A stretch of 64,000 bases of DNA from Peptacetobacter sp. (GTDB taxonomy: Bacteria > Bacillota > Clostridia > Peptostreptococcales > Peptostreptococcaceae), in contig NZ_JARIBH010000040.1 of NCBI RefSeq assembly GCF_029264495.1, positions 1-64,000 of the forward strand. The letters run 5' to 3'. Positions 1 through 64,000 of the stretch are shown one piece after another. How positions within the stretch are numbered: position 1 is the stretch's first letter; every line of letters starts with the position of its first letter. The position numbers and the translations under genes were made by a program. The notes beneath the pieces were generated by a model. The model saw only the letters and a list, made by a program, of their open reading frames with translations, was not told where the DNA came from and did no database searches.

Positions 1-293
1 CCGAAGAATTCAGCGTAAACTTCATTTAAGTCATTGAATTCATTCATATCTTTTATGAAAACTGTAGTTTTTACTACATTAGAGAAATCAGCACCTGCTT
101 CAGCTAGTACGTTTTTTATATTAGTTAAAGATCTAGTAGCCTGTTCTTTTATTCCACCTTCAACAACTGTCATTGTTTCTGGATCTAGTGGAACCTGTCC
201 TGATAAGAATAATAAGTTTCCTGCTTTTATAGCCTGAGAATATGGTCCTAAAGCTGCAGGAGCATTGTTAGTGTGTATTACTTCGTGTTTCAT
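1..293 (-). CDS. ridA: RidA family enamine/imine deaminase (partial, C-terminus beyond window)
   Basis: About 97 of the usual ~125 residues are visible; the C-terminus runs off the left edge. The protein hydrolyses reactive 2-aminoacrylate and 2-aminocrotonate released by PLP enzymes such as threonine ammonia-lyase, giving 2-ketoacids and ammonia in the cytosol. Recognisable family segments are the N-terminal APAALGPYSQAI and LFLSGQVPLDPET, and the central KNVLAEAGADFSNVVKTTVF. The ATG at 293 follows an AGGAGG-type ribosome site at about 301-307. It lies downstream of tdcB on the same strand, which makes functional sense, but the 151-bp gap carries its own good promoter (354-382), so it need not be strictly cotranscribed. 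The C-terminal part of the active site is out of view. Confidence 0.93.
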   Translation of the reverse strand, partial: MKHEVIHTNNAPAALGPYSQAIKAGNLLFLSGQVPLDPETMTVVEGGIKEQATRSLTNIKNVLAEAGADFSNVVKTTVFIKDMNEFNDLNEVYAEFF

Positions 294-353
294 TTTAAAC
301 TCCTCCTATATTTTATATATTGAGATATGTATATTTATTAACACTCTATATAT

Positions 354-382
354 ATTATACTATTTTATTAATATTCATTCAA
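354..382 (-). promoter_or_regulatory. sigma-A promoter for ridA
   Basis: Leftward TTGAAT (377-382), a 17-bp spacer, then TATAAT (354-359). It sits about 60 bp upstream of the ridA start and downstream of the tdcB stop, so ridA probably has its own transcript. Confidence 0.6.
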
Positions 383-444
383 ACTTTATTTTTATTAATT
401 TTTTTAATTCTAATTTAATTTGTTTTTTAATTTTTATATTTTAA

Positions 445-1662
445 TTATATTTCTTTTACACAGAAACCAGCTTCTACTAATGCTGATTTTACTCTTTTTA
501 TATGATCAAAGTCTAAAGTTTCTAATATAAATTCCGCTGTTTGATCTGTTAAACTTTCTCCAGATGCTAAACTTCCCTGATTTGCAGAAAGTATATTTGC
601 ACCTGCTTCACTTATTATGCTAGTAACTTTTGAGAAATTACCTGGTTTATCACTCATATTTACTTTTAAGCTAACTCTTCTTCCTTCTTTAGCTAAAGCA
701 ACTCCTATTATTCTGTATAATGTATTTACATCTACATTACCGCCAGATACAACACAAACTACGTTTTCCCCAGCTTCAGGTTTATATTTTCCACTTAATA
801 ATGCTGCTGTTGAAACTGCACCTGCTCCTTCTGAAACTATTTTTTGACTTTCCATCATAAATAATATTGCTTCAGCTATTTCAGATTCTTCAACAACTAC
901 TACATCATCAACTAATTCTTTTATTATTTCAAAAGTTAAATCTCCAGGAGTTTTAACTGCTATACCATCAGCTACTGTTGGTGCATTGAATGCAGATGTA
1001 ACTTCTCCATTATTAAATGATTCTTTCATTGAAGGTATATTTGCTGTTTGAACACCTATAACTTTACAATTAGGATTTAGTGCTTTTGCAACTACTGCTA
1101 CACCAGCTACTATTCCCCCTCCTCCAATAGGACATAATACTGTATCAACTTTATTATCTAGTTGTTCAAAGAATTCTAAAGCTAATGTTCCTTGTCCAGC
1201 TATTACAAATTTATCATTAAATGGATGTAGGAAAGTTGCTCCTGTTTCTTTTTGAACTTCTACAGCTTTAGCATATGCATCATCATAAACTGTACCATTT
1301 AATACAACTTCTGCACCATATCCTTTTGTAGCACTAACTTTTGCTAATGGTGCTGTTGCTGGCATTGCTATTGTAGCTTTTATTCCTGTTAATTTTGCAC
1401 CTAATGCAACTCCTTGTGCATGGTTACCTGCTGAAGCTGCTATAACACCTTTTGCTTTTTCGTCTTCAGTAAGATTTGCTATTTTATTACATGCTCCTCT
1501 AACTTTAAAAGAACCTGTTTTCTGTAAATTTTCACATTTGTAATAAACATGAGCACCTGTTTTTTCACTTAATTTTATACTCTCTAAGACATCAGTTTTT
1601 TTAACTATATCTTTTATAGTTTCTCTTGCTTGTTTTACATCTTCTAAAGTAACTTGTAACAT
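445..1662 (-). CDS. tdcB: Threonine ammonia-lyase with C-terminal ACT domain
   Basis: PLP enzyme (fold type II) that deaminates threonine (and usually serine) to 2-oxobutyrate (pyruvate) and ammonia. At 405 residues it matches the catabolic or short biosynthetic type rather than the ~510-residue IlvA with two ACT-like domains. The PLP lysine is K53 in KTGSFKVRGA; the substrate loop SAGNHAQGVA follows at about 75-84, and the glycine phosphate-binding loop GGGGIVAG near 180. The last ~75 residues (VSLKVNMSDKPGNFSKV onward) form a single ACT regulatory domain. ATG 1662 has AGGAG ribosome site upstream. A threonine-to-propionate or -butyrate fermentation role is inferred from the neighbours; isoleucine synthesis is the alternative. 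No ilv genes are nearby. Confidence 0.93.
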   Translation of the reverse strand: MLQVTLEDVKQARETIKDIVKKTDVLESIKLSEKTGAHVYYKCENLQKTGSFKVRGACNKIANLTEDEKAKGVIAASAGNHAQGVALGAKLTGIKATIAMPATAPLAKVSATKGYGAEVVLNGTVYDDAYAKAVEVQKETGATFLHPFNDKFVIAGQGTLALEFFEQLDNKVDTVLCPIGGGGIVAGVAVVAKALNPNCKVIGVQTANIPSMKESFNNGEVTSAFNAPTVADGIAVKTPGDLTFEIIKELVDDVVVVEESEIAEAILFMMESQKIVSEGAGAVSTAALLSGKYKPEAGENVVCVVSGGNVDVNTLYRIIGVALAKEGRRVSLKVNMSDKPGNFSKVTSIISEAGANILSANQGSLASGESLTDQTAEFILETLDFDHIKRVKSALVEAGFCVKEI

Positions 1663-2049
1663 TTAAATCAACTCCTGTAATTATATATATTTTTTATTAT
1701 TTCATTTTTTATTCTATAACCTTTTCCATAAAATTGCAACAAGTTTTGTTTTATTTTATTTTTATAGAAAAAACGCTATTTTACATTAATAAAATATCTT
1801 TTTGCTTGCTATTTTAATATATTTTTTTATTTTTTAACTTTTATTTATATTTTACATTTTAAAATTTCATTTTTTAGCATTTTAACTTTATTTTTACTCT
1901 TTACTTTTATAGTTTTTCTATTATAATTAAAGTTGGATATTGAGTTTTTAATTGATTATATTAGAAAATATTTCGATATAAAAATTTTATTCGATTAAAT
2001 ATATTGTAAAAATAAAATTTATTTAAGGTTATTAAAAGGAGATTTAAAA
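1663..2049. other. Divergent intergenic region between tdcB and aspD
   Basis: 387 bp of very AT-rich DNA without a credible gene. It holds the tdcB promoter (1711-1739) and must hold the aspD promoter, for which I see only weak candidates around 1950-1985. No clear terminator or riboswitch fold is visible. Confidence 0.6.
1711..1739 (-). promoter_or_regulatory. sigma-A promoter for tdcB
   Basis: Leftward TTGCAA (1734-1739), a 17-bp spacer, TAGAAT (1711-1716), about 50 bp upstream of the tdcB ATG. Confidence 0.6.
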
Positions 2050-3681
2050 ATGGTCAACTACACGAGAGAAGAAATTAATAAAATGTACAATAAGTTAAGT
2101 CCATTTGAATTTAAAAATGAGCTTATTGAAATAGCTAAAAATACTTCAGAAGAAAAAAATATAGCTTTACTAGATGCTGGTAGAGGTAATCCTAATTGGA
2201 CTTGTTCTTCTGCTAGAGAAGCATTTTTTACATTTGGGCATTTTGCAGTTACAGAAACTAGACTTAATTGGGATTTAGGAAATCTTTCTGGTATGCCACA
2301 AAAAGAAGGTATAACTGAAAGATTATTTAACTATATAGAAGATAATAAAAATATGCCAGGCTCTTTCTTATTAAAAAATATAATTAATTATGGTATAAAT
2401 GAAATGGAATTTGAACCAGATGAATTTGTACATGAATTAGCCGATGCTATAATAGGTGACAATTATCCATTACCAGATAGAATGTTGCCTCATATTGAAA
2501 AAATAGTTCATGATTATTTAATTCAAGAAATGAAATACAATATAGATGATGAGTATGGAGATATACAAGTTTTTGCTGTTGAAGGTGCTACAGCTGCAAT
2601 GTGCTATATATTTGATTCTCTTATGGCAAATGAACTTCTTAAAAAAGGCGATAAAATTGCTATGATGACACCTATATTTACTCCTTATCTTGAAATTCCA
2701 AATCTTCCAAGATATGAATTTGATATAGTTAGTATAAATGCTGATGTTGTAGATGAAAATGGCGTTCATACTTGGCAATTTTCTAGAAAAGAGCTTGAAA
2801 AATTAAAAGATAAGAATATAAAGGCTTTATTTGTTGTTAACCCAAATAATCCTGCTTCTGTTGGAATGGATGAAAATACTTGTTCTGAGTTAATAGATGT
2901 AGTAAAAACATATAATGAAGACTTAATGATTATATCTGATGATGTTTATGGAACTTTTGTTAATGATTTTTCTTCTTTAATGGCTAAACTTCCTTATAAT
3001 ACATTAGGTGTTTATTCTTATTCTAAATACTTTGGTGTAACTGGTTGGAGACTTGGTACTTTTGCAGTGCACGAAAAGAATGTTTTTGATAAAAAAATAA
3101 AAGAATTAAAAGGTGAAGCTAAAAAATTAGTTGATAAAAGATATAGTGATATGTGTCTTAATCCTTCTGAACTTACATTTATGGAGAGAGTTGTTGCTGA
3201 TAGTAGATTGGTTGCTCTTAACCATACAGCTGGTCTTTCAACTCCTCAACAGGTTCAGATGGCCTTTTTCTCAGCTTTTGCATTAATAGATAAGGTTGAT
3301 GCATATAAAAAATTAAATATGAGTATTTGTAGAAGAAGACAAAGACTTTTATTTGAATCTTTAGGTATTGATTATGTAAATCTTGAAAACAGTGCTGCAT
3401 ATTACTTCCAGTTTGATATAGATGAATGGGGTAAACTAAATCATGGTCAAGATTTTGTAAACTTTATGCATTCTAACTTTGATGCATCTGATATATTATA
3501 TAGATTAGCAAAAGATTATGCTATTGTTCTTCTTGGTGGTAATGGATTTGCTGCTCCAAAATGGTCAATTAGAGTATCTCTTGCAAATTTAGAAGATGAA
3601 GCTTATATAACTATTGGCTCTGCTATAAAAGATATATTAAATTATTATGTAAATTTATGGAATAGTAAAAAATCTAATTAG
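2050..3681 (+). CDS. aspD: Aspartate 4-decarboxylase (bifunctional aspartate transaminase type)
   Basis: Fold-type I PLP enzyme that removes the beta-carboxylate of L-aspartate, giving L-alanine and CO2; the family also has weak aspartate aminotransferase activity. The 543-residue length is right for AspD and longer than ordinary aminotransferases (~400). Visible hallmarks: the N-terminal LDAGRGNPNW segment, NPNNPASVGM, DDVYGTF, and the Schiff-base lysine K326 in YSYSKYFGVTGWRLG. The start follows AAAAGGAGA at the correct distance. Asparaginase lies 108 bp downstream on the same strand, so asparagine can be taken to alanine through these two enzymes. In other bacteria AspD is coupled to an aspartate:alanine antiporter that generates proton motive force; no such antiporter gene is in this window. 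Confidence 0.93.
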   Translation: MVNYTREEINKMYNKLSPFEFKNELIEIAKNTSEEKNIALLDAGRGNPNWTCSSAREAFFTFGHFAVTETRLNWDLGNLSGMPQKEGITERLFNYIEDNKNMPGSFLLKNIINYGINEMEFEPDEFVHELADAIIGDNYPLPDRMLPHIEKIVHDYLIQEMKYNIDDEYGDIQVFAVEGATAAMCYIFDSLMANELLKKGDKIAMMTPIFTPYLEIPNLPRYEFDIVSINADVVDENGVHTWQFSRKELEKLKDKNIKALFVVNPNNPASVGMDENTCSELIDVVKTYNEDLMIISDDVYGTFVNDFSSLMAKLPYNTLGVYSYSKYFGVTGWRLGTFAVHEKNVFDKKIKELKGEAKKLVDKRYSDMCLNPSELTFMERVVADSRLVALNHTAGLSTPQQVQMAFFSAFALIDKVDAYKKLNMSICRRRQRLLFESLGIDYVNLENSAAYYFQFDIDEWGKLNHGQDFVNFMHSNFDASDILYRLAKDYAIVLLGGNGFAAPKWSIRVSLANLEDEAYITIGSAIKDILNYYVNLWNSKKSN

Positions 3682-3789
3682 TTATATGAAGTGTTTTTTG
3701 CAAATCTCAAATAAAAAGATGTAATTATTGTAGTTTTTTGTTATAATCACTATTGGAATATTAATTATATTAGAAAGGTATGAATTACT

Positions 3790-4785
3790 ATGACTACTAA
3801 AAAGAAAGTTGCTATTGTATTTACTGGTGGAACAATTTCCATGACAGTAGACAATAATGTAGGTGCAGCAATACCTACTTTATCTGGAGAACAAATACTT
3901 TCTATGGTTACTAATATAGATAAAGTTGCCGATATAGAAGTACTTAATTTTGCTGAAATCCCAGGACCTCATATGACTCCTTATAGAATGATGGAGCTTA
4001 AGAAGTATACAGAAGATCTTTTAGCTAGAGAGGATATAACTGGTGTTATTATAACTCATGGTACAGACTCATTAGAAGAAACAGCTTATTTCTTAGATTT
4101 AACTATAGACAATCCAAAACCAGTTATCGTTACTGGTGCTATGAGAAGTAGTTCTGAACTAGGATATGATGGTTCTAGTAATTTATCTGCTGCTGTTTGT
4201 ACAGCTGTGTCAAAAGATGCTATTGGAAAAGGTGTTTTAGTTGTTTTAAACAATGAAGTTTTATTAGCCTCAGAAGCTACAAAAACTAATACCCTTGCTT
4301 TAAATACTTTCCAATCTTTAGTTGGAGGACCTCTTGGATATATTGACTGTAATGAATTAGTTTTATTAAGAGATATAGTTAATAGAAGAGTTATAAAAAC
4401 TGATAAAATCGAATCTAAAGTAGCTCTATTTAAAGCTTGTGCAGGAGAAAATAGTGATTTTATTAAAGCTGCTGTAGATTTAGGTTATAAAGGTATAGTT
4501 ATAGAGGCTATGGGTAGAGGTAATATTCCTCCTGAAATGTTAACAGGTGTTGAATATGCTAGAGAAAAAGATTTACCTGTAGTAATAGTTTCTAGATGTC
4601 ATTCTGGTAGAGTATTTGATAGCTATGGTTATCATGGTTCTGGTAGAGATCTTAGAAATCTAGGATGTATATTTGGTGGAGATCTTCCAGGACAAAAAGC
4701 AAGAATAAAATTAATGCTTGCTCTTGGAGAAACTAATGATATGGATACTATAACTGATTATTTTGAAAAAGGTATTTATTGTTAA
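3790..4785 (+). CDS. ansA: L-asparaginase, cytosolic type
   Basis: Hydrolyses L-asparagine to aspartate and ammonia. The 331-residue protein has no signal peptide, pointing to the cytosolic class. The two catalytic motifs are present: TGGTI with nucleophile T15, and THGTDSLEET with T92-D93; K165 in the KTNT segment corresponds to the family's catalytic lysine. GAMRSSSELGYDG is also typical. The start follows AGAAAGG. It is downstream of aspD; a TATAAT at 3742-3747 suggests it could also be transcribed separately, but no good -35 is visible. The gene ends at a strong bidirectional terminator. The symbol is by family; subtype assignment between ansA and ansB rests on the lack of a signal peptide. 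Confidence 0.9.
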   Translation: MTTKKKVAIVFTGGTISMTVDNNVGAAIPTLSGEQILSMVTNIDKVADIEVLNFAEIPGPHMTPYRMMELKKYTEDLLAREDITGVIITHGTDSLEETAYFLDLTIDNPKPVIVTGAMRSSSELGYDGSSNLSAAVCTAVSKDAIGKGVLVVLNNEVLLASEATKTNTLALNTFQSLVGGPLGYIDCNELVLLRDIVNRRVIKTDKIESKVALFKACAGENSDFIKAAVDLGYKGIVIEAMGRGNIPPEMLTGVEYAREKDLPVVIVSRCHSGRVFDSYGYHGSGRDLRNLGCIFGGDLPGQKARIKLMLALGETNDMDTITDYFEKGIYC

Positions 4786-4808
4786 TAAATTTGATACTTA
4801 AATATAAA

Positions 4809-4833
4809 AGAGGACTTCTATTAGAAGTCCTCT
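4809..4833. terminator. Bidirectional terminator between asparaginase and ThrE-type exporter genes
   Basis: Perfect 10-bp inverted repeat AGAGGACTTC / GAAGTCCTCT with a 5-nt loop, T-rich on both sides. The stem overlaps the stop codon (4821-4823) of the leftward exporter gene, so it serves both convergent genes. Confidence 0.85.
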
Positions 4834-5333
4834 ATTTTTATATCATCATCTGAATCATTATTTTTAGAAAAATATTTTTTAAAAGTTTTAATTATCCTAC
4901 TAAGCAAGTCATTTGTTCTTCTACTTCTAAATAGTGTTGTTATAAATACTAATCCTAGTGATATAGCTCCTGCTATCATTAATGTAGATATTCCAGTTTT
5001 TACAGCGTTATCATAATCATTAGTTAAAAAACCATATAGTGTATTATATACACCATATCCAGGGACTAATATTATCATTGCACATACACTCATAACGGTT
5101 GATGGTGCATTATATATTCTTGCACATATTTCAACATAAATTCCAAAACATATTGTTGCAAAGAAAAAAGATAAATTATTTTCAAGTCCTGCTGTCAAGA
5201 GAAGTTTATATGATAACCAAGCTATACCTCCACCTATAGCTGATATTTTTAGATATCTACCTTTTATATTAAAAATCACTCCAAAGCTATATGCTGCAAT
5301 TATACATAATAAAACTTCAAATGCTAATCTCAT
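4821..5333 (-). CDS. Threonine/serine exporter family protein, C-terminal half (DUF3815/ThrE2 type)
   Basis: A 170-residue hydrophobic protein with about four to five membrane segments, matching the second half of split ThrE-like amino-acid exporters (family usually ~145-165 residues). The features RIYNAPSTVMSVCAMIILVP and VPGYGVYNTLYGF fit the family. I place the start at ATG 5333, not at 5348: the outer ATG is part of ATGGAGGAG, which is the Shine-Dalgarno sequence 7-8 nt before the inner ATG. The stop of the upstream partner is one base away, so the two halves are translationally coupled. A short charged, Asp-rich C-terminal tail (SDDDIKIEDF) faces the cytosol by inference. The substrate is not shown by sequence; threonine or serine export is the family role. 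Confidence 0.82.
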   Translation of the reverse strand: MRLAFEVLLCIIAAYSFGVIFNIKGRYLKISAIGGGIAWLSYKLLLTAGLENNLSFFFATICFGIYVEICARIYNAPSTVMSVCAMIILVPGYGVYNTLYGFLTNDYDNAVKTGISTLMIAGAISLGLVFITTLFRSRRTNDLLSRIIKTFKKYFSKNNDSDDDIKIEDF

Positions 5334-5334
5334 T

Positions 5335-6096
5335 TTAAACTCCTCCATATCTTATATATATATTTAAAACAAAACACATTCCTACCGTTACAGCTATTCC
5401 AATTAATAATACTTCTTCTATTTTCATAGCTCCAGATAGCAACTCACCATCTAATATATCTCTTATTGCATTTGTTAGTGGTAATCCTGGTACTAAAAGC
5501 ATTATAGAACCCATTATAACTTTATCTATTGATGATATGAATCCAACCTCTAATAAAAGTATTGCTATAATAGGAATTATAGCAGCTCCTATCATATTTA
5601 TAAAAAAGTCATTTATAGATATTTTACCGAACATACCTGTCATATATTTTACTGTACAACCTATAATAAAACTCGCAAGCATATCCATAAGTCCACCACC
5701 AAATAGTACAGTAAGAACAGCTGTACCTATACCAGCAAAAAGAATTTTTCTTTTTTCTGAATAATAGTTTCCTTTTTCTATCTCTTTTAAAATTTTTTCA
5801 CATACATCTATATTAAATCCATAATTTGTTATAGTCCTTGAAAGAGCATTTATTTCAAATACTTTATTTAAATCTGTACTCCTCTTTACAATTCTTTTTA
5901 CAACAGACCTTATTTCTCCATCTACAGTAGCTGAAACTATTACAGCTGTTGGTGTTGCAAAAACTCCTGTTTTTTCAATTCCAAATGCTGAACATATTCT
6001 AATTACTGTTTCTTCAACTCTATACGTTTCTCCTCCACTTTGAAGAAGTAATACTCCTACATCAGATGCAAATTCTAAAATCCTATTTACATCCAT
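5335..6096 (-). CDS. Threonine/serine exporter family protein, N-terminal half (DUF1212/ThrE1 type)
   Basis: A 253-residue protein with a cytosolic N-terminal domain (about residues 1-115, including LLLQSGGETYRVEETVIRIC) followed by about five membrane segments. This is the N-terminal half of the ThrE family, whose single-chain members carry both halves; here the C-terminal half is the next gene. The ATG at 6096 follows AGGAGGTG. A good promoter lies at 6150-6178. Together the pair probably exports small neutral amino acids, which would suit a cell that carries threonine deaminase and asparaginase close by; that link is inference. Confidence 0.82.
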   Translation of the reverse strand: MDVNRILEFASDVGVLLLQSGGETYRVEETVIRICSAFGIEKTGVFATPTAVIVSATVDGEIRSVVKRIVKRSTDLNKVFEINALSRTITNYGFNIDVCEKILKEIEKGNYYSEKRKILFAGIGTAVLTVLFGGGLMDMLASFIIGCTVKYMTGMFGKISINDFFINMIGAAIIPIIAILLLEVGFISSIDKVIMGSIMLLVPGLPLTNAIRDILDGELLSGAMKIEEVLLIGIAVTVGMCFVLNIYIRYGGV

Positions 6097-6149
6097 AAAA
6101 ATACACCTCCTATTTGATTATCTTATGAATACATTTATCTACTTTGTAT

Positions 6150-6178
6150 ATTGTATATCTTGGTTAAAAATATTTCAA
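6150..6178 (-). promoter_or_regulatory. sigma-A promoter for the ThrE-type exporter pair
   Basis: Leftward TTGAAA (6173-6178), a 17-bp spacer, TACAAT (6150-6155), about 55 bp upstream of the first exporter gene. Confidence 0.6.
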
Positions 6179-6231
6179 TATTGTTATCATTTTTTATTTG
6201 AAAATTATCTTTCAATTAATTTTTGTATATA

Positions 6232-6263
6232 AAAAAGGATATCATATTTTGATATCCTTTTTA
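6232..6263 (-). terminator. Terminator of leuS
   Basis: Inverted repeat of AAAAAGGATATCA with a short AT-rich loop, directly downstream of the leuS stop codon, with a T-run in the leftward direction. Confidence 0.8.
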
Positions 6264-6281
6264 GATCTACTGTTATAACAA

Positions 6282-8705
6282 TTATTTTACAACAATATTT
6301 ATTAATTTTTTAGGCACTGCTATAACTTTCACTATATTTTTGCCTTCAACTAATTCTTTTATTTTTTCATCTTCTAATGCTGCTGTTTGCATTTCTTCTC
6401 TTGATATTTCAGTAGGAACATTCATTCTTCCTCTAACTTTACCATTTATTTGAACAACAACCTCTATTTCATCTTTAACTAGAGCTGATTCATCGTATTC
6501 AGGCCAACTTATATCAAATACGCTTCCTTCTTTACCTATCATCTGCCATAATTCTTCCCCTAGATGTGGAGTAAATGGTGCTATTATTGATACTATAGCT
6601 TCAACACCTTCTTTTATAACAGCTGAATTTCTTCCTTCAACTTCTTTGTATTTGTACATTTCATTTATTAATTCCATTAAAGATGCTATTGATGTATTAA
6701 ATCCAAATTTTTCATCTAAGTCAGATGTTACTTTTTTGATTACAGTGTTTATTGTAAATCTCATATCTTTATCAGCTGAAGATAATTCTCCAAATTCACC
6801 TTTAGAATTTTTAACTTCTTCTGCTAATTCATCAACTAGTCTATATACTCTATTTAAGAATTTAAAGCATCCTTCAACACCTTGATCAGACCAATCAAGA
6901 TCTCTTTCTGGTGGAGCTGCAAATAATATGAATAGTCTAGCAGTATCTGCACCATATTCATCTATTATTTTTAAAGGAGAAACTGTATTTCCTTTTGATT
7001 TACTCATTTTTGAACCTTCTTTTAAAACCATTCCCTGAGTTAATAGATTTTTAAATGGTTCGTCAGCTTCTACCATTCCCATACTATGGAATGCTTTCAT
7101 AAGCCATCTAGAGTAAAGAAGATGCATTATAGCATGTTCTACACCACCTATATATTGATCTACTGGAACCCATTTATCAACTGTTTCTTTTTTGAATGGT
7201 TCTTCAGTATTTTTATTGTCAGTATATCTTAGATAATACCATGATGAATCTATAAATGTATCCATAGTATCTACTTCTCTTCTAGCAGGTTTACCACATT
7301 TTGGACAAATAGCTTCTGTAAATGTTTTTGAAGTTGTAAGTGGAGATTCTCCTTTACCTGTAAATTCAACATCTGTAGGAAGTAATACTGGTAAATCTTC
7401 TTTTTTTACTGGAACTATTCCACAATCATCACAATATACTACTGGTATAGGACAACCCCAATATCTCTGTCTAGATACTAACCAGTCTCTTAATCTATAA
7501 TTTACTGTTCTCTTACCTTTTCCTTCTTCTTCCATTTTATCAATTATTTTATTAAATGCTTCTTTAGATGACATACCATTGAATTCTTCTGAATTTATCA
7601 TTATACCATCTTCATCTATAACTGGAACTATTGGTAAATCATATTTTTTAGCAAAATCTTCATCTCTTTCATCATGAGCTGGAACTGCCATTACAGCACC
7701 TGTTCCATAATCAGCAAGAACATAGTTTGCTATCCATATAGGTACTTTTCTTCCATTTACAGGATTTATTACATATTTTCCTATAAACATACCTTCTTTT
7801 TCTAAATCAGTAGATGTTCTTTCTATTTCAGTCATTTTATGCATTTTTAATACAAATTCATCTACTGATTTTTCATATTCTGTTCCTTCAACTAATTCTT
7901 TAACTAGTGGACTTTCTGGAGCTAATACCATAAATGATACTCCATAAGCTGTATCTGGTCTTGTAGTATATACAGTTATAGTATCTTCTGAACCATCTAT
8001 TTTAAATGTTAAATTGGCACCAGTACTTTTTCCAATCCAATTTTTTTGCATTGTTTTAACTTTTTCTGGCCAACCATCTAATTTATCTAAATCATTTAAC
8101 AATTCTTCTGCAAATGCAGTTGTTTTGAAGTACCATTGTTCTAAATCTTTTTTTATTACAGTTGTTCCACATCTTTCACATTCTCCTTGTACAACCTGTT
8201 CATTTGCAAGAACTGTTTCGCAAGATGGACACCAGTTTACATAAGATTTTTTCTTATATGCTAATCCTTGTTCTAATAATTTTATAAATATTTCCTGAGT
8301 AAACTTATAGTACTCTGGAGTAGATGTTGCAACTTCTCTATCCCAATCATAGCTAAGACCTAGAAGATTTAATTGTTCTCTCATTTCAGCTATATTTTCC
8401 ATTGTCCATTTATGAGGATGTATTCCATGTTTTATAGCTGCATTTTCAGCTGGTAACCCAAATGAATCCCAACCCATTGGGTGTAAGACATTAAATCCTT
8501 TCATTTTTTTAAATCTAGCTATAACATCACCTATAGAGTAATTTCTAACATGACCCATATGTAATTTTCCTGATGGATATGGGAACATTTCTAATGTGTA
8601 GTAATTAGGTTTTTCTGTTTGCTCAGTATCCATTTTGTACTGATTGTTTTCTTTCCAAGTTTTCTGCCATTTAGTTTCAATAGCTTTAAAATCGTATGTA
8701 CTCAT
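6282..8705 (-). CDS. leuS: Leucine--tRNA ligase
   Basis: Class I aminoacyl-tRNA synthetase charging tRNA-Leu. With the start at ATG 8705 it has 807 residues, the usual bacterial length. The HIGH-type motif is in [13 protein letters not shown] near residue 40, the KMSKS loop in [14 protein letters not shown] near 565, and two CxxC pairs (CPSCETV, CERCG near 155-175) form the zinc domain. The editing domain CP1 with [13 protein letters not shown] lies between. The longer frame starting at 8732 is rejected because AAGGAGG lies just upstream of 8705. The gene is preceded by a T-box leader (8795-9027) whose readthrough depends on uncharged tRNA-Leu, and it ends at the hairpin at 6232-6263. Confidence 0.97.
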
Positions 8706-8794
8706 TTTTTCCTCCTTATATTTGATATACATATTTTTATCTATGTTGTATCAATAAATTTATAATTTAAAATAATTTCTATGTTGTTATATAA

Positions 8795-9027
8795 TAAAAA
8801 AATCCTCAGCCCCTAAACAAAATGTTTAGGGACGAGGATATTATATACTCGCGGTACCACCCTAATTAGCCCTAAAAGGACTCTCTTAGATAGTCTTTAT
8901 ACCAACTACGGACGATAGATTCTATCTGACAAGTTCAGAAATTCATTATATTGATTCTCAGCTACCATCAACTCTCTGAAATAAATCCAATCTTACTACT
9001 TCAGTCTATCAAACATATAAAATTAAT
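8795..9027 (-). promoter_or_regulatory. T-box leader controlling leuS
   Basis: Leftward leader between the leuS promoter and gene. The T-box antiterminator core GGGTGGTACCGCG is present in full (complement of 8850-8862). It is followed by a strong intrinsic terminator (8803-8838 stem, T-run 8794-8802). The upstream part (8940-9020) contains the stem I region with the AGAGAG and GGTAGCTGAGAATC elements typical of Clostridia. Uncharged tRNA-Leu should pair with the leader and favour antitermination. The specifier is probably the CTT in GAACTTGTC near 8933-8942, read on the leftward strand, but I could not fold stem I well enough to be certain. Confidence 0.93.
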
Positions 9028-9033
9028 AAGAAT

Positions 9034-9062
9034 ATTCTAACATTTTTATTTTATTGTGTCAA
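9034..9062 (-). promoter_or_regulatory. sigma-A promoter of the leuS T-box transcript
   Basis: Consensus -35 TTGACA (complement of 9057-9062), a 17-bp spacer, -10 TAGAAT (complement of 9034-9039). Transcription would start near 9027, just before stem I. Confidence 0.78.
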
Positions 9063-9079
9063 GGCTACACAAATTTTAT

Positions 9080-9439
9080 TTATAAAGATTCTACATCTAT
9101 TACAGGTGCATCTTTCCATAATTTTTCTAAGTTATAGAAATCTCTGTTTTCTTCATTAAATACATGAACCATTATATCTCCATAATCTAATAAAACCCAT
9201 TCTTGAGAATCTATACCTTCTTTTCCTCTTGGCTCTATTTCATATTTTGTCATTTCATCTTCTACACTATCAGCTATTGCTTTTACTTGTCTTGATGAAG
9301 ATGCACTTGTTATTATAAAATAATCTGCTAAACTAGATAATTTTCCTATATTTAATACTATTGTATCTTTACCTAATTTGTCATCTATTGCTTTATATAT
9401 TTCTTTTACCATCTGTTCTACTGTTAATTCTATTGCCAT
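9080..9439 (-). CDS. rsfS: Ribosomal silencing factor RsfS
   Basis: A 119-residue RsfS/YbeB/Iojap family protein that binds ribosomal protein L14 on the 50S subunit and blocks subunit joining when nutrients are scarce. Typical segments are LADYFIITSASSSRQVKAIADSV, QEWVLLDYGDIMVHVF and FYNLEKLWKDAP. The ATG at 9439 follows AGGAGG. It is the last gene of the nadD-yqeK-rsfS cluster, a conserved order in Firmicutes. Confidence 0.95.
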   Translation of the reverse strand: MAIELTVEQMVKEIYKAIDDKLGKDTIVLNIGKLSSLADYFIITSASSSRQVKAIADSVEDEMTKYEIEPRGKEGIDSQEWVLLDYGDIMVHVFNEENRDFYNLEKLWKDAPVIDVESL

Positions 9440-9525
9440 TACGTTCCTCCTAATTATTTTTATAATTAATTAATAAATTTATTATTTTTTAGATTAAAAC
9501 TATTATATCATATAAATCTACAAAT

Positions 9526-10137
9526 TTATTTATCATTTTTTTTAGAATTTTCTTCTTTTCTTTTTATTATCATAAAATTCCTAGCTGCTACTGATCTTGG
9601 ATGTATTGTATTTCCTTTTTTTAGCATAAGAGCTATTGTGTTATCAAATGATTTTATCATAGCATCATCTAATTTTCCATTAGACACCAATTCTCTTAAC
9701 TCTTCAACTCCTGGATAATCTCTCCCAACTTCTATTAAATCTGCTATATATATTATCTTTTCCATAAGATTCATATCGACTTTACCTGTTGTGTGGTATC
9801 TAACCGAACTTATTACATCTTCATCATCAATTTTAAAATCATATTTTGCTACATATGCTCCTATAACACTATGTGATAAAGAAATATTTCCAGTTTCTAA
9901 TTCATCTAGTTCTATGTTGTATTTTTTAACATATTCCTCTACTTTGTCATTTTTAAAGTATTTTGCACAATCATGTACTACACCTGCTAAATATGCTTTT
10001 TCTTCATCTTCACCATAAATTTTAGCCATTTCTCTAGCACAATTTGCTACATTAATCGAATGTACATATCTTTTTTCTGTAAGCATACCTTTTAGAATTT
10101 CTTTTATCTGATTTAAATCCATCAATTTTTTGTCCAC
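9526..10137 (-). CDS. yqeK: YqeK family HD-domain phosphohydrolase (Ap4A hydrolase)
   Basis: A 203-residue HD-domain protein of the YqeK family, symmetric cleavers of diadenosine tetraphosphate into two ADP. Metal ligands of the HD fold are visible: H in RYVHSINVA (near residue 25), HDCAKYF (near 53), H in LSHSVIGAYVA (near 88) and RYHTTGKVDM (near 112). The start is uncertain. The frame opens at GTG 10137, right after an in-frame TAA, without a good ribosome site; the inner ATG at residue 6 is an alternative. The nearest strong Shine-Dalgarno (GGGGAGG near 10167-10173) is 30 nt too far upstream. It follows nadD and precedes rsfS, as in many Firmicutes. Confidence 0.9.
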   Translation of the reverse strand: MDKKLMDLNQIKEILKGMLTEKRYVHSINVANCAREMAKIYGEDEEKAYLAGVVHDCAKYFKNDKVEEYVKKYNIELDELETGNISLSHSVIGAYVAKYDFKIDDEDVISSVRYHTTGKVDMNLMEKIIYIADLIEVGRDYPGVEELRELVSNGKLDDAMIKSFDNTIALMLKKGNTIHPRSVAARNFMIIKRKEENSKKNDK

Positions 10138-10184
10138 TTAACTTTTATATAAATTTTAGTGAACTTACCTCCCCTATTATTTTA

Positions 10185-10865
10185 TTATTTTTTATATAAA
10201 TTTTTAGTTTCTAAATATTTTTCTACAGATTCTGGTATTAAATATCTAACTGTTTTTCCATCTTCTATCTGTTCTCTAATGTAGGTAGATGATATATCCA
10301 ATGATGGTACATAAACACTTATTATAGATGTGTTATATTTTTTTTCAAGTTGTTCTATTTTCTCTTGTGCCTTTAAAAGACTTATCCCCGGTCTTGTTGC
10401 TGCTATAAAGGTAGCCATTTCAAAGTTTTTTTTCATACCTTTCCAACTTTCAACTTCACATATTGCATCTGCTCCAGTTATAAAATAAAATTCAGCTTCA
10501 GGATATTTATTTTTTAAATCCTTAAGTGTATCTACGGTATATGTTCTTTCTTTTCTTTCTATTTCTAAATCTAAAGCTATAAATTTTGAATTTGTTTCAG
10601 TAGCAAGTAAAACCATATTATATCTATCATATTTATCTGTTTTTATACCAAGTTTATGTGGTGGATTTCCTGTTGGTATAAAAAACATCCAATCTAAATT
10701 ATATTTATCCTTTATAAATTCAGCCGTAGCTAAATGAGCATAATGTATTGGATCAAATGTTCCACCTAAAATTCCAACTTTTTTTTTATTTTTTATATTT
10801 GAAAATTCTTCTATTTTATTATCATTTATTTTTCTGGCACTATCTACCAGTTCTAAAATACTCAT
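10185..10865 (-). CDS. nadD: Nicotinate-nucleotide adenylyltransferase NadD
   Basis: Adenylates nicotinate mononucleotide to deamido-NAD in NAD synthesis. The nucleotidyltransferase motif GGTFDPIHYAHLATAE is at about residues 34-49, FIPTGNPPHK follows, and the ISSTYIREQIEDGK C-terminal motif is the family ISST-xxR signature. At 226 residues it carries a ~27-residue N-terminal extension (SILELVDSARKINDNK) ahead of the usual VGILGGTFDP start. The extension is probably real because AAGGAGA lies upstream of ATG 10865 and no good ribosome site lies inside. First gene of nadD-yqeK-rsfS. Confidence 0.93.
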   Translation of the reverse strand: MSILELVDSARKINDNKIEEFSNIKNKKKVGILGGTFDPIHYAHLATAEFIKDKYNLDWMFFIPTGNPPHKLGIKTDKYDRYNMVLLATETNSKFIALDLEIERKERTYTVDTLKDLKNKYPEAEFYFITGADAICEVESWKGMKKNFEMATFIAATRPGISLLKAQEKIEQLEKKYNTSIISVYVPSLDISSTYIREQIEDGKTVRYLIPESVEKYLETKNLYKK

Positions 10866-10900
10866 TTATTTTAAAATCTCCTTTTATATTTATCATAACT

Positions 10901-10929
10901 ATTGTATCATATATTTACTTTTTCTTGAA
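10901..10929 (-). promoter_or_regulatory. Probable promoter of the nadD-yqeK-rsfS operon
   Basis: Leftward extended -10 TGATACAAT (TACAAT is the complement of 10901-10906), with a 17-bp spacer to TTCAAG (10924-10929). The -35 is weak; the extended -10 compensates. Confidence 0.5.
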
Positions 10930-10958
10930 TGCTTGTATTTTGTCTGTTTATACAATTA

Positions 10959-10994
10959 TTGACTTTATATATCAAGTAGATTAAAATTAATCTA
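10959..10994 (+). promoter_or_regulatory. recX promoter with overlapping inverted repeat
   Basis: TTGACT (10959-10964), a 17-bp spacer, TAAAAT (10982-10987). A 7-bp inverted repeat TAGATTA / TAATCTA (10977-10983 and 10988-10994) brackets the -10 and could be an operator. The repressor is unknown; no LexA-type (CGAAC) box is visible. Confidence 0.5.
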
Positions 10995-11018
10995 TTATAA
11001 TTTAGGAGGTTGATGAAA

Positions 11019-11657
11019 ATGTCTACTATCACTAAAATTGAAGTTCAAAAAAGAAAAAAAGATAGAGTTAATATATATGTAGATGATGAATTTTTTATTG
11101 CTATTTATGCAGAGTTAGTATATACACACTCATTAAAAAAAGGACTTAGTATAGATAAAGAACATTTAAAATCTTTACTACATGATGAAATGTATATGAA
11201 AGCAAAAAATAAAGCTCTTTCCATATTATCAAAGTCTGACCAGTCAGAAAAAAAAATTCGTGAAAAATTATTAAATGATTTTGATGAAAATATAGTAGAA
11301 GAAGTTGTAGAATTTTTAAAAAGCTATAAACTTATAAATGATAATCTTCTTGCCGAAAAAATTGTTCATGATAATATGAATTTGAGTAGATTTGGCAAAA
11401 ACAAGATAAAGCAAAATTTATATAATAAAGGTATTGAAAGTTCTGAAATACAAAATGCTATTTCTCAAATAGATCCTGATGAAGAATATAATAATGCAAA
11501 ATATTTAGCATCAAAACGTCTAAAAAGACTAAAAGGTGAAGATAAAAATAAAATAAATCAAAAAATTTATCAACATTTAGCGTATAAAGGCTTTAGTTAT
11601 GATATTATAAAAAGAGTATTAAGAGACCTTTTAAATTTTGATGAATTTGATTGTTAA
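11019..11657 (+). CDS. recX: Regulatory protein RecX
   Basis: RecX binds RecA filaments and modulates recombination. The 212-residue protein is all-helical with the family's repeated three-helix units; KARNKAL-like KAKNKALSILSKSDQSEKK and YKLINDNLLAEKIV are typical, as is the C-terminal LAYKGFSYDIIKRVLRDLL. I choose ATG 11019: AGGAGG at 11004-11009 is 9 nt upstream, whereas the TTG and ATG at 11010 and 11013 are too close. RecA itself is not in the window. The stop codon is embedded in the ribosome site of the tiny gene that follows. Confidence 0.9.
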   Translation: MSTITKIEVQKRKKDRVNIYVDDEFFIAIYAELVYTHSLKKGLSIDKEHLKSLLHDEMYMKAKNKALSILSKSDQSEKKIREKLLNDFDENIVEEVVEFLKSYKLINDNLLAEKIVHDNMNLSRFGKNKIKQNLYNKGIESSEIQNAISQIDPDEEYNNAKYLASKRLKRLKGEDKNKINQKIYQHLAYKGFSYDIIKRVLRDLLNFDEFDC

Positions 11658-11667
11658 GGAGGAAAAT

Positions 11668-11754
11668 ATGAAAAAGTTAATAATAGGAGTTTTATGCTTT
11701 GCCCTTGGTATATATAATTATTACCAATTAAAAAAAAGAGATACTATGAGATAA
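11668..11754 (+). CDS. 28-residue putative membrane peptide
   Basis: A very short gene: ATG at 11668, TAA at 11754, preceded by AAGGAGG that begins inside the recX stop codon. The product begins MKKLIIGVLCFALGIYNYYQ and ends KRDTMR: two lysines, a ~16-residue hydrophobic helix, aromatic interfacial residues, then a basic tail. That is a plausible single-pass membrane peptide. Translation is probably coupled to recX. It resembles no family I can name. The excellent ribosome site and the terminator right after it (11808-11852) argue that it is a real coding unit. Confidence 0.6.
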   Translation: MKKLIIGVLCFALGIYNYYQLKKRDTMR

Positions 11755-11807
11755 TTAAAATATAAAACTTTATAAAAATATATAATTCTTAATTTTATTT
11801 TTCAACT

Positions 11808-11852
11808 AAAAAGCTCTTATGATTAGTTTAATATAATCATAAGAGCTTTTTT
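11808..11852. terminator. Bidirectional terminator after the recX unit
   Basis: Long perfect stem AAAAAGCTCTTATGATTA / TAATCATAAGAGCTTTTT with an 8-nt loop and T-runs on both sides; it serves recX (rightward) and the surface protein gene (leftward). Confidence 0.85.
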
Positions 11853-11898
11853 AAGTTATATATTCAAGTTATATATTCATAATACTTATATTAAATTT

Positions 11899-13563
11899 TT
11901 ATTTATTTTTCTTTTTTCTAAGTATACCTAATCCTCCTGCTGCTACTAAAAGTGTAGACACAGAAGTCATTAATGATGAAGTATCTGCTGTCTTTGGAGA
12001 TTTCTGTTTTTCTGTTTTATTACTTCCTGGTCTATTTGAAGATGATTGGTTATTATTAGAAGAAGACTGATTTCCTGGTTTATTTATACCTACACCATCT
12101 TTTCTTAAATAATCTGCTATTTTTATAAGTCTTTTATAATTAGTTACTTGTTTTCTTTCATCTTGATTTAATTCATTAAATAATTTTATTGTATCATTTA
12201 CAGCTTTTATATTTGCTTTATTTTTATCAAAAGTTAAATTATCAATAGCCTTAACTACTTTTTTTACTTTTTCTCTATTAATATTAACTTTTGATATTAT
12301 TTTTATTCTACCATCATTTTTATAATTTAAATTTTCTTTAGATTTTATGTATTCAGCTATTATTTTATCTAATTCCCCATAATTCTTTTCTGTACTTACT
12401 CCTGAAATAGAGTTATAGTCTGTAGACATATAATCATTCATTGCCACTAGATATTGTTTTGAATCTTCAAGATTTTTCCCTTTTACTTTGACATTTGTAA
12501 CTCTATTTCCAGAAACTTTATTTGCATCTATTGTGTATGTTACATTTCCAAAATGTAAAAATGTAGAACTTGATTCTGGATATATAGATACACCTAATTC
12601 TATTGCATCTTTTATCTGCTTACCAGTTAATTTTTTTGTTATAACTGTATTACCAAATATAACTGATTCTACTACATCACTATATTTTATTTCACCTTTT
12701 GCTATATTTCTAAGCATACTACCAGCACTTGTCATTGATATTTCTGCATTAGTCTTTTTAAGAAGTGCATCATTAATCAAATTAGCAAGATTACTTTCTT
12801 CCTTACCAGCTATATAATAATCTCCTATCAATTCAGTTGATGTTTTACCAATAACATCTTCACTATTAAAATTATTTTCTAATTTGTTTTCTTTATTTGA
12901 TTCTGATTTATTTACTTCCTCTTTTTTTAGGCTATTATTTTCTTCTTTTTTATTTTCAATATTGTCTTTTTTATTTACTTCTTCTTTTTTTGTATTTTCT
13001 AAATTTGAATTATCTTTTATATCTATATTCTTTAAAGATATTATTTCTTTAGAAGAATCTTTTTCTTTATAAGCAACTTCTACTTTTATTTTTTTTAATT
13101 CTTTATCTGATTTTATTTCTTCTTTTTTTATTTCTCTTTTAGTTTCAATACTTTTATTATTTTCTTCTTTTTTTGGAATACTGTTCTTTTTCAATTCTCT
13201 AGTTATTTCAGTAGAACTAAGTGCATTTATTTTATTATTATCTATATATATAAACATTTCTGCACCATCTTTTATTAATTTATCAACTTCTAAATTTATA
13301 TCTTTTTTATTTGATTCTATTACAGCTAAATCAATTCCATTTATTATTTCATACACTTTATCATTTGTAACTTCTTTTTTAGTTTCTTTTCCATTTGCTA
13401 ATATATCTAAATAATTTTTAAATTCTTTTCTTTCAAATGTAAAACTAATTTTTTTAATATTGTTATTTTCATCTTTCTCTTTTGCAAATACAATAGCATT
13501 TTGAGAAATAACCATTGATATCACTATTGCTGTACTAAATAATTTTTTATATAATTTCTTCAT
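11899..13563 (-). CDS. Wall-anchored surface protein with lone 5'-nucleotidase C-terminal domain
   Basis: A 554-residue secreted protein. Residues 1-28 are a signal peptide ending in a VFA-KE type site. Residues ~100-235 are Lys/Glu/Asn-rich low-complexity linker. Residues ~240-421 match the 5'-nucleotidase C-terminal (substrate-specificity) domain: NLINDALL, SAGSMLRNIAKGEIKYSDV, FGNTVITKKLTGKQIKDAIE, VAMNDYMSTDYN. The metallophosphatase domain that normally precedes it (DxH, GNHD motifs) is absent. The C-terminus has SPKTADTS, a hydrophobic stretch and the RKKKNK tail, a sorting signal close to the (S/P)PxTG motif of clostridial sortase B, with Ala in place of Gly. ATG 13563 follows AAGGAGGG. 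Catalysis is unlikely as it stands; a binding or adhesin role is inference. Confidence 0.8.
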   Translation of the reverse strand: MKKLYKKLFSTAIVISMVISQNAIVFAKEKDENNNIKKISFTFERKEFKNYLDILANGKETKKEVTNDKVYEIINGIDLAVIESNKKDINLEVDKLIKDGAEMFIYIDNNKINALSSTEITRELKKNSIPKKEENNKSIETKREIKKEEIKSDKELKKIKVEVAYKEKDSSKEIISLKNIDIKDNSNLENTKKEEVNKKDNIENKKEENNSLKKEEVNKSESNKENKLENNFNSEDVIGKTSTELIGDYYIAGKEESNLANLINDALLKKTNAEISMTSAGSMLRNIAKGEIKYSDVVESVIFGNTVITKKLTGKQIKDAIELGVSIYPESSSTFLHFGNVTYTIDANKVSGNRVTNVKVKGKNLEDSKQYLVAMNDYMSTDYNSISGVSTEKNYGELDKIIAEYIKSKENLNYKNDGRIKIISKVNINREKVKKVVKAIDNLTFDKNKANIKAVNDTIKLFNELNQDERKQVTNYKRLIKIADYLRKDGVGINKPGNQSSSNNNQSSSNRPGSNKTEKQKSPKTADTSSLMTSVSTLLVAAGGLGILRKKKNK

Positions 13564-13826
13564 AATTATCCCTCCTTTATAATATCTTTAGATTAACCAT
13601 TTATAAAGTTATACATTAAAAATTATATTATATACTTTTATTATACCAAATTTACATTTTTTTATTTATATTATTAATATTAATGTTACAATTATTATAT
13701 TATATATTTACGTATTTATAATTACAAATAAGTTACAATTTCATTTTATTTTAATTATTTTGTACTTTTAAATTTATTTTAGTAAATATACTTAATTTTT
13801 AATTAATTATTAATATGGAGGAAAAA

Positions 13827-14741
13827 ATGGTAAATTTAACACTTTTGGGATGTGGAGGAAATGTTCCTCTACCAAATAGATTTTTATCTTCTCTTTTTAT
13901 AAATTTTAAAGGCAGAAAAATTTTAGTGGATTGTGGAGAAGGAACTCAAGTATCTATGAAAATGAAAAATTGCGGATTCAAGGATATAGATTTAATTTGC
14001 ATAACTCATACACATGGCGATCATATTATAGGTCTTATTGGTCTTTTATCTACTATGGGAAACTCAGAAAGAACTAAACCTGTTACAATAGTAGGTCCTA
14101 TTGGTATAAAGGAAGCTATGAATGCAATTACTACTCTTATAACTCTTCCATATAAGCTAAATATAATAGAAAATCCATCTGGTTTATTTTCATTGGCAGA
14201 TCCGATTTTAGCAGATTTATCTATTGAAACAATAAATTTAGATCATTCAACAGAGTGTATTGGTTATAATTTTCATTTTGCTAGACATCCTAAATTTGAT
14301 GTCGAAAAAGCTTCTAAAAATTTAGTCCCTAGAAAATATTGGAGTATTCTTCAGAGGGGAGTCAGTATTATGGATGATGAAAAAACTTATTATCCTGAGA
14401 TGGTTCTAGGTGAAAGTAGAAAAGGTATTAAAATTTCTATGATTACAGACACAAGACCTATAGAATCTATACCTTCATTTATAGATGGAGCTGATTTATT
14501 TATTTGTGAAGCTATGTATGGAGACGATTTAGATATATCAAAAGCCATAAAAAATAAACATATGCTTTTTAGGGAAGCTGCTTCTTTAGCTGTACGTGGT
14601 AATGTTAAACAGCTTCTTCTTACACATTTCAGCCCTTCAGTAGATGATCCAAAAGTCTTTGAGAATAATGCTAAATCTGTTTTTAAAAATACTATATTAG
14701 GTTACGATCGTTTTAGTATAGATATAAATTTCCAAGAATAA
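13827..14741 (+). CDS. rnz: Ribonuclease Z (tRNA 3' endonuclease)
   Basis: Metallo-beta-lactamase-fold endonuclease that removes the 3' trailer of tRNA precursors lacking encoded CCA; relevant here because the tRNA-Leu at 46.9 kb has no encoded CCA. The 304-residue length is typical. The zinc motif is H61-T-H63-G-D65-H66, with LTHFSPSVDDP near residue 270 supplying the later His. I chose ATG 13827 over 13815, since the outer ATG belongs to ATGGAGG, the ribosome site for the inner one. It shares a terminator with the convergent yhbY. Confidence 0.93.
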   Translation: MVNLTLLGCGGNVPLPNRFLSSLFINFKGRKILVDCGEGTQVSMKMKNCGFKDIDLICITHTHGDHIIGLIGLLSTMGNSERTKPVTIVGPIGIKEAMNAITTLITLPYKLNIIENPSGLFSLADPILADLSIETINLDHSTECIGYNFHFARHPKFDVEKASKNLVPRKYWSILQRGVSIMDDEKTYYPEMVLGESRKGIKISMITDTRPIESIPSFIDGADLFICEAMYGDDLDISKAIKNKHMLFREAASLAVRGNVKQLLLTHFSPSVDDPKVFENNAKSVFKNTILGYDRFSIDINFQE

Positions 14742-14812
14742 CAAGAATTGTATAGAAATAGAAATTATAATCAATATAATAATTTTATTCTCATAATTGT
14801 TTAAATATATAA

Positions 14813-14859
14813 AAAAGAGTTATCATACTGTTTAAAATCAATATGATAACTCTTTTTTT
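14813..14859. terminator. Bidirectional terminator between rnz and yhbY
   Basis: Stem AAAAAGAGTTATCATA / TATGATAACTCTTTTT with a ~14-nt loop and T-runs at both ends. Confidence 0.85.
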
Positions 14860-14864
14860 ATAAA

Positions 14865-15221
14865 CTATTGAACCGATCTTTTTGTAACTCTTTTTCTATC
14901 AGTATCTTTTTTAGCTTTTGCTGGTTTTTGTCCTGGGAAAAGTATTTTAGGATTTTCATTATTTTTTTTATATAAAGTAAACTTAAATCCTATAGCTTGA
15001 ACAAATTCTGCTCTAATTTCTTCGCATATCGCATTTGCTGTTTCTTTAGCATCTAATCCTGCATTTTCTAATATAGTTACTTTAACTAATTCTCTAGCTC
15101 TAAGCTGATTTTCAATTTCTTCTAAGAAAGCCGCTGTAACACCTTCTTTACCTATCTGAGCTGTAGGTTTTAATGTGTTAGCAAGCGATCTTAAATAAGC
15201 TCTCTGTTTTCCTTTTAGCAT
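14865..15221 (-). CDS. yhbY: YhbY family CRM-domain RNA-binding protein
   Basis: A 118-residue protein whose first ~95 residues are a CRM domain with the GKEG loop: QIGKEGVTAAFLEEI, plus LRARELVKVTIL and IGFKFTLYKK. The family associates with pre-50S ribosomes. The last ~20 residues form a basic tail (KPAKAKKDTDRKRVTKRS), an addition beyond the CRM core. It lies 25 bp downstream of obg, another 50S assembly factor, on the same strand. Confidence 0.93.
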   Translation of the reverse strand: MLKGKQRAYLRSLANTLKPTAQIGKEGVTAAFLEEIENQLRARELVKVTILENAGLDAKETANAICEEIRAEFVQAIGFKFTLYKKNNENPKILFPGQKPAKAKKDTDRKRVTKRSVQ

Positions 15222-15246
15222 ATTTTTTCTCCTATTCTATGATTTT

Positions 15247-16527
15247 TTAATTGTAGAATTCAAATTCTAATTCATAAATTCTTACTAAATCTCCATCTTC
15301 TATACCCATTTCTCTAAGTTTATCAAATACACCTTGATTTTCCATAGCATTTTGGAAATATTGTAGTGATTCCATATCATCAAAGTTAACTGAGTACATA
15401 ATTCTTCTAAGTGCTTTTCCTGTAACTTCGTAAACTCCATCTTCACCAAGTTCAATTTTAAGGCCTTCTTCTTCATTATTATCAAGTTCAGGTCTATATA
15501 ATTCTTCTTCTGAAACTAATTCTATCTCTTCTGCTTCTGAAAGCATCTGAGTTACATATTTTATAACATCATCTACTCCATCTCTAGTAGCTGCTGACAT
15601 TTTAAATACTTTGTATCCTCTTGATTCTATTTCTTCTTTAAAATTATCATATATTGTTTCATCATAAAGTAAATCAGATTTATTGGCAACTACTACTTGA
15701 GGTCTTGTTGATAATCTTTCGTTATATAGCTTTAATTCATCATTAATTTTTTCAAAATCTTCTATTGGATCTCTTCCTTCTAATCCAGATATATCCACTA
15801 TGTGTATTAAAACCTTTGTTCTTTCAACGTGTCTTAAAAATTCATGTCCAAGTCCTATTCCTTCTGAGGCACCTTCAATTATTCCTGGTATATCTGCTAA
15901 CACAAAACTTTCTCCAAATCCAGTTTGTACAACACCTAAATTTGGTGTAAGTGTTGTAAAGTGATAGTTAGCTATCTTTGGTTTTGCTTTTGTGACAACT
16001 GATAAGAATGTTGATTTTCCTACATTAGGGAATCCAAGTAATCCTACATCAGCTATCATTTTCAATTCTAAAACTACCCATCTTTCTTCTCCATCAGTAC
16101 CTGATTTTGCAAATGCAGGAGCTTGTCTTACAGCGTTTGCAAAGTTCATATTACCTTTACCGCCATATCCACCTTTTGCTATGACAGCTCTATCTCCTTC
16201 ATTTTTTAAATCAGCTATTACAAGACCTGTAGCTTCATCTCTTACAACAGTTCCTTGTGGAACTTTTAAAATAAGATCTTCACCATTTTTACCAGCTCTT
16301 CTTTTTTTAGATCCGTCTCCACCATTTTCACCATTGTATTTCTTTTTATATTTAAAATCCATTAATGTTCTAAGTCCTGTATCAACTTCAAATACTATAC
16401 TTGCTCCTCTTCCACCGTCTCCACCATCTGGTCCACCAGCAGGAACATATTTTTCTCTTCTAAATGATACTGCACCATTTCCACCATTTCCAGCTTTTAC
16501 GAATATTCTAGCCTTATCTATAAACAT
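15247..16527 (-). CDS. obg: GTPase Obg/CgtA, 50S assembly factor
   Basis: Obg couples GTP level to late 50S assembly. Domains in order: glycine-rich Obg domain (1-158, GGNGAVSFRREKYVPAGGPDGG), G domain (159-335) with P-loop GFPNVGKSTF, DIPGIIEGAS switch II and NKSD specificity motif, and the C-terminal OCT domain (about 350-426). The 426-residue length is standard for Firmicutes. It sits between rpmA and yhbY, the usual Firmicute order rplU-prp-rpmA-obg-yhbY. Confidence 0.97.
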   Translation of the reverse strand: MFIDKARIFVKAGNGGNGAVSFRREKYVPAGGPDGGDGGRGASIVFEVDTGLRTLMDFKYKKKYNGENGGDGSKKRRAGKNGEDLILKVPQGTVVRDEATGLVIADLKNEGDRAVIAKGGYGGKGNMNFANAVRQAPAFAKSGTDGEERWVVLELKMIADVGLLGFPNVGKSTFLSVVTKAKPKIANYHFTTLTPNLGVVQTGFGESFVLADIPGIIEGASEGIGLGHEFLRHVERTKVLIHIVDISGLEGRDPIEDFEKINDELKLYNERLSTRPQVVVANKSDLLYDETIYDNFKEEIESRGYKVFKMSAATRDGVDDVIKYVTQMLSEAEEIELVSEEELYRPELDNNEEEGLKIELGEDGVYEVTGKALRRIMYSVNFDDMESLQYFQNAMENQGVFDKLREMGIEDGDLVRIYELEFEFYN

Positions 16528-16628
16528 ATCTTTTCACCTTCTTTTCATTAATTTTATTTATTTTATTCCGTTCTTTATAATATCTTAATATTATAAACTC
16601 ATATATAATATTTTTATTTGTATATTAT

Positions 16629-16655
16629 AAAAGGAGTGTTATATACACTCCTTTT
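16629..16655 (-). terminator. Terminator after rpmA
   Basis: Inverted repeat AAAAGGAGTGT / ACACTCCTTTT with a 5-nt loop in the rpmA-obg gap. It probably separates the L21-L27 transcript from obg, at least in part. Confidence 0.75.
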
Positions 16656-16678
16656 CATTCTTAGCTGTAGTCCTGTAA

Positions 16679-16969
16679 TTATTCAGCTATTGAAACTGGG
16701 TATACAGAAACTTTTTTTCTTTTTTTGTCTTTTCTTTCGAATTTAACAGTTCCGTCTATTAATGCGAATAAAGTGTCATCTCCACCTTTTCCAACATTGT
16801 TTCCTGGATGTATTTTAGTTCCTCTCTGTCTAACTATTATACTTCCTGAAGTAACTAACTGTCCATCGAATCTTTTAACACCTAATCTTTTAGAAACAGA
16901 ATCTCTACCATTTTTTGAAGACCCTACCCCTTTTTTAGATGCTAATAACTGTAAGTTCATCTTTAACAT
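16679..16969 (-). CDS. rpmA: Ribosomal protein bL27 with Prp-cleaved N-terminal extension
   Basis: The 96-residue L27 precursor of Firmicute type. The mature N-terminus reaches the peptidyl-transferase centre, so the extension must be removed. The extension [10 protein letters not shown] followed by [13 protein letters not shown] matches the Prp cleavage context (LQxFA before a basic KKG segment), here with Leu-Leu-Ala. The start at 16969 is supported by GGGGGTGA 7-8 nt upstream. The processing protease is encoded immediately upstream. Ends at the hairpin 16629-16655. Confidence 0.96.
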
Positions 16970-16983
16970 TTGGAAGTCACCCC

Positions 16984-17301
16984 CTATTTTTTAAGAATTT
17001 TTATATTTTTTGGGTATTCCCGTTTGATTTCTTGAATCGCTAATTGAAAATGTTGTAATAAAAGCTGTGCTTTATCTATACATTCTTCTTCTACAATACA
17101 TAATATATTGCCTTCTGAAGCTTCAACACTTTCAAATTTGACTTTCTGTAGAACATCAAGAGAATTTATAGTTGCTATTGCATGAGTCGTAACTGCTGCA
17201 CAAACTATATCTTTTCCATATTCTGCATATTCTGCATGTCCTTTTATAGAAAATCCTTTTAACTGGAAATCGTCATTGTAGAAATATTTAACTTTAATCA
17301 T
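16984..17301 (-). CDS. prp: Ribosomal-processing cysteine protease Prp
   Basis: Cysteine protease that removes the N-terminal extension of bL27. The catalytic His is in [12 protein letters not shown] (residue 22) and the nucleophile Cys in DIVCAAVTT (residue 34). The 105-residue length is typical. It lies between rplU and rpmA, 5 bp after the L21 stop and 14 bp before L27, the conserved Firmicute arrangement. Confidence 0.95.
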
Positions 17302-17306
17302 AATAA

Positions 17307-17618
17307 TTAAGCGTTTATTTTTTCAACTACTATTTTAGTGTATGGCTGACGATGTCCCTGTTTTCTTCTGTAGTCTTTTTTAGCTTTGTATTTGAATACA
17401 ATAACTTTTTTAGCTTTTCCCTGTTCTAAAACTTTAGCCTGAACAGATGCTCCTTCAACTACTGGGCTTCCTAATACTAATTCACCGTCTTTTGAACAAG
17501 CTAATACATCGTTTAAAGTAACTACGTCACCAGCATTAGCTTCTAATTTTTCAACGAATAGTACGTCACCTTCTGAAACTTTATACTGTTTTCCACCAGT
17601 TTTTACTATAGCGTACAT
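17307..17618 (-). CDS. rplU: Ribosomal protein bL21
   Basis: 103-residue bL21 of the large subunit (binds 23S rRNA). [18 protein letters not shown] and the basic C-terminal [17 protein letters not shown] are diagnostic. First gene of rplU-prp-rpmA; the start follows AGGAGGTG. Preceded by the L21 leader and a consensus promoter. Confidence 0.97.
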
Positions 17619-17631
17619 AAATACACCTCCT

Positions 17632-17697
17632 CGGTCACAAACTCGCCATTAAAGGTACCTTTTCAGGTTTTAAACCTTATCTGAGCGGCATTACAGT
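17632..17697 (-). promoter_or_regulatory. L21 leader (autoregulatory 5' UTR) of rplU
   Basis: Between promoter and rplU lies a structured leader with GGTTTAAAACC and GGTACC elements (near 17654-17680) and a GCCGCTCAG segment. Firmicutes commonly carry the L21 leader family at this site, thought to bind L21 and control the operon. Identification rests on position and these elements, not on a covariance search. Confidence 0.7.
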
Positions 17698-17702
17698 TAT
17701 TT

Positions 17703-17731
17703 ATTATACGTTATAAACTTTACTATGTCAA
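17703..17731 (-). promoter_or_regulatory. Consensus sigma-A promoter of rplU-prp-rpmA
   Basis: Perfect -35 TTGACA (complement of 17726-17731), 17-bp spacer, perfect -10 TATAAT (complement of 17703-17708). The strongest promoter seen in this window, as expected for ribosomal proteins. Confidence 0.88.
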
Positions 17732-17777
17732 CGTATTTTTTGCATATTTTTTATAAGTAATTTATAAATATATTTTA

Positions 17778-19178
17778 CTATTTTACTAAGTCTACTATAA
17801 ACTCTTTAATATTCGGACTACTAGATATTTCTATTTCGACTTTATATTTCAAACCTATTTGTTTTATAACATTCATATAACTATTTATTATTTTTTCTTT
17901 TATATTATCATTAAATATGATTTTAACTTTTCTATAAACAGTATTTCTTGTTATATTCATTATTTTTTTCTCAATAGAATCTAATATTGCATTATTTGAT
18001 GCTTCTCCATATTTAGAACCACATCTAAAACAATCTGTTGAAAAATAGCTTTCTAATTCTTCTTTCTCTCTTCTTCTAGAAATTTCCATCAATCCTAAAG
18101 AAGTCATTCCTTTTACTTCACTTTTTCTTTTATCTCTTTTTAATTCTTCTTTCATTATATTTACTAATTTCTTTTTAGATGTATTTAGGATATTATCATC
18201 TATAAAATCAACTATAATTATTCCAGCAATATCTCTTATTATTATTTGATTTACTATCTCTTTTGCTGCTTCTTCATTTATTTTCATAGCTGTTTTGGCT
18301 AGATCTAAATTTCCAGTAAATTTACCACTATTTACATCTATAACAGTAAGTGCTTCTGTTTTTTCAATTATTAAATATCCACCATTTTTTAGCCAAACTT
18401 TTTTTGACAAATATCTATTTAGTTGTTTTTCTACTCCATATACATCAAATACATCTATATTTTTTTCTAATTTTAATATGTCCATATAATCACGATTGAT
18501 ATCTTTTAATAATTCTTTTATGTAATTATATTTTTTTTCGTCATTTATAATAATATTTTCAAATTCATTTGATATATTATCTCTTATATATTTTATAGCA
18601 CTATCTGAATTTGTATATAGAAGTTTTGGTCCTTTTCCTCTTTTAAATTCTATTTCAACATTACTGTATGCAGCATTTAATTCTTTTATATCATTTTTAA
18701 AATCATTCATACTGCATCCTTGAGCTTCAGTCCTTATTATATATCCAGTTTCATTTTTACAATTACTGTAAAATAATCTTTTTAATCTAAGTCTTTCTTT
18801 TTCATCTACTATTTTATTGGACATTGTTACTCTTTTATTACTTGGAATGTAGACTAAATATCTTCCGGAAAAACTTATTTCTTGAGTAAGTTTTGCACCT
18901 TTTGTTCCAATTTCATCTTTTATTACTTGTACAATAACATCATCGCCTGTTTTTAAATTACTTTCTTTATTTAATTTTAGATATCCGTTCTTTTCTCTTC
19001 CAATATCTACAAAGCAAGCATCCATTCCTGATAATACTTTTTGAACTTTTCCTCTATATATATTAGATACTATACTTTTTTCTATCATATTATCTATATA
19101 TATTTCTTTTAATTTTCCATCTTCTAAAATAGCAGTTTTTTGAGATGCTTCTAGTAATTCTATTATTATTTTTTTCAA
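17778..19178 (-). CDS. rng: Ribonuclease G/E family endoribonuclease
   Basis: Rne/Rng family nuclease that cleaves AU-rich single-stranded RNA during rRNA and mRNA processing. S1 domain at about 35-110; catalytic Mg-binding aspartates lie in LTVIDVNSGKFTG (about 278-290) and IIIVDFIDDN (about 320). The zinc-link retains CFRC. About 466 residues, RNase G size without the RNase E scaffold tail. The likely start is TTG 19178 (MKKIIIELLE): the GTG codons at 19190 and 19187 are themselves part of the AGGTGG ribosome site. It follows the radical-SAM pair on the same strand, a recurrent clostridial arrangement upstream of rplU. Confidence 0.92.
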   Translation of the reverse strand: MKKIIIELLEASQKTAILEDGKLKEIYIDNMIEKSIVSNIYRGKVQKVLSGMDACFVDIGREKNGYLKLNKESNLKTGDDVIVQVIKDEIGTKGAKLTQEISFSGRYLVYIPSNKRVTMSNKIVDEKERLRLKRLFYSNCKNETGYIIRTEAQGCSMNDFKNDIKELNAAYSNVEIEFKRGKGPKLLYTNSDSAIKYIRDNISNEFENIIINDEKKYNYIKELLKDINRDYMDILKLEKNIDVFDVYGVEKQLNRYLSKKVWLKNGGYLIIEKTEALTVIDVNSGKFTGNLDLAKTAMKINEEAAKEIVNQIIIRDIAGIIIVDFIDDNILNTSKKKLVNIMKEELKRDKRKSEVKGMTSLGLMEISRRREKEELESYFSTDCFRCGSKYGEASNNAILDSIEKKIMNITRNTVYRKVKIIFNDNIKEKIINSYMNVIKQIGLKYKVEIEISSSPNIKEFIVDLVK

Positions 19179-19197
19179 TAATAACACCACCTAATTA

Positions 19198-19893
19198 CTA
19201 TAATGGTGTAACTAACTGACCATCTTCAACATAATATAAATCTCTTCTTAATATATCTACATCTAAAGGATCTAGTTCTATGTTAAATAAAGATAATATC
19301 TGAGGAATAAATATATTAGTATTTAAATTTTGTATTGAACCTGTTGCAATTACTGCATTTAATGTTATTGATTCATCTTCTAAATCTAATACATCAAATG
19401 TTTTTATAAGTGGTCTTATATTCACCTCTACTATTTTTCCTTTTTTATTCTTCTTTGTTATTATTATTTCTTCTTTATTCATAAAATCTAATATTTTTGA
19501 TTTAACAAATTCTTTTGAAAGTTTTCTTTCTAGGGGTATAGTCAATAAATATTCACCCCATTCAATTATTGAAGAAAGCGCTGGAGTTGTTTTATCAATT
19601 TCTTTACATTTTATAAATTCTATTCCTTTTGGAAGTTCTGGAGTTATTTTTTCTAAGAATTCTTTTTCTGTTAATTCATCTTCTATTTCTATATCTACAT
19701 ATTCTCCATTACTTTCTGTTCCAAGAGCTAATGCATTTCCATAACTCATTTTAGGATGTGGATTAAATCCTTGAGAATAAGATAATTGTATTTCTGCTCT
19801 TCTAAAAGCTCTTTGAAGTGTTCTCTGTAAATCTAGATGAGATATATAAATCATATCTCCTTCTTTTTTAAATTTTACTCTCATTATTTTCAT
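19198..19893 (-). CDS. Radical-SAM-linked protein (TIGR03936/DUF2344 family)
   Basis: A 231-residue protein of the DUF2344 family, which always sits next to, or is fused to, the radical-SAM protein encoded just upstream. Typical are RVKFKKEGDMIYISHLDLQR and SQGFNPHPKMSYGNALALG near residues 5-60. The molecular function is not established. ATG 19893 overlaps the upstream stop in the sequence TAATG, and AGGAAGGGGA supplies its ribosome site; the longer TTG-started frame at 19899 is rejected. The stop is 8 bp before the rng ribosome site. Confidence 0.88.
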   Translation of the reverse strand: MKIMRVKFKKEGDMIYISHLDLQRTLQRAFRRAEIQLSYSQGFNPHPKMSYGNALALGTESNGEYVDIEIEDELTEKEFLEKITPELPKGIEFIKCKEIDKTTPALSSIIEWGEYLLTIPLERKLSKEFVKSKILDFMNKEEIIITKKNKKGKIVEVNIRPLIKTFDVLDLEDESITLNAVIATGSIQNLNTNIFIPQILSLFNIELDPLDVDILRRDLYYVEDGQLVTPL

Positions 19894-21737
19894 TAGCAAA
19901 GTCCCCTTCCTATATCATGTATATTTATTCCACAACCATTGCATCCTTTTCTACAATCTGGTGTAATTTCTCCATTCAATGCTTTTTTCGCTTCTCTTAT
20001 AAGGAATTTTTTGCTCACTCCGACATCTATATGGTCCCAAGGGAATACTTCATCTAAATCTCTTGTTCTATGAGCATAGAATGAAATATCTAAACCACAA
20101 AATTCCATAGCACTTTTCCATATTTCTAAATCAAAATGTTCATCCCAACCGTCAAATTTAGCTCCTAGTTCATGTGCTTTTAAAAGAACTTTCCCCAATC
20201 TTCTATCTCCTCTTGCAAATACCGCTTCCATAAGACTTGTATCTGAATCATGATAATTGTATTTTATGTTTCTATTTTTAAGTTTTCTTACTAAATATCT
20301 TTGCTTATCAACAACATTTGATTTTATTTCTTGTGGATTCCATTGGAATGGTGTAAATGGTTTCGGTACAAAAGTAGACGTACTAACAGTTACATTAAAT
20401 TTTCCTTTTATTTTTCCATTATGAACATCTCTATATATATCCACAACCTCATATGCTAAATCAGATATTCCATCTAAATCTTCATAACATTCTGTTGGAA
20501 GTCCTATCATAAAGTATAATTTTATATTATTCCATCCCATTTCAAATGCTTGTCTAGATGCTCTTGTTAAATCTTCTTCTGTTATTCCTTTATTTATAAC
20601 ATCTCTTAATCTCTGTGTTCCCGCTTCTGGTGCAAATGTTAATCCACTTTTTCTAACTTTTTGAATTTTATTTGCTATTTCCATAGAGAAATTATCTAAT
20701 CTTAATGAAGGTAATGATATACCTACATTTTTACTCGCATATTCATTTACTAAATAGTCAGTTAGCTGTTCTAATTCACTATAATCACTTGTACTTAAAG
20801 ACACTAGTGATATCTCATCATATCCAGTAGTTTTTATTAGTTTTTCTAATATTTCTTTTAGCCTATCAAAATTCTTTTCTCTTATCGGTCTATATATCAT
20901 TCCTGCTTGACAGAAACGACATCCTCTAGTACAACCTCTGAATATTTCAAGAACTATTCTATCATGTACTGTATCTATATAAGGAACTATAAATCTTTCA
21001 GGGTATTCAACTTTATTCATATCTCTTATTATTCTTTTTCTTGGATTTCTTTTTGCACAATCTCTATTTGGAGTTACACTTTTTATTGTTTGATCTTCAT
21101 TATATTCAACATCATAAAAAGATGGAACATAAACTCCTTCTATCTTTGCTATTCTTTCCAAAAATTGCTCTCTAGTTTCTCCACTTTTTTTCCATTCTTT
21201 ATATTCATTTATAACTTCTATATTCATTTCTTCCCCTTCTCCAAGAAGAGCTGCATCTATAAAATCAGACATAGGTTCACTATTGTATGCACATGAACCT
21301 CCAACCAATACAAATGGATCGCTTTCTTTTCTATCTTCTCTTAAAAGAGGTATTCCTGCTAATTCTAGCATATTAAGTATATTTGTATAACATAGTTCAT
21401 ATTGTAATGTAAATGCTACTATATCAAAATTTCTTATTGATTCTCTTGATTCAAGTCCAAAAAGAGGTATATTATTTTCTCTCATTTTTTCTTCCATATC
21501 TACTTGTGGAGCATATACTCTTTCACAAAATACATCTTCTTGTCTATTTATAACATCATATAAAATATGACTCCCTAAATGACTCATTCCAACTTCATAA
21601 ATATCAGGAAAACAATGTGCATATCTAATAAGATCAGAATTGCTTGTATCTTTATGAATTGCATTTATTTCATTTCCTAAATATCTAGCTGGTTTTTCGA
21701 CTTTTTTTAATATTTTTTTTAAATTTACTTTTCCCAT
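19893..21737 (-). CDS. B12-binding-type radical SAM protein (TIGR03960 family)
   Basis: 614-residue radical SAM protein. A B12-binding-like N-terminal domain (about 25-200, with FPDIYEVGMSHLGSHILYD) precedes the radical-SAM core, whose 4Fe-4S motif is CTRGCRFCQAG near residue 270 (CxxxCxxC). LRLDNFSMEIANKIQ and KSGLTFAPEAGTQRLRDVIN are family features. C-terminal Cys-rich CRKGCNGCGIN may bind a second cluster. The substrate is unknown; the fixed link with RNase G and ribosomal genes suggests RNA or ribosome modification, which is inference. Coupled to the downstream gene by TAATG. Confidence 0.9.
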   Translation of the reverse strand: MGKVNLKKILKKVEKPARYLGNEINAIHKDTSNSDLIRYAHCFPDIYEVGMSHLGSHILYDVINRQEDVFCERVYAPQVDMEEKMRENNIPLFGLESRESIRNFDIVAFTLQYELCYTNILNMLELAGIPLLREDRKESDPFVLVGGSCAYNSEPMSDFIDAALLGEGEEMNIEVINEYKEWKKSGETREQFLERIAKIEGVYVPSFYDVEYNEDQTIKSVTPNRDCAKRNPRKRIIRDMNKVEYPERFIVPYIDTVHDRIVLEIFRGCTRGCRFCQAGMIYRPIREKNFDRLKEILEKLIKTTGYDEISLVSLSTSDYSELEQLTDYLVNEYASKNVGISLPSLRLDNFSMEIANKIQKVRKSGLTFAPEAGTQRLRDVINKGITEEDLTRASRQAFEMGWNNIKLYFMIGLPTECYEDLDGISDLAYEVVDIYRDVHNGKIKGKFNVTVSTSTFVPKPFTPFQWNPQEIKSNVVDKQRYLVRKLKNRNIKYNYHDSDTSLMEAVFARGDRRLGKVLLKAHELGAKFDGWDEHFDLEIWKSAMEFCGLDISFYAHRTRDLDEVFPWDHIDVGVSKKFLIREAKKALNGEITPDCRKGCNGCGINIHDIGRGLC

Positions 21738-22044
21738 ATATTACTTATTTCCTCCAAATTTATTTTTATTTAATTAATGTTTTAATTTTCCATACAAAAA
21801 TACTTATAATTATTCCAATTTAACATTTTCTTTATATATATTATACAATTATAAACTAATATTTACCATTATAAAATCTCACAAGATAATCAATTTGTTT
21901 TTAACCCCACGATTATATCCAAATAATTCTAATTTTCCACTATAATAGTTAAGTAATTATCTATGATTATGTTAATATAATTTTTTGTAATTTCAATATT
22001 ATATTTTTTTATAATAAAATTTTAATTTATCTATTAATGAGATG

Positions 22045-22053
22045 TGATATAAT
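22045..22053 (+). promoter_or_regulatory. Extended -10 promoter of the flavodiiron gene
   Basis: TGATATAAT, an extended -10 element with no recognisable -35 (which such promoters can lack), about 80 bp before the gene. Confidence 0.5.
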
Positions 22054-22076
22054 ATGTTTATACATATAGGATTTTA

Positions 22077-22094
22077 AAAAGCTAGTTAGCTTTT
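22077..22094 (+). promoter_or_regulatory. Palindrome in the flavodiiron leader
   Basis: Inverted repeat AAAAGCTA / TAGCTTTT with a 2-bp spacer, ~25 bp after the -10. Too short-looped for a good RNA hairpin, so a repressor operator is the likelier reading. The regulator is unknown. Confidence 0.35.
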
Positions 22095-22133
22095 GTTAAA
22101 TATTTATAAATTAAAAAGGAGGTAAATTTCAAA

Positions 22134-23330
22134 ATGACTAATACTTTTGAAATAAAAAAAGATCTTTATTATACAGGTGTCAAAGATAAAGATCTTAAAG
22201 TTTTTGATATCATAATGGAAACTGAATTTGGTACTACTTATAACTCTTACCTTATAAAAGATGAAAAAACAGTTCTTTTTGATACTGCTAAAAAAGAGTT
22301 TAAAGATGAATTTTTATCAAATTTAAAAGAATTAACAGATATAAACGATATAGATTATGTTGTAGTTCATCATACAGAACCAGACCACGCTGGAAGTCTT
22401 AAAGCTTTATTAGAATTAAATCCTAATATAGAAGTTTATTGTACTAGAGCTGCAAAACTTTATCTTGATAGTCAATTAAATATGGAATTTAAGGCACATG
22501 TTGTTAAAGATGGAGAAACTCTTAATATAGGAAAAAGAACACTTACTTTTATTCATGCTCCTTTCCTTCATTGGGTTGATACAATGTTTACTTATGATGA
22601 ATATGATAAAGTTTTATTTACTTGTGATGCTTTCGGTGCACATTATGCTTGTACAAGTTTAGATGAATCTGATCATAATGATTATCATAAAGCTAATAAA
22701 TTATATTATGATTGCATAGTTAAACCATTTGCTAAACATGTTTTAACTGCTTTAGATAAAGTTAAAAAATTAAATTTAGATTTTGATACAATATTAACTT
22801 CTCATGGTCCTATATTAGATAGAAATATAGCCCATATAATTGCAATGTATTCAAAATGGTCTAAAGATACTGTTGAAGCAACTAAAAAAGATAGAGTTTC
22901 TATATTCTACTTATCTGCATATGGAAATACATTAGCGATGTCTAAAAAAATAGCTGAAGGACTTAAATCAGAAGGTGTTGATGTTGAAATATTTGATTTA
23001 GAAACTACTCCTCTTGATAAAGTTCATGATGCTTTAATATCTTCTAAAGGTATTATGCTTGGATCTCCTACAATAAATAAAACTATGGTTAAACCTATGT
23101 GGGATTTCTTCTCTATTGTTGATCCTGTTGCAAATACTGGTAAACTTGCAGCTGTATTCGGTTCTTATGGCTGGAGTGGAGAAGGTATATCTATTGCTCA
23201 AGCAAACGCAAAAGCAGTAGGATTTAAAATGCCTCTTGACCCACTTAAAAAGAAATTCTCACCATCAGAAGAAACTTTTGAAGATTGTTTAGAATTTGGT
23301 GTAAACTTTGCAAAAAATTTAGGTTTATAA
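22134..23330 (+). CDS. Flavodiiron protein (A-type flavoprotein, FprA family)
   Basis: Cytosolic enzyme that reduces O2 to water and/or NO to N2O, protecting anaerobes. Residues 1-250 are the metallo-beta-lactamase-like diiron domain with H80-x-E82-x-D84-H85 (HHTEPDHAG) and later ligands at H147-like FLHWVDTMF and SHGPI near 227. Residues ~257-398 are a flavodoxin domain (YLSAYGNTLAMSKKIAEGL, FGSYGWSGEG) that binds FMN. At 398 residues it is the short class without fused rubredoxin or oxidoreductase domains, so an external donor (rubredoxin or F420H2-like) is needed. Start follows AAAGGAGG. Single-gene unit, ending at 23385-23422. Confidence 0.94.
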   Translation: MTNTFEIKKDLYYTGVKDKDLKVFDIIMETEFGTTYNSYLIKDEKTVLFDTAKKEFKDEFLSNLKELTDINDIDYVVVHHTEPDHAGSLKALLELNPNIEVYCTRAAKLYLDSQLNMEFKAHVVKDGETLNIGKRTLTFIHAPFLHWVDTMFTYDEYDKVLFTCDAFGAHYACTSLDESDHNDYHKANKLYYDCIVKPFAKHVLTALDKVKKLNLDFDTILTSHGPILDRNIAHIIAMYSKWSKDTVEATKKDRVSIFYLSAYGNTLAMSKKIAEGLKSEGVDVEIFDLETTPLDKVHDALISSKGIMLGSPTINKTMVKPMWDFFSIVDPVANTGKLAAVFGSYGWSGEGISIAQANAKAVGFKMPLDPLKKKFSPSEETFEDCLEFGVNFAKNLGL

Positions 23331-23384
23331 TATTTAAATAATTTTTATAGTATATAAATTTAAATAAACAATATTAATTATATA

Positions 23385-23422
23385 AAAAAAGAGTTATCTT
23401 TATAAAAGATAACTCTTTTTTT
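23385..23422. terminator. Bidirectional terminator between flavodiiron gene and rodA
   Basis: Stem AAAAAAGAGTTATCTTT / AAAGATAACTCTTTTTT, 3-nt loop, T-runs on both sides; overlaps the end of rodA. Confidence 0.85.
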
Positions 23423-24542
23423 AGAAGTTTATTTTTTTTCTTCTCATATATATATTCATAACTAATCCTAAATTTGCCATAGATGTAAGCATTGAACTAC
23501 CACCGTAACTAACAAAAGGCAATGTTACACCTGTTACAGGTATAACTGCTACTGTCATTCCTATATTTTGTATTATTTGATATCCAAACATTCCAAGTAC
23601 ACCTATTGCTATCAAAGTTCCATAAAAATCTCTAGCTTGTTGTGCTGCATATATAATCCTAAATATAAAGGCTATATATAGACCTATTAAAATTGTCATA
23701 CCTATCGCACCAAGTTCTTCTCCAACTACAGCAAATATAAAGTCAGAATCTTGTACCGGTAAGAAATCTTCTTGGTTTTGACTTCCCTGATAAAGACCTT
23801 TACCTGTTATACCTCCAGATCCAATTGCTATTAAGGATTGCATAACTTGATAGTTCCCTTTTAAAGTAACATCTTCTGGATGTAAAAATGCTTCTATTCT
23901 TACTTTTTGATGGTCTGCCATAAGCATATACATTATAGGCATCATAGCTATTACTATTATAATCGTTCTTTTTATTATTTTGCTATCTAATCCAGCTGTG
24001 AATAACATTGCTGCTATTATACACATAAAAACAAGTGCTGTTCCAAGGTCTGGCTGTGCTAATAATAAACCTAAAAATGGTATTGCATACACGATTAAAG
24101 GCATTATATCTTTCAAAGTTCTCAATCTATCTCTTTTAGATTCTACTATTTTTGCATAACTAAGTATAAAGGTAAGTTTTACAATTTCTGAGGTTTGTAA
24201 ATCTAGTGGTCCTAATTTTAACCAAGATCTAGCTCCTCCTCTTTCCGCCCCTATACCAGGTATTAAAACTACTGCAAGAAGAATCAAACTCACAAGATAT
24301 AATTCTTTATAATATTTTCCAATTAAAGTATAGTCAACTAATAATATTAGTCCTATAATAATTGCTCCCATTCCAAACGCTGCACATTGTTTACCTATTT
24401 GGAAAAGAGCCCTTGTTGAATTTGTATTTAAATGAGTCGCACTACTCAATATAACAAGACCAAATCCAAATATCATAAGAACTATTGCAATTAATTTCCA
24501 ATCTAATTGTTTAATTAATTTTAAACTTGATTTGTAATTCAC
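23421..24542 (-). CDS. rodA: RodA, SEDS peptidoglycan glycosyltransferase
   Basis: SEDS-family polytopic membrane enzyme (~10 membrane segments, 373 residues) that polymerises lipid II during side-wall elongation together with PBP2. Family features are the GAERGGARSWLKLGPLDLQ segment, the HPEDVTLKGNYQVMQSLIAIGSGGITGKG loop, and VTGVTLPFVSYGGSSML near the C-terminus. Start is GTG 24542. RodA rather than FtsW or SpoVE because it sits in the same run as mreBCD and mrdA. Last gene of the maf-to-rodA series. Confidence 0.93.
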   Translation of the reverse strand: MNYKSSLKLIKQLDWKLIAIVLMIFGFGLVILSSATHLNTNSTRALFQIGKQCAAFGMGAIIIGLILLVDYTLIGKYYKELYLVSLILLAVVLIPGIGAERGGARSWLKLGPLDLQTSEIVKLTFILSYAKIVESKRDRLRTLKDIMPLIVYAIPFLGLLLAQPDLGTALVFMCIIAAMLFTAGLDSKIIKRTIIIVIAMMPIMYMLMADHQKVRIEAFLHPEDVTLKGNYQVMQSLIAIGSGGITGKGLYQGSQNQEDFLPVQDSDFIFAVVGEELGAIGMTILIGLYIAFIFRIIYAAQQARDFYGTLIAIGVLGMFGYQIIQNIGMTVAVIPVTGVTLPFVSYGGSSMLTSMANLGLVMNIYMRRKKINF

Positions 24543-24597
24543 CTAAATATCACCGTCCTTTTATTTAAGCTTTTGACTTAAACTAAGACCTAATTAT

Positions 24598-24879
24598 TTA
24601 TACTCTTCCTTTTAATGCTTTTAAAGGAATATTTGCTACAAGTGCAGACACTGGTTTATCAGTATCTTCCCCTCTGCATTTAGACATTTTTATTTCAAGT
24701 CCCTCTTTGTCTATTTCTGCATACTTAGATATAACTTCAATTATATCATTTTGTATTAACTCTACAAGCTCCGGAGAGCAGTCCACTCTATCGTGAACTA
24801 ATACTAATTTAAGTCTTTCTTTAGCTATATTTTTACTAGATTTTTTATCATTTGAAAAACTTTTAAATATATCGAACAC
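24598..24879 (-). CDS. minE: MinE, Min-system topological factor
   Basis: 93 residues. MinE stimulates MinD ATPase and drives pole-to-pole oscillation of the division inhibitor. The N-terminal helix contains AKERLKLVLVHDRVDCSPE, the anti-MinCD segment, and the C-terminal topology domain includes EGLEIKMSK. Starts at GTG 24879, 20 bp after minD. Presence of MinE in a Gram-positive shows the oscillating Clostridia-type Min system rather than DivIVA-only placement. Confidence 0.93.
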   Translation of the reverse strand: MFDIFKSFSNDKKSSKNIAKERLKLVLVHDRVDCSPELVELIQNDIIEVISKYAEIDKEGLEIKMSKCRGEDTDKPVSALVANIPLKALKGRV

Positions 24880-24899
24880 TAATTATTCACTCCCTATAT

Positions 24900-25691
24900 T
24901 TATTTTGAAAAAACTCTTTTTAATTTTTGAAGGAAGCTTTCTTCTATTCTTAAATCTAATAGAGGTATTTCTTCTCCCATTATTCTTGCTGCAATATTTT
25001 TGTATGCTTGTCCTGCTTTAGATTTAGGATCCATTATGGCTGCTTCACCTTTATTAGTAGATATAATTACAGTTTCATCATCTGGAATCATACCTATTAA
25101 TTCTATCCGTAAAATTTCAACAATATCATCTTTATCCATCATATCGCCTCGTTCTACCATATCATATCTAACTCTATTTATAGCCAATTTTATATCAGAT
25201 ATTTCATTTGCTTCAAGTAATCCTATTATTCTATCTGCATCTCTAACTGCAGAAACTTCTGGATTTGTTATTACAATAGCCTTATCTGCACCAGCTATAG
25301 CATTTTTAAATCCTTGTTCTATTCCCGCTGGACAATCTATTAATATATAATCAAAACTTTCTCTAAGCTGAGTGCAAAGTTTTTTCATTTGTTCTGGAGA
25401 AATTGCATCTTTATCTCTTGTTTGAGCAGCTGGTATCAAGTATAAATTTTCAAATCTTTTATCTTTTATTAAAGCTTGTTTTAATTTGCAATTTTCTTCA
25501 ACAACATCTACTATATCATAAACAATTCTGTTTTCAAGTCCCATTACAACATCTAAATTTCTAAGTCCTATATCAGCATCTAAAACTACAGTTTTTTTCC
25601 CTCTAAGACTAAGTGCTGTACCTACATTTGCGACAGTAGTGGTTTTACCAACACCACCCTTTCCTGAAGTTATAACTATTACTTCTCCCAT
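24900..25691 (-). CDS. minD: MinD, septum-site determining ATPase
   Basis: Membrane-cycling ParA/MinD-type ATPase that recruits MinC. Start set at ATG 25691 (263 residues): GGGGTGA lies just upstream and the product then begins MGEVIVITSGKGGVGKTTT as in the family; the longer frame overlaps minC. The deviant Walker A KGGVGKTT spans residues 11-18, with DADIGLRNLD switch I and DCPAGIE Walker B. The C-terminal SFLQKLKRVFSK is the amphipathic membrane-targeting helix. Confidence 0.96.
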   Translation of the reverse strand: MGEVIVITSGKGGVGKTTTVANVGTALSLRGKKTVVLDADIGLRNLDVVMGLENRIVYDIVDVVEENCKLKQALIKDKRFENLYLIPAAQTRDKDAISPEQMKKLCTQLRESFDYILIDCPAGIEQGFKNAIAGADKAIVITNPEVSAVRDADRIIGLLEANEISDIKLAINRVRYDMVERGDMMDKDDIVEILRIELIGMIPDDETVIISTNKGEAAIMDPKSKAGQAYKNIAARIMGEEIPLLDLRIEESFLQKLKRVFSK

Positions 25692-25713
25692 TTTATTCAC
25701 CCCACACATAAAT

Positions 25714-26478
25714 TTATTTACCAATTTGTGTTTCTAATATTATTCTATTTTCTGAAATAAAGGCTATTTCTGATTCTACCTTATCATTAACTTCATCTGA
25801 TATTTCATTTTCTTCTGGTGCTTCAGCAATAACATCTGCAATTTGAAGAATAGTTGGACTCAAATTCTTAGCAGCTATATATGAAGATTTATCTCCGTCA
25901 GAACCTGCATGTACAAATCCAAATAAATTTCCAAATACAACTACATTTCCAGCTGCTACTGCTTTTGCACCTACATTCATATTTCCCATTATAAGAATAT
26001 CTTTTCCAGAAACTATTTTAGAACCAGAATTCATATCAGACATTACAACTACATTTCCATCTGATTCTATAAAATCTCCAGATCTCATTTTACTTATATA
26101 TTTAGTATATATTTTTTTCATTTCTATTGAAATATCATCTTCACTTTTTTTACTACTTTCTTCAATAAGTTTATTTTCTTGAATCTTTATATCATCTTTT
26201 TGTTTTTTATTTATTTTATATTTTTCATCTTCAGGATTATAAATATCTATATTGAACTTTGTAGTAATTAATTTTTTCAAATTATCTTTATTTTCTTCTG
26301 GTAAAAACTCTGATTCTATTTTATAAATTTTAGCACCTTCAAAAAATGATTTTGATGATTCTATTTTAGATATAACTGATTTTACAATAAAATCATAATC
26401 TTTTTCATCTTTTAAATCAATTATTATCCCTTTTTTACTTCCTTTAAATTCTATTTTTTCATATTCTGAATTCTTCAA
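25714..26478 (-). CDS. minC: MinC, septum inhibitor
   Basis: FtsZ assembly inhibitor. The C-terminal beta-helix domain (about 150-225) is clear: SGDFIESDGNVVVMSDMNSG, GNMNVGAKAVAAGNVVVFGNLFGFVHAG. The N-terminal FtsZ-binding domain (1-100) is weakly conserved, and a charged linker follows. The ATG at 26487 abuts GGAGG with no spacing, so TTG at 26478 (MKNSEYEKI), 9 nt from GGAGG, is the more likely start. The protein is about 254 residues. First of minC-minD-minE. Confidence 0.9.
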   Translation of the reverse strand: MKNSEYEKIEFKGSKKGIIIDLKDEKDYDFIVKSVISKIESSKSFFEGAKIYKIESEFLPEENKDNLKKLITTKFNIDIYNPEDEKYKINKKQKDDIKIQENKLIEESSKKSEDDISIEMKKIYTKYISKMRSGDFIESDGNVVVMSDMNSGSKIVSGKDILIMGNMNVGAKAVAAGNVVVFGNLFGFVHAGSDGDKSSYIAAKNLSPTILQIADVIAEAPEENEISDEVNDKVESEIAFISENRIILETQIGK

Positions 26479-26517
26479 AATATCCATCCTCCAAAATGTG
26501 CATTCTTAATCTCAAAA

Positions 26518-29500
26518 TTAATTTTTAGCTTTTACACCATAATTTACCTGTTTTTCAGATTCTTCCTGCTGTTTTTTTTCTAGATACTGTTTTTCTTGTT
26601 CTTTTGTCATATTTAACTTTTGTTCTTTTGTTAATTGTCCATTATTATTTAAAAGACCAAAGTACTGACCTAAAACTTCTCTAACTGGGAACATAGAATA
26701 AACACTACTATCACCTTGTGGTATCATACATACTACTGCAATTTCTGGATCGTCTGCAGGAGCAAAGGCAACACTCCATGTGAATGTTCCATAATCATCT
26801 TTAAATCTATCGATTTGTTCGTCTGTTAAAGTCGGTTTAAGTTCTTTTATTGCTTTTCTTAAGTATTGAGAATTTATTTTATCAGTATCTTCAAGTTTAA
26901 CTTCTATTTTTTTAGATAGTTGTTTTTCAATTTCTTCTTTTTCTTCTTTTTTTATAGACTTATCTTTTAATTTATTCTCTAATTCTTTTCTTTTTTCTTT
27001 AGATAATTCTTTTTCTTTTTTCGCTTTCATTTTATTTGCAAGTTTTTCAGCTTGTTTAATATCAACGCCATAAGAAGATGCATGAGATTTTAAGTATTGA
27101 TACTCATTAGCTGTTGGTATTTTACCTGTCATTTCTGCTGATCCAGTTTTTGCTGCAACTGGTATTGGGAACTTAGACATTACTTTTGAACCAGTCCCTT
27201 TTGTAGCAACAAGCTTCATACCTTTAGTTAATTCTTTAAGTGATTCTGGATTTTTAAACGCTATTTTTTCTTTTTCTTTATTTTTATCAATTGTTACTGA
27301 ACTATAATCACTAGAAACTATTTTATCAACTACTGATATATCTACTAAATATCCTCCATTAGCTATTGCTGCAACATATCTAGCTACCTGTGCTGGTGTA
27401 TATGCATTTTCACCCTGACCTATACTAAGGTTGAAGGTATCACCAGTTCCCCACTTAGCTGAATTGAAATAGCTATATACTACTAAATCTGCTATTTCTT
27501 CAACTTTATCTTCTTTTACTTTTAATTTTCTTAATCTATCCATAGTCTCAACTCTTCCAGGTGTTTTTTCTTCACCTGACCAACTGACTATTTTGTCGAT
27601 TCTTTTTTCATATTCATCTTTGTTTTTAGCTCTATTTATATCAGAAAAATCATTAGCCATTCTTTTATCTATATCAGCTCTTAACATATTTTGAACTGAT
27701 TTTAATTTATCTCCAGTATTAGGAACTCTTCCAGCACTTTCTCCGATTTCGTCATCAAGACCCACTTTTTTATCAAAACCAAATAACTTAGCATATTTTA
27801 ATATTTTTTCAGCACCCATATCAATATTTAAATCTTTATTAAGCATCCAGTTTCTTCCACTTCCTAATACAAAGAAATATATATTACATGATTCTTGTAT
27901 TGCTTTGTATAAATTTGTCTGTCCGTGATTTCCGTGACCGTGGTTCCATACGTAATCCCCAAAAGTTTTAGTTCCAAATCTAATCACACCTGGGTCATTT
28001 ATTGTATAACTAGGTTTTAGTCCACTTTCTAAAGCTGCCATTCCTGTAACCATCTTAAATGCAGATCCTGGCTGGAATGCACCATGAGTAGCTAAATTTA
28101 TTAAAGCATTTGGAGCAAGAGTATCATTTTGATTTTCAGGTTGTAATGCTTTATAATCTTCTGTGCTAATTCCATTTGCAAATTTGTTCGGATCGAAGTC
28201 AGGATAACTCGCCATAGCCAATGTATCTCCAGTTTTTACATCTATAGCTATAATAGCTCCTGATTTTGCTTTAGGTACTGCCCCAGCACTTGCATCACCC
28301 AATTTACTATTAAGTGTTGCACCTGATTGTGCTTTTTTAATAACTTGTGTCAGAGCATCCTGTGCTACTTTCTGTAACTCCATATCAAAACTTAAATAAA
28401 CTGTATCTCCAGAAACTGGTTCTTTTGAATCTAGTTCTCCACTTATACGTCCAAAAGCATCTACCTGTACTTGCTTATATCCATCTTTTCCTTTTAAGCG
28501 TTTTTCATAGTATTTTTCTATACCAGATAGCCCTACCATATCTTCTTTACTATATCCTTCTTTTAAGTAATCATCTATTTTTACAGAAGGTATTTTACCT
28601 AAATATCCTATGACGTGAGATGCCAATTCTTTATTTGGATAATATCTAACTGGTTGAGAATCTACACTTACTCCAGGTAAATTTATAGAATTTTCCTCTA
28701 TTTGTGCGATTGTATTTTCCTTTACATTTTTTGCAATTGTAACAGGATTATACTGTGAATAACCTTGTGATTTAACCAAATCTTTTACTAACATTATCTT
28801 TCTAGCATCTTGGTTATTCATATCTTTATCTATATTCATTTTTTTACTATTTCTTAATTCTACAAATGCTTCTCTTGCTGTGGCTGTTTTATCTATTTTA
28901 TATGATTCTAGCCAATCATATTTATCTCTTTGATCTGTAAATAGCCATTTACTTACTAATATAGGTGGATAATATCCCTTTTCGTTTAATTTTGATTGTA
29001 GTTCAACTGGATCTAAATCTCTATCTTCTCTTTTAAGTGTCCCTTCAGATATCAATCTATCTACAATTTCATAAAATGTCTTTTTTGCATTATATTTAAG
29101 TGGAATATTATTATCTTTTTTATAGTCGTTTATTGATTTATCAAATGTATAAAAATAATTTCCATTTTCCATATATATTGGAAATTCATCTATATATTCT
29201 TCTTTATTTTTTTCAAGAAGATTTATTATATTTAAAGCTATATCATTTGAAGTGAATTTAGACTTTTCATCTTTGTCCCTTTTGTTTAGACTATCTCCTG
29301 ATATTTTAACTGCAAACTGATTCTTATTTCCTGCTAGAAGTCTTCCATATCTATCTCTTATTTCACCTCTTGGTGCTTCTATTGTAAGATTTTTATATGT
29401 TTTATTTTCTGCAAGTTCTGTATAATGCTGATTTTTTACAGTTGTAAGATATAATATTTTAGCTAATATTACAGCAAAAACAACAAGCACTATTTTTTTT

Positions 29501-29538
29501 ATAGTGTCGAGCCTTGGTATATTTTTCTTTTCTTCCAT
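26518..29538 (-). CDS. mrdA: Penicillin-binding protein 2, class B elongasome transpeptidase
   Basis: Single-pass class B PBP that cross-links side-wall peptidoglycan with RodA. N-terminal membrane helix at about 12-30, PBP dimer domain (about 55-345), transpeptidase domain with SxxK nucleophile S492 (PGSAFKMV), SxN in ESCNIYFF, and K797-T-G (AAKTGSAEM). At 1006 residues it is far longer than proteobacterial PBP2 (~630) but near the large clostridial form. Extra length comes from a helical insert before the KTG box and a strongly charged coiled segment (about 830-890, KEKELSKEKRKELENKLKDK) after it. A Gln/Lys-rich tail follows. Lies between mreD and minC. Confidence 0.95.
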   Translation of the reverse strand: MEEKKNIPRLDTIKKIVLVVFAVILAKILYLTTVKNQHYTELAENKTYKNLTIEAPRGEIRDRYGRLLAGNKNQFAVKISGDSLNKRDKDEKSKFTSNDIALNIINLLEKNKEEYIDEFPIYMENGNYFYTFDKSINDYKKDNNIPLKYNAKKTFYEIVDRLISEGTLKREDRDLDPVELQSKLNEKGYYPPILVSKWLFTDQRDKYDWLESYKIDKTATAREAFVELRNSKKMNIDKDMNNQDARKIMLVKDLVKSQGYSQYNPVTIAKNVKENTIAQIEENSINLPGVSVDSQPVRYYPNKELASHVIGYLGKIPSVKIDDYLKEGYSKEDMVGLSGIEKYYEKRLKGKDGYKQVQVDAFGRISGELDSKEPVSGDTVYLSFDMELQKVAQDALTQVIKKAQSGATLNSKLGDASAGAVPKAKSGAIIAIDVKTGDTLAMASYPDFDPNKFANGISTEDYKALQPENQNDTLAPNALINLATHGAFQPGSAFKMVTGMAALESGLKPSYTINDPGVIRFGTKTFGDYVWNHGHGNHGQTNLYKAIQESCNIYFFVLGSGRNWMLNKDLNIDMGAEKILKYAKLFGFDKKVGLDDEIGESAGRVPNTGDKLKSVQNMLRADIDKRMANDFSDINRAKNKDEYEKRIDKIVSWSGEEKTPGRVETMDRLRKLKVKEDKVEEIADLVVYSYFNSAKWGTGDTFNLSIGQGENAYTPAQVARYVAAIANGGYLVDISVVDKIVSSDYSSVTIDKNKEKEKIAFKNPESLKELTKGMKLVATKGTGSKVMSKFPIPVAAKTGSAEMTGKIPTANEYQYLKSHASSYGVDIKQAEKLANKMKAKKEKELSKEKRKELENKLKDKSIKKEEKEEIEKQLSKKIEVKLEDTDKINSQYLRKAIKELKPTLTDEQIDRFKDDYGTFTWSVAFAPADDPEIAVVCMIPQGDSSVYSMFPVREVLGQYFGLLNNNGQLTKEQKLNMTKEQEKQYLEKKQQEESEKQVNYGVKAKN

Positions 29539-29549
29539 AAAATCACCAA

Positions 29550-30038
29550 CTATTCTTTACTTAGTTTCATAATAATTCCACCAAATAATTTATATATTAA
29601 ATACCCTATAATAGTGTTTAATATTGGAAGTATTATAAATCCTTTTAAAATCATTATTAAAAATCCATCAGTTTTATAAGCTATAAGAGATGCTATAATC
29701 ATTACTAATGATTGAAAAACTGTGGATATAGCTATTAAAGCCATTATCATACTAGTACTATTTATATAAAAATTCTTTTTATAGTGAGATATTGTATATG
29801 ATATAACAGATAGTATAAGTGCATTTATTCCAACTATACCACCTACTGTGATATCAATTATAAACCCTAAAAGCAATCCTATTACACTTGCTTCTATTTC
29901 ATCTATATAAAGAGATGACATAACTAGTACTGGCAAAAGTATACTAAAAGTTACTCCAAATATATCAATATAATTTATGATACTATTTTGAATAATTATA
30001 AGAAGAACTCCAGTAATAAAAAGCACTAATCTCTTCAT
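29550..30038 (-). CDS. mreD: MreD, rod-shape determining membrane protein
   Basis: 162-residue, about five membrane segments, typical MreD. LYIDEIEASVIGLLLGFIIDI near residue 50 matches the family. Part of the elongasome scaffold with MreB and MreC. Placed between mreC and mrdA with short gaps of 12 bp on each side. Confidence 0.9.
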   Translation of the reverse strand: MKRLVLFITGVLLIIIQNSIINYIDIFGVTFSILLPVLVMSSLYIDEIEASVIGLLLGFIIDITVGGIVGINALILSVISYTISHYKKNFYINSTSMIMALIAISTVFQSLVMIIASLIAYKTDGFLIMILKGFIILPILNTIIGYLIYKLFGGIIMKLSKE

Positions 30039-30050
30039 AACATAATCTCC

Positions 30051-30932
30051 TTAACTTATTTTTCTTGGTTTTATAATCATTACATCATCAATATCTTTAA
30101 AATTAACATATGGTTTTATGACTACTGATTTAAGAGATTTGTTCTTATCATCTATAACTTTTTCTATTTCTCCAATAGGAATATCTTCAGGATATAATCC
30201 CATTCCTGATGTAACTATTGTATCACCTTGAACAACTTCATATCCAGAATCAAACATATAACCATTTAAAGTTCTATTACTTTCATATACTTTTTTATCT
30301 ACTGCTGATGATGTATTACTTATAACACCTTTTGCTGCTGTATTATTTACTATTTTAAAACTTACTGCTGACTTGCTATCTAGTAAAGATATGGCTTTGC
30401 TACTATTTTTAGATACTTCGTATACTATACCTACTAGTCCTTTTCCATTTATAACTATACTATTTTTTTCAACACCATCGTTTTTACCTACATTTACAAC
30501 AAAAGACTCATACCAATTTCCATCATTTTTTTCTATTATTGTTCCTGATACTATGCTTTTCATTCTATCTGTACTAACATAGTTTAATCCCTTTTTAAGT
30601 TCTTCAAGAGAATCTACTTTTGCAGATTTAGAATTTAATTCTATAATCTTTGCTTTTAGTTTTTCATTTTCTTTTTCTAATTCTCTCATTTTATTTCCAT
30701 TTTTTCTAAAATTTGTAAAATCAGATATCCCTTGTTTTATAAATTTAGAAGCTGAATCTATAGGAGATGACGTTTTTGCGACTCCATCTGAAACAACACC
30801 TATAGAAAATGGAGACATTCCAGAATTTTTTATTGTAGATATGCCTACAATTCCAATTAAAGTGATAGCAACTACAATAGTTGCTACCACTTTTAAATTA
30901 ACTTTCTTTTTCTTAAATTTATCAAATTTCAA
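30051..30932 (-). CDS. mreC: MreC, rod-shape determining protein
   Basis: 293 residues: short basic cytosolic N-terminus, one membrane helix at about 14-31, a coiled coil at about 75-105 (KMRELEKENEKLKAKIIELN) and the beta-barrel extracellular domain (about 125-290) with VGKNDGVEKNSIVIN, GLVGIVYEV and GMGLYPEDIPIGEI. It links MreB in the cytosol to PBP2 outside. Downstream of mreB by 14 bp. Confidence 0.94.
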   Translation of the reverse strand: MKFDKFKKKKVNLKVVATIVVAITLIGIVGISTIKNSGMSPFSIGVVSDGVAKTSSPIDSASKFIKQGISDFTNFRKNGNKMRELEKENEKLKAKIIELNSKSAKVDSLEELKKGLNYVSTDRMKSIVSGTIIEKNDGNWYESFVVNVGKNDGVEKNSIVINGKGLVGIVYEVSKNSSKAISLLDSKSAVSFKIVNNTAAKGVISNTSSAVDKKVYESNRTLNGYMFDSGYEVVQGDTIVTSGMGLYPEDIPIGEIEKVIDDKNKSLKSVVIKPYVNFKDIDDVMIIKPRKIS

Positions 30933-30946
30933 TTAAATCACCAACT

Positions 30947-32002
30947 TTATTTTCTAGCATTCATCATTAAAACTTTTTCAAATATTTCCTCATCTTCAAC
31001 TGATTTACCTGTTCCTAAAGCAACACAGTCTAGAGGTGAATCTGCTATCTCAACTTTCATTCCTGTTTCTGATGCTATAAGTTTATCAAATCCTCTAAGT
31101 AATGCTCCTCCTCCAGTAAGCATAATTCCATTTTCCATTATATCTGATGCTAATTCTGGTGGAGTTTTTTCAAGTGTTGATTTTATTCCATCTATTATAG
31201 CATTTACAGGTTCTTTTAAAGCTTCTCTTACTTCTGTAGATGATATCATTATTGTTTTTGGTAATCCTGATATAAGGTCTCTACCTCTTATTTCCATTTC
31301 TTTTTCTTGATCATCTTTATAAGTTGATCCTATATTTATTTTTATATTTTCAGCTGTTCTTTCACCAATCATAAGGTTATATTCTTTTTTAACATATGCT
31401 ACTATAGCATCGTCAAATTCATCTCCACCTATTCTTATAGATTTTGCTGCTACTATACCTCCTAATGATATTACAGCTATTTCTGAAGTACCACCACCGA
31501 TATCTACAACCATATTTCCTTCTGGTTCTTCAACCTTAAGACCTGCACCTATTGCAGCTGCCATTGGTTCTTCTATTAAGAAAGCGTCTTTTGTTCCTGC
31601 TTGTCTAGCAGCATCTTCTATCGCTCTTTTTTCAACTTCTGTAACTCCAAAAGGTACACATATTGCAATTCTTGGACTTACAACACCTTTATTATCCGCT
31701 GCTTTTTGTATGAAATAGCTAATCATAGACTGAGTCACATCAAAATCCGCTATAACACCATCTTTCATAGGTCTTATAGCTACTATATTTCCAGGTGTTC
31801 TACCTATCATTCTTTTAGCTTCTTCACCTACTGCTAAAACTTCTCTACTATCATCTCTTATAGCAACAACTGAAGGTTCTCTTAATACTATTCCCTGTCC
31901 TTTTATATAAACAAGAGTATTAGCAGTCCCTAAATCTATCCCCATATCTTTTGTCATTTTTTGGAATCCACCAAATAATCCTTTTTTTTCTTTCTTTGCC
32001 AT
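30947..32002 (-). CDS. mreB: MreB, actin-like cytoskeletal protein
   Basis: Bacterial actin that orients side-wall synthesis. 351 residues with an N-terminal basic stretch ([14 protein letters not shown]) before [14 protein letters not shown], the phosphate 1 loop; phosphate 2 [14 protein letters not shown] and the adenosine motif [11 protein letters not shown] are intact. Start follows AAGGAG. Its N-terminus is ~15 residues longer than that of E. coli MreB, which may serve membrane attachment in Gram-positives (inference). Confidence 0.97.
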
Positions 32003-32055
32003 TTTACTTCTCCTTCCAATCTTAAAAGTATAACTAAATTAACTAAAATACTTAA

Positions 32056-32748
32056 TTACATTTTTCCTTTTTCTTTAAAACTAAAATAAATTCCATCGCC
32101 AATTATTATATGATCTATTACTTCTATACCTATTATTTTACCACATTCTACCAATCTATTTGTAATATTTATATCTTCTAAAGAAGGTTCTACACTACCT
32201 GATGGATGATTGTGTATAAGAATAATTTTATTGGCACTTTTTTTTATAGCTTGTTTAAAAACTTCTCTAGGATGTACCAGTGAAGAATTTAAAGTCCCAC
32301 AAGATATATTTATATCTGTTATTATTTCATTTTTAGTATTTAAAAGAACAGTCTTAAATACTTCTTCTTTTAAGTATCTCATTGATTCCATATAATATAT
32401 GTATATATCCCATGGATTTTTTACTTGATACCTAATAACTTCAGATTCAGATACTCTTATACCTAGTTCTAGGGCAGCTTTTATAAGAGTTGCTTTAGAT
32501 AATCCAATTCCTTCTATTTCACATAGTTCCTCTATTGATGCACTTTTTAAAAATCTAATTCCTTCATAATCTTTTCTTAATAATTCATAGGATAATTCTA
32601 AAACAGACTTATTTTTACTTCCTGTCCTTAAAAGTACAGCAATCAACTCTGCATTAGAAAGACTTTCTACACCATCTTTTAGCATTTTTTCTCTTGGGAA
32701 TTCATCTTTAACACTATATTTTATATTTTGTTTTTTATTATCTTTCAA
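32056..32748 (-). CDS. radC: RadC family JAB-domain protein
   Basis: 230 residues: N-terminal helix-hairpin-helix-like region (REKMLKDGVESLSNAELIAVLLRTG, IEGIGLSKATLIKAALELG) and the C-terminal JAB/MPN metalloprotease-like domain with HNHPSGSVEPSLED. The biochemical role is unsettled; the old DNA repair assignment is doubtful. The frame opens at TTG 32748, just after maf, without a clear ribosome site, so the exact start is uncertain. Conserved order maf-radC-mreB. Confidence 0.92.
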   Translation of the reverse strand: MKDNKKQNIKYSVKDEFPREKMLKDGVESLSNAELIAVLLRTGSKNKSVLELSYELLRKDYEGIRFLKSASIEELCEIEGIGLSKATLIKAALELGIRVSESEVIRYQVKNPWDIYIYYMESMRYLKEEVFKTVLLNTKNEIITDINISCGTLNSSLVHPREVFKQAIKKSANKIILIHNHPSGSVEPSLEDINITNRLVECGKIIGIEVIDHIIIGDGIYFSFKEKGKM

Positions 32749-32756
32749 TTTTTTAA

Positions 32757-33356
32757 TTAAATAAATCTATTTTTATTAATTTCAAATAAATTTATACCAA
32801 ATTCATTTTTAAATATTTCAGATGCATAAGATATTGGAAATCCAACTATATTGAAATAATCACCTTTTATATATTCTACAAGTATAGACCCTATTCCTTG
32901 TATTCCATAAGCTCCTGCTTTATCTTTGTATTCTCCAGTTTCTATATAAGCATTTATATCTTTATCAGATAACTCTTTGAATTTGACCTTACTTACACAA
33001 AAGTCTTTTATCTCTTTATTTTCATCTAAATAAATCATACTTATACCTGTTATTACACTATGTTCTTTTCCAGACATATTTTTTAACATTTCAAAAGCTT
33101 CTTTTTTATCATTAGGTTTTCCTAGTATTTGATTTTCTAATACAACTATTGTATCCGATCCTATCACTATACTACCTTTATTTTTCTTGGCTACATCAAA
33201 AGCTTTTTCATAAGAAAGTCTCTTTACCAAATCTTTTGGATTTTCATTTTCAATAATTGTTTCTTCAATACTACTTTTTATTATATCAAATTTTAGGTTC
33301 ATATTCTCTAGAATTTCTTTTCTTCTAGGCGACCCTGATGCTAATATAATCTTCAC
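32757..33356 (-). CDS. maf: Maf family nucleoside-triphosphate pyrophosphatase
   Basis: 199-residue house-cleaning NTPase that hydrolyses dTTP, UTP and modified nucleotides. LASGSPRRKEIL at the N-terminus, VIGSDTIVVLENQILGKP and AGAYGIQGIGSILVEYIKGDY are family motifs. Starts at GTG 33356 with AGAGGTGA ribosome site. First gene of the leftward shape and division run. Confidence 0.94.
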   Translation of the reverse strand: MKIILASGSPRRKEILENMNLKFDIIKSSIEETIIENENPKDLVKRLSYEKAFDVAKKNKGSIVIGSDTIVVLENQILGKPNDKKEAFEMLKNMSGKEHSVITGISMIYLDENKEIKDFCVSKVKFKELSDKDINAYIETGEYKDKAGAYGIQGIGSILVEYIKGDYFNIVGFPISYASEIFKNEFGINLFEINKNRFI

Positions 33357-33408
33357 TATCTCACCTCTTTAATCGCACTGTTTACGTACTTATTTAGTCT
33401 ATCATTAT

Positions 33409-33436
33409 ATTATAAAAATTTCAATATATATGTCAT
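33409..33436 (-). promoter_or_regulatory. Probable promoter of the maf-radC-mreBCD run
   Basis: Leftward ATGACA (complement of 33431-33436), 16-bp spacer, TATAAT (complement of 33409-33414), about 55 bp before maf. Confidence 0.5.
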
Positions 33437-33584
33437 GCTTTTTAGTTATACTGCGAATATTTAAATATTTTTTTTGAATATTATATGTATTTATTTTTGG
33501 TTTTAATTTTTCAGTAAATTTAATTTATATAATGTAAAATGGCAAAGAAAAATAAAAAATTATATTTAATTTTCAAAGAAAAAA

Positions 33585-33610
33585 AGAGATGTAGAATATT
33601 CTACATCTCT
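33585..33610 (-). terminator. Terminator of the rnf operon
   Basis: Perfect 26-bp palindrome AGAGATGTAGAAT / ATTCTACATCTCT, followed on the leftward strand by seven T residues; lies 32 bp after rnfB. Confidence 0.88.
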
Positions 33611-33641
33611 ATTATTTACAAAAATAATCAATTTTATTTAA

Positions 33642-34613
33642 TTACACTAATTTTATTGCTTTTTTAGGACATTTTTGCATACATAAGTGACATCCAACAC
33701 ATTTATCCTGATCTATTTCATGAGCTACTTTAAGTTCTCCTGATATAGCATCAAATTTACATTGTTTTGCACATATTGTACATCCTACACATAGATCTTT
33801 ATCTATTGTTACTTTTTGTCTTTTTGCTAAATCTCCTGCTATTACTTTTGTTGGACATTTTTCAACACATACCATACATCCAACACATTTTTCAGGATCT
33901 ATTTTAGCTATATTGTTTTCAACATGTACTGCATCAAATTTACAGTTTCTTTCACATAAACCACAACCAATACATCCAGCAGAGCAATTATCTTTAACTA
34001 CTTTACCTTTTTGGTTATTGTTACAGTTAACTATTATTTCCTGAGAAGCTGGTTTTTCAACTATTAATCCTTTTGGACAAACTTCTCTACATTTACCACA
34101 GTTTACACATTTTTCTTCATCGACTACTGCTACACCATCTATTATATGTATAGCATCAAAAGCACAAACTGATACACATGTACCAAATCCTAAACAACCT
34201 TGTGCACATGATTTTTGTCCACCATTTAAAACTGATGCTGCTCTACATTCTTTAACACCATCATATTCAAATTTTTCTTTTGCTTTATCACAAGTTCCTT
34301 TACATATTACATGAGCTACTTTTCTTCCGCCTGATTCAGCTTCTACACCCATTATTGAACCTATTTTTTCAGCAACTGCAGCTCCACCTACTGGACATGC
34401 GTTTATTGGAGCTTCTCCTTTTACTATCGCTGCTGCACATCCACCACAACCTGGGTATCCACATCCACCACAGTTTGCTCCTGGAAGTGCACCAAGTATT
34501 TCTTCTTCTCTTGGGTCAACTTCAACAGCGAATTTTTTTGATGCAAAATCAAGAATTAATCCGAATATTAATCCTAATGCACCTAATAATACTACCGCTT
34601 TTAATATTTCCAC
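33642..34613 (-). CDS. rnfB: Rnf complex ferredoxin subunit RnfB
   Basis: Input module that takes electrons from reduced ferredoxin. 323 residues: N-terminal membrane helix, then the RnfB-type 4Fe-4S domain (ANCGGCGYPGCGGCAAAI ... ACPVGG), and six further four-Cys motifs, e.g. CVNCGKCREVCP, CIGCGLCERNC, CVGCMVCVEKCP, CVGCTICAKQC, CVGCHLCMQKCP. Clostridial RnfB is longer than proteobacterial RnfB because of such extra clusters. Last gene of rnfCDGEAB. Confidence 0.96.
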   Translation of the reverse strand: MEILKAVVLLGALGLIFGLILDFASKKFAVEVDPREEEILGALPGANCGGCGYPGCGGCAAAIVKGEAPINACPVGGAAVAEKIGSIMGVEAESGGRKVAHVICKGTCDKAKEKFEYDGVKECRAASVLNGGQKSCAQGCLGFGTCVSVCAFDAIHIIDGVAVVDEEKCVNCGKCREVCPKGLIVEKPASQEIIVNCNNNQKGKVVKDNCSAGCIGCGLCERNCKFDAVHVENNIAKIDPEKCVGCMVCVEKCPTKVIAGDLAKRQKVTIDKDLCVGCTICAKQCKFDAISGELKVAHEIDQDKCVGCHLCMQKCPKKAIKLV

Positions 34614-34632
34614 TATTCTTCGCCTCCCCGTT

Positions 34633-35208
34633 TTATAACTTAATAAGTCCTGTGAATCCTAAGAAAGCGATTGACATTAAACCTGCTGATATTAATGTTA
34701 TAGGGAAACCTTTGAAAGCTTCCGGAATATCTGACAATTCTAATCTTTCTCTTATACCTGCAAATATTACTATTGCAAGAGTAAATCCTATACCTGCTCC
34801 AAAACCATTTATTATAGTTTCTATTAAGTTGTATCCTTTATCTATATTAACTATTGCTATACCTAAAACCGCACAGTTAGTAGTTATAAGAGGTAGGAAT
34901 ACTCCTAGAGCCTGATATAAAGATGGACTCATTTTTTTGATTACCATTTCAACGAACTGAACTATAGATGCTATAACAAGTATAAACGCTATAGTTTGAA
35001 GATATTCAGTTCCAGTTTTTACTAATAATATCTGAATAAAATATGTTATAACTGATGCAAGTGTTAAAACGAATGTTACCGCAACTCCCATACCTACAGC
35101 AGTGTCAACTTTCTTTGAAACCCCAAGGAAAGGACATATACCAAGGAACTGAGATGTTATAACGTTATTTACAAGAACTATACTTAAAAATAATAGTACT
35201 AAATTCAT
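34633..35208 (-). CDS. rnfA: Rnf complex membrane subunit RnfA
   Basis: 191 residues, six membrane segments; homologous to RnfE and NqrE. Begins LVLLFLSIVLVNNVITSQFLGICPFLG, and holds the NCAVLGIA motif whose Cys helps bind the membrane 2Fe-2S centre between RnfA and RnfE. Confidence 0.95.
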   Translation of the reverse strand: MNLVLLFLSIVLVNNVITSQFLGICPFLGVSKKVDTAVGMGVAVTFVLTLASVITYFIQILLVKTGTEYLQTIAFILVIASIVQFVEMVIKKMSPSLYQALGVFLPLITTNCAVLGIAIVNIDKGYNLIETIINGFGAGIGFTLAIVIFAGIRERLELSDIPEAFKGFPITLISAGLMSIAFLGFTGLIKL

Positions 35209-35223
35209 TCACTTACACCTCCA

Positions 35224-35817
35224 TTATGCCTTTTTATTTTTTATTTTATTGAATCCTGCGAATAAGAATCCTAAAGTTAAGAATGCTCCTGGAGGAAGTA
35301 TGAATATTAATATTGGAGTAAAGTGTGCTCCAAATAAACTAAACCCAAATAAGCTTCCATTTCCAAGTAATTCTCTTACTGCTCCTATTACTGTTAGAGC
35401 TAATGTAAATCCTATACCATTTCCAAGACCATCTGCAGCAGATGCCACTGGTCCATTTTGACTTGCAAAACTTTCTGCACGAGCAAGTATTATACAGTTA
35501 ACAACTATAAGTGGTATATATAGACCTAGTGCTTGGTCTAATACTGGTATATACGCTTTTAATAACATACCAACAATTGTAACGAATGTAGCTATAACGA
35601 CTATAAAAGATGGTATTCTAACTTTATCTGGAATTACCTTTCTTAAAAGTGATATCGCTATATTTGAACATGTAAGAACTACCGCTGTAGATAGACCCAT
35701 ACCCATACCATTTATTGCTGAAGTAGTAACGGCTAGAGTAGGACACATACCTATTACCTGTACAAATGTTGGGTTTTCATCTATTAGTCCATTTTTAAAG
35801 ACTTTACCGAAATTCAT
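35224..35817 (-). CDS. rnfE: Rnf complex membrane subunit RnfE
   Basis: 197 residues, six membrane segments, sister of RnfA. GLIDENPTFVQVIGMCPTLAVTTS and VVNCIILARAESFAS carry the two conserved cysteines that, with RnfA, ligate the intramembrane 2Fe-2S cluster. Confidence 0.95.
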   Translation of the reverse strand: MNFGKVFKNGLIDENPTFVQVIGMCPTLAVTTSAINGMGMGLSTAVVLTCSNIAISLLRKVIPDKVRIPSFIVVIATFVTIVGMLLKAYIPVLDQALGLYIPLIVVNCIILARAESFASQNGPVASAADGLGNGIGFTLALTVIGAVRELLGNGSLFGFSLFGAHFTPILIFILPPGAFLTLGFLFAGFNKIKNKKA

Positions 35818-35829
35818 ATAAAACCCTCC

Positions 35830-36399
35830 TTATTTATTTAGTGCATTAAATACATCTATTGCTGCATTTACACCATTTGTAACTGCTGTAGATGATATTG
35901 TAGCACCTGATATTGCAAGTATCTGATTATCTCCTGATGCACTTCCTTTAGCTACTTCAAGAGGTTTATCTATTTTTTTACCGTCATACTGTCCATTGAA
36001 TGCTTCATCTTTAGATTTAGCACCTAGACCAGCTGTTTCTGACATTGTTCCTATATCAACACCTTTTATTGTTCCGTCGTTTGATATACCTATTATTACT
36101 TCTATTGGTCCACCATATCCACTTGGAGTGGCTTTAAAAGTGTATCCAACATTTTCTGAACCATTTAAAGCTTCATAAGCTTCTACAACAAGTCCATCCC
36201 CTTTTCCATCGAATTCAGAGGCGTCTATCTGTTTAAAATCAGTAGCATCTGGAAGCACAGACTGTCTAAGTTCATTGTTAGCCTGAATATTTCTTTCTTC
36301 AATTACAGGCGCTGTTATAGCATTAGTTCCTGCTAATAAAAATGATGCTACAGCACTTATAACTAATAATGTTCCACCAACTTTTACTGCACTATTCAT
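35830..36399 (-). CDS. rnfG: Rnf complex flavoprotein subunit RnfG
   Basis: 189 residues with one N-terminal membrane helix and an extracytoplasmic FMN-binding domain. The flavin attachment motif is ISGATISSTAV near residue 170, where a threonine carries FMN by phosphoester bond in the family. The start overlaps the rnfD stop in TAATG, indicating translational coupling. Confidence 0.95.
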   Translation of the reverse strand: MNSAVKVGGTLLVISAVASFLLAGTNAITAPVIEERNIQANNELRQSVLPDATDFKQIDASEFDGKGDGLVVEAYEALNGSENVGYTFKATPSGYGGPIEVIIGISNDGTIKGVDIGTMSETAGLGAKSKDEAFNGQYDGKKIDKPLEVAKGSASGDNQILAISGATISSTAVTNGVNAAIDVFNALNK

Positions 36400-37379
36400 T
36401 ATTTAGCCTCCTTCCCAAATACTCTATTTTTAACAAATTTATCTATTAAAGGAGCTAAACAGTTAACAAGAAGTATTGAATATGATACACCTTCTGGATA
36501 TCCACCATATAATCTTATAACTGATGTTATTATACCTGCAAGTACTGCATAAATAACTTGTCCTTTTTTAGTCATTGGAGATGTAGCGTAGTCTGTTAAC
36601 ATGAAGAATCCTCCAAGCATTAGACCACCTGCCATTAATTGATACATAGCAAACTGTAAGTTAAATCCACCTAAAAGGAAAGTTAAAACAAATACTGTTA
36701 CTATATAACAAACTGGCATTACATAACTTATTATTCCTTTATATATAAGGTATACTCCACCTAATATAAGTAATATTGCACATGTTTCACCTATACAACC
36801 ACCTGTTTTACCAATAAACATATCTGTTAATGATATATTATTAGCTGCTAAATCTGCTAAACCTGATGGTCCTGCTTTTAAGAAACTAAGTGGTGTTGCA
36901 GTTGATACAGCATCAAGATTAGATGCAGAAACCCAATTAACACCTGTTTTTGTCCAAGCTGTCATTGCAACTGGGAAAGATGCTAATAAGAAAGCTCTAG
37001 CTGCTAATGCTGGGTTGACAAAGTTACAACCTATACCACCGAATACCATTTTAACAACTATCATAGCGAATATTCCACCTAATAAACACATCCACCAAGG
37101 AAGTGAAGCTGGAACATTGAACGCTAATAATAAACCTGTTACAACAGCTGAAAAATCACCTATTGTACTTTTCTTTTTCATTATTTTACAGAATATGTGT
37201 TCTGATCCTACTGTACCAAGTATACAGAAGAACATTGCACTTAAAGCATTAAGTCTGAAGTAGAATAGACCTGCAAGTGCTGCTGGAACAAGCGCTATTA
37301 CAACTTGTTTCATTATATATGATGTATCTTCATTACTTCTTACATGTGGAGAAGATGATACTATCAATTTATTTTCCAT
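36399..37379 (-). CDS. rnfD: Rnf complex membrane flavoprotein subunit RnfD
   Basis: 326 residues, about nine to ten membrane segments, homologous to NqrB. VSTATPLSFLK (near residue 157) is the FMN attachment site (Thr). MLTDYATSPMTKKGQ is a family motif. Ion translocation (Na+ or H+) is linked to this part of the complex; the sequence alone does not settle which ion. Confidence 0.95.
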   Translation of the reverse strand: MENKLIVSSSPHVRSNEDTSYIMKQVVIALVPAALAGLFYFRLNALSAMFFCILGTVGSEHIFCKIMKKKSTIGDFSAVVTGLLLAFNVPASLPWWMCLLGGIFAMIVVKMVFGGIGCNFVNPALAARAFLLASFPVAMTAWTKTGVNWVSASNLDAVSTATPLSFLKAGPSGLADLAANNISLTDMFIGKTGGCIGETCAILLILGGVYLIYKGIISYVMPVCYIVTVFVLTFLLGGFNLQFAMYQLMAGGLMLGGFFMLTDYATSPMTKKGQVIYAVLAGIITSVIRLYGGYPEGVSYSILLVNCLAPLIDKFVKNRVFGKEAK

Positions 37380-37399
37380 TGTTTTTCCTCCTGACCTTA

Positions 37400-38743
37400 T
37401 TATTTTTTCTGTGCTGCCTGTTGTTTTCTTCTCTTAGCACCGATTTCTCTCTTAGCTGTTCTTATAGTTTGAACAAGAGGTCTTCTAGCTGGACAGATAA
37501 ATGAACATGAACCACATTCTATACAGTCCATAGCATTTTGTTCTTCAGCTCTATCGAAATCATTTTGCATTGAGTATGCACTTATTAATAATGGCTGTAA
37601 AAATGCTGGACATACATCTGTACATCTACCACATCTTATACAGTTTTGCATTTCTGGAGTTCTAGATTCTTCTTCAGTTAAAAGAAGTATACCTGAAGAA
37701 CCTTTATTAGTTGAAATTTCTGTATGCCACTGTGTGAATCCCATCATAGGTCCACCCATTATTACTTTACCTAGGTTTGTACCTTCTTTATATCCACCAC
37801 ACTGATCTATTATTTCATTAACTCTAGTACCTATTTTTGTTATAAGGTTTTTAGGTTCTTTTATACAAGGACCTGTTACAGTAGTTATTCTTTCAACTAA
37901 TGGCATACCAGTTGTTATAGCATCTGCTATAGCAGCCGCTGTACCAACGTTGTCAACAACAGCTCCTGCAGCTATTGGTAGTCCACCTGATGGAACTTCT
38001 CTTCCAGTACATGCATATATTAACTGTTTTTCAGCTCCTTGTGGATATTTTACTTTTAATGTAACAACTTCAATATTTTCGAAAGCTTTTGCAGCTTCTT
38101 GCATTGCAGCTATTGCATCTGGTTTATTTTCTTCAATTCCTATAAACCCTTTGTTTACTTCTAAAACTTTCATTAATGCTCTACAACCTAAAACAACTTT
38201 TTCTGGTTGCTCTAACATTAATCTGTGGTCAGCTGTTAAATAAGGTTCACATTCTGCACCATTAAGTATTACAAACTCAGCAGTTGAACCTGGAGGAGGA
38301 CATACCTTAACGTGAGTTGGGAATGTTGCACCACCCATACCAACTATACCAGCTTCTTTTATTATTTCTACGATTTCTTCTTTTGAAAGATTTTCTAACT
38401 CACCATGAGGTTTAACGCTTTCATGAAGTTCCTCTTTAAAATCATTTTCTATAACTATACACATTCCTTTACCATTAGGTATTTCATGTGGTTCAATAGC
38501 TATAACTTTCCCTGATACTGAAGAGTGTATATTAGCAGATACAAACCCACCAGCTTCAGCTATTTTTTGACCAAGTTTAACTTCATCACCTACTTCAACT
38601 ATAGGTTTTGCCGGAGCACCTATATGCTGCTGAATAGGAATGTAAACCACTTTTGGAGCTTCAGCTCTTTCAATTGGCTTCTTGTTAGAGTACTCTTTTC
38701 CATGTGGAGGATGTGTACCTCCCTTAAAAGTTAAGAGTTTCAT
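37400..38743 (-). CDS. rnfC: Rnf complex NADH-binding subunit RnfC
   Basis: 447 residues. Passes electrons to NAD+. Contains the biotinyl-lipoyl-like N-terminal fold (GGTHPPHGKEYSNKKPIE), the NADH/FMN-binding Complex I 51-kDa-like domain (GIVGMGGATFPTHVK, ILNGAECEPYLTADH) and two 4Fe-4S motifs CIRCGRCTDVCP and CIECGSCSFICP. First gene of rnfCDGEAB; start follows AGGGGG. Confidence 0.96.
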   Translation of the reverse strand: MKLLTFKGGTHPPHGKEYSNKKPIERAEAPKVVYIPIQQHIGAPAKPIVEVGDEVKLGQKIAEAGGFVSANIHSSVSGKVIAIEPHEIPNGKGMCIVIENDFKEELHESVKPHGELENLSKEEIVEIIKEAGIVGMGGATFPTHVKVCPPPGSTAEFVILNGAECEPYLTADHRLMLEQPEKVVLGCRALMKVLEVNKGFIGIEENKPDAIAAMQEAAKAFENIEVVTLKVKYPQGAEKQLIYACTGREVPSGGLPIAAGAVVDNVGTAAAIADAITTGMPLVERITTVTGPCIKEPKNLITKIGTRVNEIIDQCGGYKEGTNLGKVIMGGPMMGFTQWHTEISTNKGSSGILLLTEEESRTPEMQNCIRCGRCTDVCPAFLQPLLISAYSMQNDFDRAEEQNAMDCIECGSCSFICPARRPLVQTIRTAKREIGAKRRKQQAAQKK

Positions 38744-39257
38744 TGTTTTACCCCCTATCTATAATAAACAATTTTTCTATCATATATTAGTATACTATAT
38801 ATAATAAAAATACTTAAGCATTGTTAAAAAATTATCCTCTATTTTATATTATAGCTTCTAAAATATCTTTTATCCATTAGATATTAACTATATTTTTATT
38901 TATATTCAATACAAACTACACATAATTTGTATATATTTTTTATAAATATTCATCATATTTGTCTATTTTTCAACAATTGTATCTTGTATACATTTGTTTA
39001 TATACATATCTTCTTTTAAAAACAGATATTCAAATAAATACATCCAAAATATTGATAATTATCCATACAACGCTATTTTACAACTATATTATTATAATTT
39101 AATTTAGAATTTTTTTCAATATTTTTCATGTTTTATCGTCATTTTTTATTTTAAATGAAATTTATTATTCATTGAAATTATTTATACTTGTCTAAAATAA
39201 TGAAATTTTCTATAAATAAAAAGGAGACTATTTAAGTCTCCTAATTATTTTTCTATA
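38744..39257. other. Long non-coding gap upstream of rnfC
   Basis: 514 bp of very AT-rich DNA with no credible reading frame. It holds the leftward rnf promoter (a TATACT box near 38798-38803 with a weak TTAAGT 17 bp upstream is the best I see) and, at 39222-39242, the terminator of the wall hydrolase gene. Nothing else was recognised between about 38850 and 39200. Confidence 0.55.
39222..39242 (-). terminator. Terminator of the SH3b-NlpC/P60 gene
   Basis: AGGAGACT / AGTCTCCT with 5-nt loop and a leftward T-run, 15 bp after the stop codon. Confidence 0.8.
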
Positions 39258-40709
39258 TTAAACAAATCTTCTTGCACCTAAAAGTGCATTTGCATAAAAT
39301 CCACTTAAAGAACTAACTTTTACACATCCTGGTTTTGATTGTGTTCCACTACAATGTATAAATTTATCTCCACCTATGTAAATTCCAACATGACTTACAG
39401 AACCATTTCCACTTGTGTCGAAGTATAATAAATCTCCTTTTTTATAATCTCCTCTAGAAACAGGACTTCCTGATTGAGCTTGATCTCTAGATACTCTTGG
39501 TATGCTTATTCCAGCAGCATTTCTGTATACCCATTGAGTATATCCTGAACAGTCAAAACTAGATGGTCCATTTCCACCCCATTTATATGGAACTCCTAAT
39601 AGAGTATATGCATAATCAACTATTTTATCTCCTGTAGCTGATGTTTCACCATTTCCATATGAGGTATCAGTATTATTTCCTTGATTGTTAGAGTTAGATG
39701 ATGTTGAACCAGTTAGTGGCTCATTTGTAGAAGTTACATAATCTCCACTTATCCATCCTTTTACTCCATTTGCAGTTTCTATTTTATACCATCCATTTGA
39801 TTTTTCTTTTACTTCTACAACACTTCCGCCAGATAAAGAACCCAAAATTGAATTATTCGTACCAGGTCCAGTTCTTATATTTAATCCTTTTGAAATAGTT
39901 ACTTTTACCCTTCCTGAAACAGTACTTGAAGAATTATTTTGTGATGTATCCTGGCTATTTCCAGATTCATTTGTAGATGATACATATTTTCCACTTATCC
40001 ATCCTTCTACTCCATTTGCAGTTTCTATTTTATACCATCCATTTGATTTTTCTTTTGCTTTTACAATACTTCCACCTGATAAAGAGCCTATTACACTATA
40101 ATTTGTTCCCGGTCCTTTTCTAACATTAAGACCACTAGATACATTAATTTTTAAATTTCCTGAAATAATTTCTGATTCTTCCTGAGAACTTGTATTCCCA
40201 GAACTTGGAGATGAAACTATGTATTTACTACTTACCCATCCTATTTGACCATTATCAGTTTTTATTTTTGTCCATCCATTATTACTTTTTTCTATAACTT
40301 GTACTCTTGTGTTATTTTTTAATGATGTTATTACAGAACTTGATGTAGAAGCTGAACTTCTAACATTTAAACTTGAACTAACAGAAACATATGCCATATA
40401 GCCTGATTCTGTATTAGAATAAGATGAATCTGATTCTTCTATATTACTTGAAGCTTTTAAATATTGCCCACTTACCCAAGCAATTTTTCCTGAAGATGTC
40501 TTTATTTTTACCCATCCTTTTGATTTTTCAAGTATTGTTACAGTAGAATCTTTTTGAATTGTTCCCCGTTTACTATAATTTATTCCTGGTCCAGTTCTCA
40601 TATTAAGTGCTTCTGCTATAACTTTAGCTGTTTCTTGAGCACTTGTATCTGTAGAAGATACTATTAATGTTGCTGCACTTATACCTAATGTAGCTATTGC
40701 CTTCTTCAT
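39258..40709 (-). CDS. Secreted SH3b-NlpC/P60 peptidoglycan endopeptidase
   Basis: 483-residue secreted wall hydrolase. Signal peptide 1-25 (ATLGISAATLIVSSTDTSAQ). Four bacterial SH3 repeats follow (about 28-90, 105-168, 184-246, 265-328), each with a LNxRxGP or LNVRS core and a W-V/I-S-G/S-K/Y end; Ser/Asn-rich linkers separate them. The C-terminal NlpC/P60 domain (about 365-483) has the Cys nucleophile C387 in FDCSGYTQWV, His in SHVGIYIGG, and HCSG. The family cleaves gamma-D-Glu-meso-DAP bonds. ATG 40709 chosen: GGAAG lies 7 nt upstream; TTG 40712 is too close. Confidence 0.93.
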   Translation of the reverse strand: MKKAIATLGISAATLIVSSTDTSAQETAKVIAEALNMRTGPGINYSKRGTIQKDSTVTILEKSKGWVKIKTSSGKIAWVSGQYLKASSNIEESDSSYSNTESGYMAYVSVSSSLNVRSSASTSSSVITSLKNNTRVQVIEKSNNGWTKIKTDNGQIGWVSSKYIVSSPSSGNTSSQEESEIISGNLKINVSSGLNVRKGPGTNYSVIGSLSGGSIVKAKEKSNGWYKIETANGVEGWISGKYVSSTNESGNSQDTSQNNSSSTVSGRVKVTISKGLNIRTGPGTNNSILGSLSGGSVVEVKEKSNGWYKIETANGVKGWISGDYVTSTNEPLTGSTSSNSNNQGNNTDTSYGNGETSATGDKIVDYAYTLLGVPYKWGGNGPSSFDCSGYTQWVYRNAAGISIPRVSRDQAQSGSPVSRGDYKKGDLLYFDTSGNGSVSHVGIYIGGDKFIHCSGTQSKPGCVKVSSLSGFYANALLGARRFV

Positions 40710-40856
40710 CAAATCACTTCCTAATAATATATTTTTGTAACTTTATTTTTAAATTTCAATCTAGTTATTATTTTTTAATTTTAATCTAGTTAACTATAGA
40801 ATAAATCATTTTAACAATTTTTTCTACATTTATTTAACAAACTTTATATTTTTATA

Positions 40857-42914
40857 TTATTTAGCTTGTCTAAACATTTCTATTCCTCTATATTGGTCAT
40901 AGTCATTTAGATAATTATTTGTTTCCAATCTTTTGTTTATTATCATATAATTATCTTTAATCCCTATACTTATAAATAAAGCTTCATCTATACAGTATTT
41001 TTCAATATCTGCATAAATCTTTTTAACTTCTTCTTCATTTGTTGCATTCTTTAATTCATCTAATTTTTTATTAAGTTCTGCATTATTTGGCACAATATTT
41101 TTCATTATTTCTGTTATATTTGGTACACTAGATATTTGCCATCCTGTTACAGCTAAATCATATGACTTGTTCTGTAGGGATTTTTGCATTCCTAAAGAAT
41201 CTAATAAAACTACCTCTGATTTTATATTTGCTGCTTTTAAATTTTCCATTATCATATTGGCAGTTTTTACTCTTTCACTATTTTCTCTATTTACTATTAT
41301 TTTTAATGTTATTGAAGATATCATTGATTTTATTTCTTTTTCTGTATAGTAAGGATTTTTTTCTTTTACTACTTTATTATTCTTCTTATCCTCAATATTA
41401 TTATTGGCATCTTTTCCATTGTTTACGTTATTAATGTTATCTTTTTGTATATTTTCTTCTATATTTTGTTCTTTTTCTTCCTGTTTTTTGGTTCTTCTAA
41501 TTATATTATTGTTTGTTTCAGGAGTAAGTTCTTCTTTTTTATCTTCTGTATTTTCATATACCTCTTGTCTGTCTTCATCCAAATAATAAACACTATTTCT
41601 TTGTATATTTCTTGTTTGATCTGATGAACCTGAACTTGATGAAGTATCATTTCCACCACTACTTGGTTTGTTTTCAGGTTTTACATCTTGATTTGGAGCT
41701 TGTGTTTCCCCATTACTAGGTTTATTTTCAGAACCATTGCTTTCAGGTTTTTTATTTTGAGTTGATGTATCTTTTGAAGTATTTTTTCCAGAATTAACCT
41801 TATTATTTGGCTTATTTGTTGCATTTACTTGTGTTTCTTTTACTTTATCTTTTTTATTTATTTTTATTTTTTTTATATATTTATTTACATTCTCTGGATT
41901 ATATTTTTCAACTTTCAATGATTTTTCATAGTATTTTGAATTTGAATTTATAGGTATATAAACTGGTTTTATATTTCCCATATATCCATTTTCTATAATT
42001 GCATTTCTATCAATTGCTGAAAGTATTGCTCTTCTAAAATTAACATTTGATAAAAGAGGATTTGATTGATTAATTAATACAGCATCATAATCTCTTCCTT
42101 CATATTTCATTATTTTAAACCGCTTATTTTGAAACCGACTTAAATTATTTGAATCTGCTTTTACCATATCACTTTCAAGAGCTTCTACTGTAGATACAAC
42201 AGCTTCTTCATTAGGAACTATATTTACATTTATATCCATTGCAGATTTTGGAATTTCTCCGTAATATTCTTTATTAATTTTTAAAGATATTCCTTCTCTT
42301 TCTGAGTAGTTTCCTATCTTATATATTCCATTTCCAATTTTATTTGCATCTATATTATTTATATCTTTTCCTTCTAATTGTTTTTTACTTATTATAGGGA
42401 ATGTTAAATTTTCTTTTATAAACGGATTGTTTGTATTGAAATTTATAGTAAGTTCCTTATCTCCAGTCACAACTACATTTGCTATATTTTGAACCATATA
42501 GTTGTATGGACTATTTTTATTAGCTTTTATCGATGAAACTGTAAATGCAACATCTTCTGATGTAATAGGTGTTCCATCATGCCACTTTGCATTTTTTAAT
42601 ACAATATCTATTTGCTTTGAATCTGGTGATATCTTACTATTTTTTACCAATTTAGGTACTGCATTATAATTTTTATTTAATTCAAAAAGCCCGTCATATA
42701 CTAAGTTTAGTACATTTAATACGCTTTCATCAGTATTTGTTATTGGATTTATAGTATTTGGTTTTTGTATAGCCAACTGTATTTTATCCGAATATGTTTT
42801 TTCAGAATTATTTTTTATTGCATTACTTTCTTTTTCATCACTTTTTAAATTTGTACATCCCCCTACTGCAAGAGATATCGCTAAAATAATACTTAAAACT
42901 TTAATTTTTTTCAT
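40857..42914 (-). CDS. Peptide-type ABC solute-binding lipoprotein with large low-complexity insert
   Basis: 685 residues. Lipoprotein signal with lipobox ending VGGC (C20). Residues ~45-345 are the first part of an SBP_bac_5 (OppA-like) domain: GLFELNKNYNAVPKL, AKWHDGTPITSEDVAFTV, FRRAILSAIDRNAI. Residues ~350-520 are a Asn/Lys/Ser/Glu-rich disordered stretch with no fold. The domain resumes at ~520-685 (YDLAVTGWQ, NAELNKKLDELKNATNEEE). No permease or ATPase genes adjoin. It starts directly after the stop of the lytic transglycosylase gene (TAGATG), so it is the last gene of polA-coaE-SLT-SBP. Ligand unknown; a sensor or wall-peptide binding role is inference. Confidence 0.85.
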   Translation of the reverse strand: MKKIKVLSIILAISLAVGGCTNLKSDEKESNAIKNNSEKTYSDKIQLAIQKPNTINPITNTDESVLNVLNLVYDGLFELNKNYNAVPKLVKNSKISPDSKQIDIVLKNAKWHDGTPITSEDVAFTVSSIKANKNSPYNYMVQNIANVVVTGDKELTINFNTNNPFIKENLTFPIISKKQLEGKDINNIDANKIGNGIYKIGNYSEREGISLKINKEYYGEIPKSAMDINVNIVPNEEAVVSTVEALESDMVKADSNNLSRFQNKRFKIMKYEGRDYDAVLINQSNPLLSNVNFRRAILSAIDRNAIIENGYMGNIKPVYIPINSNSKYYEKSLKVEKYNPENVNKYIKKIKINKKDKVKETQVNATNKPNNKVNSGKNTSKDTSTQNKKPESNGSENKPSNGETQAPNQDVKPENKPSSGGNDTSSSSGSSDQTRNIQRNSVYYLDEDRQEVYENTEDKKEELTPETNNNIIRRTKKQEEKEQNIEENIQKDNINNVNNGKDANNNIEDKKNNKVVKEKNPYYTEKEIKSMISSITLKIIVNRENSERVKTANMIMENLKAANIKSEVVLLDSLGMQKSLQNKSYDLAVTGWQISSVPNITEIMKNIVPNNAELNKKLDELKNATNEEEVKKIYADIEKYCIDEALFISIGIKDNYMIINKRLETNNYLNDYDQYRGIEMFRQAK

Positions 42915-43475
42915 CTATTTATCTTCCTTCCCGCAGTATATTCTATTATACATAGAATAGTTTTTATTAACTTTATCTACATATTTTAATGTTTCTTCAA
43001 ACGGAATATCATGTAAGTTTATTCCATCTTTACTATACTTTTTATCTTCTAGCCACTTTCTAACATTACCCGAACCACCATTATATGCAGCTATTACTAA
43101 ATCTTTTTTGCCAAATTCTTTATATAATCTAGATAAATACCAACATCCTGTTTTTATATTAGTTTCTGGCTCAAATATTTTTTTACTATCTATTTTTATT
43201 TCTTTTTCTGCCCATTGTGCAGTTGAATCACTTATTTGCATAAGACCTTTAGCTCCTTTGTGAGATTGAGCATCAGGAATAAATTTACTTTCTGCTTTTA
43301 TAACACTATACACCAAATTAGGTTCTATATTGTATTTTTTAGAATATTTTTGGACATAATTGCTATATCTTCTCGGATAAAAAAATTCTTCTATTGAATT
43401 TAAATTTAATCCTATAAATATTAATGAGAATAAAATCAAAATCAAAAATATTTTTTTACTATTTTTTATTTTCAA
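42915..43475 (-). CDS. Membrane-anchored lytic transglycosylase (SLT family)
   Basis: 186 residues. N-terminal membrane helix (about 9-27) and SLT domain (about 45-170): YNIEPNLVYSVIKAESKF with catalytic Glu, SHKGAKGLMQIS, and IAAYNGGSGNVRKW. Cleaves the glycan backbone of peptidoglycan with 1,6-anhydroMurNAc formation. The start is TTG 43475 with GGAGA 7-8 nt upstream; it overlaps the end of coaE by 17 nt. Confidence 0.92.
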   Translation of the reverse strand: MKIKNSKKIFLILILFSLIFIGLNLNSIEEFFYPRRYSNYVQKYSKKYNIEPNLVYSVIKAESKFIPDAQSHKGAKGLMQISDSTAQWAEKEIKIDSKKIFEPETNIKTGCWYLSRLYKEFGKKDLVIAAYNGGSGNVRKWLEDKKYSKDGINLHDIPFEETLKYVDKVNKNYSMYNRIYCGKEDK

Positions 43476-44067
43476 TTTCTATCTCCAAAACATTTAAAAT
43501 TCTTTTTGCTTCTTTTTCTAAATAATCTATTGTTTTAGAATTATCTATAACAAAATCCGCATATTTTATTTTTTCAGATTGACTCATCTGTGATTTTATT
43601 CTTTTTATAGCTTCTTTTTCTGTACAGTTATCTCTAGATATTATTCTTTTTATCTGAATATCTTCACAACATGTTATAACTATTACTTTATCTAATATTT
43701 TATGATACATCCCTTCTATTAAAAGCGCTGCATCTAGTACCACTATTCTTTCACCTTTTTGTTCATAGTCTTTAATATCTTTTTTTATCAGATTTTCTAT
43801 AGCTGGATGAGTTAATCCATTTAAAATTTTTAATTTTTCATTGTCTGAAAAAACAATTTGTCCAAGATTTTTCCTATTTAAAGTTCCATCTTTATTTATT
43901 ACGGAGCTTCCAAATTCATTTTTTACTTTTTCCAATAAAGATTTATCATTATATATTTCTCTTCCTTTTATATCTGCATCTATTATTGGAATATTATATT
44001 TTTTTAGTATGTTAGAAAAACTACTTTTTCCACATCCTATATTTCCTGTTACTCCTACTTTTAACAT
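43459..44067 (-). CDS. coaE: Dephospho-CoA kinase
   Basis: Final step of coenzyme A synthesis: phosphorylates dephospho-CoA. 202 residues with P-loop GVTGNIGCGKSSFS near residue 6, DADIKGREIY, and HPAIENLIKKD. Placed 8 bp downstream of polA, a conserved Firmicute pairing, and overlaps the transglycosylase gene. Confidence 0.95.
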   Translation of the reverse strand: MLKVGVTGNIGCGKSSFSNILKKYNIPIIDADIKGREIYNDKSLLEKVKNEFGSSVINKDGTLNRKNLGQIVFSDNEKLKILNGLTHPAIENLIKKDIKDYEQKGERIVVLDAALLIEGMYHKILDKVIVITCCEDIQIKRIISRDNCTEKEAIKRIKSQMSQSEKIKYADFVIDNSKTIDYLEKEAKRILNVLEIEIENKK

Positions 44068-44075
44068 TATATCAC

Positions 44076-46724
44076 CTACTTTGTTTCATACCAAGATACA
44101 CCTGTGTTTAAATCTACAGTTAGTTTTACTTTCATTTCAACTGCATTTTCCATTTCTTCTCTAACTATTTTTTCTACTATTTTAAGTTCATCTATAGGTG
44201 CTTCAACAATAAGCTCATCGTGTACTTGAAGTATTAATTTAGCATTAAGATTTTCTTTTTCTAATCTTCTAAATACATTTACCATTGCTATTTTTATAAT
44301 ATCCGCTGCACTTCCTTGAATTGGTGCATTCATAGCAGCTCTTTTCCCTCTATTTCTTTCCATGAAGTTTTTAGATTTTATTTCAGGTATATATCGTCTT
44401 CTATTGAACATAGTTTTAGAATAACCTTCTTTTTCAGCTGTCTCTATGACATTATCCATAAATTCTTTTATTTTTTCATATTTTCCAAAATAACTTTCTA
44501 TATATTCTTTAGCTTTTGGAACTGGTATATTTAAATCTTCTGATAGACCATAATCAGTTTTACCATAAATTATTCCAAAGTTTACAGCTTTTGCAGCACT
44601 TCTAAGTTCAGGTGTAACATCTTTTATATCTACATTAAATACTTGTGATGCTGTCTTTCTATGTATATCTTCTCCATGTTCAAAAGCTTCTATCATATGA
44701 GGATCTTCACTCATATGTGCTAAAACTCTAAGTTCTACTTGCGAATAATCGGCATCTACTAACCTTTTTTCTTCATCAGAAACAAATACAGCTCTCAACC
44801 TTCTACCTATTTCCATTCTAACTGGTATATTTTGTAAATTAGGTTCTGTTGAAGATATTCTTCCTGTTGTAGTTATTGTCTGATTAAAAGTTGAATGTAT
44901 TCTTTTATCTATTGGATTTATAAGCGATGTTAAACCTTCTACATATGTTGAATTAAGTTTAACTATTTGTCTATACTCTCCTATTTTATCTATTATAGGA
45001 TGTTTGTCCTTTAATTTTTCTAATACTTCTGCATTAGTAGAATATCCTGTTTTAGTTTTTTTAATTACTGGTAAATCTAATTTTTCAAATAATATAACAC
45101 CTAACTGTTTAGGTGAGTTTATATTAAACTCTTCTCCTGCATATTCAAATATCTCTTTCTCTAAAGAAGATATTATTTTAGTAAATTCAACCCCAAGTTC
45201 TGAAAGCATATTTTCATCTACTTTTATACCTGTATATTCCATATTTGCAAGTACTTCTACTAATGGCATCTCAACGTCATTAAATAATTCTTCTATTTTT
45301 GTATTTTTTATTTCCTCTTCCATTTTAGGAATAGCATTAATTACTGTATAAAGAACTGAAGATATATAATTAGAAAGATTATCTCTATCTAAATCTTCAA
45401 ATCTTTTTGCTTTAACGCCTTTTCCTAATAGCTCTTCCTTTGTTTTAATAGACTTCATTAAATATTTCATAGCTATAGAAGCACATTCACTTGTATTTGT
45501 AGATGTAGAATCTATTAAGTATTCTGCTATAGCTATATCAAATGACATATTATTTAATTTTATTCCATATGGCATAAATGCTATATAATCTTCTTTCATA
45601 TTATATCCATATTTATTTATTTTTTCATCTTCTAAAATATCTTTAAAATTATCTATCTCAGATTCAGGTATATAATATATATTATCTCCATTTAATGTTA
45701 TATACATAGCTATTATGTTTTTTTCAAGTATATTTCCAGTCTTTGTTACTGTTTTAAACGCAAATTTCTTTTTCTCTTTTATAGCCTTAATTAATGTTTT
45801 TAAGTCTACACTATAATCTATATTAATATCACTTTTTTCATCTATGTTTTCTTTTCCGCTAATTTCCATTAATCTTTTTATAAGACTATTAAATTTTAAG
45901 AATTGGAATTTTTCAACTACTTCATCTATGTTAAAATCTCCAAATATCATCTTATCTAAATCAAACTCAATTGGAACATCTCTAACAATTGTTGCAAGCC
46001 ATTTACTATGTATAGCTTCATCTTTATTTTCTTCAATTTTTTTCTTTATACTTCCTTTTAACTCATCTGTATTCTCAATTAAGTTTTCTATATTTCCAAA
46101 CTGCTTTAATAATTTTATTCCTGTTTTTTCACCTACTCCAGGTACTCCCGGAATATTATCTGATTTGTCACCCATAAGTCCTTTTAAGTCTATAAATTGT
46201 GTTGGTGTCATTTCATACTTTTCTATTACTGAATCATAATTATACTCTTCTACATCCGCAACTCCTTTTTTAGTTATAAGTGTTGTCGTTTTATGAGATG
46301 CTAATTGTATAGCATCTTTATCTCCAGTAACTATAAATACATCAAATCCTTTATTTTCAGCTTCTTTTGATATTGTTCCTATTATATCATCTGCTTCATA
46401 TCCATCTATCTCAAATCTTTCTATTTTGAAGGCATCTAATAACTCTTTTAATGGTTGCATTTGTTCAAACAATTCTTGAGGCATCTTCTTTCTTCCTGCC
46501 TTATATTCACTATATTCTTTATGTCTGAATGTAGGTGCTTTTCTATCAAATGCAACACTTATATGCGTTGGTTTATATAATTCTATCATTTTAAAAAGCA
46601 TTGTTGTAAAACCATATATTGCATTTGTATGTAATCCTTCTTTATTATCCATTGTCTGAGGAAGTGCATAAAATGCTCTATTTATTATTGAATTTCCATC
46701 TATTATAATAAGTCTTTTATCCAA
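44076..46724 (-). CDS. polA: DNA polymerase I
   Basis: 882 residues. 5' nuclease domain (1-290: IIDGNSIINRAFYALP, VTGDKDAIQLAS, GDKSDNIPGVPGVG), a central 3'-5' exonuclease-like domain (about 310-480) that lacks the usual catalytic DxE motif and is probably inactive as in Bacillus-type Pol I, and the polymerase domain (480-882) with DYSQVELRVLAHMSED (motif A), RSAAKAVNFGIIYG (motif B) and QVHDELIVEAP (motif C). Functions in repair and Okazaki fragment maturation. Start is TTG 46724 with GGAGTGA upstream. Confidence 0.96.
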   Translation of the reverse strand: MDKRLIIIDGNSIINRAFYALPQTMDNKEGLHTNAIYGFTTMLFKMIELYKPTHISVAFDRKAPTFRHKEYSEYKAGRKKMPQELFEQMQPLKELLDAFKIERFEIDGYEADDIIGTISKEAENKGFDVFIVTGDKDAIQLASHKTTTLITKKGVADVEEYNYDSVIEKYEMTPTQFIDLKGLMGDKSDNIPGVPGVGEKTGIKLLKQFGNIENLIENTDELKGSIKKKIEENKDEAIHSKWLATIVRDVPIEFDLDKMIFGDFNIDEVVEKFQFLKFNSLIKRLMEISGKENIDEKSDINIDYSVDLKTLIKAIKEKKKFAFKTVTKTGNILEKNIIAMYITLNGDNIYYIPESEIDNFKDILEDEKINKYGYNMKEDYIAFMPYGIKLNNMSFDIAIAEYLIDSTSTNTSECASIAMKYLMKSIKTKEELLGKGVKAKRFEDLDRDNLSNYISSVLYTVINAIPKMEEEIKNTKIEELFNDVEMPLVEVLANMEYTGIKVDENMLSELGVEFTKIISSLEKEIFEYAGEEFNINSPKQLGVILFEKLDLPVIKKTKTGYSTNAEVLEKLKDKHPIIDKIGEYRQIVKLNSTYVEGLTSLINPIDKRIHSTFNQTITTTGRISSTEPNLQNIPVRMEIGRRLRAVFVSDEEKRLVDADYSQVELRVLAHMSEDPHMIEAFEHGEDIHRKTASQVFNVDIKDVTPELRSAAKAVNFGIIYGKTDYGLSEDLNIPVPKAKEYIESYFGKYEKIKEFMDNVIETAEKEGYSKTMFNRRRYIPEIKSKNFMERNRGKRAAMNAPIQGSAADIIKIAMVNVFRRLEKENLNAKLILQVHDELIVEAPIDELKIVEKIVREEMENAVEMKVKLTVDLNTGVSWYETK

Positions 46725-46889
46725 ATTTTATCACTCCAATTTTCTTTATTTTAATTTTTTATTTTAATTTTGAATTCTCATTTTATTATATTTGTTACTT
46801 ATATTATATTATCACAACATAATGAATTTTTTTAGTACTATATAATAAAAAATAAATCTTTTATTTTTTTATTTATATGATTATACTAC

Positions 46890-46918
46890 TTGATAATCTT
46901 AAGTTTAATTGTTATAAT
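46890..46918 (+). promoter_or_regulatory. sigma-A promoter of tRNA-Leu
   Basis: TTGATA (46890-46895), 17-bp spacer, TATAAT (46913-46918), 14 bp upstream of the mature tRNA 5' end. Confidence 0.75.
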
Positions 46919-46931
46919 TACTATTGTACTT

Positions 46932-47010
46932 GCCGCTGTGGCGGAATGGCAGACGCACATGACTCAAAATCATGCGGGAAACCGTACGGGTTCAAGTCCC
47001 GTCAGCGGTA
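46932..47010 (+). tRNA. trnL: tRNA-Leu (anticodon CAA)
   Basis: Cloverleaf parts: acceptor GCCGCTG / CAGCGGT (G1-U72 wobble), D-arm GCGGAATGGCAGACGC, anticodon stem CATGA / TCATG with loop CTCAAAA giving CAA (reads UUG), an 11-nt variable arm CGGGAAACCGT, T-arm ACGGG TTCAAGT CCCGT, discriminator A. The variable arm is short for a class II tRNA but has the stem expected for leucine. CCA is not encoded, so maturation relies on RNase Z (present at 13.8 kb) and CCA-adding enzyme. Confidence 0.97.
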
Positions 47011-47041
47011 TTATAAAATTATATATCTTTTAAACACATTA

Positions 47042-47070
47042 AAAATACTGGTTATAATAACCAGTATTTT
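47042..47070 (+). terminator. Terminator of the tRNA-Leu transcript
   Basis: AAAATACTGGTTA / TAACCAGTATTTT with a T-rich tail, 32 bp after the tRNA. Confidence 0.85.
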
Positions 47071-47164
47071 TCTTTTTGTAATCTAAATTTATTTTTATCT
47101 TTGCATATATCTAAATTGATAATTAAAAATTATTAATTATTATTATTTTTTTTGAATTTATACA

Positions 47165-47250
47165 ATAAAAAAATCCCTTATAAAAAGGGATTTTTTTATT
47201 CGACGGCAGAAAATTTGAGGATGTGAGGGAGAACTGCCGCCGAATCAAAT
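47165..47250 (-). ncRNA. Candidate small RNA with C-rich anti-Shine-Dalgarno loop
   Basis: Leftward unit: TATAAT -10 (complement of 47257-47262, weak -35 TTAGCT), then at once a 12-bp hairpin (arms 47234-47245 and 47198-47209) and a strong intrinsic terminator (47167-47197, seven T). In the leftward RNA the arms pair fully with one G-U; on the other strand that pair is A-C, so the direction is clear. The 24-nt loop reads TTCTCCCTCACATCCTC on its 5' side: CUCCCUC and AUCCUC are complementary to Shine-Dalgarno sequences, as in known C-rich Gram-positive regulatory RNAs. The family is not one I can name. Hairpin is GC-rich against its background. Confidence 0.55.
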
Positions 47251-47406
47251 AGGGTAATTATATTATGTTCTTAAGAAAAAGCTAATCTTTCTATGCTTTT
47301 ATAATACACATTCAATATGAATTTATTATCAATGTAATGTAAATATAATGTGAATTTTTTTAAAAATATTATGTTTTCAAACTTAATTTATCGATTTTCA
47401 GACGAA

Positions 47407-49425
47407 TTATCTATCTCTTTTTATTATTTTTTGTAATAATCCTTTTATTCCTGTTGCTTCTTCTTTTATTTGTTTTTCTTCTGTTCCATTATTACTTTCG
47501 TCATCTGTGTTAACTTTCATTATAAATTTGACATCACCATTCATATCTTCACCGATTCCAGCATAATTATTATATTCTCTAGATAAATCAACTAGTACAT
47601 CTTTAGTATCTATTATTTTTTCTAAATCTTTAATTTTGGCTGTTTTTGAAGATACTTCAGAATTAACTTTATCATTTGCTTGTTTTACACCATCATAAAG
47701 TTTTTTAGATCCACTTTGTAGTTCTTTTGTTCCAGATAATATCTTCTTAGAATTTGATGATAATAAATCTGATCCCTTTTTAAGTTCTGATCCTCCAGCT
47801 ACAAGTTGATTTGCACCACTTTGTAGTTGAGTTGTTCCATTATAAAGCTTTTGACTACCTTCATAAAGTTTATCTGTTGATCCTTCAAGTTTTCCAGAAT
47901 TTTCTCTTAATACATTACCAGCTTCAATAAGTTGTCCAAATTTTGATTTATATTGACTTGAACCTTCGCTAAGTTGATTTAATCCTGATGATAATTGTTT
48001 TGCCGCTGTTGATGCTTCTGCTAAACCACTTTTAGCTGAAGAAACCGCACTTGCTGCATTTCCTACTGCTTCTTCTTGTTTTGATGATATCGCTATTGAA
48101 GTTTGTGCTGCTGATACTATTTTTTGTGCGGCTGCTTTTGATTCTTCACTTGCATTTTCATCATTTATTATAGTTTGAGCTGCTGATACTATTCCTGAAG
48201 CTAATTCTTTATTTTTAGATATTGAACCACTTAGTTCAGAAATTGATCCACCTGATGATGCTCCTGATAGTGCTCCTGACAATTTTGATGCTCCTGCTGC
48301 TGCATTTTTTATTCCATTATCAATATCAGAATATGCACTATATACATTTTCTGTATTTTCTATAAACATTGAAACACCTGTTGTAAATTTATCTTGTCCT
48401 GCATTTAACCGTTCTATACCATTCATTAATTTTTGTGCACCATCACTAAGAACAGGTATATTTCTTCCCATAAGGCCTACTCCATCAGTTAGAGTTCCTA
48501 TACCACTACTTAATTTTTGAGTTCCTGCATCAAATTTTTCATAATTATTTGCTAAAGTTGAAGTACCTTTATATAATTGTTCTGTTCCATTTAATAGTTC
48601 TTTTCCTGATTTTTTTAATTTATCTATCATATTTGATATATCATTCATATTTGTATTTGAATCAATATCATCTAATGCTGATATATCAGGAGTAGCTGCT
48701 ATCATAATTTCTGGTGCTTCAAAATTATAGGCATCTGCTTCTATAGTTATAGTAGAACCTATTTTATCAAATAGTTTATTAAAATCTCCTCCCATATTTA
48801 AAGAAGACTCAAGACCTGGTGAAGATATTGCTGTTATTGCTGATGTTTTACCATCATCTACTACTTTTCCTGTATTAGATTTTATATTTTTAAAGTTTTT
48901 TCTAGGCATTAAAATTTCTGTAGCTGTTACAAATGGTACGTATACTGTTCTATTTTCTCCATTTATCCTTACATTTCTAGATTCATTGTTCTTTAATCTT
49001 ATTGTTACTTTTAAGTTTCCTGATTGTCCTTTTATTTCATCTGCTGTTACACTTCTTCCATTTAATTCATATTCTATATCTGTTGTTATTGGTAATTGCT
49101 TATCTGTTTTGCCTTGGTAGTATAAATCTTCTTTTGTAGTATCCCAAGTTACTTTATCACCATCTATTGTAGGTTTTTCATCACCTTTTACATTTTTTAT
49201 ATCTTTAAGAATACTTTCATCATTTATTTTATCTAAAGACCCATCTCCACTTAACCATTCTGATACTATATTCTTTTCTACTGTTCCATCTTTTTTTAAT
49301 ATTGTATATACTGTTTCATCTTTCTTTATATAACTACTTTCCGCAAATACAGGAGATGCTGATGCTGTTAATATTGCTAATGTACAAACTGATGCTATTG
49401 ATTTATCTATTGTTTTCTTTTTCAT
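47407..49425 (-). CDS. Secreted helical-coil protein (YhgE/Pip-like) paired with MMPL transporter
   Basis: 672 residues. Signal peptide 1-28 (SASPVFAESS). A beta-rich N-terminal part (about 30-245) with YELNGRSVTADEIKGQSGNLKV, then a long helical region (about 255-605) with recurring G-x3-L-x2-G-x3-L spacing (LLNGTEQLYKGTSTL, LYNGTTQLQSGANQLVAGGS), as in the extracytoplasmic tube of YhgE/Pip-type proteins. Unlike those, no membrane helices follow: the end is acidic then basic (IKGLLQKIIKRDR). It lies 27 bp downstream of the MMPL permease gene, same strand, so the two likely form one envelope transport complex. The substrate is unknown. Confidence 0.75.
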   Translation of the reverse strand: MKKKTIDKSIASVCTLAILTASASPVFAESSYIKKDETVYTILKKDGTVEKNIVSEWLSGDGSLDKINDESILKDIKNVKGDEKPTIDGDKVTWDTTKEDLYYQGKTDKQLPITTDIEYELNGRSVTADEIKGQSGNLKVTIRLKNNESRNVRINGENRTVYVPFVTATEILMPRKNFKNIKSNTGKVVDDGKTSAITAISSPGLESSLNMGGDFNKLFDKIGSTITIEADAYNFEAPEIMIAATPDISALDDIDSNTNMNDISNMIDKLKKSGKELLNGTEQLYKGTSTLANNYEKFDAGTQKLSSGIGTLTDGVGLMGRNIPVLSDGAQKLMNGIERLNAGQDKFTTGVSMFIENTENVYSAYSDIDNGIKNAAAGASKLSGALSGASSGGSISELSGSISKNKELASGIVSAAQTIINDENASEESKAAAQKIVSAAQTSIAISSKQEEAVGNAASAVSSAKSGLAEASTAAKQLSSGLNQLSEGSSQYKSKFGQLIEAGNVLRENSGKLEGSTDKLYEGSQKLYNGTTQLQSGANQLVAGGSELKKGSDLLSSNSKKILSGTKELQSGSKKLYDGVKQANDKVNSEVSSKTAKIKDLEKIIDTKDVLVDLSREYNNYAGIGEDMNGDVKFIMKVNTDDESNNGTEEKQIKEEATGIKGLLQKIIKRDR

Positions 49426-49452
49426 TTTTATCTCCTCCTTAGTTAATGTTTC

Positions 49453-51519
49453 TTAATTTTTAGGTATAAAATCTTTTGATGTTTTTTCTATCAATTTTTC
49501 ACTCAACAATAATAATCCTGGTAATATAAATAATATTACAAACATACTTATTATTGCCCCTCTTGCCATAAGAGAACATAAAGAACTTATCATTTCTAAT
49601 TTAGATATTATTCCAACACCTATTGTTGAACTAAAGAATGAAAATCCACTTGTTACAATAGATCTTCCACATTTTTGTATAGATATTCTCATTGCTTCAT
49701 ATTTATCTAAACCATTTGCCAGTTCTTCTTTAAATCTAGATGTTAAAAGTATTGCATAGTCTACTGTTGCTCCTAATTGAATAGTTCCTAGTACTATAGA
49801 TGCTATAAATGGAAGTACTGTTCCTGTATAATATGGTATACCTAAATTTATAAATATAGCTCCTTCTATAACTAATACTAGTAATACTGGTATAGATGCT
49901 GATTTAAATATGAAGGCTATTATAGCAAATATCGCTATTATTGATACTGCACTTACCTTTTTAAAGTCTGTATCTGCTATTCTTATTAAATCTTCTGTTA
50001 AAGGTGCTTCTCCACCAATAAGCCCATCTTTATCGTATTTTTTAACTATTTTATTTAATTCTCTTATTTGAACACCACATTCTTTTGAAGCTGCTCTATA
50101 TTTTGAATTTATCATAATCTGCTCATATCCACCTGATTTAACTTCAGATAAAAGGCTATCAGGTATTATACTTTGTACAAAACCTGGTCCAACTACTTTC
50201 TCTAATGCTACAACTGAGTTGACTCCATCTACTTTTTCAATTTCACTTACCATTTGATCAACTTTATATGATTCGATACTATCTTTTACAAATATCATAT
50301 CTGTACTATTCATATCAAAGTCTTTTTTCATTTTATTTGTGGCTACTATAGATGGAAAAGTATCTGGTAATGTTTCATCTAAATTGTAGTAAACCTTTGC
50401 ATTATTGTTACCATATATTGCTGGTATTAATATTATCAAAAATACTATTGTTAATTTCTTATAATTTTTCATTACAAAGTTAGAAGTTTTTTCAAATCCT
50501 GTAAGTATTATTCTATGTTTATGTCCATGTATTACCTTATCGAATACTAATATTAAAGATGGTAATACCGTTACTGTAGTTATAACTCCAAGAACAACAC
50601 CTTTTGCCATTACTATTCCTATATCTTTACCTATAGCTAAATCCATAGCACATAACGCTATAAATCCTGCAACAGTAGTAAGTGAACTACCAGATATAGA
50701 AGTAAATGTATTTGTTATAGCATTGGTCATAGCTTCTATTCGATTATCCGTATTTAATAATTCTTCATCGTACCTATGTAGTAAAAATATAGAATAATCC
50801 ATTGTAACCCCTAATTGAAGAATTGCACACAATGCTTTTGTTATATATGATATTTCTCCAAATATTATATTAGTACCAAAATTATATATTATTGCTATTG
50901 CTATATTTACAAGAAATATAATAGGAATTGCTGTATATTCCATAGTTAAAAGTAGCACTATCATAGTTAAAATTCCCGCTACTATTACGTAAAAAGGCAT
51001 CTCTTTATCAGATAAATCTTTTGTATCTTTTATTATTCCTGACATTCCACTTAAAAATGCCTGTCTTCCTGCGATACCTCTTATTTTTTCTACTGCATTC
51101 ATTGTCAATTCATCGGCTGTACCTTCTTTTAGTTTTACAACCATCATTGTTGCTTTTCCAGAGTAAAGCATATCTCTCATATCTTTAGGTATCATTTCAT
51201 TAGGGAAAGACAAATCTATAAAATTATCTTTCCAAATAACTTCTTGTACACCTTTTACTTTTTCTACTTTCTCTTTAATTTTTGCTACGTCTTTATCTGG
51301 CATATTTTCTATTTCCAACATAGCAAGTGATCCGCAATTAAAATCTTCTTTCATGATTTTTTCTGCCTTCATAGTAGATACATCTTCAGGCAAATAGCTA
51401 AGTATATCATAATTTATATCTGTATTGATATAACCTATAACTGAAGGAATTAAAAGTAAAAATGATATTAAAAGAATTATTTTACTATGTTTTGCTATTT
51501 GCTCAGCTATTTTTTTCAT
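49453..51519 (-). CDS. MMPL/RND family export permease
   Basis: 688 residues, 12 membrane segments in two repeated halves: helix 1 at about 13-31, an extracytoplasmic domain, a block of five helices (about 175-330), a second single helix near 355, a second extracytoplasmic domain and the last block (about 535-680). The halves share the motifs LQLGVTMDYSIFLLHRYDEE and IQLGATVDYAILLTSRFKEE with the intramembrane Asp for proton coupling. Family members export lipids, siderophores or drugs. Start follows AAGGAG. Operon partner is the coil protein; transcribed from 51567-51595. Confidence 0.92.
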   Translation of the reverse strand: MKKIAEQIAKHSKIILLISFLLLIPSVIGYINTDINYDILSYLPEDVSTMKAEKIMKEDFNCGSLAMLEIENMPDKDVAKIKEKVEKVKGVQEVIWKDNFIDLSFPNEMIPKDMRDMLYSGKATMMVVKLKEGTADELTMNAVEKIRGIAGRQAFLSGMSGIIKDTKDLSDKEMPFYVIVAGILTMIVLLLTMEYTAIPIIFLVNIAIAIIYNFGTNIIFGEISYITKALCAILQLGVTMDYSIFLLHRYDEELLNTDNRIEAMTNAITNTFTSISGSSLTTVAGFIALCAMDLAIGKDIGIVMAKGVVLGVITTVTVLPSLILVFDKVIHGHKHRIILTGFEKTSNFVMKNYKKLTIVFLIILIPAIYGNNNAKVYYNLDETLPDTFPSIVATNKMKKDFDMNSTDMIFVKDSIESYKVDQMVSEIEKVDGVNSVVALEKVVGPGFVQSIIPDSLLSEVKSGGYEQIMINSKYRAASKECGVQIRELNKIVKKYDKDGLIGGEAPLTEDLIRIADTDFKKVSAVSIIAIFAIIAFIFKSASIPVLLVLVIEGAIFINLGIPYYTGTVLPFIASIVLGTIQLGATVDYAILLTSRFKEELANGLDKYEAMRISIQKCGRSIVTSGFSFFSSTIGVGIISKLEMISSLCSLMARGAIISMFVILFILPGLLLLSEKLIEKTSKDFIPKN

Positions 51520-51541
51520 ACTCTTATTCTCCTTTCTTTTT

Positions 51542-51584
51542 GGGCATACCTAAATTTTATAACCTAATTATAGGGCATACCTAA
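51542..51584 (-). promoter_or_regulatory. Paired 12-bp direct repeats (candidate operators) at the MMPL promoter
   Basis: TTAGGTATGCCC occurs twice on the leftward strand (complements of 51573-51584 and 51542-51553), period 31 bp or about three helical turns. The upstream copy fills the -35/-10 spacer next to TATAAT; the second lies just after the start site. A third TTAGG half-site sits between them (51563-51567). This is the expected placement of repressor sites. The regulator is not identified. Confidence 0.55.
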
Positions 51585-51595
51585 TAAAAAATCAA
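51567..51595 (-). promoter_or_regulatory. sigma-A promoter of the MMPL operon
   Basis: Leftward TTGATT (complement of 51590-51595), 17-bp spacer, TATAAT (complement of 51567-51572), ~48 bp before the MMPL start. Confidence 0.7.
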
Positions 51596-51771
51596 TAAAA
51601 ATAAAAATTTTTAGAAGATTAATATTACAATAGCAATAAATACTATTTTATTAATAAGAATATAAAATGAAATATATCTTTATATATAAATTTTTCTTTA
51701 ATATACTATATAAAAAAGAAATAATAATATTAATTTATATTGTGTAGATGAAGAAAAAATAAATATAATAA

Positions 51772-51803
51772 AAAAAAGGTTGTTAAAATTAACAACCTTT
51801 TTT
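51772..51803 (-). terminator. Terminator of the flavoprotein gene
   Basis: AAAAAAGGTTGTTAA / TTAACAACCTTTTTT, two-base loop, symmetrical; works leftward just after the flavoprotein stop. Confidence 0.82.
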
Positions 51804-51810
51804 ATATATT

Positions 51811-53508
51811 TTATAATAATTCTCTTCCACAAGCACTTCTTGCAGCAACTCTACCAAAATGAAGTGCATGCCCTATGCTATAACCACATGAAGGCACACC
51901 ACATCCAAAGTTTCCTGTATTCGCAACTTCTCCAGATGCAAATAAGCCAGGAATAATTTTATTATTTTTATCCAATACATGTGCAGATATATCTATTTCT
52001 AATCCACCAAAAGTTATTGATGTAGCTGGTCTTAAAAAGATAGCATAATAAATATCTCCTCGTATTGCTCTCATTTCACTCTTAGGTTTTTGATAATCTT
52101 CATCAAATCCAATATCACATAAATAATTATATCTAGATATAGTATCATTTAAATTTTTAAAATCTACATCTATTTTTTTTGCTAATTCTTCAATACTATT
52201 TGCTTTTATCGCTTCTTTAGTTCCTAAGGAATATTTTAATAAAGGATATTTTTCAACTTCTTCACCACAAGTAATATACCATCCTCCTGCACTTCCTGTT
52301 TTAGCCATTTCAGCTCCTACTAAGCTATGGAACTGATATTCATTACAAAATCTTTTTCCTTCTAAATTTATAATTAAACTTGGTTCCTCATTAACACCAA
52401 CTCCAGTATTTTCATTTAACATCATTGTTTGAAGATAAGGATGTTTATAATTTTTAGCTCCTATAGATTCAGCTATTCTAGCTCCATCTCCTTGACTTGA
52501 TTCTGGACAATTATAATAATAATTTTTCATCCAAGGATATCTAGACTCTACAAGTTCTCTATTTGCAGCAAAACCTCCGGTTCCTATAAATACTCCTTTT
52601 GATGCTTTAATTGTTATAATACTTCCATCTATTACATCCTTAGCTTTTGCTCCAACAACTCTATTATTTTCAACTATTAATTCTGTCAATGCCGTATTTA
52701 AAATAGTTTTTCCACCTAATTCATGGAATTTATTATTAAGTGGAACTATAAAACCACCACCATATCCCATAGTTTGGCCACCGCCGCCCATACTATTATG
52801 AATTCTCCATGGTAATTGAGAAGAATGTGGTGCTTCTACATCTTGTACCTTAAATCCTTGCTCAGTCAACCAGTCTATATTTTCTGCTGAATGATAACAG
52901 AAATAATTTATTTTATCATCATCTAAAAAACTTCCCGCTGCTTTTTTTAAAAAATCAAATTGCATCTGTGGTGTATCTAAAATACCTTTTGATATTTGTG
53001 TTTTAGTGCCAGCTGCCATTATTTTTCCACCACATATAGCTGAAGAACCTCCTATTATGCCTTGTTTTTCAACAAGTAATACATCTGCACCACAATATTT
53101 TGCTTCTACAGCTGCTGATAATCCTGCTATTCCAGAGCCAAAAACAACAAATTCAGTTTCTATAACTCTATTTTCTTTTTTTAGTGGTGTTGGTACTTTT
53201 TTATTTTTTAGCTCATACAAATCTCCATCTGCTTGCTCTACACAATCACTCACAGCAGCTACTATTGCTTTACATACAACTTCTGCTCCTATAACATACG
53301 GTATATTTAGTGATTGGTATTTTATTATTTTAGGTATCCAATGCTCAAATGGTGAACTTTCTAATCCATAAGCTTGTCCATATATTTCTCTATGTTTTAT
53401 AATTTTTATATCTATTATTTCATTTTCAGAAAAAGATACTTCTAGTATTATTTTTCCTTTTACTCCATATCCCTTTCCAGTATAAGTACCAGCTTTATAC
53501 TTAGCCAT
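51811..53508 (-). CDS. FMN_bind-FAD flavoprotein reductase (fumarate/urocanate reductase-like)
   Basis: 565 residues. Residues ~5-95 are an FMN_bind domain, followed by an FAD_binding_2 domain (about 117-560) of the soluble fumarate-reductase/KstD family: VVFGSGIAGLSAAVEA dinucleotide fold, EKQGIIGGSSAICGGKIMA, GTGGFAANRELVE, FASGEVANTGNFGCGVPSCG. The family reduces C=C bonds of small organic acids as electron sinks. The FMN attachment motif SGAT is replaced by IGAE, so covalent FMN at Thr is not possible there. No signal peptide, so cytosolic. ATG 53508 is preferred; the ATG at 53517 abuts GAGGAG. TetR gene lies upstream on the same strand. Substrate unknown. Confidence 0.85.
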   Translation of the reverse strand: MAKYKAGTYTGKGYGVKGKIILEVSFSENEIIDIKIIKHREIYGQAYGLESSPFEHWIPKIIKYQSLNIPYVIGAEVVCKAIVAAVSDCVEQADGDLYELKNKKVPTPLKKENRVIETEFVVFGSGIAGLSAAVEAKYCGADVLLVEKQGIIGGSSAICGGKIMAAGTKTQISKGILDTPQMQFDFLKKAAGSFLDDDKINYFCYHSAENIDWLTEQGFKVQDVEAPHSSQLPWRIHNSMGGGGQTMGYGGGFIVPLNNKFHELGGKTILNTALTELIVENNRVVGAKAKDVIDGSIITIKASKGVFIGTGGFAANRELVESRYPWMKNYYYNCPESSQGDGARIAESIGAKNYKHPYLQTMMLNENTGVGVNEEPSLIINLEGKRFCNEYQFHSLVGAEMAKTGSAGGWYITCGEEVEKYPLLKYSLGTKEAIKANSIEELAKKIDVDFKNLNDTISRYNYLCDIGFDEDYQKPKSEMRAIRGDIYYAIFLRPATSITFGGLEIDISAHVLDKNNKIIPGLFASGEVANTGNFGCGVPSCGYSIGHALHFGRVAARSACGRELL

Positions 53509-53556
53509 ACCATCCATCTCCTCTTTAATAAAGATTATTTTTTAGTATTTTTTTTA

Positions 53557-53585
53557 ATAATATTCCTCATATATACAAAAGTCAA
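53557..53585 (-). promoter_or_regulatory. sigma-A promoter of the flavoprotein gene
   Basis: Leftward TTGACT (complement of 53580-53585), 17-bp spacer, TATTAT (complement of 53557-53562). Confidence 0.65.
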
Positions 53586-53604
53586 TGAATTAGGCTATGT
53601 TGTA

Positions 53605-53619
53605 TAAAGTAGTACTTTA
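53605..53619. promoter_or_regulatory. Palindrome upstream of the flavoprotein promoter
   Basis: Perfect 15-bp palindrome TAAAGTAGTACTTTA, 20 bp upstream of the -35. The related AAAGTAGTAAAA recurs (complement near 53658-53671). Possible regulator site, perhaps for the adjacent TetR protein (inference). Confidence 0.4.
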
Positions 53620-53707
53620 CTGTCATATAAGTAGTTATTACTTTTTATTTTTTTGTCTTTTACTACTTTTTATATATTTTATTTTTATATATTTTATTTT
53701 TTGTCTT

Positions 53708-54379
53708 TTAGATAAATTTGTTCAACTCTACTGCGTCCCTTATTATTTTTTCAAGATTCATATCATCTTTTAAAACTTTAGCTTCTTGAATTATTTTTTC
53801 AAGGTCTATATTTTCATGTATATCTAATATTGCAAATCTTGTTTTTACAACATTTATAATAATATCATCTAACTCTGCATCTAATGTTCCTTCATAGTAT
53901 TGATTCAAAAGTTCACATTCTCCTGCACATCCAATAGCTATATTCATATATAAATCTTTATCGCTAAAATTATAATTACTTCCAACTAATTTTTCTTTAA
54001 ATAAATTTAGTAATATATTTATATATTCTTTTCTAATAGATCTAACATTTGATGCCTCTATATAAAGTCTAAAAACTTTTTCTGACGTAGCAATTGCATG
54101 AGTATATATATATTGACTTATTATATAATTTGCTATTATATCATTTTCCTTTATTTTTCTGTCAGCTATTGTTCCATATATCTTTTCTAATAATTCTTTA
54201 TATAGATAAAGTAGTATATCTTCTTTCTTTTTAAAATAATAGTAAAGATGTCCTCTTCCAAGACCTGCTGATTCCGCAATCTGTCTTATAGTAGTTTTAC
54301 CATATCCATATTTTATAAAAAGTCCAGATGCAGTTTTTATTATGTGTTCTTTTAATGTATTCACTTCTGAATCCTTCAT
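53708..54379 (-). CDS. TetR/AcrR family transcriptional regulator
   Basis: 223 residues. N-terminal TetR helix-turn-helix (about 10-56): IIKTASGLFIKYGYGKTTIRQIAESAGLGRGHLYYYFKKKEDIL. The ligand domain (60-223) is not assignable. It follows the ABC exporter gene by 18 bp, so it is probably cotranscribed with it and may control that operon, the flavoprotein downstream, or both. Start follows GGGGGG. Confidence 0.9.
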   Translation of the reverse strand: MKDSEVNTLKEHIIKTASGLFIKYGYGKTTIRQIAESAGLGRGHLYYYFKKKEDILLYLYKELLEKIYGTIADRKIKENDIIANYIISQYIYTHAIATSEKVFRLYIEASNVRSIRKEYINILLNLFKEKLVGSNYNFSDKDLYMNIAIGCAGECELLNQYYEGTLDAELDDIIINVVKTRFAILDIHENIDLEKIIQEAKVLKDDMNLEKIIRDAVELNKFI

Positions 54380-54397
54380 TATTATTTTCCCCCCAAT

Positions 54398-56098
54398 TTA
54401 TTTACTATGAAGAGTAGCATATATCCCTCCAGCGTCTATAAGTTCACTATGTGTTCCTCTTTCAGATATTTTACCTTCTGTTATAACTATTATCTCATCT
54501 GCATTTTTTATTGTTGAAAGTCTATGTGCTACAATTATATTTGTTCTATCTTTGCTTAGTTCTTCTAAAGATTCTTGTATTTCTCTTTCTGTTACATTAT
54601 CAAGAGCAGAAGTTGCCTCATCTAATATTATAATCGGTGGATTTTTCAAGAATATTCTAGATATAGAAATTCTCTGTTTTTGACCTCCTGATAATTTAAC
54701 TCCTCTTTCTCCTATATATGTATCGTATTTTTCTGGTAATGTCATTATAAAATCGTGTATTCTAGCTTTTTTTGCTGCTTCTATCATTTCATCCTCTGTT
54801 GCATCTGGATTTCCACAAATTATATTATCTCTTATTGTCCCTGTAAATAAAAATACATCTTGTTGAACAACACCTATATTTTTTCTAAGAGATTTTAAAC
54901 TTACATCTTTTATACTATTTCCATCAATTTTTATATCACCAGAATCCAATTCGTAAAATCTAGGAATCAAACTACAAAGCGTTGTCTTTCCACCACCTGA
55001 TGGCCCTACTAATGCTATAGTTTTACCAGCTTCAATAGATAAAGTTAAATCACTTATAACTTCATTTTCATCTTCATATGTAAATGAAGCATTTTCTATA
55101 TCTATATCTCCTCTTATATTTTTAAGTTCTTTAGGATTTTTAGCTTCTTCTTGAACTTCTTGGTCCATTATTTCTTTAAAACGTTTAAATCCTGTCATAC
55201 CATTTTGATACTGTTCTGTAAAGTTTACAAGTTTTTTCATTGGTTGTAAAAACATTTTTACATATAAAATATATGCAGCAAAATCTCCTATTGTTATTCT
55301 ACCTGTATATGTATAATATCCTCCTACTATCAATGCTATCCACTCTAAAAAATCCATAAAGAAGTTCATACCTGAAAAATATTCAGCCATAGCTTTATAC
55401 GATTCTTCTCTTGAATCTTTAAATATATTATTTATTTTATCGAATTTTTTCAATTCTTCATCTTCTGTACAAAATGATTTTGTTACTTTCATACCTGCTA
55501 TACTATTTTCAAGAGTAGCATTTACCTCTCCTACTTTTACTCTTGCCTTCATAAATGCATTTCCCATTTTATCTTTTTTATGAGCGACAAACCAAACTGC
55601 AAATGGTAATACTGCGAATATTATTAAAGTAAGTGGTATGTCTATTCTTAAAAGTATTATAAATGACCCTAAAATTGTAACTAATGATATAAATAAATCC
55701 TCTGGACCATGATGAGCAAGTTCTGTTATATCCATTAAGTCATTTACTATTCTAGACATAGTCACACCTGATTTATTTTCATCAAAATATTTATTAGGTA
55801 ATTTCTGAAGATGTCTAAATACAACACTTCTCATATCTGCTTGCATTCTTACCCCTACAACATGACCCCAATACTGCATAAAATAATTAAATCCTGCTTT
55901 CATTACGAATATTATCATAAGGATTATTGCAAATATAAATAATACATCTATTTTTTTGTTTGGTATAATATCATCCATTATATTTTTTGTCATAATTGGA
56001 TATAAAAGATCACACATTGCTGCTGTGAACGCACAAATCATATCTAATATGAATAACTTTTTGTACGGTTTGTAATATTGTATAAATTCTTTTAACAT
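54398..56098 (-). CDS. ABC exporter, fused permease-ATPase (multidrug/lipid type)
   Basis: 566 residues. Six membrane helices (about 1-310) and a nucleotide-binding domain (about 330-566): Walker A VGPSGGGKTTL with K371, Q-loop VQQDVFLFTG, signature LSGGQKQR, Walker B IIILDEATSALD, H-loop AHRLS. MsbA/LmrA-type half-transporter that would act as homodimer, since no second subunit is adjacent. Possible export of drugs or lipids; substrate unknown. Start follows AAGGGGGA. Confidence 0.93.
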   Translation of the reverse strand: MLKEFIQYYKPYKKLFILDMICAFTAAMCDLLYPIMTKNIMDDIIPNKKIDVLFIFAIILMIIFVMKAGFNYFMQYWGHVVGVRMQADMRSVVFRHLQKLPNKYFDENKSGVTMSRIVNDLMDITELAHHGPEDLFISLVTILGSFIILLRIDIPLTLIIFAVLPFAVWFVAHKKDKMGNAFMKARVKVGEVNATLENSIAGMKVTKSFCTEDEELKKFDKINNIFKDSREESYKAMAEYFSGMNFFMDFLEWIALIVGGYYTYTGRITIGDFAAYILYVKMFLQPMKKLVNFTEQYQNGMTGFKRFKEIMDQEVQEEAKNPKELKNIRGDIDIENASFTYEDENEVISDLTLSIEAGKTIALVGPSGGGKTTLCSLIPRFYELDSGDIKIDGNSIKDVSLKSLRKNIGVVQQDVFLFTGTIRDNIICGNPDATEDEMIEAAKKARIHDFIMTLPEKYDTYIGERGVKLSGGQKQRISISRIFLKNPPIIILDEATSALDNVTEREIQESLEELSKDRTNIIVAHRLSTIKNADEIIVITEGKISERGTHSELIDAGGIYATLHSK

Positions 56099-56456
56099 AA
56101 AATTCCCCCTTCCATCTCATATTTTCCCATTTTACACCATATTTAACATATTTTCCATAGTATTTATAAAAAGGATAATATTTTATTTTATATTATAACA
56201 AATTTCATGATAGAAAATCATTTGAAAATCTTATATATGCACACAAAATCTTATGATATAATAAATTTATAGTATTATAGATTTGTTTTTAAATTTATTT
56301 TTTAAAACTATAAATAAGCAATCAAGCAAAAATGATATTTTTTATTAATTATTTTATGTTTTAATATTTATTTTTTTATATTTTTATACATTTTTATTAA
56401 TCTTTAATACATTTGAATTTTAATATATAAATATTTTAATGGAGGCGTTATATTTT
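56099..56456. other. Divergent intergenic region, ABC exporter and LysR gene
   Basis: 358 bp AT-rich with no gene. Rightward extended -10 TGATATAAT (56254-56262) lies ~195 bp before the LysR start. AAAATCTTAT occurs twice, 20 bp apart (56225-56234, 56245-56254), just upstream of it. Leftward, a TATAAT-like box near 56195-56200 could serve the ABC gene. Confidence 0.5.
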
Positions 56457-57365
56457 ATGGATCTTAAACAACTTGAGGTTTTTGTTACAGTTGTAAAACA
56501 TCAAAGTTTCTCTAAAGCATCTAGAGAACTTTTTCTAACTCAACCTACAGTAAGTACACATATACAAAATTTAGAAAATGAATTGGAAACTGTTTTAGTA
56601 AATAGAAGTAACAAAAGCATTACACTTACTGAATCAGGCAAAATACTTTATGAACATGCTATATATATATTAAATAATTGTAAAAAAGCTATTTATGATA
56701 TAAAAGAATATTCTGGTAAAATAGAAGGATTAATTGATATAGCTTGTAGTTCTATTCCTGAAACATATTTACTTCCAGAATTTATGAAAAGTTTTTCTAA
56801 ATCATACCCAGATGTTAAGTTTAGTATAAGCCACTATGATTCACAATTTGCAATATCAGAGATACTCGATGAAAGAGTAAGTTTTGGATTTGTAGGTTCT
56901 AAAATCAGCAATCCACAAATAAAGTACATAGATCTTATAGATGATAATCTAGTTCTAATTACACCATCAAATTTAAAGCTTGAAAATATAGATGGTGAAA
57001 TAGATCCTTCTATTTTATCAGATTTTAATTTTATAATGAGAAAAGAAGGTTCTGGAACAAGGGATTTAATTTTTAAAACACTAAAAAAAGCTGGTTTTCC
57101 TACTTCTAAATTAAACATACTTGCACATGTCGAATCAAATGAATCTATCAAAGAAATGGTTAGAGCTGGTTTAGGTGTATCTTTTATATCTTCTATATCT
57201 GCTGATGAATATATAAAATCTGGAAAAATAAATAGTTATAAAGTAAAAGGAATTGATTTTTCTCGTAAATTTTATTTTATATACTCTAAAAAGAAAACTT
57301 TTACACCTCTAGAAAATAAATTTTTAAATGAACTATGTCAATATTTTAATTTGGATCATAAATAA
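56457..57365 (+). CDS. LysR family transcriptional regulator
   Basis: 302 residues. Winged helix-turn-helix at 1-60 (MDLKQLEVFVTVVKHQSFSK, LTQPTVSTHIQNLENELE) and a type 2 periplasmic-binding-like effector domain (about 88-300, IDIACSSIPETYLLPEF, MVRAGLGVSFISSISA). Resembles the CysL/YeiE type, but the effector is not predictable. ATG 56457 gives the standard MDLKQLE start; the ATG at 56439 overlaps GGAGG. Terminated at 57364-57408. Confidence 0.92.
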   Translation: MDLKQLEVFVTVVKHQSFSKASRELFLTQPTVSTHIQNLENELETVLVNRSNKSITLTESGKILYEHAIYILNNCKKAIYDIKEYSGKIEGLIDIACSSIPETYLLPEFMKSFSKSYPDVKFSISHYDSQFAISEILDERVSFGFVGSKISNPQIKYIDLIDDNLVLITPSNLKLENIDGEIDPSILSDFNFIMRKEGSGTRDLIFKTLKKAGFPTSKLNILAHVESNESIKEMVRAGLGVSFISSISADEYIKSGKINSYKVKGIDFSRKFYFIYSKKKTFTPLENKFLNELCQYFNLDHK

Positions 57366-57408
57366 AAAAAGCTGTGTAATTACTATTATGTATTTACACA
57401 GCTTTTTT
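57364..57408. terminator. Bidirectional terminator between LysR and DUF896 genes
   Basis: AAAAAAAGCTGTGTAA / TTACACAGCTTTTTT with a ~14-nt loop and T-runs on both sides. Confidence 0.85.
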
Positions 57409-57426
57409 CTATTATCAGAATTTTTA

Positions 57427-57684
57427 TTAATTTTCTTTTGTTTCAATATCTTTTATTTCACACATACTACCATTTATACCTGGTTTATGTCCTGTTCTTT
57501 CTTCATATTCTTTTGGTGAAACAACTTCTATGCAATCTAATCTTTGTTTAAATCCTTTTTTAAACTCTTTTAAGTAAATTTTTCTAAGTTTTTCTCTTTC
57601 TTTAGTTTCTTCTACAGTAAGTCCTTCTGTTTTATTTTTTTTTGCTAATTCATTTATTCTATTTATTAATTTTTTATCTATCAT
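57427..57684 (-). CDS. DUF896 (UPF0291/YnzC-type) small helical protein
   Basis: 85 residues. The DUF896 core is clear: KKLINRINELAKKNKTEGL and EEKEKLRKIYLKEFK-type TKEREKLRKIYLKEFKKGFK; a C-terminal extension of ~30 residues includes YEERTGHKPG. Function unknown; related SOS-linked YnzC is known in Bacillus. Start at ATG 57684 after AAGGAGA. Confidence 0.85.
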   Translation of the reverse strand: MIDKKLINRINELAKKNKTEGLTVEETKEREKLRKIYLKEFKKGFKQRLDCIEVVSPKEYEERTGHKPGINGSMCEIKDIETKEN

Positions 57685-57784
57685 AATACTTCTCCTTTTT
57701 TTATTTAATATATAATTCACATATAATATTAAAACATGTTTAACTAATTATATCAATTAATTATTTCTTATACCCAAATATTTT

Positions 57785-59206
57785 TTAATAAAACAAATTT
57801 TTATTCATAAAAGATTCATTTTCTTTTTCTATGTTTAAAAACTCATCTAAACTATTACCTATTATTTCTATACCTTTTTTTATATTTTCTATACTCTCTT
57901 TAGCAATGTTTATTCTAAAAAATCTATCATCTATTATATTATCATAAAAATATGTACCTGGAAGTACTGATACTCCTTTTTCATATAAAAATTCGGTGAA
58001 TTCTTTTGACTTAAAACCTCTAGGTAGTTCACAAAAGAAATTTATACCTCCTGAACATTTTCTAACATTTATTTTATCTTCTAAAAATCTATTTATACTT
58101 CTCTTTGCAACTTCATATTTTTGTCTATATATTTTTTCTATTTTTAGTATATGATTGTCCCAATTAAAATTTTCCATATAACATAACAAAGAACTTTGTA
58201 TAAGACCTGGTGTTGAAATATCTGAAGAATATTTTGCCCATAGTATACTTTTCATAAGTTCTTTAGGTATATTTATCGCACCAATTCTAAGACCTGGCAT
58301 AAATATTTTCGAGAAACTTTTTATATAAATCACTCTATTGTTTTTATCATAACTTTTAAGTGTTTTATTATCATCTGAATCAAATTTAAAATCGCTTATA
58401 AAATCATCTTCCAATATATAAAAATCATACTCCTCTGCTAACTCAAGTAATTTTTCTTTTTTATATTTTGAATATGATATACCTGTTGGATTTTGGAAAT
58501 TCGGCATAACATACATCAACTTTGGTTTTATTTTTTCTAATTTTAATTTTAAAATTCCTATGTCTATTCCATCATCTAACAATGGTATAGATATTATTTT
58601 AGCACCTCTACTTTTAAATACTTCTATTGCTCCAGTATATGTTGGCTCTTCAACAAATACTATATCAGAATAGTTTATAATTCCTTTACATACTATATCT
58701 ATTCCTTGCTGAGCTCCTGAAATTATCTGTATATTTTCTTTTTCTGTATCCATGCCTCTGCTTTTGAAATACCTTGATATACTTTCTCTTAATTTTTCAT
58801 TTCCAAGACCTTCATCATATTCAAATATAGTATTTTCATCATTTGAAAGTGCCATATTAACAGCTTTTTTGAAGTCATCTATAGGAAACATATCATTTGA
58901 TGGATTTCCATTGTCAAATTTAATAATATTTTTATCAATATATTTCTTGTTTTCATATCTTTTTATTTCTGATGCAAATGTTCCACTCCCAACTATTTTA
59001 TAAACATATCCTTCTTTTTCTAAAAGTTCATATACTTTTACAATAGTTGTATTATTAACACCTATATATTCAGATATTTTTCTTATTGGTGGTAATTTTT
59101 CATGTTCCTTTATTTTTCCATCTATTATCATATTTTTTATATGTGTATATATCTGTATATATTTTTTAGTTTTTGTATCATTAATATCTAAATAATATTT
59201 TTCCAT
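57785..59206 (-). CDS. MocR-type regulator (GntR helix-turn-helix fused to aminotransferase domain)
   Basis: 473 residues. N-terminal GntR winged helix (about 10-75: LPPIRKISEYIGVNNTTIVKVYELLEKEGYV) and a fold-type I aminotransferase-like domain (about 105-460) with QIISGAQQGIDIV, NFQNPTGISYS, and a PLP lysine in YIKSFSKIFMPGLRIG. Members such as PdxR and GabR sense PLP or amino acids and control vitamin B6 or amine genes; here no such target gene is adjacent. Start follows AAAGGTGA. Confidence 0.92.
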   Translation of the reverse strand: MEKYYLDINDTKTKKYIQIYTHIKNMIIDGKIKEHEKLPPIRKISEYIGVNNTTIVKVYELLEKEGYVYKIVGSGTFASEIKRYENKKYIDKNIIKFDNGNPSNDMFPIDDFKKAVNMALSNDENTIFEYDEGLGNEKLRESISRYFKSRGMDTEKENIQIISGAQQGIDIVCKGIINYSDIVFVEEPTYTGAIEVFKSRGAKIISIPLLDDGIDIGILKLKLEKIKPKLMYVMPNFQNPTGISYSKYKKEKLLELAEEYDFYILEDDFISDFKFDSDDNKTLKSYDKNNRVIYIKSFSKIFMPGLRIGAINIPKELMKSILWAKYSSDISTPGLIQSSLLCYMENFNWDNHILKIEKIYRQKYEVAKRSINRFLEDKINVRKCSGGINFFCELPRGFKSKEFTEFLYEKGVSVLPGTYFYDNIIDDRFFRINIAKESIENIKKGIEIIGNSLDEFLNIEKENESFMNKNLFY

Positions 59207-59236
59207 TATTTATCACCTTTAAAATTATGGATTGTA

Positions 59237-59271
59237 CAATAAAAAGCGCTGACAAGCAGCGCTTTTTATTG
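59237..59271 (-). terminator. Terminator of the 6S-like RNA
   Basis: Perfect 15-bp inverted repeat CAATAAAAAGCGCTG / CAGCGCTTTTTATTG with a 5-nt loop. Confidence 0.88.
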
Positions 59272-59455
59272 TCCCGAAACACCGTCGGTATTGTAAATTC
59301 ATACCCGAGAGTCTCTCAGGTGGGTGATTTGTTGGCTATTTTCTAATATCCTCGATAAATCAAGGCTCGTCATACTTATAATCAAACATAATCTCCCGAA
59401 TTTAATTTGTCGGTTGAATTTAAAAGTAACCATCTCGAATGCTTCAGGATTCTTA
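59237..59455 (-). ncRNA. 6S-like RNA (candidate ssrS)
   Basis: About 220 nt, leftward. A TATAAT lies at the complement of 59461-59466. The 5' arm UCCUGAAGCAUU (complement of 59438-59449) pairs over 12 bp, with four G-U, with 3' GGUGUUUCGGGA (complement of 59272-59283). The G-U pairs would be A-C on the other strand, so direction is firm. Between the arms is an irregular rod. On its 3' side AAUCACCCACCU precedes a small hairpin, as in 6S central bubbles. A 15-bp terminator follows (59237-59271). Size, long closing stem and architecture fit 6S RNA, which sequesters sigma-A holoenzyme. Not verified by covariance search; another structured RNA is possible. Confidence 0.6.
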
Positions 59456-59512
59456 ACATTATTATATAATAATTATCAAATTTTTTAAAGAGAAAATATA
59501 AAAACATTAAAA

Positions 59513-60523
59513 TTATTTTTTTATAACACTTTCTCTTTCCTCTATTCTATGAGGAAGTTCTACTTTCTTTTCTTCTATTTCTTCTCTATTTATCATTTTT
59601 ATAACCATTCTTATTGCAACTGCACCCATATCATAAAGTGGTTGGTGAACTGTTGTAAGCTTAGGTCTATACATTTTAGCTATTTTTACATCATTAAATC
59701 CTGCTACAGAAATATCATTTGGAACATTGTAACCCTTATCAAAAACTGCATTTATAGCACCTACAGCTGCTTCATCTCCAGTTACAAATACTGCATCTGG
59801 AACTATTCCATTATCTAATATTTCTTTAGTAGAATCATAGCCACTAGCATAGTCTACTCCTCCATATCTGACAATACTATCATCAAATTCTATTCCATTA
59901 TCTTTTAATGCAGCTTTATATCCATCTAATCTTTCTTTTTCTAATATAGTATCTCCTGCACTAGTCATTACAAATGCTATTTTTTTATGTCCTTGAGATA
60001 TAAGATGTTCTGTCATATCATAAGTAGCTTTTTCATTATTTACACTTACTGTAGGAATATCGTATCCTCTGGCAGTTTTACTTATATATGTTGTTGGTAT
60101 TCCACATTTTTCTATAAAATCTACATGTTCTTTTTCTAAATTCCAACTTAACATTACCATACCTTCAATTTGTTTTGCTCTTAAAAGATTTATACTTCTA
60201 AGCTCTTCATCTTTATCTGAATATGTATTTGAAAGAAGTATATCATAATTATACATTCTCGCTACTTCTTCAATACCATTAAGGATTTCATTTACAAATG
60301 AATCTGAAACCTCTGGCACAATAACTCCTATTAATTGACTTTTTTTAGTAACTAAGCTTCTTGCAAGTGGATTTGGTACATATCCTGTTTCTTCTATTAC
60401 ATCTAATACTTTCTTCTTTATTTCATCTGTTACAGGTTTTGAATTATTTATTACTCTTGAAACTGTTGAAATCGAAACACCAGCTTTTTTAGCTACATCT
60501 TTAATTGTAACTGTATTTTTCAT
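59513..60523 (-). CDS. LacI/GalR family regulator, CcpA-like
   Basis: 336 residues. LacI helix-turn-helix at 1-55 (TIKDVAKKAGVSISTVSRVINNSK, hinge helix NPLARSLVTKKS) and periplasmic-binding-like core with VIVPEVSDSFVNEILNGIEEVA. Length and lack of a sugar operon nearby fit the global carbon catabolite regulator CcpA, which binds HPr-Ser46-P; sequence alone does not prove it. Start follows AGGAGGA. Divergent from the acyl carrier protein gene. Confidence 0.88.
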   Translation of the reverse strand: MKNTVTIKDVAKKAGVSISTVSRVINNSKPVTDEIKKKVLDVIEETGYVPNPLARSLVTKKSQLIGVIVPEVSDSFVNEILNGIEEVARMYNYDILLSNTYSDKDEELRSINLLRAKQIEGMVMLSWNLEKEHVDFIEKCGIPTTYISKTARGYDIPTVSVNNEKATYDMTEHLISQGHKKIAFVMTSAGDTILEKERLDGYKAALKDNGIEFDDSIVRYGGVDYASGYDSTKEILDNGIVPDAVFVTGDEAAVGAINAVFDKGYNVPNDISVAGFNDVKIAKMYRPKLTTVHQPLYDMGAVAIRMVIKMINREEIEEKKVELPHRIEERESVIKK

Positions 60524-60805
60524 ATTTTAATCCTCCTCTAGTTTTGATATTATTTTCCCGTCTAATTTTATATCTCTCCACAATAATTTCTTTTTATATA
60601 AATATTTATTATAACTCATAATATAATATATTTACTACTAAAAAGAAATAAAATCTTTTAATTTTATACTTAATTCTCTATTTTTACACACAAAAAACAT
60701 TTGCATAGATTTATATTATCTATTATATCAAATATATATTGAAATTTGTAGCGTAATATATTAAACTACAATTAAAATAATACCAACATTCGTAGGAGGA
60801 TAACA

Positions 60806-61033
60806 ATGTTTGAAAGAATAAAAGAAATAATAGCTGAACAATTAGGACTTGATGATTTAGAAGATATAACTATGGAATCATCTCTTGTTGATGATCTTGA
60901 AGCTGATTCTCTTGACGCTGTTGAAATAATAATGGCTCTTGAAGATGAATACGATATTGAAATACCTGATGAAGAAGCTGAAAACTTCAAATCTATAGGA
61001 GATATTTGTAGATTTATAGAAGATAATCAATAA
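60806..61033 (+). CDS. acpP: Acyl carrier protein
   Basis: 75-residue acidic helical protein carrying the phosphopantetheine attachment motif DSLD with S35 ([10 protein letters not shown]). Serves fatty-acid synthesis or another acyl pathway. It stands alone, not next to fab or plsX genes, so it could be a second carrier protein with a special role (inference). Start follows GTAGGAGGA. Ends at 61049-61080. Confidence 0.93.
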
Positions 61034-61048
61034 ATTATTTTGAACATA

Positions 61049-61080
61049 AAATAAAGAGTCAATAATTTGACCCTTTATTT
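61049..61080. terminator. Terminator between acpP and the nucleoid protein gene
   Basis: AAATAAAGAGTCAA / TTGACCCTTTATTT (one mismatch), T-rich both sides. A short tandem duplication of ~18 bp T/A-rich sequence follows (61078-61115). Confidence 0.75.
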
Positions 61081-61112
61081 TTTTATTTAATTTTTATTTT
61101 TTTATTTAATTT

Positions 61113-62117
61113 TTATTTTTCTTCAAAAAATCCAACATTTTTTATTACTAAATCAACTGTTCCATCTTCATTTTTTCTTATACTATATTTCATCGGATCT
61201 TCAAAGTCTGTTAATTTACCTTTTATTTCAAAACCATTGTCTGTCTTTATGCTTCTATTTTTTAATTTTTTCTCTACCCATTTTTTATCTATTGAAAAAG
61301 ATTCCTCTATTCCTTTTTCTTCCATTAATTCTTTGAAACCTTCTTTTAAAGTTTCATCTTTTATAGCTTGTTGTACAAAATCATCAATATCTATTTCTTG
61401 TTTTTCTTTTAATGTATAATTTAATATACTTCTAGCATCCTCTGCTTGTTTAATATCATTTGAAAGTGCATTTGTTATCCAATTGTCTGCTGATGTTTTA
61501 AAAACTTTTGTTTTGTGTTTATCATCTTCTATTTTTTCTCCGCATATAAATTCTTCAATAAATTTAGACGGCATTCCTTTTTTTTCTGACTCTTTATCTA
61601 TTACTCTAAATTGATATTCATCATTTATACCATTTGGACCTATTAATGCTGCTTGTTTTATTCTTTGAGTCTCTTGTATACCTACTTCATTTGACACCAT
61701 TTGAATATTAAATTTTTCATTTATAAATTCTATTGAATGAGTGTATAATTTTTTATAATCCAATTTTATAATAGCTACATTTTTTTCTTCTTTTATTGTA
61801 TAAAGGCAAATAGCTAGGTCACAAGATTCTAAATCACTATTAACTTTTAATATATCAAATAAATATGCTGCAATCTCTTTTGAATTTTCAACAAATGTAT
61901 TTTCATCATATATTATTTGTTCACAACACTTTCTAATTGTATTATCATTATAATTTTTAAAAACTGCTTTTCTTAAATCATCATCTTTAGTTACTCTTTT
62001 TATTATTTTTTGAAAAAATCCTTCTATCTCATGATTTACTTTTCCTTCAAAATCATTAAGAATTGGGACATCACTATTTTTATCAAGTACATGTACAATA
62101 AATTTATGTATAATCAA
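61113..62117 (-). CDS. Nucleoid-associated protein, NdpA/YejK family
   Basis: 334 residues of the 37-kDa nucleoid-associated family; IIHKFIVHVLDKNSDVPILND at the N-terminus is typical, with helical middle and C-terminal parts. DNA binding role known only loosely. Start is TTG 62117 with GGAGG 9 nt upstream. Separated by 4 bp from the pseudouridine synthase gene upstream. Confidence 0.88.
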   Translation of the reverse strand: MIIHKFIVHVLDKNSDVPILNDFEGKVNHEIEGFFQKIIKRVTKDDDLRKAVFKNYNDNTIRKCCEQIIYDENTFVENSKEIAAYLFDILKVNSDLESCDLAICLYTIKEEKNVAIIKLDYKKLYTHSIEFINEKFNIQMVSNEVGIQETQRIKQAALIGPNGINDEYQFRVIDKESEKKGMPSKFIEEFICGEKIEDDKHKTKVFKTSADNWITNALSNDIKQAEDARSILNYTLKEKQEIDIDDFVQQAIKDETLKEGFKELMEEKGIEESFSIDKKWVEKKLKNRSIKTDNGFEIKGKLTDFEDPMKYSIRKNEDGTVDLVIKNVGFFEEK

Positions 62118-62121
62118 TTTA

Positions 62122-63054
62122 TTATTCCTCCATTTTTAATTTATCTATAAGTTTTTTCATATCTTCAGGTATTACTGCCTCAAAAGATAATTCTTCTCTA
62201 GTTCTTGGTTGTTCAAATTTTAAACTATATGCATGAAGTGCTTGTCTTTTTATTAAATTTTCATCTACATATCCGTATAGTTCATCTCCTATTATTCCAT
62301 GACCTATATGAGCTAAATGAACTCTAATCTGATGTGTCCTTCCTGTTTCTAATTTCAACTCAACAACAGTTGAATCATTCATTCTTTTTATTACTTTATA
62401 ATGTGTTATAGATTTTTGTCCTCTATCATCTATTATTCTTTTTATAGAATCATCTGTAGGTCTGTATATTGGTGCATCTATTGTTCCTTCATCTTTATCT
62501 ATAATACCTTTTACAACAGCTATATATTTTTTTTCTACTAAATTTTTTCCCATATCTGTTGATAATACATGATGTGCATAAGCATTTTTAGCCACTATTA
62601 CAAGTCCTGATGTATTCATATCAAGTCTATTAACAAACCTTACTTTTACTTTTTCATCTTTTTTTATTATAAAATTTGTAACTCCATTTGCTACAGTTTT
62701 ATCAAAATGACTTTTAGTAGGGTGTACAACCATATATGGAGGTTTATTAACCATAATTATATCAAAATCATCGTATAAAACTTCCATATCTAAATCTTGT
62801 GGTTCAAAATTTGCCATTTCTTCATTTATTTCTACTTCTATTAAATCACCTTTTTTAACACTTAATGAAGGTTTCTTATATTCTCCATTAACTCTTACAG
62901 TCCTATTTCTTTTCATTTTTGATATTGATCTAACAGAAAATCCAAGTCTATCTAATAAAAGTTCTTTTAATATTATATCTTCTTCTGCTGTATAAGACAT
63001 AAGATTATATTTTTGTAATTCTTTTTTAAACAAATTTTTATCTATCCTTTCCAA
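62122..63054 (-). CDS. RluA-family pseudouridine synthase
   Basis: Isomerises uridine in rRNA or tRNA. 310 residues: S4-like domain (about 28-85), catalytic domain with D145 in NRLDMNTSGLVIVAKN (usually HRLD, here Asn for His) and TGRTHQIRVHLAHIGHGIIGD. The target site (RluC/D or RluD type) cannot be told. The start is uncertain: TTG 63054 has no ribosome site; TTG at 63033, after GGAAAGGA, is plausible. Confidence 0.92.
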   Translation of the reverse strand: MERIDKNLFKKELQKYNLMSYTAEEDIILKELLLDRLGFSVRSISKMKRNRTVRVNGEYKKPSLSVKKGDLIEVEINEEMANFEPQDLDMEVLYDDFDIIMVNKPPYMVVHPTKSHFDKTVANGVTNFIIKKDEKVKVRFVNRLDMNTSGLVIVAKNAYAHHVLSTDMGKNLVEKKYIAVVKGIIDKDEGTIDAPIYRPTDDSIKRIIDDRGQKSITHYKVIKRMNDSTVVELKLETGRTHQIRVHLAHIGHGIIGDELYGYVDENLIKRQALHAYSLKFEQPRTREELSFEAVIPEDMKKLIDKLKMEE

Positions 63055-63062
63055 ATTTAATT

Positions 63063-63548
63063 TTATTCATTCCATCCTTTACAAATATCAACCCATTTAA
63101 TAAAATTTGAAGATAACTTTTCTAATTCATCATTATCAAGTTTTATTGCAGAATTACTACTTCCTGCTGCAGGATATACTTTATCAAATCTTTTTAATGA
63201 TTCATCTAAATATACTTTCACATTTTCATTTTCTATTGCAAAAGGACATATTCCACCTATCTCATGTCCAGTAAATTCTTTCGCTTCTTCAGAAGAAAGC
63301 ATTTTTGCTTTACATAAAAATTCATGTCTAAATTTTTTATTATCTATTTTTGTATCTCCAGATGTTACAATGATTATAGCTTCATCATTATTTTTACCTT
63401 TAAATGATAATGTTTTTGCTATTTTCGCCGGTATAACTCCTACTGTTTTTGCTGCTAATTCAACTGTTGCACTAGATGTTTCGTATTCTATAATATCATT
63501 TTCTTTACCAAATTTTTTCATATAATTTTTTACTGATTCAATCGACAT
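63063..63548 (-). CDS. ybaK: YbaK/EbsC family aminoacyl-tRNA deacylase
   Basis: 161 residues, INS/YbaK fold. Probably hydrolyses mischarged tRNA (Cys-tRNA-Pro type). Features: AKTLSFKGKNNDEAIIIVTSGD, GHEIGGICPFAI with the G-xxPF motif, and AGSSNSAIKL at the C-terminus. The GHEIGGICPF and the Cys near residue 97 fit the family. Start follows AGGAGTGA. Confidence 0.9.
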   Translation of the reverse strand: MSIESVKNYMKKFGKENDIIEYETSSATVELAAKTVGVIPAKIAKTLSFKGKNNDEAIIIVTSGDTKIDNKKFRHEFLCKAKMLSSEEAKEFTGHEIGGICPFAIENENVKVYLDESLKRFDKVYPAAGSSNSAIKLDNDELEKLSSNFIKWVDICKGWNE

Positions 63549-63569
63549 AATCTCACTCCTAAAACTTTT

Positions 63570-64000
63570 TTAATTAAGTGCTTTTATACTCCAAATACCC
63601 TTACTCTGTTCTACTGGTATTTTTAAAAATGTGAATATAGGAACTTCTTCAGTAAAATTACCTTCATATTCCATTTTTGTTGAATCTAATGCAAAATATT
63701 TTTTATTAAGTGAAAGTCCTTTTGGTATAATAAACTCCAAATATCCATCTTTATTTGGAAGTATTCCATTTAATATTAAATTAGAGTTCAGTTTACTATT
63801 ATTATCCATTTCTATATAAAGATTTGTATTATTTTTATTATACTCTAAATTATCTTTGAATAAATTATTTTCAAATTTTATTCTAGCTTTTGTTAGAAGA
63901 TATGTGAATTTACTATTATTATATATTTTAAATTTTATTTTTGTTCCATTTTTTACAGTTTTTCTTGATTCAAATTCTACAATTAATTCATTTATATTTC
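63570..64000 (-). CDS. Hypothetical beta-rich protein (partial, N-terminus beyond window)
   Basis: The frame is open to the right edge (no stop from 63570 to 64000), so this is the C-terminal 143 residues of a longer protein. It is beta-rich and hydrophilic: KFTYLLTKARIKFENN, YLEFIIPKGLSLNKKYFALD, FTEEVPIFTFLKIPVE. No catalytic motif. Internal ATG 63809 would give only 79 residues; I see no ribosome site there, so a partial gene is the better call. I do not recognise the family; an immunoglobulin-like or surface/spore-coat domain is possible. Confidence 0.65.
   Translation of the reverse strand, partial: NINELIVEFESRKTVKNGTKIKFKIYNNSKFTYLLTKARIKFENNLFKDNLEYNKNNTNLYIEMDNNSKLNSNLILNGILPNKDGYLEFIIPKGLSLNKKYFALDSTKMEYEGNFTEEVPIFTFLKIPVEQSKGIWSIKALN

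Follow-up and report, generated by a model that had tools for sequence, protein, structure and literature searches.

The DNA stretch of 64,000 nucleotides analysed here (the window) probably carries a minus-strand small RNA (sRNA) gene which would be activated by an OmpR-type response regulator and whose loop is likely to block translation at Shine-Dalgarno regions. Computation established how the gene is built, that it is conserved with covariation, that it is linked to a two-component system, and that the half-sites are shared. That the regulator activates the gene, how the loop pairs, and that Hfq is needed are what we infer. According to the proposed mechanism the OmpR-type regulator of a conserved two-component system would bind TTCA repeats spaced by 11 bp near the -10 element and activate an RNA of ~128 nt, in which a leader free of structure precedes a single strong hairpin and the terminator; CUCCCUCACAUCCUC would be displayed by this hairpin as an open loop, which most likely pairs with the Shine-Dalgarno regions of several mRNAs, probably with the help of Hfq, so that their translation would be blocked.

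Organization of the sRNA Gene

The entire unit extends on the minus strand from ~47354 down to 47167. It starts with four half-sites 11 bp apart (TTCACATTATA TTTACATTACA TTGATAATAAA TTCATATTGAA; 47311..47354), which were located by alignment and pattern search and where an OmpR-type response regulator is proposed to bind. The conserved -10 hexamer TATTAT (47301..47306) follows 8 nt past the last TTCATAT, a geometry equal to that of the promoter given for RCd6 of Clostridioides difficile in PMC3649979. Transcription is predicted to start near 47294 and to yield an sRNA of ~128 nt (47167..47294), as judged from the conserved promoter and terminator and from a covariance model match at 47197-47296. 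The 5' leader (47246..47294) contains AGAAAGA-TTAGCTT and CATAATATAATTACCC, both conserved in the alignment. Across relatives the same order is kept, namely, half-sites ending with TTCATAT, 8 nt, TATTAT, the leader AGAAAGA-TAGCTT with CATAATATAATACCC, and the hairpin. The half-site box was aligned in 37 relatives and recovered by pattern in all ten genomes tested, where matches with up to two mismatches occurred at sRNA promoters only.

In the preliminary description a TATAAT at 47257-47262 was regarded as the promoter of an RNA of ~85 nt, and neither point held. In the alignment of relatives the conservation starts ~60 nt ahead of this TATAAT, which is itself part of the predicted RNA; moreover, the stretch diverges in Terrisporobacter and Intestinibacter, where the upstream box is kept. 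Because the conserved promoter (OmpR-type box and TATTAT) is situated ~40 nt further upstream, the predicted RNA measures ~128 nt.

The structural part of the same description proved to be correct. The minus-strand stem comprises 12 bp, in which the 5' arm ATTCGGCGGCAG (47234..47245) pairs with the 3' arm CUGCCGUCGAAU (47198..47209) according to sequence and folding, and the pairing is perfect only in the leftward RNA, since one G-U pair there corresponds to A-C on the plus strand. The 24-nt loop (47210-47233) holds the announced CUCCCUC and AUCCUC, and the C-rich motif CUCCCUCACAUCCUC within it (47217..47231, minus strand) is the proposed pairing site, selected by its near-invariance across relatives. 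The G+C content is 49% in the hairpin and 13–19% in the flanks. The minus-strand RNA folds with -33.1 kcal/mol, compared with -12.0 ± 2.6 for shuffled sequences (z -8.1; none of 200 shuffles equalled it), while for the isolated 51-nt hairpin z is -5.0 as minus-strand RNA and -2.0 as plus-strand RNA. The intrinsic terminator AAAAAAAUCCCUUUUUAUAAGGGAUUUUUUU (47167..47197, minus strand), a stem with U-runs, is backed by folding and by terminator-like stems in relatives; a simple terminator scan did not flag it, probably because the U-run belongs to the stem.

The terminator stem is symmetric and could also serve plus-strand transcripts, and together with the 680-bp intergenic setting this is what speaks for a reading in which the hairpin is a mere bidirectional terminator or 3'-end structure between a leftward 672-aa gene, polA, and a tRNA gene, with no sRNA at all. 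Such a reading is highly improbable, as the unit possesses its own conserved promoter and a conserved nonstructural leader and loop, occurs at many unrelated loci, and has probable members in C. difficile for which transcripts were reported. The claim of a leftward small RNA gene was strongly supported by those transcripts, by compensatory changes in the hairpin, and by the near-invariant loop.

As for the surroundings, the window's copy lies upstream of polA and beside tRNA-Leu. The tRNA-Leu (CAA) and a subsequent bidirectional terminator-like hairpin (47041-47071) occupy 46931-47071 of the plus strand. Directly upstream of the sRNA, at 47407-51519 of the minus strand, a secreted 672-aa protein with X-X-X-Leu-X-X-Gly heptad repeats and a 688-aa MMPL-type transporter are encoded, and the order of these two genes with the sRNA is kept in another genome of the same genus (G002, L129). 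Two further minus-strand RNA features of the window are 6S RNA at 59267-59453 (Rfam RF00013, 62 bits) and a T-box leader at 8825-9018 (Rfam RF00230, 100 bits). In one relative (G012) a second sRNA copy is also found by eye upstream of polA, following a gene that resembles the one ahead of the tandem Clostridioides copies; since this setting is shared, an ancestral second copy may be the origin of the one in the window.

Conservation and Distribution of the RNA Family

DNA searches of relatives recovered the region in congeners (86–92% identity) and throughout the family. The covariation test was performed with 25 diverse members in an alignment blind to structure. All 8 consensus pairs showed changes on both sides, 87% of the cells were paired (77% in shuffles; 26–71% when slid), double-change cells numbered 31 versus 12.5 in shuffles, and the covariation score was 0.488 versus 0.320. 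The same hairpin with an open loop appeared in the folds of every member, and while the stem is variable, CCCUCACAUCCUC is almost fixed, which makes the loop the most conserved part of the RNA. The covariance search of relatives suggested earlier thus found a conserved hairpin, with a covarying stem and a family model that matches relatives.

This covariance model (R1) was built from those 25 sequences; the window matched it with 67.8 bits (E 9.8e-8), its own sequence being one of the 25 in the model. Within the family 34 of 59 genomes matched, and none of 39 genomes from other families of the order did; in an order-wide draw all matching genomes (25 of 198) fell within the family. The sRNA family is confined to Peptostreptococcaceae, with named records from Clostridioides difficile, Romboutsia, Terrisporobacter, Intestinibacter, Faecalimicrobium, and Peptacetobacter. 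Clostridioides has 6-7 matches per genome, a count in which contig ends may have split one or two matches, and two of the copies stand in tandem ~550 bp apart.

Two variants of the loop were observed. In the same-genus genome G002 (L008) the loop holds a tandem repeat in which CACATCCTC is duplicated, as if the pairing unit were doubled. A Terrisporobacter/Intestinibacter subtype (L019, L023-L026, L034) has a shorter loop UUCCCUCACACUCUUUUA and another leader UUUACUUAAAUACCC and is located away from two-component genes.

In the Rfam scan no family reached the gathering threshold, and the weak sub-threshold matches (MCS4, Yfr10, and others) were dismissed as chance. Exact-sequence literature searches returned unrelated matches only, and none of the papers searched, which did not include key ones of 2021, was found to describe these RNAs as a family, so that priority is not certain.

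Linkage to an OmpR-Type Two-Component System

The sRNA promoter begins immediately after the stop codon that ends a histidine kinase gene (~420 aa) in 22 genomes, which represent 11 genera. The kinase gene in turn comes after the gene for a 222-aa response regulator of the OmpR type; the linked system is of the OmpR/HisKA type. A kinase orthologue, defined by 450 bits or more, was detected in 31 of the 34 genomes with the sRNA. The three remaining genomes belong to Intestinibacter, and these retain the regulator (63–69% identity versus at most 47% for paralogues). Conversely, five genomes possess the kinase with no sRNA detected. Since the genomes are all related, co-occurrence alone is weak evidence, and the gene order together with the operator is the stronger one.

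The promoters of the response regulator gene carry the arrangement TTCAY-N6-TTCAY-10 nt-(-10) in 14 of 24 cases. Among 408 other upstream regions four fit a looser pattern; two of these are the sRNA promoter itself, which leaves 2 of 408 away from sRNA loci. The DNA-binding domain of the regulator is nearly invariant, including that of the window's genome. In that genome the two-component system is encoded on another contig, and in Peptacetobacter the sRNA is not adjacent to the system and the regulator promoter lacks the box. The control of the sRNA by this response regulator is strongly suggested by such comparisons of operators and gene order.

Tandem 11-bp half-sites are typical for many regulators of the OmpR/PhoB family. 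On this ground another OmpR-type regulator (e.g., PhoB/PhoP-like) could act on the box, with the linkage reflecting merely ancestral gene order, and the position of the sRNA away from the system in Peptacetobacter, Terrisporobacter, and Intestinibacter, as well as the five genomes with the kinase and no detected sRNA, would agree with it. We regard this as improbable, because the promoters of the linked regulator itself bear half-sites at equal spacing to the -10 element, this regulator is retained even where no kinase orthologue is detected, and its DNA-binding domain is near-identical in the window's genus. Two particular candidates were rejected: the phosphate (PhoB) regulon, as strong boxes were present at sRNAs only, and RgaR/SpoZ, as RgaR uses VirR-like sites, which are of another type. 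The pst-phoU genes were not identified in the window's genome because the PhoU matches sit in open frames of 542-564 aa.

It may also be proposed, quite tentatively, that the direct output of the two-component system, autoregulation aside, consists essentially of sRNAs only, which would have expanded to the 6-7 matches per Clostridioides genome, in which case the signal would be turned into translational control alone.

Two observations were made around the linked loci. In one Clostridioides genome (G019, L120:5393-7924) an ABC transporter cassette separates the histidine kinase from an sRNA copy with the diverged loop AACCUAAUAUCCUG, while in other Clostridioides genomes the kinase and the sRNA are adjacent. 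A gene for a lysine-rich coiled-coil-like protein of ~70-100 aa ("MKxMKDDLKEGxKK...DMK") recurs by the two-component/sRNA locus (L014, L015, L018, L054, L120, L124, L130, L175).

Probable Members of the Family in Clostridioides difficile

In 2013 the transcripts RCd6 and SQ1498 were detected by Northern blot, and in the available part of this study (PMC3649979) no regulator or target is given for them and they are treated as separate sRNAs, not termed related. RCd6 (CD630_n00170) is located in strain 630 between CD0469 and blaR (CD0470), has the promoter TTAAAT-17-TATATA and a Northern band of ~100 nt, and is 12-fold more abundant in exponential phase; SQ1498 (~150 nt, 10-fold more abundant in exponential phase) is flanked by CD2112 and CD2113, the latter encoding a histidine kinase (PMC3649979). 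Start sites are also given in PMC7438776, and RCd6 is listed as Hfq-associated and as reduced in mouse infection (PMC11651100).

Some of the Clostridioides copies adjoin penicillin-sensing genes (Pfam Penicillinase_R, Transpeptidase), and one of these has exactly the promoter hexamers and spacing of RCd6, with a predicted RNA of ~100 nt. By position, promoter, and size RCd6 and SQ1498 are very probably members of the family: the former agrees in the blaR neighbour, in the hexamers with 17-nt spacing, and in the ~100-nt size, and the latter in its place beside the histidine kinase CD2113, which fits the Clostridioides copy after the kinase.

Predicted Pairing of the Loop

The loop motif pairs with 176 translation start regions at a mean of -9.1 kcal/mol versus -4.2 inside genes. 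This preference nevertheless failed to single out the real loop, as shuffled loops of equal composition gave -9.0 and 51 of 100 were as good at start regions; any loop of that composition pairs equally, so that pairing specificity for start regions is not supported by this comparison. Exact 12-nt complements of the loop were found at sRNA loci only, and complements with one mismatch numbered ~71 versus ~72 for a reversed control pattern in a simple tally. One conspicuous candidate target is a Cache-domain gene of Clostridioides, where GAGGATGTGAG right before the start codon can form an 11-bp duplex with the loop at -19.1 kcal/mol, better than all 500 shuffles; being a single candidate picked after a search, this gene is a lead only. 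All seven genomes examined for it, among them that of the window, have a gene for Hfq.

The same sRNA under the same control might have a protein or another RNA as the main partner of its loop, as in Hfq titration or sRNA sponging. This would accord with a complementarity to start regions that composition accounts for, with the lack of enrichment of long complementary sites, and with the overexpression of RCd6 and SQ1498, which according to PMC3649979 left growth and the levels of predicted target mRNAs unaltered. We consider it unlikely, given that the loop is conserved across genera beyond its composition, that C-rich UCCC-type loops of low-GC Gram-positives target Shine-Dalgarno regions (PMC4132741), and that the 11-nt match at the Cache-domain gene start is conserved in Clostridioides. 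An anti-Shine-Dalgarno action of the loop is plausible.

Comparison with csRNAs and LhrC

The family resembles the csRNAs of Streptococcus and LhrC of Listeria in its presumable workings, with no detectable homology. The csRNAs, controlled by CiaRH (PMC3091779), are likewise several related small RNAs per genome with direct repeats spaced by 11 bp ~10 nt ahead of the -10 element and with an OmpR-type activator, as is proposed for the present family. Their unpaired pyrimidine-rich region is complementary to Shine-Dalgarno sequences; the C-rich loop of the window's RNA is predicted to be unpaired as well, but its pairing with start regions is what its composition would give. The CiaR repeat is TTTAAG-N5-TTTAAG, about ten bases ahead of the -10 element (PMC3091779), whereas the family described here uses TTCAY-N6; the repeat NTTAAG-N5-TTTAAG is absent from the window promoter. 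The csRNAs contain an unpaired stretch between two stem-loops, in contrast to one hairpin with a C-rich loop here, and the recognition helix of the linked regulator is RIVDAHIKNIRKKI, that of CiaR being VVEVYVSKVRKKL. LhrC1-5 of Listeria monocytogenes (LisRK; PMC4132741), for which Hfq binding was reported (PMC4132741), are also multicopy, controlled by a two-component system and equipped with C-rich UCCC-type loop sites, but LhrC has three CU-rich sites. The Rfam scan gave no match to csRNA, and none to LhrC at gathering or up to E 5, with no sequence homology to the latter. Because operator and recognition helix differ from those of CiaR and no Rfam match exists, the family is not a member of either group.

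Scattered C. difficile sRNAs (probably RCd6, SQ1498, and more copies) are hereby united as a single family for which a regulator is predicted, and the predictions on this regulator with its operator, on where the RNA starts and ends, and on its seed are directly testable. Redundancy among the copies implies that single-copy deletions in C. difficile may give no effect. Thus, the design known from csRNAs and LhrC, in which a two-component system would drive several C-rich sRNAs, appears to exist also in Peptostreptococcaceae, where it has apparently arisen independently.
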